Positions 1-21,343 of a stretch of 21,343 nucleotides of DNA are shown here, in pieces; the first letter of the stretch is position 1; each line of letters starts with the position of its first letter. The DNA is from a virus. The notes below the pieces were generated by a model. It was not told the origin of the DNA, did no database searches, and saw only the letters and a list, made by a program, of their open reading frames with translations. Position numbers and translations under genes: made by a program. Location: IMG/VR virus record IMGVR_UViG_3300029259_000679, positions 1 through 21,343 of that record; one strand, written 5' to 3'.

Positions 1-231
1 ATCATCCTGAGCCAGCGCGTTGAAGTTTTCACGTAAATCACGATAAGAAAGGATTTCGTTACAGTTGGCGTCTAACCCATTGAAACGGTGTGAAGTAGGT
101 CCAAAGATTGATAGGTGACAAAAGGTGTCTTCTCGCCCATCTTGCCCTCCACCTGAAAACAGGTTTGGGTTTTGATAAAACTGCTTTAGTAATTCAAAAT
201 TGGCTTGATGTGCGTCAACCGTCATCATCAT
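1..231 (-). CDS. Head maturation protease, S49/ClpP-like (5' part only)
   Basis: An open frame of 77 codons runs from ATG at 231 to the left edge without a stop. Alternative in-frame ATGs lie at 228 and 225. The start overlaps the end of the portal gene by 11-17 bases, and no good ribosome site is seen, so translation is probably coupled to portal. The visible residues include a strand-like segment around FGPTSHRF and then a SYRDLRENFNAL segment. In phage S49/ClpP-like peptidases (lambda gpC type) such a segment precedes the substrate-binding core. Position directly after a lambda-type portal gene is where the scaffold-cleaving head protease lies. The catalytic Ser and Lys would be outside the window, so the assignment rests on gene order plus weak sequence resemblance. 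Confidence 0.6.
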   Translation of the reverse strand, partial: MMMTVDAHQANFELLKQFYQNPNLFSGGGQDGREDTFCHLSIFGPTSHRFNGLDANCNEILSYRDLRENFNALAQDD

Positions 232-1570
232 TGGGGAGTTCGTCATCAACTGCAGAAGATGCCGCATTGTCTATTCCTCTTTTCGTTTTAGCGTCTTGGC
301 TTCGTTGAACGCCATCTAGGTGTTGGTCCAGCGTTTTGCCGCGGCCATTGGATACTTCTTCTAATGACGTAATATGATTTTCTACTTCTAGCACTAAGGC
401 CTTGGCCGCTTTGAGTGGGTCGATTTCTTCCCATTCTGGCCAAATCCAAGTTGGATTTAAGTAGGTATAAGGGTTCTCAAAATAGTTAGGCAAAGCCTCA
501 GACGTTCCTAGGTGAAACGCATCGATGAACCAACCTAGAATTCGATTAAATGCAGGGCCTAATACAATCTCTCGTAACTGGCTTATCAACCGCCGATGGT
601 TGATCATGCCTGCTCGGATACTGGAGTAATTCACTTGCGTCAAATCACCCGTTAGCATTTCGTAAGTGATGCCAAGCAAGCCTGCAATCATGCGTAATAC
701 TTGGTTATTGTGCTCTTGATAATTACCTGCAATCTCAGCGGGCGACGCGGTTTTAACTTCCTTTACTCCGTTTAAGAAAGTCACCCCACCGGCATGATGC
801 ACAAGACGCTGTGGTGTTTTTTGGTTCGCTGGGCCGCCAACGGTTTGGCTTACTTCCGTTTCTTTCAAAGCAAAGACTTGTTGTCCAACTCGCTTCATTC
901 GAGATTTGATTTCGACGGTTTGGTTGTCTTGGTATTGCTTAGCGAAATCTGCCCCTGGTGAAATCCACGGCTGGGCCGTGCTTTGTGCCACATGAACCAT
1001 ATCTTTAAGATGAATCACATCTTCCGCCGGTAACCAGTTTACCGAGTCTTCATCAAAGTCTGGATGGTCCCGTGGTAGTTTGTAGAAAGCGTACTTTTTC
1101 ACCTTGCCATTTTTGGCGTACATGATGCCGCCACGAACATAGCTCCCTGCCCCAGTTTGCTCCAGTCCAATCGCCAGGCTTAACGGGCTAACAACCTGTA
1201 TTTGCAACGGCATAGGGTGCAATGTTCGACGGCGAATAATAAACGCGCTGCCATCCAACAACATGGTAATAACAGCCAACGCCTGAACGCCCGCAAAATT
1301 GGTGTTTTCGTAAAAATCACAGTAAAGCGTCCATTCATTAAAACTCTGAATGAAAGACTCGCTAAACAATGCTGGGTCGAATACCGGCTTCGCCCCACCA
1401 CCAATACAGCTTGCACGAAAGCGTGACGCACCCACTCGTAACAAAGGATTATTACGAACAAGATGATGGCTGGCAGTAATTTCCTGAAGAAGGACACTTT
1501 CGCTCTTTTCGTTATCATGCAGCTCAGCCCCTTTGAACAACGGCGATTTAGCAACACTGGAATAACTCAA
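215..1570 (-). CDS. Phage portal protein, lambda gpB family
   Basis: This 451-residue protein forms the dodecameric ring at the capsid vertex through which DNA enters and leaves and to which the tail is joined. Family signs are the NYSSIRAG segment near residue 315 (lambda-type portals carry a similar GD...YSS.RA motif), the PEWEEIDPLKAAKA segment near residue 385, and an acidic hydrophilic C-terminus ending in a run of Asp. Length fits the family (about 450-530). The ATG at 1570 overlaps the gpW stop codon as ATGA, typical of the packaging operon. The protein is intact, and the next gene (head protease) starts inside its last codons. The family call is firm; no biochemical detail can be read beyond it. 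Confidence 0.93.
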   Translation of the reverse strand: MSYSSVAKSPLFKGAELHDNEKSESVLLQEITASHHLVRNNPLLRVGASRFRASCIGGGAKPVFDPALFSESFIQSFNEWTLYCDFYENTNFAGVQALAVITMLLDGSAFIIRRRTLHPMPLQIQVVSPLSLAIGLEQTGAGSYVRGGIMYAKNGKVKKYAFYKLPRDHPDFDEDSVNWLPAEDVIHLKDMVHVAQSTAQPWISPGADFAKQYQDNQTVEIKSRMKRVGQQVFALKETEVSQTVGGPANQKTPQRLVHHAGGVTFLNGVKEVKTASPAEIAGNYQEHNNQVLRMIAGLLGITYEMLTGDLTQVNYSSIRAGMINHRRLISQLREIVLGPAFNRILGWFIDAFHLGTSEALPNYFENPYTYLNPTWIWPEWEEIDPLKAAKALVLEVENHITSLEEVSNGRGKTLDQHLDGVQRSQDAKTKRGIDNAASSAVDDELPNDDDG

Positions 1571-1800
1571 AATATCACCTCGACATCAACGCTTTCCATC
1601 AACGGGACAGCTTGTAGATCGCTGATCATTTGACGCTCTAACGATCGCAGTTCGGCCAAACTCACTTCGGTGTATTGCATGGACGTGCGACCACCTTGTG
1701 GTGTGGTGTACTCCACCCGAACTTTACGCTGGCCTTGCACCAAGTCGGTGATCGCTTGCTGGACGATTTTTAAGTTGTCATCGTTTGAATAAATCGCCAT
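1567..1800 (-). CDS. Head-tail joining protein, gpW family
   Basis: A 77-residue protein between the large terminase and portal genes, exactly where lambda gene W lies. Lambda gpW is 68 residues and sits on the portal after DNA packaging, completing the head so that gpFII and the tail can attach. The sequence shows an N-terminal helix-like stretch (about 5-25), a central basic strand segment with a GGR turn (about 28-45) and a second helix (about 47-62), the alpha+beta pattern of gpW. Its ATG overlaps the terminase stop by one base (TGATG) and its stop overlaps the portal start by four. The call rests on size, order and pattern; no catalytic residues are expected. Confidence 0.8.
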   Translation of the reverse strand: MAIYSNDDNLKIVQQAITDLVQGQRKVRVEYTTPQGGRTSMQYTEVSLAELRSLERQMISDLQAVPLMESVDVEVIF

Positions 1801-3719
1801 CAGTAGTCTCCATAGTCTGACGTTTCGTAATAATCGCCATACTCAGTTTCAATATTTTCTTCGGGGAGCTTATGTGCACTTGGGTCGATCAACCCTAACG
1901 GCTCTTGGGGCGAGGCGTCTTTTATTTCAGGTCGTAGGAAATCCCATAACCACAACACATACACGAGTAAATCCCATGGTTCATTACGCTTTTGATCGGG
2001 TTTCTTGTCCCATTTCACATTGCTACCGCTGCCTTTCAATTCCTCTGCAGTAAGCATCTGAAAATAGACCAGGTCAAACACATCATTTACAGGGAAATGG
2101 ATATAGTTTTTACCTGGCATTTCGTTGTTTAAACGTTCTGCCGCACGATTTTTAAGCTGGTGTACATTGAGGCTGCGATACTCACATTTTGCTTCGGGGT
2201 GAACTTTAAAACTCAGAGTGAATTCTGGCTTGAATTTGGTTTTCGAGTTCACTTCACCACGAATGGCAAAGATCCAACCTTGATACGGTGCGCAAAATTC
2301 CAACATGGCTTTCCACGCATGGCCGTTACAGTCCATAGCTGCCGCAAAAATACCAATAGATCGTCCATCAGATAAGGTGAACTCGGTTTCTAGTTCATGA
2401 ATCAAGCTTTGTTGCGTCGATACATCTTCAGGGTCACCATGGACTTTGCCGTAGTGCACAGCCCATATTTCACCGCGGTCACCCACAGCCCAAAAATGGT
2501 AATCAAATCGATTCTTTTGGGTGTCGATCGTTGCTAATACACACCGTGTTTGCTCAGGTAAATTTTCCCTTGGCGAGTAGTATTCTCGACGTTGATACAG
2601 CTCTTCAAAGTTGTTTAGCTTATGAGCACGAGAGGCATCTGAGTACTCCACGCCCACCTTCGTATTCATGAAGGTTTGCATCTTACGCGGGTCTTTTTTC
2701 GCTTTATCGTATTCGGCGGCGATGGATGGCAATGAGGTGTTCGGGTTGTCGTTGTACGCTGACCAAATATGAAAGCCAGCGTCTATTTTTCCACGCTCAT
2801 TTGTGTCACCTGGTTCACCGCATTTGCAACATAGTGCAGAACCGGTTTCGTCCCATCGTTCTGGTGTTTGATTAACGCCACAGCATTCAAATTCACGAGT
2901 CGCGCGCCATTCACCTGCTTCAACCATGTTGAATTTATGATGTTCTTCAATCTTTCCACTGCAATGGGTGCAGACAAAATGGGCATCTTTGTAGTTATTT
3001 GGCGAGTATCGAAAGTTCTCTAACTTTAATCTTTGTTTGAAATCACAATGAGGGCAAGGCACATACAAATAACGCTGATCAGTTTGCAGAAACTCACGAG
3101 TGATCTTACAAGTACCGGCTTCTTTGGGAGTGGAGCCCAGCACAATCTTACGCTGCCCTTCACTCTCGGTTCGAGTAATACCCAAATCTATTGGGTCACC
3201 CTCTTTATCGACGTTATCCGGCCAACCTGATATCTCATCCATAAAGAGATATTTGATCGTGACCATTCGAAAGCTACTGGCGGACGTGGCCCAGACAACC
3301 GAGACTTCACCACCAAAGAAACTCTTTTCATTGGTGGTGTTTTTACCAAATAGGCGATCCTTAACCGGTGCGCTATAAGTAAATACCTTACCTATTTCAC
3401 GTGTGGAGAACTTATTCGCCTCTCCTTCCGTGTTTTGAGCAATCATGATGTTGCCCGGGTCGTTCGTGATAATCCAAGCAACGGTAGTATTAATGAATAT
3501 TGCATACCCAACACGAGCACTTTTGGATAAGACAATTTTCTCTATTAGCGGCGATTCAAATGCCAGCAACCATGCTCGCTGGAACGATTTAGGCGGATAG
3601 ATTTGAGCACTTGAGTTCTCATTCGTCTTCGCCCATTGAATGATCGGCATCTTCAGAGGTGGGACGATAGAACTTCGAATAGCGTTCGAGAATTTCTTCA
3701 ATAATTGGGTGTAATTCAT
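1800..3719 (-). CDS. Terminase large subunit, lambda gpA family
   Basis: The 639-residue DNA-packaging motor and cos-cleaving nuclease. The N-terminal ATPase shows a variant Walker A (KSARVG, residues 66-71) and Walker B (FMDEI, about 159-163). Two CxxC pairs (C222/C225 and C250/C253) form a zinc-ribbon-like insert as in gpA proteins, and a further Cys cluster lies near residue 290. The C-terminal half has the nuclease-type TIDTQ segment and the AMDCNGHAW segment with conserved Asp. Start: ATG 3719 has a GGGAAAGG ribosome site but overlaps terS by 101 bases. ATG 3650 would give a 32-base overlap, close to the lambda nu1/A overlap, so the true start is open. The gene is intact. Confidence 0.95.
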   Translation of the reverse strand: MNYTQLLKKFSNAIRSSIVPPLKMPIIQWAKTNENSSAQIYPPKSFQRAWLLAFESPLIEKIVLSKSARVGYAIFINTTVAWIITNDPGNIMIAQNTEGEANKFSTREIGKVFTYSAPVKDRLFGKNTTNEKSFFGGEVSVVWATSASSFRMVTIKYLFMDEISGWPDNVDKEGDPIDLGITRTESEGQRKIVLGSTPKEAGTCKITREFLQTDQRYLYVPCPHCDFKQRLKLENFRYSPNNYKDAHFVCTHCSGKIEEHHKFNMVEAGEWRATREFECCGVNQTPERWDETGSALCCKCGEPGDTNERGKIDAGFHIWSAYNDNPNTSLPSIAAEYDKAKKDPRKMQTFMNTKVGVEYSDASRAHKLNNFEELYQRREYYSPRENLPEQTRCVLATIDTQKNRFDYHFWAVGDRGEIWAVHYGKVHGDPEDVSTQQSLIHELETEFTLSDGRSIGIFAAAMDCNGHAWKAMLEFCAPYQGWIFAIRGEVNSKTKFKPEFTLSFKVHPEAKCEYRSLNVHQLKNRAAERLNNEMPGKNYIHFPVNDVFDLVYFQMLTAEELKGSGSNVKWDKKPDQKRNEPWDLLVYVLWLWDFLRPEIKDASPQEPLGLIDPSAHKLPEENIETEYGDYYETSDYGDY

Positions 3720-4203
3720 CCAGACCTTTCCCGTTTAACCTTTCAAGAGCGGCCCGCACAACATCATCTACCTGCTTCACTTCATCAGGCTTTAAGAAAA
3801 CGCGTTTTTGTATCTGATTTGATAGGTCTAAAAGCTTGCTTTTTACGGCAGATAAAGGGGCGTTATAGAGCTCAAACATGGCCTCAGCAGGTATCAATTC
3901 ACCCTTATCTTTGCCGTTCTGTAGCTGAAGCTTAATAGCCGCCTGTTTTTCCTTCTCAGTTTTCCAATCATCAAAGGATTTAGGCGAATTTATATTTCTT
4001 CTACTTCCCCCCGTTTCCCTTCCTTTATTTGCCTTCATATGACGGATTTTTTCGGACTGATATTTCACATAAGAACGAACAGATTCTTCGACATTAATTT
4101 TCCCAGACCCTAGAAATACCAAGGCATAGCCGTCTTTTATGTGATTGCGAATGGTTCGCTCAACAACGCCTAATGACTTAGCAAGCTCTTTCATTGTGCT
4201 CAT
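3619..4203 (-). CDS. Terminase small subunit, Nu1-like
   Basis: A 194-residue protein directly upstream of, and overlapping, the large terminase gene. The N-terminus (residues 1-55) is a winged helix-turn-helix of the gpNu1 kind: MKELAKSLGVVERTI is the DNA-recognition unit, followed by a short wing. Residues 75-100 are a charged helix rich in Lys and Glu, and 110-170 is an amphipathic region probably used for oligomerisation. In lambda-type phages this subunit binds cos and stimulates the large subunit. The C-terminus is acidic, with which gpA would interact. The upstream ribosome site is weak. Position and fold pattern make the call good, although the exact family within small terminases is not certain. 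Confidence 0.82.
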   Translation of the reverse strand: MSTMKELAKSLGVVERTIRNHIKDGYALVFLGSGKINVEESVRSYVKYQSEKIRHMKANKGRETGGSRRNINSPKSFDDWKTEKEKQAAIKLQLQNGKDKGELIPAEAMFELYNAPLSAVKSKLLDLSNQIQKRVFLKPDEVKQVDDVVRAALERLNGKGLDELHPIIEEILERYSKFYRPTSEDADHSMGEDE

Positions 4204-4501
4204 TGCAAATAATTCTCACTAACAACGAATAATTAGGATAAAGCGGAAAGGGAAAAACAAGCCACATTTTCAAAAATTTCTGAGAGGCCGCGAGTCTAAA
4301 ACCCGCAGTAAAAAGGCCCCCATAGAGAGTACCTTTCATATATAAATCAATAACTTATGACTAAAAAACAATACTGACCAAACGATCAGCAATAGCGTAA
4401 AAACAACGCTTTTTAGGTTATTTTTCCCAAAAACACTCAATGAGTGCTTTTGTCATTAAAATTAGGACAAAAATACATGATCAAAACAGGCCTAAATTAC
4501 C
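4204..4501. other. Non-coding stretch upstream of terS, possible cos region
   Basis: About 300 bases without a supportable gene. In lambda-like phages cos and the terminase binding sites lie just upstream of the small terminase gene, so this is the natural place for cos. A short GC-rich patch near 4286-4306 stands out in AT-rich DNA, but no cos sequence can be proven by eye. Two weak hairpins occur: AGCGT/ACGCT at 4394-4410 followed by T5 (plus strand), and CACTC/GAGTG at 4434-4446, downstream of the lysis cassette. Either could be a weak terminator. Confidence 0.3.
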
Positions 4502-4816
4502 CTAATTTTCACGCTTTCTAGGGGTCGTCTTACGCTGAATTTTAACGTCCTGCTCTTTAACCCTTGGAAGACCAACATCGGGGCTAGAAAGTTGCTCTAA
4601 AATTGAGTCAACAGTGGCCACTAAAAGCTTATTTGAGTAGCGTTTTTCTAACCATCGCAGGCCAATGGTAATCGCACGGCTAACAAACCGCTCAACAACG
4701 ATGTTCCATTTGATTTTGAGGATCATGGCTTTCAGTGCATCAATCGCCAAACTCATGATGAGCCCTGGTAAATTACCCGTCACTAATCCAAGCAAGCCTC
4801 TCAAAATTGTATTCAT
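4502..4816 (-). CDS. Small hydrophobic phage protein of unknown function
   Basis: A 104-residue protein not recognised by family. The first 35 residues are hydrophobic and Gly/Leu-rich (a LRGLLGLVTGNLPGLIM stretch), consistent with membrane association. The middle is an amphipathic helix and the last 25 residues are strongly basic and polar. Its ATG overlaps the stop of the endolysin gene by four bases (ATGA), so it is the last gene of a three-gene lysis-like cassette. That position and the hydrophobic N-terminus would fit a holin accessory or spanin-like role, but there is no lipoprotein box and no second overlapping frame typical of Rz/Rz1. Function therefore remains open. Confidence 0.6.
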   Translation of the reverse strand: MNTILRGLLGLVTGNLPGLIMSLAIDALKAMILKIKWNIVVERFVSRAITIGLRWLEKRYSNKLLVATVDSILEQLSSPDVGLPRVKEQDVKIQRKTTPRKREN

Positions 4817-5334
4817 ACGTATTGCTCCTTATCGATTCCGTATAACTCAAACGGAAAGTTTTTAATAAACTCTTCGACAGTGCCAGCACCGTGAACAGTG
4901 TTGTAATGTTGTTTCCAATAAGCCCCCAAAGCCTTGATATCATTAGCTTTCGGTAATCTTTGTGGCTTACGAATATAATGAGTTCGACACATCGCAGCGG
5001 CGTATCTATTGTTCCAAACTAATGAATTGTGATCTGGCCAACCGCTGGTGTAATAGTTTTCATCAACACTATCTGATGTCATGGCAAGAAGTGCCGCCTT
5101 CAATGGGCGCTTGTACTTGATGAAGTTTAGCCAGAGATCTTTGTGCGTCGCTGGCTCCATCTGAAATAGGCCCATCGCTGGGCCTTTCCCAATCTGCTTT
5201 ATGTAAGTGCCATGCGACTCTTGAGCAAGCGTGCCCATCACCAACTGATCAGCGGCCAATGAATAAGCGCTAATCTGCTGTAACGCAGGCATAACAACGT
5301 ATTCACGGAATTGAGAAAGGTTTAAGCCACTCAT
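4813..5334 (-). CDS. Endolysin, lysozyme/transglycosylase-like
   Basis: A 173-residue protein with a lysozyme-fold core. The AQESHG segment places a likely catalytic Glu at residue 39, and a GLFQME segment at about 55-60 matches the GLMQ/GLFQ motif that follows the catalytic Glu in SLT and phage lysozyme families. It would cut peptidoglycan glycan strands at the end of infection. There is no signal peptide, so export would depend on a holin. Start chosen at ATG 5334, which overlaps the preceding stop as ATGA. An upstream TTG (5346) would add four residues but lacks support. Neighbours on both sides overlap by four bases, making a tight lysis operon. The precise lysozyme family is uncertain. 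Confidence 0.78.
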   Translation of the reverse strand: MSGLNLSQFREYVVMPALQQISAYSLAADQLVMGTLAQESHGTYIKQIGKGPAMGLFQMEPATHKDLWLNFIKYKRPLKAALLAMTSDSVDENYYTSGWPDHNSLVWNNRYAAAMCRTHYIRKPQRLPKANDIKALGAYWKQHYNTVHGAGTVEEFIKNFPFELYGIDKEQYV

Positions 5335-5660
5335 TTGATGCCCCAATAATTCAGTGCAATAGTGATAACAGCAGCTACAAATGAGCCTATGAATGTAATC
5401 GCTTTCCAGCCACCAACAGCAGTAACATTAGTACTTTCATTTTTTCTTATGCGTATCTCGTGATCATCAAGCACCCGACCAATCCGCTTAACACCATCGT
5501 CATGCCTAAGGTGACGCTCCTCAGAACGAGCCAGAACAGAACTTAGCTCAGAAATAGAATCAACCAATTTAGTCATCGCACGGCGCTGCTCTGCGAATTG
5601 CTCTTTGAATTCAATATGTTGAGCAGCTATGAGCTCTTTAAAAGAATCCGTATCACTCAT
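5331..5660 (-). CDS. Coiled-coil plus single-helix membrane protein, XhlA/holin-like
   Basis: A 109-residue protein. Residues 5-60 form a charged coiled-coil-like helix (IEFKEQFAEQRRAM, SISELSSVLARSEERHLRHD), followed by a short basic linker. One transmembrane segment sits at the C-terminus (about residues 87-106, WKAITFIGSFVAAVITIALNYW). This arrangement resembles XhlA-type hemolysin/holin-associated proteins of phage lysis cassettes. It is the first gene of the lysis unit with a good GGAG ribosome site, and it overlaps the endolysin start. The role (holin or holin partner in the inner membrane) is inferred from topology and neighbours. Tandem terminator hairpins lie immediately upstream, insulating the cassette from the accessory genes. 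Confidence 0.65.
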   Translation of the reverse strand: MSDTDSFKELIAAQHIEFKEQFAEQRRAMTKLVDSISELSSVLARSEERHLRHDDGVKRIGRVLDDHEIRIRKNESTNVTAVGGWKAITFIGSFVAAVITIALNYWGIK

Positions 5661-5675
5661 AGAAACTCCAGAAAC

Positions 5676-5699
5676 AAAAAAGCCCCGCTTTAGCGAGGC
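5676..5699 (-). terminator. Rho-independent terminator (minus strand)
   Basis: Eight-base stem 5682-5689/5692-5699 (one G-U wobble) with a two-base loop, followed on the minus strand by six U. It would stop transcription entering the lysis cassette from the accessory region. Confidence 0.75.
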
Positions 5700-5713
5700 C
5701 TAGAAACGACAAA

Positions 5714-5732
5714 GCCCCGCACTTGGCGAGGC
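5714..5732 (-). terminator. Second, weaker terminator-like hairpin
   Basis: Stem GCCCCGC 5714-5720 with GCGAGGC 5726-5732, loop of five bases and only three U after it on the minus strand. The stem is nearly the same sequence as the hairpin at 5682-5699, so the pair looks like a local duplication. Confidence 0.5.
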
Positions 5733-5970
5733 TTAGATGAATTGTGTTGCGATCAGTCATAAAACTAACAGCTTGAGTAAACTTTAACGCCTAACTCCCA
5801 GACTCGCAAGCCTTACGCGCGCGATTAGCGAATGTCGTTCTCTTCTTATGAAAGCGACATTTTATGGTTAAAGGCTTGTGTTTATTGGGCTAGAACAAAG
5901 CGGCTTAACAACTCAATGGCGGCATGTTGGCGGCAAATCACAGATGTTTTTTGATGAATATGTTTAGTTC
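5733..5970. other. Gene-free spacer with nested inverted repeats
   Basis: No gene longer than about 40 codons is supportable here. The stretch contains nested complementary arms: CAAGCCTT 5807-5814 with AAGGCTTG 5871-5878, inside it AATGTCG 5831-5837 with CGACATT 5855-5861, and outside it CCCA 5797-5800 with TGGG 5886-5889. This could be a folded RNA, a recombination site, or debris of one. Strand and function are not known. Confidence 0.45.
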
Positions 5971-5976
5971 AGGCAC

Positions 5977-6000
5977 AAAAAAACCACCCGAAGGTGGTTT
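5977..6000 (-). terminator. Rho-independent terminator after the DUF1496-like gene
   Basis: Perfect eight-base stem 5981-5988/5993-6000 with a CGAA loop, followed on the minus strand by a run of seven U (counting stem bases). It lies 29 bases past the stop of the secreted protein gene, giving that gene its own transcription end. Confidence 0.85.
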
Positions 6001-6028
6001 AGAAGTTTGCAAAATCACTTACAGGCTA

Positions 6029-6265
6029 TCATTCCCAGTGCGCTGTACTAGACTTATTCGCGTAGCCATCTTTATTAATGCCCGGCGCAATACATTTCAC
6101 TAAATCTTTTCCAACTGGAAGCGGAGACCCAATACTGTAAGGTTTACCTTCGTAGGTGCAAAATGACATTTTATCAAACTGTCCAATATTAGACTGATCA
6201 GGAGTATCAGCTAACACACTAAAAGAAGACAGCGCTGCAATGACTAGCAAGAGTTTTTTTGACAT
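6029..6265 (-). CDS. Small secreted protein, DUF1496-like
   Basis: A 78-residue protein with a clear signal peptide: two Lys after the initial Met, a hydrophobic core (LLLVIAALSSFSV) and a likely type I cleavage after LA at about residue 20. The mature part is about 58 residues with two Cys (about 36 and 58) that may form a disulphide. The segment between them (YEGKPYSIGSPLPVG) resembles DUF1496, a small periplasmic family of unknown function. Start: ATG 6265 has AAAGGA six to seven bases upstream, while a TTG at 6271 lacks a site. The gene stands alone with its own terminator and a LexA-like box in its promoter region. That is the pattern of a phage cargo gene expressed independently of the late genes. 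Confidence 0.65.
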   Translation of the reverse strand: MSKKLLLVIAALSSFSVLADTPDQSNIGQFDKMSFCTYEGKPYSIGSPLPVGKDLVKCIAPGINKDGYANKSSTAHWE

Positions 6266-6312
6266 AAACAATCCTTTTTCAACTCATTAAAATGTATGGT
6301 TATTCATACAGT

Positions 6313-6332
6313 AACTGTATATATAGCCAGTG
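6313..6332. promoter_or_regulatory. LexA-box-like sequence upstream of the secreted protein gene
   Basis: Matches the gammaproteobacterial SOS box at about 16 of 20 positions, with CTGT at 6315-6318, an AT-alternating middle, and CAG at 6328-6330 (CCAG instead of ACAG). It lies about 50 bases upstream of the ATG at 6265 and beside a possible minus-strand -35 TTGCAC (6331-6336), so bound LexA could block this promoter. Judged by eye only. Confidence 0.4.
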
Positions 6333-6365
6333 CAATATTCTTCAAGTCTAATTTCTAATTTTTAT

Positions 6366-6424
6366 TCTAACCTTATCCTGAGTGTCGGCCTGTACCGCTG
6401 TTTAAAGCATTAAATGATTAGGTC
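6366..6424 (-). pseudogene. Decayed copy of a gene 3' end (copy 1)
   Basis: About 58 bases that match, with many substitutions, the stretch at 7319-7376 read on the minus strand. The best part is 24 of 30 positions, around ACAGGCCGA and AAGGTTAGA. No open frame remains (the frame used by copy 2 carries stops). The two copies flank the gene at 6547-7098 and the candidate RNA. Confidence 0.4.
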
Positions 6425-6546
6425 AATTTCCGGTTTTTCGACCAGAAATGAGGCGGAATGCTCCCCAGCCCTCTTTCATCAACATGGCACTTTTAACCGT
6501 TCAAAGGTATATTAGTCGGCTTTAATCTTGGTAATTGGGACGAGGA

Positions 6547-7098
6547 ATGCGGAGAAAAATTGACGAAGTAGCTAAGTGGAGACCATTTACCGATTCAAAC
6601 GGTCAAACATACGATCTTAGTCACCTTGATGCCCATGAAGCGACCTACTCAGACATCAGAGATGGGAAAAAAGAGACCTATACCTTTGTGGTTTCCTACT
6701 CGTTCCACTGCTTTGCAAAGGACTACCTTCATCAAACAGAAGTCGAAAAAGCGAGTTTGATGTATCACACCCTAAAAGAAAGTAGGCCGTTTTGCTTTGT
6801 TCGATATGAGTTATCAAAGAAGTACTTGAGACAAATTGTTGACGCATTGGGAGATAAGAAAACCCGCATAGGACACGCAGGCTATGGAAGCTATGCCACC
6901 GTCACCATCAACACAGAGGAAGAAGGACAAGTAATCTATTTCGTGCCCTTCAAGATGTACCGAGAGAAAAAATTAATGAGGATACACATTACCAGTGCTT
7001 ATCCTGAAGACGTGATGCCCAAGCTGGATAAGGTAAATTTTTTCAACATTGCAAAGAATCTTAGGCTAGGAAAGCCACTTCCCAAACCCCAGAAATAA
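6547..7098 (+). CDS. Conserved-looking hypothetical protein (phage cargo)
   Basis: A 183-residue protein on the strand opposite to its neighbours. Nothing in it identifies an enzyme with certainty. It is soluble, with no signal peptide or membrane helix, and has an alpha/beta look. Notable segments are YSFHCFAKDY near residue 53, RPFCFVRYELSK near residue 80, HAGYGSYATVTI near residue 110 and RIHITSAYP near residue 145. The repeated His, Arg and Tyr in these segments could form an active site, and the overall pattern (small, basic-aromatic, standalone) would suit a toxin or nuclease-like fold. That is speculation. Start: ATG 6547 directly follows GACGAGGA; a TTG at 6535 would add four residues. 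The gene has its own terminator-like hairpin and sits between decayed repeats, consistent with a cassette inserted into the prophage. Confidence 0.7.
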   Translation: MRRKIDEVAKWRPFTDSNGQTYDLSHLDAHEATYSDIRDGKKETYTFVVSYSFHCFAKDYLHQTEVEKASLMYHTLKESRPFCFVRYELSKKYLRQIVDALGDKKTRIGHAGYGSYATVTINTEEEGQVIYFVPFKMYREKKLMRIHITSAYPEDVMPKLDKVNFFNIAKNLRLGKPLPKPQK

Positions 7099-7101
7099 CA
7101 A

Positions 7102-7121
7102 AACCCGCCTAAAAGCGGGTT
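7102..7121. terminator. Hairpin shared by converging transcripts
   Basis: Seven-base stem AACCCGC 7102-7108 with GCGGGTT 7115-7121, loop of six. On the minus strand it is followed by UUUUG; on the plus strand it ends the cargo gene at 7098 without a U-run. It therefore works better for a leftward transcript. Confidence 0.6.
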
Positions 7122-7262
7122 CCGTCGAGCATTGATTCAAATTTTGAGCCTATGCCCGATATTCAGAAAGCCTTTACCGGGTTGCCCTCGACCTTTTACG
7201 GTAGCCGGATGTGTGATGTTACTCACTCTGCTGCATCCATAACTGACGTTACCGTCAACAAA
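7102..7262 (-). ncRNA. Candidate structured small RNA of unknown class
   Basis: Reading leftward, the sequence folds by eye into ordered elements: an outer stem GGTA/TACC (7250-7253 with 7200-7203) enclosing GGATG/CATCC (7234-7238 with 7207-7211), which encloses GTGA/TCAC (7223-7226 with 7213-7216). A six-base pairing GTCGAG/CTCGAC (7187-7192 with 7124-7129) then closes a second domain, and the terminator hairpin at 7102-7121 ends it. A possible promoter sits just upstream (TATAGG-like -10 near 7272-7277). No protein of more than about 42 codons fits. It matches no RNA family I recognise. Confidence 0.35.
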
Positions 7263-7319
7263 TTTAGTTTACCTATAATATAAATCAAAGTAAACCAAAA
7301 CTGTGTCTCCTTCCCTGCT

Positions 7320-7460
7320 CTAACCTTCTCCGAAGTTTCGGCCTGTGGCGTTTTTGACGCGTTCAATGGTTTGGTCGAACCATGCAGGGTTGGTTTGGAG
7401 TTTGGCGATTTGTTGTTAGCCGCGGATAGTTTGGATCATGTTCATGACATCAATAGCGCG
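7320..7460 (-). pseudogene. C-terminal remnant of an unidentified gene (copy 2)
   Basis: A minus-strand frame of about 46 codons ending in TAG at 7320-7322, interrupted by one TAA at 7416-7418 where a Gln codon would be expected. It reads around the stop as IQTIRG, then QQIAKLQTNPAWFDQ, then ATGRNFGEG. The codon use looks genuinely coding, and an AAGGAG-like site follows the stop, as if another gene once began there. The parent protein is not recognised. The last 58 bases occur again, more decayed, at 6366-6424. Confidence 0.45.
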
Positions 7461-7472
7461 TAAAAATGATAA

Positions 7473-7658
7473 AATAATAAAATAATAACAAGAGAAGAAT
7501 ATCTAAAAATAAAAGAAGAGCTTGAAAGACCCATTGACTTTGAAGCTCTTATAGAAAAAGGTAGATTAATATAAAAAGGAAAACAATTTTATATAGGAAA
7601 CATGAACCTACTACCAGAATACATTTCTAAAAAGATAAAAATCATCTCCAAAAAATAA
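7473..7658 (+). pseudogene. Small gene fragment with an in-frame stop
   Basis: An AT-rich plus-strand frame without a usable start reads TREEYLKIKEELERPIDF and EALIEKGRLI, then TAA (7572-7574), then KGKQFYIGNMNLLPEYIS, and ends at TAA 7656-7658. Both halves have coherent protein-like composition in the same frame, so this looks like one small gene (about 60 residues) killed by a stop and a lost 5' end. It converges on the AvcD-like gene with 10 bases between them. Family not recognised. Confidence 0.35.
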
Positions 7659-7668
7659 GCATGGTATG

Positions 7669-8739
7669 CTAATTACCTTTTATAAGTCGTTCCTTTTCTA
7701 ATAATATTTTCTGAAGATTATCAGTTACTTTAACTTCATAATCTCCATATCCATCAAGATACTGTGGATCACTGTGATTAACAGTAGAATATGAATGCTC
7801 AATAAGTTTACCCGTGGTGTCTTTTCTAGCATTCCTATATCTAAAGAAATATGTATATCTTGAAGGAGCAGTTCCTTCGAAATTATCAAAGACGACCTTT
7901 GTTGTTGATAGCTCATCTGTTGTTAATGAATCATCATACAAATCATTAGCTAAACTTTTCTCGTATGGTTCAATATAAACCACTTTTTTAATTCCCGCCG
8001 CAATTATATGCCTAGTACAAACATGACAAGGATAAGTAGTACAATATAAAGTTTTGTCGACGCTTGTGTCTCTCAGACTTCTAGCAAGAGATACAATAGC
8101 ATCCATTTCTGCATGAACAGCTCTTGAATATTCAATAATAGATTGAGCTTTCGTATCAGTCATAATTGAAGCTGCAATTTTTTCAGGATTTCCAACATTA
8201 CTATTTCTTAAGGTTTCAATGATTTGATCTTTCAATATACTTTTGTGAAAGTCATTTTGACATTGTCCTCCCTTATTGAAACATCTCATGTCATGGATAT
8301 CCTCTGACTGGTACAAACCGCCACCAAATTTTGGTACATCATTGCAGCCAGTGGATAGAACAACACCATTATCATCACAGATGGCAGCACCGACTTGACG
8401 TGATAAACATGCAGATCTTACTGAGGCAGAGTACGCATAATACATCCCTGTTTCTAGAGTGGTCGGTGTCAAATTATCAATGCCATGAATAAGCTTAACA
8501 AACCTTTCCACAGAAGACTTAAAACAACTTTTATCATCAATATTTTTTATAAAATAATCTGATTTCTGTAATGTTTTCTCAACTTGCTGCCCAAACTTCC
8601 CCTTATCTTTCCTATCTCTCTCCATTAAAGTTGCAATATTTTGCAGAGATATTTGCTCATCAGAAAGATTCTTTTTTCGTTGTTCTGAATTTCTTAACAA
8701 CCCTATCAAATAGAAATTCTTACCATACACTTCTTTCAA
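7669..8739 (-). CDS. avcD: AvcD-type deoxycytidylate deaminase, C-terminal part (out of frame with its 5' half)
   Basis: Encodes the zinc-dependent cytidine/deoxycytidylate deaminase domain of an AvcD (DCD)-type defence protein. HAE with H209 and E211, and PCHVC with C238 and C241 (numbered from 8739), are the zinc ligands and proton shuttle. Known AvcD proteins deaminate dCTP/dCMP and deplete deoxynucleotides during phage infection. The apparent TTG start at 8739 has no ribosome site. The frame is in fact open back to 8865 and there contains conserved-looking residues (TINNHKVAYLIDQVKHPDE) linking the two domains. It is therefore the second half of a single gene starting at 9226. Joining the frames by removing one A in the A9 run (8859-8867) gives about 518 residues, close to the roughly 530 usual for the family. 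The surroundings are AT-rich, suggesting recent acquisition. Confidence 0.82.
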   Translation of the reverse strand: MKEVYGKNFYLIGLLRNSEQRKKNLSDEQISLQNIATLMERDRKDKGKFGQQVEKTLQKSDYFIKNIDDKSCFKSSVERFVKLIHGIDNLTPTTLETGMYYAYSASVRSACLSRQVGAAICDDNGVVLSTGCNDVPKFGGGLYQSEDIHDMRCFNKGGQCQNDFHKSILKDQIIETLRNSNVGNPEKIAASIMTDTKAQSIIEYSRAVHAEMDAIVSLARSLRDTSVDKTLYCTTYPCHVCTRHIIAAGIKKVVYIEPYEKSLANDLYDDSLTTDELSTTKVVFDNFEGTAPSRYTYFFRYRNARKDTTGKLIEHSYSTVNHSDPQYLDGYGDYEVKVTDNLQKILLEKERLIKGN

Positions 8740-8848
8740 TAATTTTACTTCATCAGGATGTTTTACCTGATCTATTAAATAAGCTACTTTATGATTATTA
8801 ATAGTAACTTTACCTTCAGGCTGATTAATCTTTTGTTTTTCATAGATT

Positions 8849-9226
8849 TCATATCGTGTTTTTTTTTATTTTTGCTATTGAGTGCTCTGCCAAAATTGAA
8901 CATGTAAAAAGTTCTCTTAACTCATCACCCAAATCTTGATATTTATTATATCTATCGAAACCTTTTAAATTTTCTAAATCAATCTCTTCACTTTTAAAAT
9001 AATCAATTATGAACGAACTTAGTCTGATATCAACAATTTCATATCCACTAGCTTTCAGCGAAGAAATTAAATTATGCTTCAATGTCTTCACACCAGCACC
9101 AATTGCCCCACATAGACCTATAATTAATTCATTAGAACGCCTAGCTTGTATTTCTTTAGATATGTCTCTAGTGTTATTTGGACTCTGAGTTACATTGCTT
9201 ACTAATTTCTTTACTGGTTCTGCCAT
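8849..9226 (-). CDS. avcD: AvcD-type protein, N-terminal P-loop part (frameshifted)
   Basis: The 125-residue open frame from ATG 9226 (AAGGAA ribosome site six bases upstream) carries the nucleotide-binding half of the AvcD architecture. A Walker A-like loop GLCGAIGAGVKT lies at about residues 38-49, followed by a helix and a DIRLSSFI strand, as in nucleotide-kinase-like P-loop folds. It stops at TGA 8849-8851, 14 codons after leaving the conserved region, because an A9 run shifts the frame. The true continuation is in the +1 frame, which encodes the deaminase. Alone this fragment would be inactive as a deaminase. Possibilities are an inactivated gene, a sequencing error in the homopolymer, or slippage by RNA polymerase yielding some full-length product. 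A transcription terminator lies immediately upstream at 9244-9277. Confidence 0.78.
   Translation of the reverse strand: MAEPVKKLVSNVTQSPNNTRDISKEIQARRSNELIIGLCGAIGAGVKTLKHNLISSLKASGYEIVDIRLSSFIIDYFKSEEIDLENLKGFDRYNKYQDLGDELRELFTCSILAEHSIAKIKKNTI
8859..8867 (-). other. A9 homopolymer at the avcD frame break
   Basis: Nine consecutive A on the coding (minus) strand, preceded by ATA and followed by CAC. Losing one A joins the two halves of the deaminase gene. Runs of nine or more A are known sites of RNA polymerase slippage and of replication slippage, so the frame could be restored in some transcripts or some cells. Confidence 0.75.
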
Positions 9227-9243
9227 AAAAAGTTCCTTTTTTA

Positions 9244-9277
9244 GAAAAAAAAAAGGCGAGCATGTAAATGCTCGCCT
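9244..9277 (-). terminator. Strong rho-independent terminator between the small ORF and avcD
   Basis: Perfect ten-base stem 9254-9263/9268-9277 with loop GTAA, followed on the minus strand by ten U. It ends the short transcript from the 59-aa ORF region 17 bases before the avcD start, so avcD is expressed only by read-through or a promoter not seen here. Confidence 0.92.
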
Positions 9278-9293
9278 CTTAATAGAAGATATT

Positions 9294-9473
9294 TTACCAA
9301 GTAAGACGTTCAGCCTCTTTACGAACTCGGTCTCTAAATTTTTGTTCGTCTAATTTCTCTCTTTCTTTAGAAAGATCAAATACATCTAGACTAGAATTAA
9401 CACTTTTACCAGAACTTTTCTGGTTTGAAGGTGATTCAGAACATACTTTTTTAAAATCATATGTCACAACCAT
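9294..9473 (-). CDS. 59-residue protein (or ORF within an AvcI-like RNA)
   Basis: A small ORF from ATG 9473 to TAA 9294-9296 with a strong AGGAGG site about seven bases upstream. The product is hydrophilic: a short N-terminal strand (VVTYDFKKV), a Ser/Asn-rich linker, and a highly charged C-terminal helix (DLSKEREKLDEQKFRDRV). There is no signal peptide or membrane helix. The unit is followed by a strong terminator and then avcD. In known AvcID systems a small antitoxin RNA, AvcI, is encoded just upstream of avcD, so this transcript may act as RNA, as a small protein that restrains the deaminase, or both. I do not recognise the protein family. The start is supported by the ribosome site; an overlapping ATG four bases upstream stops after six codons. 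Confidence 0.6.
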   Translation of the reverse strand: MVVTYDFKKVCSESPSNQKSSGKSVNSSLDVFDLSKEREKLDEQKFRDRVRKEAERLTW

Positions 9474-9657
9474 CCATTCCCCTCCTGGGTAAAATCACAC
9501 ACAGAGAAAACTATATTCTATGCAAAAACTGCAAGAACAGTAACTATCAAAAATCATTTAGGTATTAAAAAAGAGTCAAACAGATTAGAAAGCACTAAAA
9601 ATGCCTCTAACATGCATGTATAGGATAGATCTTAGTTAAGTATGCTTAACTTTGCAA

Positions 9658-10839
9658 TTAGCATTTCCTATCAATATTTAAGTTTAATAGATTTTGACAT
9701 TCCCCCCACTCCCTCAACGCTTTGCGCATCTGCTCTCTCGAATGGGTGTGCATGTAGCGTTTGTCGAGTCCATCCCGTTCGTGGTTGAGTAGCATTTCCC
9801 CTATTACCCAGTCGATGCCCATGTCTTGCCAGCTATCTCGGGCTAGTTTGCGTATGTCATGGCTAGTGAATTTGATTCCAATGTCATCACTAAGGCTCTG
9901 ATACCAACGCTCAACGGTACGTTTCGCTATGGGCTTGTCGCCTTTCACGCTGAACACATAGTTACCCAGTTTTGGTAATGTATTTATTAGATCCATCGCG
10001 TGCTGAGTGATCGGCAAGCGGTGTTCATTGCCGTTTTTAGTATTCTCTGCCGGTATGTACCATTCCAACATGTTGGACGAAAAGTGCTTCCATTCAGCAA
10101 GGCAGGTTTCGCCTATTCGTGTACCGTGAAGTAGCTGTGTCATGAAGAAGATTCGACGCGCTGCACTTTGCTTATTAATCGCTGCTAGTAAAGTGGGTAA
10201 ATCGTGTGGCTTAAGCCGCCCTGGCTGGCTATCGGGTTGGGTCGTGGTGAAGCTAGTTAGTGTGATGCTTTTTGTAGGGTTGCTGGCAATAAGGCCAAGC
10301 TCATTGGCACGGCTAAAGGCCGTTTTCAGCACACCAAGTACGCCTTTTATAGTTGAAAGCGCATACTCGCCTTGCATAGGCATATAAAGCTGCTTGTATA
10401 AGAAGGTTTTGTCTATGTTGTTAAGCCGCACTTTATCTAACAGGCTTAGAAGGTGGTTACCAATGTAGCTGGATGCGGTAGAAACGTAGGGGTCTGAAAA
10501 GGTTTTGTCGGCGTCGATGTGCTGCATGAACCACATTAGCACCTCGCCTCCTGTTTGATACGTAGAAACAGTTAAACTTGCCTCACGATCAGCCAGCGCA
10601 TTGGCACGTATTGCAGGAAGCTCATCGAAAAGGCGCTTCGCAGTAATAGCAGGCCACTTAGCAAGCTTAGTACGCTGTCGTTTCTTACCTTTATAAACCA
10701 CATCGTAAAAGGTGCCGCCCGATCGTGCCGCGTTTATATGAAACTCAACACGGCGCATATCATACAGATATACTGTATCGGACTTTAACGCAGCACGAAT
10801 AGACGCATCACTTATCTTATTTGAAGTGCGTCTTGTCAT
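9658..10839 (-). CDS. Tyrosine recombinase/phage integrase (internal to the early operon)
   Basis: A 393-residue tyrosine recombinase with a complete catalytic set: R241 (in HGTRIGE), K268, H327 and R330 (HDIR), H353 (NHERD) and Y362 (KRYMH). Residues 1-95 form an arm-binding/DUF4102-like N-terminal region, about 96-195 the core-binding domain, and 205-375 the catalytic domain. Its ATG overlaps the stop of the upstream gene by four bases, so it is the last gene of the minus-strand early operon rather than a free-standing integrase beside an att site. A second, unrelated-looking integrase lies at 19008-20150 next to dusA. This one may resolve multimers, act at a different att site, or be the leftover of another element. 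All visible residues are intact. Confidence 0.9.
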   Translation of the reverse strand: MTRRTSNKISDASIRAALKSDTVYLYDMRRVEFHINAARSGGTFYDVVYKGKKRQRTKLAKWPAITAKRLFDELPAIRANALADREASLTVSTYQTGGEVLMWFMQHIDADKTFSDPYVSTASSYIGNHLLSLLDKVRLNNIDKTFLYKQLYMPMQGEYALSTIKGVLGVLKTAFSRANELGLIASNPTKSITLTSFTTTQPDSQPGRLKPHDLPTLLAAINKQSAARRIFFMTQLLHGTRIGETCLAEWKHFSSNMLEWYIPAENTKNGNEHRLPITQHAMDLINTLPKLGNYVFSVKGDKPIAKRTVERWYQSLSDDIGIKFTSHDIRKLARDSWQDMGIDWVIGEMLLNHERDGLDKRYMHTHSREQMRKALREWGECQNLLNLNIDRKC

Positions 10840-11363
10840 GCTACAACCTTACCACCTTCTTCATTTAACCGAGCTGTCACTTCATCTTGAAGACGAGCCA
10901 AAAAGCGTTTTCGCCCTTCCGCTACGTGATTAGAAAAGCTCTTCTCGCTGGGCGTTGCGTGAGCCGGCCCTAATCGAAGCTCAGCAGCAAATACTGGTAA
11001 AGTAGCCGCTATACGCATATTGGTTAAAGGTGCATCCTTTATTGTTCTTCGGCCTTCTGCTAACACAGCCGCGAACAGGCAAAGCATTTGCATGCGTGAC
11101 AGGTCACAAAAGAGCCACGTAAAGCCTTTGTCTTTTACGGACAAAGCGCGAATGTGCTTAATCATCGCACTATTACTGCCGCCACCGCCCGAAAAACTAG
11201 GCGTAACGCCCTGCTCTAATGATTCACAAATACGTCCGGTATTCCCCACGCCAGCCCAACCCGCATCAGCAGTGCCAGCAATAAGATAAGTCACGTGATC
11301 GTTCACGATTCGCCATCCTAGCGCACTCAATGTGTTTGGTTTCTCGCGATCTTTCCAGCGCAT
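10836..11363 (-). CDS. Early-operon protein of unknown function
   Basis: A 175-residue soluble protein, not recognised. The first half has Gly- and Trp-containing segments (LGWRIVNDHVTYLIAG, ADAGWAGVGNTGRI, then a SGGGGSNS turn), the middle is helical (residues about 85-135), and the C-terminus is a basic amphipathic helix. It is the penultimate gene of the early operon, where lambdoid phages carry late-gene antiterminators (Q), but no Q-type motif or zinc finger is visible, so this is position only. Start ATG 11363 follows an AAGAGAG site. It overlaps the integrase start by four bases. Confidence 0.6.
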   Translation of the reverse strand: MRWKDREKPNTLSALGWRIVNDHVTYLIAGTADAGWAGVGNTGRICESLEQGVTPSFSGGGGSNSAMIKHIRALSVKDKGFTWLFCDLSRMQMLCLFAAVLAEGRRTIKDAPLTNMRIAATLPVFAAELRLGPAHATPSEKSFSNHVAEGRKRFLARLQDEVTARLNEEGGKVVA

Positions 11364-11436
11364 TGTTTTCTCTCTTAGTAGTAAAACGTGTTTGGTTAGC
11401 TATAAATGCTATTAAATACACTGACTAACTTGATAA

Positions 11437-11751
11437 TTACTCAGCTACGGGGGCCGTACTCTTTACCCACCAGGTGACCGCCTTACGATTACCCTGGGCA
11501 CAAATACGAATTGGGCCTTTTTCAATTTCTTGAGCAGTTTCCGCTTCGCTCAAGCGACGACCTATCATGTAGCGATCGGCGCCATGTAAAACGGATAACT
11601 CACGACTGGTCATACCGTTTGTTCTCTGGACCATGGCAACAACACGCTCTATCTGGGCTTGGCGTGCGCCGCTTTTCGTTATTTCGCTGGCGGCGGCATA
11701 GCTACTTTCTATATCGTTGCGTCGTGCCGCAGGTGTTTGAATATTCAACAT
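11437..11751 (-). CDS. Small helix-turn-helix-like early protein
   Basis: A 104-residue protein. Residues about 33-72 (QIERVVAMVQRTNGMTSREL, then a helix with GADRYMIGRRLSE) look like a winged helix-turn-helix: helix, turn with MTSREL, recognition helix, and then a wing ending in VTWWVK. It probably binds DNA, as regulator or replication accessory. A GGAGG site lies about 11 bases before the ATG, rather far. The adjacent intergenic bases downstream (11364-11436) contain GGTTAG/CTAAC arms but no convincing promoter. The exact family is not recognised. Confidence 0.55.
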   Translation of the reverse strand: MLNIQTPAARRNDIESSYAAASEITKSGARQAQIERVVAMVQRTNGMTSRELSVLHGADRYMIGRRLSEAETAQEIEKGPIRICAQGNRKAVTWWVKSTAPVAE

Positions 11752-11756
11752 AATGA

Positions 11757-12098
11757 TTAATGCCTCCGTCTGCTTTGTTTGGACTCTTCGCCAGCAATGG
11801 CCCCATTGATCTCTTCAAGCTCAAGGCTTAATTTGACCCAACGATTGTTAGTTGCCATTGAGCACGACTTCTTAAAACTCGCTTCAAACCGCTTCTCTTC
11901 TTTTGCTAGCTCACTCATCCGGTCTAACGTTTTTGCATCGTGTTTCCCAGATAACACAACGCTCTGAAACTCTGATCTAACAGCCATCAACGGAGTCAAG
12001 TAATCCCCCTTCATCAACTCGTCGACCTGCTTGTAATCACGATTTAATTTAAGTCGATAAGACTTTAGCGCCTTTAAAACTACGTTATCTTCAACCAC
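11757..12098 (-). CDS. Charged helical early protein of unknown function
   Basis: A 113-residue, Lys/Glu-rich, almost entirely helical protein. It starts with GTG at 12098 behind a very strong GAGGGGG ribosome site and begins two bases after the stop of the previous gene. Two helical stretches (about 5-45 and 55-100) with regular hydrophobic spacing suggest a helical hairpin or coiled-coil dimer. There are no catalytic motifs and the family is not recognised. By position in the replication operon it may be a helicase-loader-like or nin-region accessory protein, but nothing in the sequence proves this. Confidence 0.55.
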   Translation of the reverse strand: MVEDNVVLKALKSYRLKLNRDYKQVDELMKGDYLTPLMAVRSEFQSVVLSGKHDAKTLDRMSELAKEEKRFEASFKKSCSMATNNRWVKLSLELEEINGAIAGEESKQSRRRH

Positions 12099-12100
12099 AA

Positions 12101-12454
12101 TTACCCCCTCAGCATGCCGCGAAGCTGACCAACACGATTACGGCCAATCATCCGTCGTTGCTGTAACTCATGATCATTTAGTTTTTCTGCAAATTTAGGC
12201 TTTTCAATCACAACAGGTTTAAAACGCTCGCCACGCAAATACGCTTTGCAAACGTCTTTGTAATGCTTAGCAAAACCTCGCTGGCCAGCGCCTGTATCCC
12301 GACGACGCAATGCCAGAAACCCTACTAATCGTGCTGCTTCCATCACTACAGGGTGGCTTGGCTTCCAGTTAGCAACATCGTGAGCGTTGTTGGCTGCTTC
12401 GGTGTACGCCTCTGTGGGTTTAGGGAATTCGTTAAACAAATCGCTGTTGATCAT
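12101..12454 (-). CDS. Early/replication-region protein of unknown function
   Basis: A 117-residue basic protein directly after the replication protein gene and overlapping no frame of it. ATG 12454 has an AGGAGG site five bases upstream and is preferred over a TTG at 12469. Residues 45-75 (VGFLALRRRDTGAGQRGFAKH) are basic and aromatic and could contact DNA. The C-terminus is again Arg-rich. It follows the replication initiator in the place of lambda P-type helicase loaders, yet is much shorter than P (about 230 residues) and carries no ATPase motif. The role is not known. Confidence 0.58.
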   Translation of the reverse strand: MINSDLFNEFPKPTEAYTEAANNAHDVANWKPSHPVVMEAARLVGFLALRRRDTGAGQRGFAKHYKDVCKAYLRGERFKPVVIEKPKFAEKLNDHELQQRRMIGRNRVGQLRGMLRG

Positions 12455-12462
12455 GAAACCTC

Positions 12463-13185
12463 CTACCAATCGGTATCGTGAATGTTCGTCAAACTGTCGC
12501 TGACTTGCTGCTTGGTTGTGGCTGGCGGCAATGATCGTGGAGCAGAGAATTGCATCGAATTACGCATCCACAGGCGCCATGCTGCGACCCAATCTTTCAT
12601 CACAGAGCCTTTCGCACGGTGGTGATCTAAAAACTTATTCGTCTCGGTTGGCCAATCCGTCGTGATTTGATTTTCTGCTAACCAATCCAGCATTCGTTGA
12701 TCAACAAGAAATTCACCAGGAACACCAGAAGCACGTTTTACAATTTTGGATTTGGGCGGAACGACCAAAGGTTCATTGACTGATTCATTGACTGGTTCAA
12801 GAGAGTGACTGGTTCTGGGTGCAGCTGCTGCACCATCCCCTAGTGCAGGAGATGCACCACCTAGTGCAGGAGATGCACCACCTAGTGCAGGAGATGCACC
12901 CCCTGTATTTACTGGCTTAGCATCGAAATCCAAAACATATACATTAGAAGAATTACCTTTTGGACCCTTTCTGCTTGTCTTCGTTAAGTAGCCAGCTTGA
13001 ATCAAACTGTCGATATGCCCAATCACCGTACGCTTGCCAATCTCACATTGATCAGCAATGTATTGATAACTCGGCCAGCACTCGCCTTGATCGTTTGCAT
13101 TGTCTGCAAGCTTTAACAAAACCAATTTACGCAAAGGATTACCCACTTTGGTTTTCATGGCTTTAACCATCAGTTCCATACTCAT
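12463..13185 (-). CDS. Phage replication protein, O-like with N-terminal helix-turn-helix
   Basis: A 240-residue protein. Residues 15-80 form a winged helix-turn-helix of the HTH_36 type used by phage replication proteins (WPSYQYIADQCEIGKRTV, recognition helix, then wing). Residues 98-121 are a low-complexity linker of three GGASPAL repeats plus an Ala run. Residues 155-215 contain WLAENQITTDWPTE and DWVAAWRLWM segments, resembling the DnaT-like/replisome-organiser C-terminal domain that binds single strands or recruits helicase. It would open the origin and load the host helicase. The repeats inside the gene are iteron-like, as in lambda O. ATG 13185 is used, with an AAGG site somewhat far upstream; the CII-like gene ends five bases before it. 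Confidence 0.78.
   Translation of the reverse strand: MSMELMVKAMKTKVGNPLRKLVLLKLADNANDQGECWPSYQYIADQCEIGKRTVIGHIDSLIQAGYLTKTSRKGPKGNSSNVYVLDFDAKPVNTGGASPALGGASPALGGASPALGDGAAAAPRTSHSLEPVNESVNEPLVVPPKSKIVKRASGVPGEFLVDQRMLDWLAENQITTDWPTETNKFLDHHRAKGSVMKDWVAAWRLWMRNSMQFSAPRSLPPATTKQQVSDSLTNIHDTDW
12818..12901. repeat. Iteron-like repeats inside the replication gene (candidate origin)
   Basis: Three direct repeats of 21 bp (12839-12859, 12860-12880, 12881-12901), identical except for the last base of the third. Each contains the inverted arms GTGCA/TGCAC around GGAGA. A fourth, perfect palindromic variant (GGTGCAG, CTG, CTGCACC) lies at 12818-12834. Lambda's origin is likewise a set of palindromic iterons within gene O, so this is a candidate replication origin as well as a coding repeat. 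Confidence 0.6.
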
Positions 13186-13190
13186 AGTGG

Positions 13191-13631
13191 CTAGCCTTTT
13201 ATCTGTTTCATGCTGTACGCAAGCACAGACTCACGAAGCTGCATCAACGCATCAATCGCCTCGGTAATTTCACGCTGACACTTCTCTTGCTCGCGCATCG
13301 TCATCTTGCCGTCTTCCAATGCCTCATAGATCGAGCTAATCACATCACCATGCTCTTTCCCTGCTTTTAGAGTAGATTCCATAATGCCAACTGGCTGAAA
13401 CCCTTCCTCGTTCAGAGCCAGTTCAGTACCCATTGCGCGGTAAATAGATTGATTGCCGGTAAGCAGTTGGATGGTCACAGCTTCACGCAAGGTAATCTTA
13501 TGCGTCTCGTTTTGAGGGTTGGCCTTGTTGATCAACACTTGGTGGCTCATCGCCATCAAAGACGAGATTTGCTTAGCCGTCTTAGTAGAGCCGTGCACTG
13601 TTTCATAAATAGCCTGATCGATGTGATCCAT
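13191..13631 (-). CDS. CII-like phage regulatory protein (CP76 family)
   Basis: A 146-residue protein resembling the phage regulatory protein CII family (as in P22-like and Vibrio phages, Pfam CP76). The N-terminal 60 residues form a helix-turn-helix that includes KQISSLMAMSHQVLINKANP and the HKITLREAV segment typical of the family. The C-terminal half is helical (about 95-140), likely for oligomerisation. Such proteins activate establishment of lysogeny or control early genes. The gene lies just downstream of cro, the lambda order cro-cII-O. Start: ATG 13631 follows GGAGAAAAC; a TTG at 13643 is part of that ribosome site and is rejected. Confidence 0.75.
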   Translation of the reverse strand: MDHIDQAIYETVHGSTKTAKQISSLMAMSHQVLINKANPQNETHKITLREAVTIQLLTGNQSIYRAMGTELALNEEGFQPVGIMESTLKAGKEHGDVISSIYEALEDGKMTMREQEKCQREITEAIDALMQLRESVLAYSMKQIKG

Positions 13632-13690
13632 TGTTTTCTCCAAAAGCCATAAAACATGGCGGGCAATAAATTTGTTAAATAGACTAAAGC

Positions 13691-13891
13691 TTAAAGGTCT
13701 TCATGATCTTTCAGGAGGTCATTCACGCTTATCTCTCCATTCGTTGCTTCTGCAATTTTTCGAATATATTTAGCAGGTGCACGTTTATGGATTCGAAGCC
13801 AATTCCACACATGGGCTTGAGTAACATCTAAAGTTTTTGCAAGAGCCGTTTGGCTCCCAATAAGATCGACCGCTTTTTCGATGGCTGTCAT
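13691..13891 (-). CDS. Cro-like repressor, YdaS family
   Basis: A 66-residue helix-turn-helix protein transcribed divergently from the CI gene. The recognition unit is SQTALAKTLDVTQAHVWNW, and the C-terminal part (KYIRKIAEATNGEISVNDLL) is the hallmark of YdaS/Cro-type regulators. Start: ATG 13891 behind GGAGGA at five bases. A longer frame would begin within the -35 of the promoter and is not real. It should compete with CI for the three operators at 13902-13962 and favour lytic growth. First gene of the minus-strand early operon. Confidence 0.85.
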   Translation of the reverse strand: MTAIEKAVDLIGSQTALAKTLDVTQAHVWNWLRIHKRAPAKYIRKIAEATNGEISVNDLLKDHEDL

Positions 13892-13901
13892 AAGTCCTCC
13901 A

Positions 13902-13962
13902 TACAACTTTAGGTGTATTTGAATACAGTTTTTATTGTTTGTCAATAACAGATAAAGTTGTA
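13902..13962. promoter_or_regulatory. Operator region between cro and cI, three sites
   Basis: Three 16-bp imperfect palindromes of one motif, spaced 22 and 23 bp centre to centre: TACAACTTTAGGTGTA (13902-13917), TACAGTTTTTATTGTT (13924-13939), and AACAGATAAAGTTGTA (13947-13962, inverted). The spacing resembles lambda OR. Two further copies occur at 16356-16395. Confidence 0.72.
13917..13945 (-). promoter_or_regulatory. Cro/early leftward promoter
   Basis: Perfect -35 TTGACA at 13945-13940, a 17-base spacer, and -10 TCAAAT at 13922-13917. The middle operator (13924-13939) fills the spacer and the first overlaps the start region, so CI binding should shut the promoter. Confidence 0.7.
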
Positions 13963-14001
13963 ATTATTGCTATACGTCTATATTGGAATATTGATAACCA
14001 A

Positions 14002-14670
14002 ATGAGCATTGCAAAAAGAACCAAAAAAAGAAGGTTAGAGCTTCGCTTAACTCAAGCAGAGGTGGCGACTAGTGTTGGCATTTCTCAACAATCACTTCAG
14101 AAGATAGAAGATGGAAAAACTAGCAGCCCAAGAAAGCTACTAGCGCTCGCTAAGATATTAGAATGCACACCTGAGTGGCTCCTATATGGTGAGCCATTCA
14201 ACGACCCTTCAGGCAAAAAGTCTAACAGCTCTCACCATTCCAACGTTGAGAACGTACCTTTTCAGCTTCACGTAAAAAAGCTACCGGTAATAAGCCAGGT
14301 GCAAGCTGGAGCTTGGTCTGAAGCCATTGACTTTAGATCACTGGGTGATGAGGTGGAGTGGGAAGACGCGCCAGCAAACGCCAGTGATAATGCTTTCTGG
14401 CTTAAAGTGGTTGGCGATAGCATGACCGCACAATCCGGCGTAAGCATCCCCGAGGGCCATATGATCCTAGTCGACCCAGATACTGAAGCGCAAAACGGCA
14501 ACTTAGTCGTAGCCAAGTTAGAAGGCACCGACGAAGTAACCTTTAAAAAATTTATAATGGATGCAGGGCAAAAGTACCTAAAACCTCTTAACCCCAATTA
14601 TCGACCATTAGAAATCAATGGTAACTGCCGGATCGTCGGGGTTGTCAAAGAAGCCAAGGTTAAGTTTTAG
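14002..14670 (+). CDS. CI-like repressor, helix-turn-helix plus S24 self-cleaving peptidase
   Basis: A 222-residue repressor. Residues 1-62 are an XRE helix-turn-helix (LTQAEVATSVGISQQSLQKI). Residues 64-92 are a linker. The C-terminal LexA/UmuD-like domain has the Ala102-Gly103 cleavage site, Ser140 in GDSM, and Lys172 in VAKL as the catalytic pair. RecA-stimulated self-cleavage would link prophage induction to DNA damage. Start: ATG 14002. An open frame back to a TTG at 13939 runs through operators and the promoter and is rejected. The ribosome site is weak, as is usual for cI translated from a maintenance promoter. A possible -35 TTGTCA lies at 13939-13944. Downstream, the RexA-like gene begins 25 bases on with a good ribosome site, so the two are probably cotranscribed. 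Confidence 0.92.
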   Translation: MSIAKRTKKRRLELRLTQAEVATSVGISQQSLQKIEDGKTSSPRKLLALAKILECTPEWLLYGEPFNDPSGKKSNSSHHSNVENVPFQLHVKKLPVISQVQAGAWSEAIDFRSLGDEVEWEDAPANASDNAFWLKVVGDSMTAQSGVSIPEGHMILVDPDTEAQNGNLVVAKLEGTDEVTFKKFIMDAGQKYLKPLNPNYRPLEINGNCRIVGVVKEAKVKF

Positions 14671-14695
14671 CATGAAATGCTCATGAGGAGCGAGA

Positions 14696-15706
14696 ATGAG
14701 ATCGGATACCAAAACAAAAACGGTTCATTATAAAAATGCAGTTATTACAAACACTCCTGAAACGCTTCAAGAGCTATTAAAAACAGCACTAGATAAAAGC
14801 GGGTCAATACCGAAAGCATTCGACCGTGAAGAAACTATAGGATTAGATGACTCAAACCGTCGCTTAATTAATCGTCACACATCCCAAAATGGGATGTTTT
14901 TTGGTCAGTTGGTTTTGTTCGAAAGCGGAAGAGGACAACCTTTAATAGAATTAAATATCAATACAGAGTTTTATCAAATCAACTCTATTACAACAGAGTT
15001 CTTGAAAGAAGGAATAAAAGACACTTCTAATGATGTCAGTAAAAGAGAGTTCATAGACTCAATTCTATATTTCGGAGTCCTTGATAACCACGTAATGGTT
15101 CTCCCGTCGAACGCCTTAAAAGCCAGAGACTTAGAAACACATTTGAATTGGCTCTTAACATCTCGAACCAACACCCTTCATGAACACAGCATTTTACATT
15201 TACAAGATAAGCCGACAGAAGAGACCATTTCAAAGATAATGCGTTCGCCAGTTCAAAAGATCGTTCTTGGTTCAAAAATTGAAACCTATGGCGAGTTAGA
15301 TAAAGAACGAGCTTTAAAATGGAAACCTAAAGGCATTGGTGCGAGTATACTAGAAGCGATTGCTGGACACAGTTGGGGGAAAACTGTTCGTCTTAACGAT
15401 TGCCTAGACGAGTCAAACTTAAAGGTTCATCTTGTGGTCTCATACTCAAGAAAAACCAATACTTCTGGTCAAAAGGTACTGGATAGCATAGCTACCTCCC
15501 TCAGAAATAGCGATGAGGACGACCTACTAATAAAGCTACACGGAGGAGGAACGATTAAAGGTAAAGACCTCAAGCTTTCTGGCAATTTGAGTGTAAAAAC
15601 AATCAGCGGTCTAATTGATGAAAGCGACCTTTATTTGAGAATGAGCGAATGGTTCATGTCCAAAGTAAAGTCAAATGAGTTAGAATTAGATTTCAACGAT
15701 GACTAA
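14696..15706 (+). CDS. RexA-like exclusion protein (by context and weak resemblance)
   Basis: A 336-residue soluble protein with a GAGGAG site six bases before its ATG. It lies directly after cI and before a four-helix membrane protein, the order of lambda cI-rexA-rexB. Lambda RexA is 279 residues. Two segments resemble it by eye: the strand-strand-helix FIDSILYFGVLDNHVM followed by RDLETHLNWLL (about residues 119-154), and the C-terminal helix after LSGNLSVKTIS with DLYLRMSEWF (about 310-325). The similarity is distant and would need profile comparison. If correct, the protein senses incoming phage DNA complexes and activates its membrane partner, causing abortive infection. It should be expressed in the lysogen with cI. 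Alternatively it is another two-component defence sensor. Confidence 0.6.
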   Translation: MRSDTKTKTVHYKNAVITNTPETLQELLKTALDKSGSIPKAFDREETIGLDDSNRRLINRHTSQNGMFFGQLVLFESGRGQPLIELNINTEFYQINSITTEFLKEGIKDTSNDVSKREFIDSILYFGVLDNHVMVLPSNALKARDLETHLNWLLTSRTNTLHEHSILHLQDKPTEETISKIMRSPVQKIVLGSKIETYGELDKERALKWKPKGIGASILEAIAGHSWGKTVRLNDCLDESNLKVHLVVSYSRKTNTSGQKVLDSIATSLRNSDEDDLLIKLHGGGTIKGKDLKLSGNLSVKTISGLIDESDLYLRMSEWFMSKVKSNELELDFNDD

Positions 15707-15729
15707 ATACAGGTTTAGGTAATTCAACC

Positions 15730-16257
15730 GTGCAAAAATACAGCCCAATTTCATTATTCTTAGGAGCATGCCTAAGCACCATATTTGGTGCTCTAGCGTT
15801 CTACGCCCTTATAATGAACTTATCTACAAACTCTTTGTTTGAAGCTAAAGCACCATGGGCTATCAGCAGCATTTTTTTGCTTCCAATTACACTTTGCATA
15901 CAATTACTTATTAGCCAATGGAGCTTAAAGTCTGAACAGGATGACTTAAAAAAAACGGAAGTTAGAAGATTAAGAGCACTACTTGAGCAAAAAAACAAAC
16001 ACATCTACTTTTGCTTAGCTTTCTATGTATTCTCATTTACAGTCACAATGTTACTTTTTTCTCTAGTCTCTCAATCCATTAATACATTCAAATATCCAAT
16101 CACTATAGTCGGTGGACTTGTTGGCCTAACGCTCTACTCTATCTGCTGGATAATTCATGAAAAGAAAGAAATTTCAGATTTTAAAGCTGCAATTAGTGAT
16201 AGAAAACGCCAACATGAGAACCAAAAGAGACGCAAAGAAAGATTCGGTAACGATTAA
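15730..16257 (+). CDS. Four-helix membrane protein, RexB-like
   Basis: A 175-residue inner-membrane protein starting with GTG at 15730, 24 bases after the RexA-like gene. Transmembrane segments lie at about 7-29, 42-63, 91-113 and 123-143. A charged cytoplasmic-type loop lies between the second and third (KTEVRRLRALLEQKNK, 75-90), and the C-terminal tail is basic (residues 145-175). Lambda RexB (144 residues) has the same four helices with a basic RRLAKIREY loop between helices two and three. RexB is an ion channel whose opening depolarises the cell during superinfection. The ribosome site is weak, so translation may be coupled to the upstream gene. A terminator follows at 16278-16303, closing the cI-rexA-rexB-like unit. 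Confidence 0.65.
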   Translation: MQKYSPISLFLGACLSTIFGALAFYALIMNLSTNSLFEAKAPWAISSIFLLPITLCIQLLISQWSLKSEQDDLKKTEVRRLRALLEQKNKHIYFCLAFYVFSFTVTMLLFSLVSQSINTFKYPITIVGGLVGLTLYSICWIIHEKKEISDFKAAISDRKRQHENQKRRKERFGND

Positions 16258-16277
16258 TTTATAGATTCAGATTACCT

Positions 16278-16303
16278 AAAGCCCACCTCGTGTGGGCTTT
16301 TTT
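16278..16303 (+). terminator. Rho-independent terminator after the rexB-like gene
   Basis: Perfect nine-base stem 16278-16286/16292-16300, loop CTCGT, followed by a T-run to 16303. It separates the lysogenic cI operon from the downstream csrA-led operon. Confidence 0.92.
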
Positions 16304-16355
16304 GTGCCCTTTTCTGAGAGTAGAAAATACAACAAGGTATATTTTTAAAAACAAA

Positions 16356-16399
16356 TACAACTTTTATTGTTGACACAAATACACCTTTGGTTGTAAATT
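16356..16399 (+). promoter_or_regulatory. CI-controlled promoter of the csrA-led operon, with two operators
   Basis: Perfect -35 TTGACA at 16370-16375, an 18-base spacer and -10 TAAATT at 16394-16399. Two operators of the cro-cI motif overlap it: TACAACTTTTATTGTT (16356-16371) covers the -35, and TACACCTTTGGTTGTA (16380-16395) fills the spacer. Degenerate copies may lie at 16328-16343 and 16412-16426. The layout is equivalent to lambda PL/OL. Confidence 0.75.
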
Positions 16400-16432
16400 T
16401 AACACATCGAAAACAACCAAAGTATAGGAATC

Positions 16433-16777
16433 ATGTTAATACTGACTCGACGCATCGGCGAAAGCATCATCATTGGAGACAACATCTCCTTAACCGTTTC
16501 TGGCATTAAAGGCGACCTAGTTCGCATCACGTCAGCGACACCAAAACTGCTGCTTGTTACTAAGAAAGTCACGCAATCCATCACGATTGGCCATGACATC
16601 ACAGTCACCATTCTTTCGATCAAAGGCATGCAAGTTCGCCTTGGCATCGACGCTCCTCGCTCTGTCTCCATTCATCGTGAAGAGATCTATCAGCGCATTC
16701 AGGATGAAAAGGCTCAAGACTTACCACTGTACGCACTGCAAAAGCCTCGTATCAGCTCAGCAGCACTAAACCGCTAG
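16433..16777 (+). CDS. Tandem CsrA-like RNA-binding regulator (one and a half CsrA units)
   Basis: A 114-residue protein made of two collinear CsrA copies. Residues 1-38 match CsrA 1-38 (LILTRR start, IGD turn, IKGDLVRI), then stop before the beta5-helix part. Residues 39-95 are a complete second copy ([37 protein letters not shown]). CsrA works as a dimer whose RNA site joins beta1 of one subunit (R6) with beta5 of the other (R44). Here the first beta1 has R6/R7, the second has Lys44/Lys45 in their place, and only one beta5 (R82) exists. The fused protein could therefore fold as a single-chain pseudo-dimer with one good RNA site, or mix with host CsrA. It would bind GGA-containing leaders. 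First gene of the CI-controlled plus-strand operon. The AGGA before its ATG is itself a GGA motif. Confidence 0.88.
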
Positions 16778-16810
16778 TAATTCATCTAACCACTCTAAAG
16801 GAGAGCAAAC

Positions 16811-17206
16811 ATGGCTCGTCAACCATTAGCAAAAGGTCGCTTGGCTTACATTGCAGAAACCTACCAAAGCAATGAGATAGACCCACGTACCAGCCAGCCA
16901 AAAGAAAAAAATCGTTACGCCACTCTTGGCAGAGTAACCGCATGGCCTGCTGAAAACGGTGGTGTTATGCCGCAAATATCCATTGATATGGATGCCTTAC
17001 CACTAGGTGTTACCGGCTCCACAAAGCTAATGGTGTTTTGGGACGACCAAGCCCAACAAGGTAACTACACACAAGGCTATGACCAACAGCAACCCGCACA
17101 ACAAGCACCACCGCAAAGTTACGGCAGCTGGGGCAACATGCCACAGCAGCCACCTCAGCAAAGCCCAGCACCACAAAATGGCTTCAACCAACCAAACCGC
17201 AGATAG
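16811..17206 (+). CDS. Early protein with Pro/Gln-rich tail, unknown function
   Basis: A 131-residue protein with a good AAGGAG site. Residues 1-80 form a compact, beta-rich-looking domain (LAYIAETY, RYATLGRVTAW, PQISIDMDALP, STKLMVFWDD). From residue 82 to the end the sequence is a disordered Gln/Pro/Asn-rich tail. A folded beta domain plus a Gln/Pro-rich tail recalls single-stranded DNA-binding proteins, but the acidic DDDIPF-type tip is missing (it ends in NRR) and the core is not recognised as SSB. It follows csrA in the same operon. Function unknown; a nucleic-acid-binding role is only a suggestion. Confidence 0.62.
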   Translation: MARQPLAKGRLAYIAETYQSNEIDPRTSQPKEKNRYATLGRVTAWPAENGGVMPQISIDMDALPLGVTGSTKLMVFWDDQAQQGNYTQGYDQQQPAQQAPPQSYGSWGNMPQQPPQQSPAPQNGFNQPNRR

Positions 17207-17208
17207 CA

Positions 17209-17523
17209 ATGAGCAACAGCAAGCAGCGCAAACAAGCCCAACGCGAACGCGAAAAGGCCTTTGACATAAAACGCGTTGAAGTACCGTTATCCAAAACAGA
17301 ACGAAAAATGCTATTAGCAGGCTGTGAATTCCGAGGCGGTTATACCGCAGCGGAATACATCGCCACGCTGATCAGACGAGATTATGAACGCATCCAAGAA
17401 ACAAAAGAGACATTAGGCAATTGCCAACACTGCAATCACCCTCTTCCACAAGGATGCCAACGGAAACACAAAGGCCATAAAGACTGCTTTCATACGATAG
17501 AAGCACGAAAGCTTTCTTTGTGA
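17209..17523 (+). CDS. Small Cys/His-rich early protein
   Basis: A 104-residue protein starting two bases after the previous stop without its own strong ribosome site, so probably coupled. The N-terminus is very basic (residues 1-20). Residues 24-58 (VEVPLSKTERKMLLAG, YTAAEYIATLIRRDYER) look like a ribbon-helix-helix unit. The C-terminus has CQHC near residue 72 and a further C/H cluster (C83, H87, H90, C93, H95), consistent with a zinc-binding site. The combination suggests a DNA-binding regulator. The family is not recognised. Confidence 0.55.
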   Translation: MSNSKQRKQAQREREKAFDIKRVEVPLSKTERKMLLAGCEFRGGYTAAEYIATLIRRDYERIQETKETLGNCQHCNHPLPQGCQRKHKGHKDCFHTIEARKLSL

Positions 17524-17546
17524 CCTGTCACACACAGGACAGAAAA

Positions 17547-18017
17547 ATGAATACTAGATCAATGAACTGGAACTTAACGACCATTGCCGGCCATGACCAA
17601 CACGGTAATGAAATCAGCGTTCGTGAGTTAGTCGCAGCGATTGAAGGCTTTCAAGCCATTGAACGCATTGCCAACTTATCTGACAGCATGCGTGATTCTC
17701 TAGCGCGTCAAGCCGCTGAAAACTACCGCATTAAGCAGCAAAACGAATCGCTTCAACGCACGATCGCAGCGCAAGAGCATGCGTTAAACCACGCCCACTC
17801 TCGCATCAGCTCAATGCTAAGTGAGCAAGCTAGCGTTAGGCAGGATGCAGCTCTTGAAGCGCTGGCCGCTTACGCAAACCCAAAAAACTGGGCTAACCCA
17901 CGCAACCAACACGGCGACATTCAGGCCGATCAGCGCAACGTATTTATCAGAGGCTTCCACGGTTACGAAACTGCCATGGCCGCCATCAACGCACTAAACA
18001 AAGAACAAGCGGCATAA
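17547..18017 (+). CDS. Coiled-coil early protein of unknown function
   Basis: A 156-residue hydrophilic protein, helical through residues 25-110, with heptad-like spacing (MRDSLARQAAENYRIKQQ, SLQRTIAAQEHAL). The C-terminal part (about 115-150) is Asn/Gln-rich with FIRGFHGYETAMAA, a segment seen in small phage early proteins of unknown role. Start: ATG 17547 behind AGGACAG. A GTG at 17520 overlapping the previous gene is less likely. It lies mid-operon between the Cys/His-rich gene and the 202-residue gene. No enzymatic motif is visible. Confidence 0.58.
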   Translation: MNTRSMNWNLTTIAGHDQHGNEISVRELVAAIEGFQAIERIANLSDSMRDSLARQAAENYRIKQQNESLQRTIAAQEHALNHAHSRISSMLSEQASVRQDAALEALAAYANPKNWANPRNQHGDIQADQRNVFIRGFHGYETAMAAINALNKEQAA

Positions 18018-18040
18018 GTCGCTTAACAGGGAGAGTAATC

Positions 18041-18649
18041 ATGTACAGCAAATCACTAGCAAGATTCAAAGAAGACACAGTCAATCATGAACTAACGGTC
18101 ATGGAAGGCACTCGCTCCGTTCGCCACATGCGATTTGGTGAAAAAGGCTCGCCATTCTATGCCATCTACATAACAACCTTTCCCGGGCGCTTGGTTGTAA
18201 CTGGTGATATGGGCAGCTACACATTTCAAAGACTGAACGATATGTTTGAGTTTTTTCGTGGGAAAGACATTAACCCTGGCTATTGGGGTGAAAATCTTGA
18301 AGCAGAGCCAAGGGGTTCCGAGTACGGAAAGAAATGGTCTGAAAAGGCGTTTCACAATGCGGTTAGTGCGTACCTTACAAACAATTTAGATGATCCAGAA
18401 GATCTGGATGAAAAGGCCCAGCGCGCGCAGGTTGCCCTAGTCAGAAAGATAAAGCGTGAAGCGGCAGACGTTGAATGCAAAGAAGAAGCAGAAGAATGGG
18501 TCCGCGACTTTGCCCACGGCGAATTCTTGTTTGATGTTTTCTATGAATATGACTGTACAGAGTTTACCGATAGATATTTGTGGATTTGCCACGCGATAGT
18601 AGAAGTAATCAAGCGCTACGACGTGCTAAACGAACGATCCGCGGCTTAG
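18041..18649 (+). CDS. Phage early protein of unknown function
   Basis: A 202-residue acidic protein with a good GGGAGAG site. The N-terminal 85 residues look like a beta-rich domain with the segment TTFPGRLVVTGDMGSYTFQR (about 46-65). I have the impression that similar proteins occur in early regions of Pseudomonas and Burkholderia prophages without known function. Residues 110-165 are a charged helical stretch, and the C-terminus is aromatic (FLFDVFYEYD, DRYLWICHAIVEVIKRY). There is no catalytic motif, signal peptide or membrane segment. It is cotranscribed with the PrtN-like gene, which begins nine bases after its stop. Confidence 0.6.
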   Translation: MYSKSLARFKEDTVNHELTVMEGTRSVRHMRFGEKGSPFYAIYITTFPGRLVVTGDMGSYTFQRLNDMFEFFRGKDINPGYWGENLEAEPRGSEYGKKWSEKAFHNAVSAYLTNNLDDPEDLDEKAQRAQVALVRKIKREAADVECKEEAEEWVRDFAHGEFLFDVFYEYDCTEFTDRYLWICHAIVEVIKRYDVLNERSAA

Positions 18650-18658
18650 GAGAAACCT

Positions 18659-19021
18659 ATGAGTTCAAAAACATTATTTTTATTAATGGCAGAGTTTGAT
18701 GGTAGAGCTGCAGTAAAGTTATCTGAAGCACTGCATTATACAAACTTCAAAACACTCGCTGAAGCTAACAAAGCAGCAAATGCTGGTGAGCTAATGATAC
18801 CTGCATTCAGAATGTCACAATCACAAAAAAGCCCATACATAGTTCATTTAGAAGACTTGGCTGAAGCCGTAGACCAGGCGAGAAAGGAAGCAAAAGAGCG
18901 TGCTTTACTACTAAGCGGAAAAGCGCCCGTTATTGTAAAACAACCAAAAAAGCAAACTTTAGAACAAACCGCCCCCCTGCGCCGTGGACGACGCACACAA
19001 CAAGCCTCTATGCCGGCTTAG
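18659..19021 (+). CDS. PrtN-family protein (pyocin activator-like), likely excision or control factor
   Basis: A 120-residue protein of the pyocin activator PrtN family. The N-terminus TLFLLMAEFDGRAAVKL, the AEANKAANAGELMIPAFRM segment (residues about 33-53) and SPYIVHLEDLAEAVDQAR (59-76) follow the family pattern in order. The DNA-binding unit is a winged helix like that of small excisionases. In Pseudomonas PrtN activates pyocin genes after DNA damage. In prophages, members next to integrase genes may act as directionality factors. The tail from residue 77 is basic. A good GGAG site precedes the ATG. Its last bases overlap the end of the converging integrase gene by 14 bases. It is the last gene of the CI-controlled operon, so it would appear on induction together with the need to excise. 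Confidence 0.8.
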   Translation: MSSKTLFLLMAEFDGRAAVKLSEALHYTNFKTLAEANKAANAGELMIPAFRMSQSQKSPYIVHLEDLAEAVDQARKEAKERALLLSGKAPVIVKQPKKQTLEQTAPLRRGRRTQQASMPA

Positions 19022-20150
19022 CTAAGCCGGCCTCTCCAAGGCTTTTTATTAGCTCAAAGTCTGCGTACTTATCAAAGGACTCTAATTTATTTAGATGTGT
19101 ATACCGCGCTAAATTATTCCAAGAGCGATGTCCCGATATCATGCTGACCTGTGGGATTGAATAACCCAACTCAAATAAATGACTGACACCTTCATGGCGT
19201 AAATCATGAAAAGTTAAACCCTCAATACTAGCCGCTTTACATGCCCTTTGGTATGCAGCGCCTATTGTACTCTCGGCATAGGGGAATACCCTTAGCTCAC
19301 CTGGAGCTTTAGGCTGCCGTTTAATAAGTTCAATGGCGCGGGCCGGAAGGTTCAGCACCACATTATTGCCTTTTTTCTTTCGAGGGTGCTTCATATCTTT
19401 GATTTCTACCTGAGCTTTTTCAAAATCAACATCAGACCATTCTATCCTACATATTTCACCTAGCCTTCTAGTAGAAAAGATTGCAAACAAAACAATGTCA
19501 TCAAGCGGAGTTAGAAAAGGAGTGCTTCTCCCTTTACCATTTTTTTCTCTGTGCTTATAGGCGCAAATAGCATCGAGTTCTTCGACTAACAATCGTCGAT
19601 TTCTAGCCGTAGAACGATCGATAATTCCCATTCTACCTGCAAGGTCTACTGCATCTTCGATCTCTTGTAAGTCAATGGGGAGAGACCATGCAACCCTTGC
19701 GTATTTTGCCAATACTCGAATGTAAGCAATATCTTGATTGACCGTGGCAGGTTTAGCGCCATCTTCATAGTAACGTTTTCTCAAGTACTTCATGACGTCC
19801 GCAGAAGTCATATCTGAAATCATAATCTCTTTTAGAATGGGCTCCTTACTCATTAATACCATTGTGCTACGTTTAGTCTTCCCTAGCGGGTTGGGAGCAT
19901 CTTCATGTTCCAAAACATAACGCGCCATACTTTCAGCAACCGACAATTGAACAAGCGATTTACCGCGATCAAGCTGTCGTTTTATTTCAGCCTCTCGGGA
20001 ACTTGCCCATATCTCAGCTCTTTTCTGAGCACCACGACCTTCGAATGCCTCACTCTCGTTGAAGATAACTTTACCTAACTTCTTAATACGAATTTGGGCA
20101 TATACTACGTTGGTTCCGTCTTTCTTTTGTCGTTTACGATAACTAGCCAT
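19008..20150 (-). CDS. int: Tyrosine integrase of the dusA-targeting prophage
   Basis: A 380-residue tyrosine recombinase with the catalytic set R229 (TRRLGEI), K254 or a nearby Lys, H315 and R318 (FHDLRHE), H341 (GHRSW) and Y350 (ARYTHL). The N-terminus (1-60) is a small basic arm-binding domain (ASYRKRQKKDGTNVVYAQI), 65-165 the core-binding domain, and 185-360 the catalytic domain. It reads away from dusA with its start 155 bases from that gene, the arrangement of known dusA-targeting integrases, so it should catalyse integration into the 5' end of dusA. ATG 20150 has AGG seven bases upstream. Its end overlaps the PrtN-like gene. All catalytic residues look intact. Confidence 0.93.
   Translation of the reverse strand: MASYRKRQKKDGTNVVYAQIRIKKLGKVIFNESEAFEGRGAQKRAEIWASSREAEIKRQLDRGKSLVQLSVAESMARYVLEHEDAPNPLGKTKRSTMVLMSKEPILKEIMISDMTSADVMKYLRKRYYEDGAKPATVNQDIAYIRVLAKYARVAWSLPIDLQEIEDAVDLAGRMGIIDRSTARNRRLLVEELDAICAYKHREKNGKGRSTPFLTPLDDIVLFAIFSTRRLGEICRIEWSDVDFEKAQVEIKDMKHPRKKKGNNVVLNLPARAIELIKRQPKAPGELRVFPYAESTIGAAYQRACKAASIEGLTFHDLRHEGVSHLFELGYSIPQVSMISGHRSWNNLARYTHLNKLESFDKYADFELIKSLGEAGLAKPA
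19012..19056. terminator. Palindrome and hairpins between converging genes
   Basis: A perfect 20-bp palindrome at 19012-19031 (GCCGGCTTAG and its complement) covers the stop of the PrtN-like gene and sits just past the integrase stop. On the plus strand AAGCC 19024-19028 can also pair with GGCTT near 19040-19044, followed by T5. Likely ends the rightward operon. Confidence 0.55.
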
Positions 20151-20305
20151 ACATGAACCTGTAATTTTATGACATAATTGGGCTATAGATTTTTAACTAT
20201 TTATTTGGCAATAAGAAAGCAACGAGTGCTAAAAAATAATTTTCAGCACTCCGTTAGCACCAGACCACCTTAAACGCCAAATTTCAACCCAAAATGACAC
20301 TATAA
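20151..20305. other. Probable right attachment-site arm region
   Basis: Lies between the integrase and dusA, where integrase arm sites are expected. It holds an inverted repeat GAGTGCT 20224-20230 with AGCACTC 20245-20251, and a second inverse copy TTAGCAC at 20254-20260 matching GTGCTAA 20226-20232. The core of attR is inferred to lie in the first conserved codons of dusA (around 20365-20410). It cannot be fixed without the left junction. Confidence 0.4.
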
Positions 20306-21343
20306 ATGCTAAATGAAATTACAGACATTATAAGCTCAAAGCCTTTAGAATCAAGGGATACAGTGAATAGACGCTTTTCCATTGCACCCATGCTAGATTG
20401 GACGACAAGTGATTACCGGGTCTTCGCTCGCACGTTAAGCAAAAACACCTTGCTTTATACCGAGATGGTGACAACAGGCGCCTTGCTGTATGGCAACAAT
20501 CCTGAACGTTTCTTACATTATGACGAATGCGAGCACCCTATTGCCTTGCAGCTTGGTGGCTCTAATCCGGTCGATTTGAGTAAATGCGCAAAATTGGCGG
20601 AGCAAGCAGGCTTTGATGAAGTCAACCTAAATGTAGGTTGCCCAAGCGATCGCGTACAAAACAGTATGATTGGCGCTTGTTTGATGGAACACCCAGACAA
20701 AGTCAAAGACGCCATGCGCGCGATGCAGGACGCTTGCAGTATTCCTGTGACCATCAAGCATCGTATTGGCATTGACGACCAAGAGGAATACAGTGTTGTT
20801 CGAGACTTTGTTGGTGACATAGCCACCACTGGCACCAACACCTTTATTGTGCACGCTCGAAAAGCCATTCTTCAAGGTTTGAGCCCGAAAGAAAACCGCG
20901 AAGTACCGCCACTGAAATACGATTACGTACATCAGTTAAAGCGAGACTTTCCAGACCTTGAAATCATTATAAACGGTGGCATTAAGACAATAGCGGAGTG
21001 CCAAGAGCAACTTACTCATGTTGACGGTGTTATGGTTGGTCGTGAGGCCTATCACAACCCTTGGATTTTAAGCCAAATAGACGCGCAAATTTTTGGCGGA
21101 CAAGCCTTGGTTGCCAACCGTTTTGAGGCACTCGAAAAATTTGTCTTACACATGGAAGGCAGAATGGCAGAAGGCGCCCGACTGTCTCACCTTACTCGCC
21201 ATATTTTGGGTATTTTCCAAGGCGAGCCTGGCGGCAAACAATTCCGACGCTATCTTTCAGAAAAAGGTCATAAAATTGACGCTAAGATAGACGTATTATT
21301 AGAGGCCATTGAATTGGTCAAAAATCATCAACGTAAAGGATAA
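20306..21343 (+). CDS. dusA: tRNA-dihydrouridine synthase A
   Basis: A 345-residue flavoenzyme reducing uridine at positions 20/20a in the tRNA D-loop with NADPH. It is a TIM barrel with FMN contacts at SIAPMLDWT (25-33), the catalytic Cys112 in NVGCPSDRVQ, K151 and H152 in IKHR, the HARKA segment (near 184), and a NGGIKT loop with VMVGREAY near 247 for FMN phosphate. The helical C-terminal domain ends with a stop at the window edge, so the gene is complete. ATG 20306 lacks a ribosome site and overlaps a -10-like TATAAAT. GTG 20363, preceded by AAGGGA, would give 326 residues and is a strong alternative. The prophage likely replaced the original 5' end while keeping the gene functional. Confidence 0.95.
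   Translation: MLNEITDIISSKPLESRDTVNRRFSIAPMLDWTTSDYRVFARTLSKNTLLYTEMVTTGALLYGNNPERFLHYDECEHPIALQLGGSNPVDLSKCAKLAEQAGFDEVNLNVGCPSDRVQNSMIGACLMEHPDKVKDAMRAMQDACSIPVTIKHRIGIDDQEEYSVVRDFVGDIATTGTNTFIVHARKAILQGLSPKENREVPPLKYDYVHQLKRDFPDLEIIINGGIKTIAECQEQLTHVDGVMVGREAYHNPWILSQIDAQIFGGQALVANRFEALEKFVLHMEGRMAEGARLSHLTRHILGIFQGEPGGKQFRRYLSEKGHKIDAKIDVLLEAIELVKNHQRKG

Follow-up and report, generated by a model that had tools for sequence, protein, structure and literature searches.

A one-base frame break at an A9 run in an AvcD-type anti-phage deaminase gene carried in a prophage cargo slot

Background

An anti-phage deaminase gene that is split between two reading frames at a run of nine A residues could be a dead gene, a gene turned on and off by phase variation, a toxin gene kept at low level by slippage, or a sound gene with an error in its sequence. 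The locus discussed here raises that question, and the earlier note on this DNA offered all four answers. It lies in the IMG/VR record IMGVR_UViG_3300029259_000679, and by the window we mean the whole 21,343 bases analysed. Positions of the features are given in Table 1.

Table 1. Features of the avcD locus and its surroundings, by position in the window
Feature	Position	Strand	Remarks
KilA-N gene, 3'-end remnant	7308..7447	-	5'-truncated, with internal stop; intact at 189-199 aa in sister prophages
56-codon frame convergent to avcD	7488..7658	+	internal TAA, no start codon
avcD remainder, neighbouring frame, 397 codons to stop	7669..8862	-	rest of kinase-like domain and zinc dCMP/dCTP deaminase domain; HAE, PCHVC
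avcD N-terminal part, 125-aa ORF, ATG to TGA	8849..9226	-	P-loop GLCGAIGAGVKT; TGA just past the A9 run
A9 homopolymer (T9 on + strand), frame-change point	8859..8867	-	deaminase frame entered only by +1 (or -2)
Intrinsic-terminator-like hairpin followed by T10	9245..9280	-	between small ORF and avcD; z -3.95
59-aa ORF MVVTYDF...ERLTW	9294..9473	-	strong ribosome-binding site; 5' of avcD, in relatives too
Second integrase-type gene	9658..10839	-	upstream border of cargo slot; conserved at 76-85% aa in sister prophages

The prophage and its cargo slot

The window is the integrase end of a lambdoid prophage beside dusA, and runs on via CI/CII/O-like genes to terminase and portal genes. The host of this dusA-integrated prophage is most likely a gammaproteobacterium; in a comparison with 369 genomes the top DusA match was at 62%. 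Outside the avcD region, a 336-aa gene adjoining the repressor (14696-15706, + strand) matches PHROG family 3482, of unknown function (E=5e-105), and is followed by a gene for a probable membrane protein (15730-16257). There is also a phage-borne CsrA-like regulator of 114 aa with two CsrA stretches (16433-16777, + strand), where the phage in L002 has a single 61-aa CsrA.

Four sister prophages (L063, L064, L065 and L066; TerL 87-93% in three of the four, integrase 76-85%) were compared with the window. The same slot, from the second integrase to the KilA-N gene, holds other cargo in all four (about 7140-13000; 7300-9650 in the window), so that the cargo differs at one place across five related prophages. 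L064 carries an Nhi/AbiO-like helicase gene, L065 has DUF262 and HEPN genes with a BsuBI/PstI-type restriction-modification gene past KilA-N, L063 has what reads as a RelE-like toxin gene with an HTH partner, and the cargo of L066 consists of genes of unknown function. The GC content of avcD is 32%, against 45% for the phage, and avcD is AT-rich cargo in a variable defence slot which has undergone loss. The small frame convergent to avcD is probably another gene remnant; no relative of it was found in Pfam, PHROGs or plasmids.

The two frames make up one AvcD family member

With regard to family, the two frames are covered contiguously by the same profiles. For the PADLOC dCTPase profile PDLC02373 the N-terminal ORF matches positions 135-232 (E=1.6e-23) and the C-terminal frame positions 234-551 (E=3e-143), with neither overlap nor gap, and for NCBIfam NF041025, "anti-phage dCTP deaminase", the corresponding ranges are 1-91 and 95-437. 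The C-terminal frame alone scores 404.8 bits, above the NF041025 cut-off of 400 bits. In alignment with intact relatives the two halves abut in a variable linker with no sequence missing. The gene is thus not in a single frame, being interrupted by a +1 break at 8859-8867, and this net one-base shift is the sole defect of the joined avcD, which has no other stops or shifts.

The earlier note had described an AvcD-type antiphage deaminase with its P-loop half and deaminase half in adjacent frames split at the A9 run, about 518 residues long when joined and with all zinc ligands, and all of this is borne out: the coordinates are correct and both HAE and PCxxC are kept. It had also called both flanks of the run conserved-looking, and the joined halves do match AvcD/dCTP-deaminase proteins end to end. 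As judged by these profiles avcD is a family member by descent.

Relatives and the age of the break

All 28 avcD relatives found in viral contigs are in a single frame, and these were picked by patterns in the deaminase part, so the sample is not biased against split genes. The six genomic relatives, from among 198 genomes, are likewise intact. With 0/28 and 0/6 split, the lesion is private to the window, and neither a split nor a slippery site is conserved across the 34 as would be looked for in a programmed frameshift.

The window's terminal branch in a tree built on the deaminase part is 0.69, against a median of 0.64, and at 81 otherwise invariant columns the window deviates at 4, the others deviating at 0-5 (the 5 in an intact relative). 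Loss of constraint is thus undetectable, and the deaminase frame seems to be about as constrained as those of intact relatives, with no sign of long neutral drift. It follows from the near-median branch and the few deviations that the break is either recent or not real. In IMG/VR no sequence matched the exact pattern around the run, and peptide searches of IMG/VR and GTDB representative genomes gave no near-identical copy, only distant relatives at 48-56%.

It had been proposed that relatives with unrelated stops would point to simple decay, and this holds in part only. There are other broken avcD copies with lesions elsewhere: in R. gallicum pRGM101a (L059) and an M. fortuitum plasmid (L062) avcD-type genes are split into two annotated ORFs, with breaks away from long homopolymers. 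The slot beside avcD also holds the KilA-N remnant and the second small broken frame. The 34 relatives discussed above are all intact.

The favoured explanation

We consider that avcD is a recent one-base knockout allele in a defence cargo gene, and put the probability of this at a little over one half (about 0.52). An AvcID-type anti-phage locus, comprising the small gene of the antitoxin region, the terminator and avcD, would have been carried in the variable slot of the dusA-integrated lambdoid prophage, and avcD would lately have taken a one-base slippage indel within the A-run. By default only the 125-aa fragment would then be made, the deaminase would be absent and the system would be off. 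Two points here are inferred, namely a real and recent indel, and a product with no activity beyond such trace as RNA-polymerase slippage may supply. For this reading we have one family profile matched from end to end by both halves, which abut in relatives, a KilA-N neighbour that is already a remnant, and plasmid records in which avcD frameshifts with other lesions exist. Against a clean "off" state, the A9 run may permit some transcriptional slippage, so that the allele may be leaky.

Possible error at the homopolymer

The first alternative is that the consensus or the assembly is wrong at the homopolymer and the true avcD is intact. This is a possibility to be taken seriously, although we think it unlikely. 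The sole defect is one base, no coding homopolymer in the window is longer than the run that holds it, and the gene is otherwise unimpaired. Deposited avcD genes do carry such errors: in the E. coli a58 plasmid record (L058, NZ_OR902861.1) three avcD A8 runs read A7 relative to H10407, splitting the annotated gene, and these changes, typical of homopolymer miscalls, are probably sequencing errors in the record. However five runs of 7 and one of 8 occur in the 26 other ORFs (16.7 kb), and every one of these ORFs is intact, so the record does not suffer from homopolymer damage in general.

Is the A9 run a switch?

A broader proposal is that the A9 run is a reversible or leaky switch, working by replication or RNA-polymerase slippage, such that most lysogens would keep a toxic deaminase silent and a few would make it full-length, with the antitoxin region intact. 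We give this a small chance. Phase variation, in which replication slippage on the A-run toggles the defence gene within a population, is improbable in our estimate. It would fit the A9 run, the single lesion and the constraint retained in the off frame, and homopolymer on/off switches are well known in other bacteria (Neisseria, for example; PMC5084427). The length of the run argues against it. In simulations that were composition-matched or used synonymous codons, the chance of a run of at least 8 is 41-52% and of at least 9 is 17-37%; the in-frame run of a repaired avcD would be 8, and codons at the join were trimmed for the simulated comparison. The length of A9 is thus not beyond chance at 32% GC. 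Nor is a run conserved at the site, as none of the relatives aligned at the A9 position has one there, their A8 runs being elsewhere. A Klebsiella avcD for which no gene is annotated was suspected of being broken at its A8 run, but that run is identical in all six plasmid copies, which also argues against switching.

Slippage in transcription or translation

Slippage of RNA polymerase or the ribosome on the A-run could also serve to give a little full-length AvcD on purpose, and in favour of this bacterial RNA polymerase is known to slip where nine A or T follow one another (PMC5009743), and in Citrobacter an A11 run gives about 20% rescue of tssM1 (PMC4256274). We nevertheless find it quite improbable that the gene is expressed in this way by design. 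To reach the deaminase frame a shift of +1 or -2 is required, so one base must be lost or two gained, and the usual directions of slippage (-1 for the ribosome, an added A in transcription) end in the wrong frame. In E. coli no deletion slippage on poly(A) could be detected (PMC6260861). We considered -1 ribosomal frameshifting at the heptamer A AAA AAC within the run and rejected it, as the -1 frame meets a stop after 25 codons, and a stimulatory RNA structure beside the run was also rejected (z +0.8). The split gene is, as noted, conserved in none of the 34 relatives. Some leak of full-length AvcD from slippage at A9 is possible, and nothing suggests a programmed one.

Of the four answers offered at the outset, recent inactivation and sequence error are therefore the two that we favour, while phase variation and programmed slippage gain no positive support, there being no split relative, no run at the site in relatives, no RNA structure, and a wrong frame at the end of the usual slippage directions.

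What the break would do to the product

In the AlphaFold model of the intact relative L003 (mean pLDDT 82) a dCMP-deaminase domain comes after one that is adenylate-kinase-like (best match 3h0k, TM 0.79 by target). The junction corresponds to the end of helix 110-127, with a disordered loop and strand three of the kinase-like domain still to come, and the 125-aa N-terminal product covers two of the five strands of that domain. Because the junction falls inside the adenylate-kinase-like domain, the model predicts that this product cannot be a functional domain, and that neither half is a complete unit. The earliest possible start codon in the second frame is a TTG at 8739, which has no clear ribosome site and would omit about 41 codons of family sequence. 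By default the locus would thus yield no AvcD. That the two ORFs act as separate proteins, a split AvcD, is scarcely credible and was rejected on structure, since the break is within a domain and not between domains and the second frame would start so poorly, although both frames are long and conserved.

A small ORF in the antitoxin region

Wherever a gammaproteobacterial-type locus has enough sequence on the 5' side, a small ORF of 56-78 aa lies directly upstream of avcD (for example at 4379-4549 in L003, 2382-2567 in L005, 2345-2515 in L008 and 1586-1771 in L049). Most copies end in Trp and a stop, with Asp in ETEC H10407 (61 aa, WP_000070788.1) and related loci. Identity to the copy in the window is low, at 11-20%, and what is common is position, size and C-terminal pattern. 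For three close pairs the synonymous and non-synonymous changes per site are 0.63 vs 0.32, 0.10 vs 0.02 and 0.06 vs 0.01; two further pairs, with one non-synonymous change each, are uninformative. The substitution pattern in the close pairs indicates that the small ORF is under purifying selection. The more distant avcD subfamilies are without it.

For V. cholerae, the discoverers of AvcI reportedly tested for a peptide and ruled it out. Published work treats the region 5' of avcD as an antitoxin RNA, AvcI, that is about 280 nt long and non-coding (PMC10511110). In the window, a -10-like site near 9520 could give a putative transcript of about 270 nt that ends at the terminator, and an Rfam search of the window gave no match. 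A terminator precedes avcD in 3 of 15 loci, namely the window, L008 (2513-2589) and L014. The small ORF sits at the place of the AvcI RNA, which raises the question of whether the antitoxin is purely RNA or the region is also protein-coding; from its position and its pattern of change, a protein may act as antitoxin in addition to, or in place of, the RNA.

Significance

As found, the locus belongs, in broken form, to a known defence family and is most likely ordinary. If the run did turn out to work as a switch, a defence toxin that depletes nucleotides would be under a new mode of control. What deserves interest is the slot and the small ORF: the prophage cargo slot is one that turns over defence genes, dead ones included, and the conserved small ORF, a by-product of the analysis of avcD, may matter more than the frameshift.

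Comparison with known systems

The closest comparison is with the AvcID and DcdV-type deoxycytidine deaminase systems of Vibrio and E. coli (ETEC). The window shares with them the P-loop and zinc deaminase architecture, the motifs, the length and a small upstream element at the antitoxin position, and differs in that its avcD is frameshifted by one base at A9. It also differs from the V. parahaemolyticus avcID locus, for which no terminator was predicted (PMC10511110), in having a strong intrinsic terminator before avcD.

With regard to prophage defence-cargo slots, the window is alike in having a variable slot flanked by conserved phage genes, with different defence genes in its sisters, and is different in having a broken cargo gene and, on its flank, a KilA-N gene reduced to a remnant.

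The genes known for slippage on poly-A runs, tssM1 of Citrobacter rodentium and dnaX of Thermus, resemble avcD in that an otherwise intact gene loses its frame at a long A/T homopolymer. However their runs are of 9-11 and give alternative products via added bases, whereas the window needs one base lost or two gained, and its site is common to no relative.
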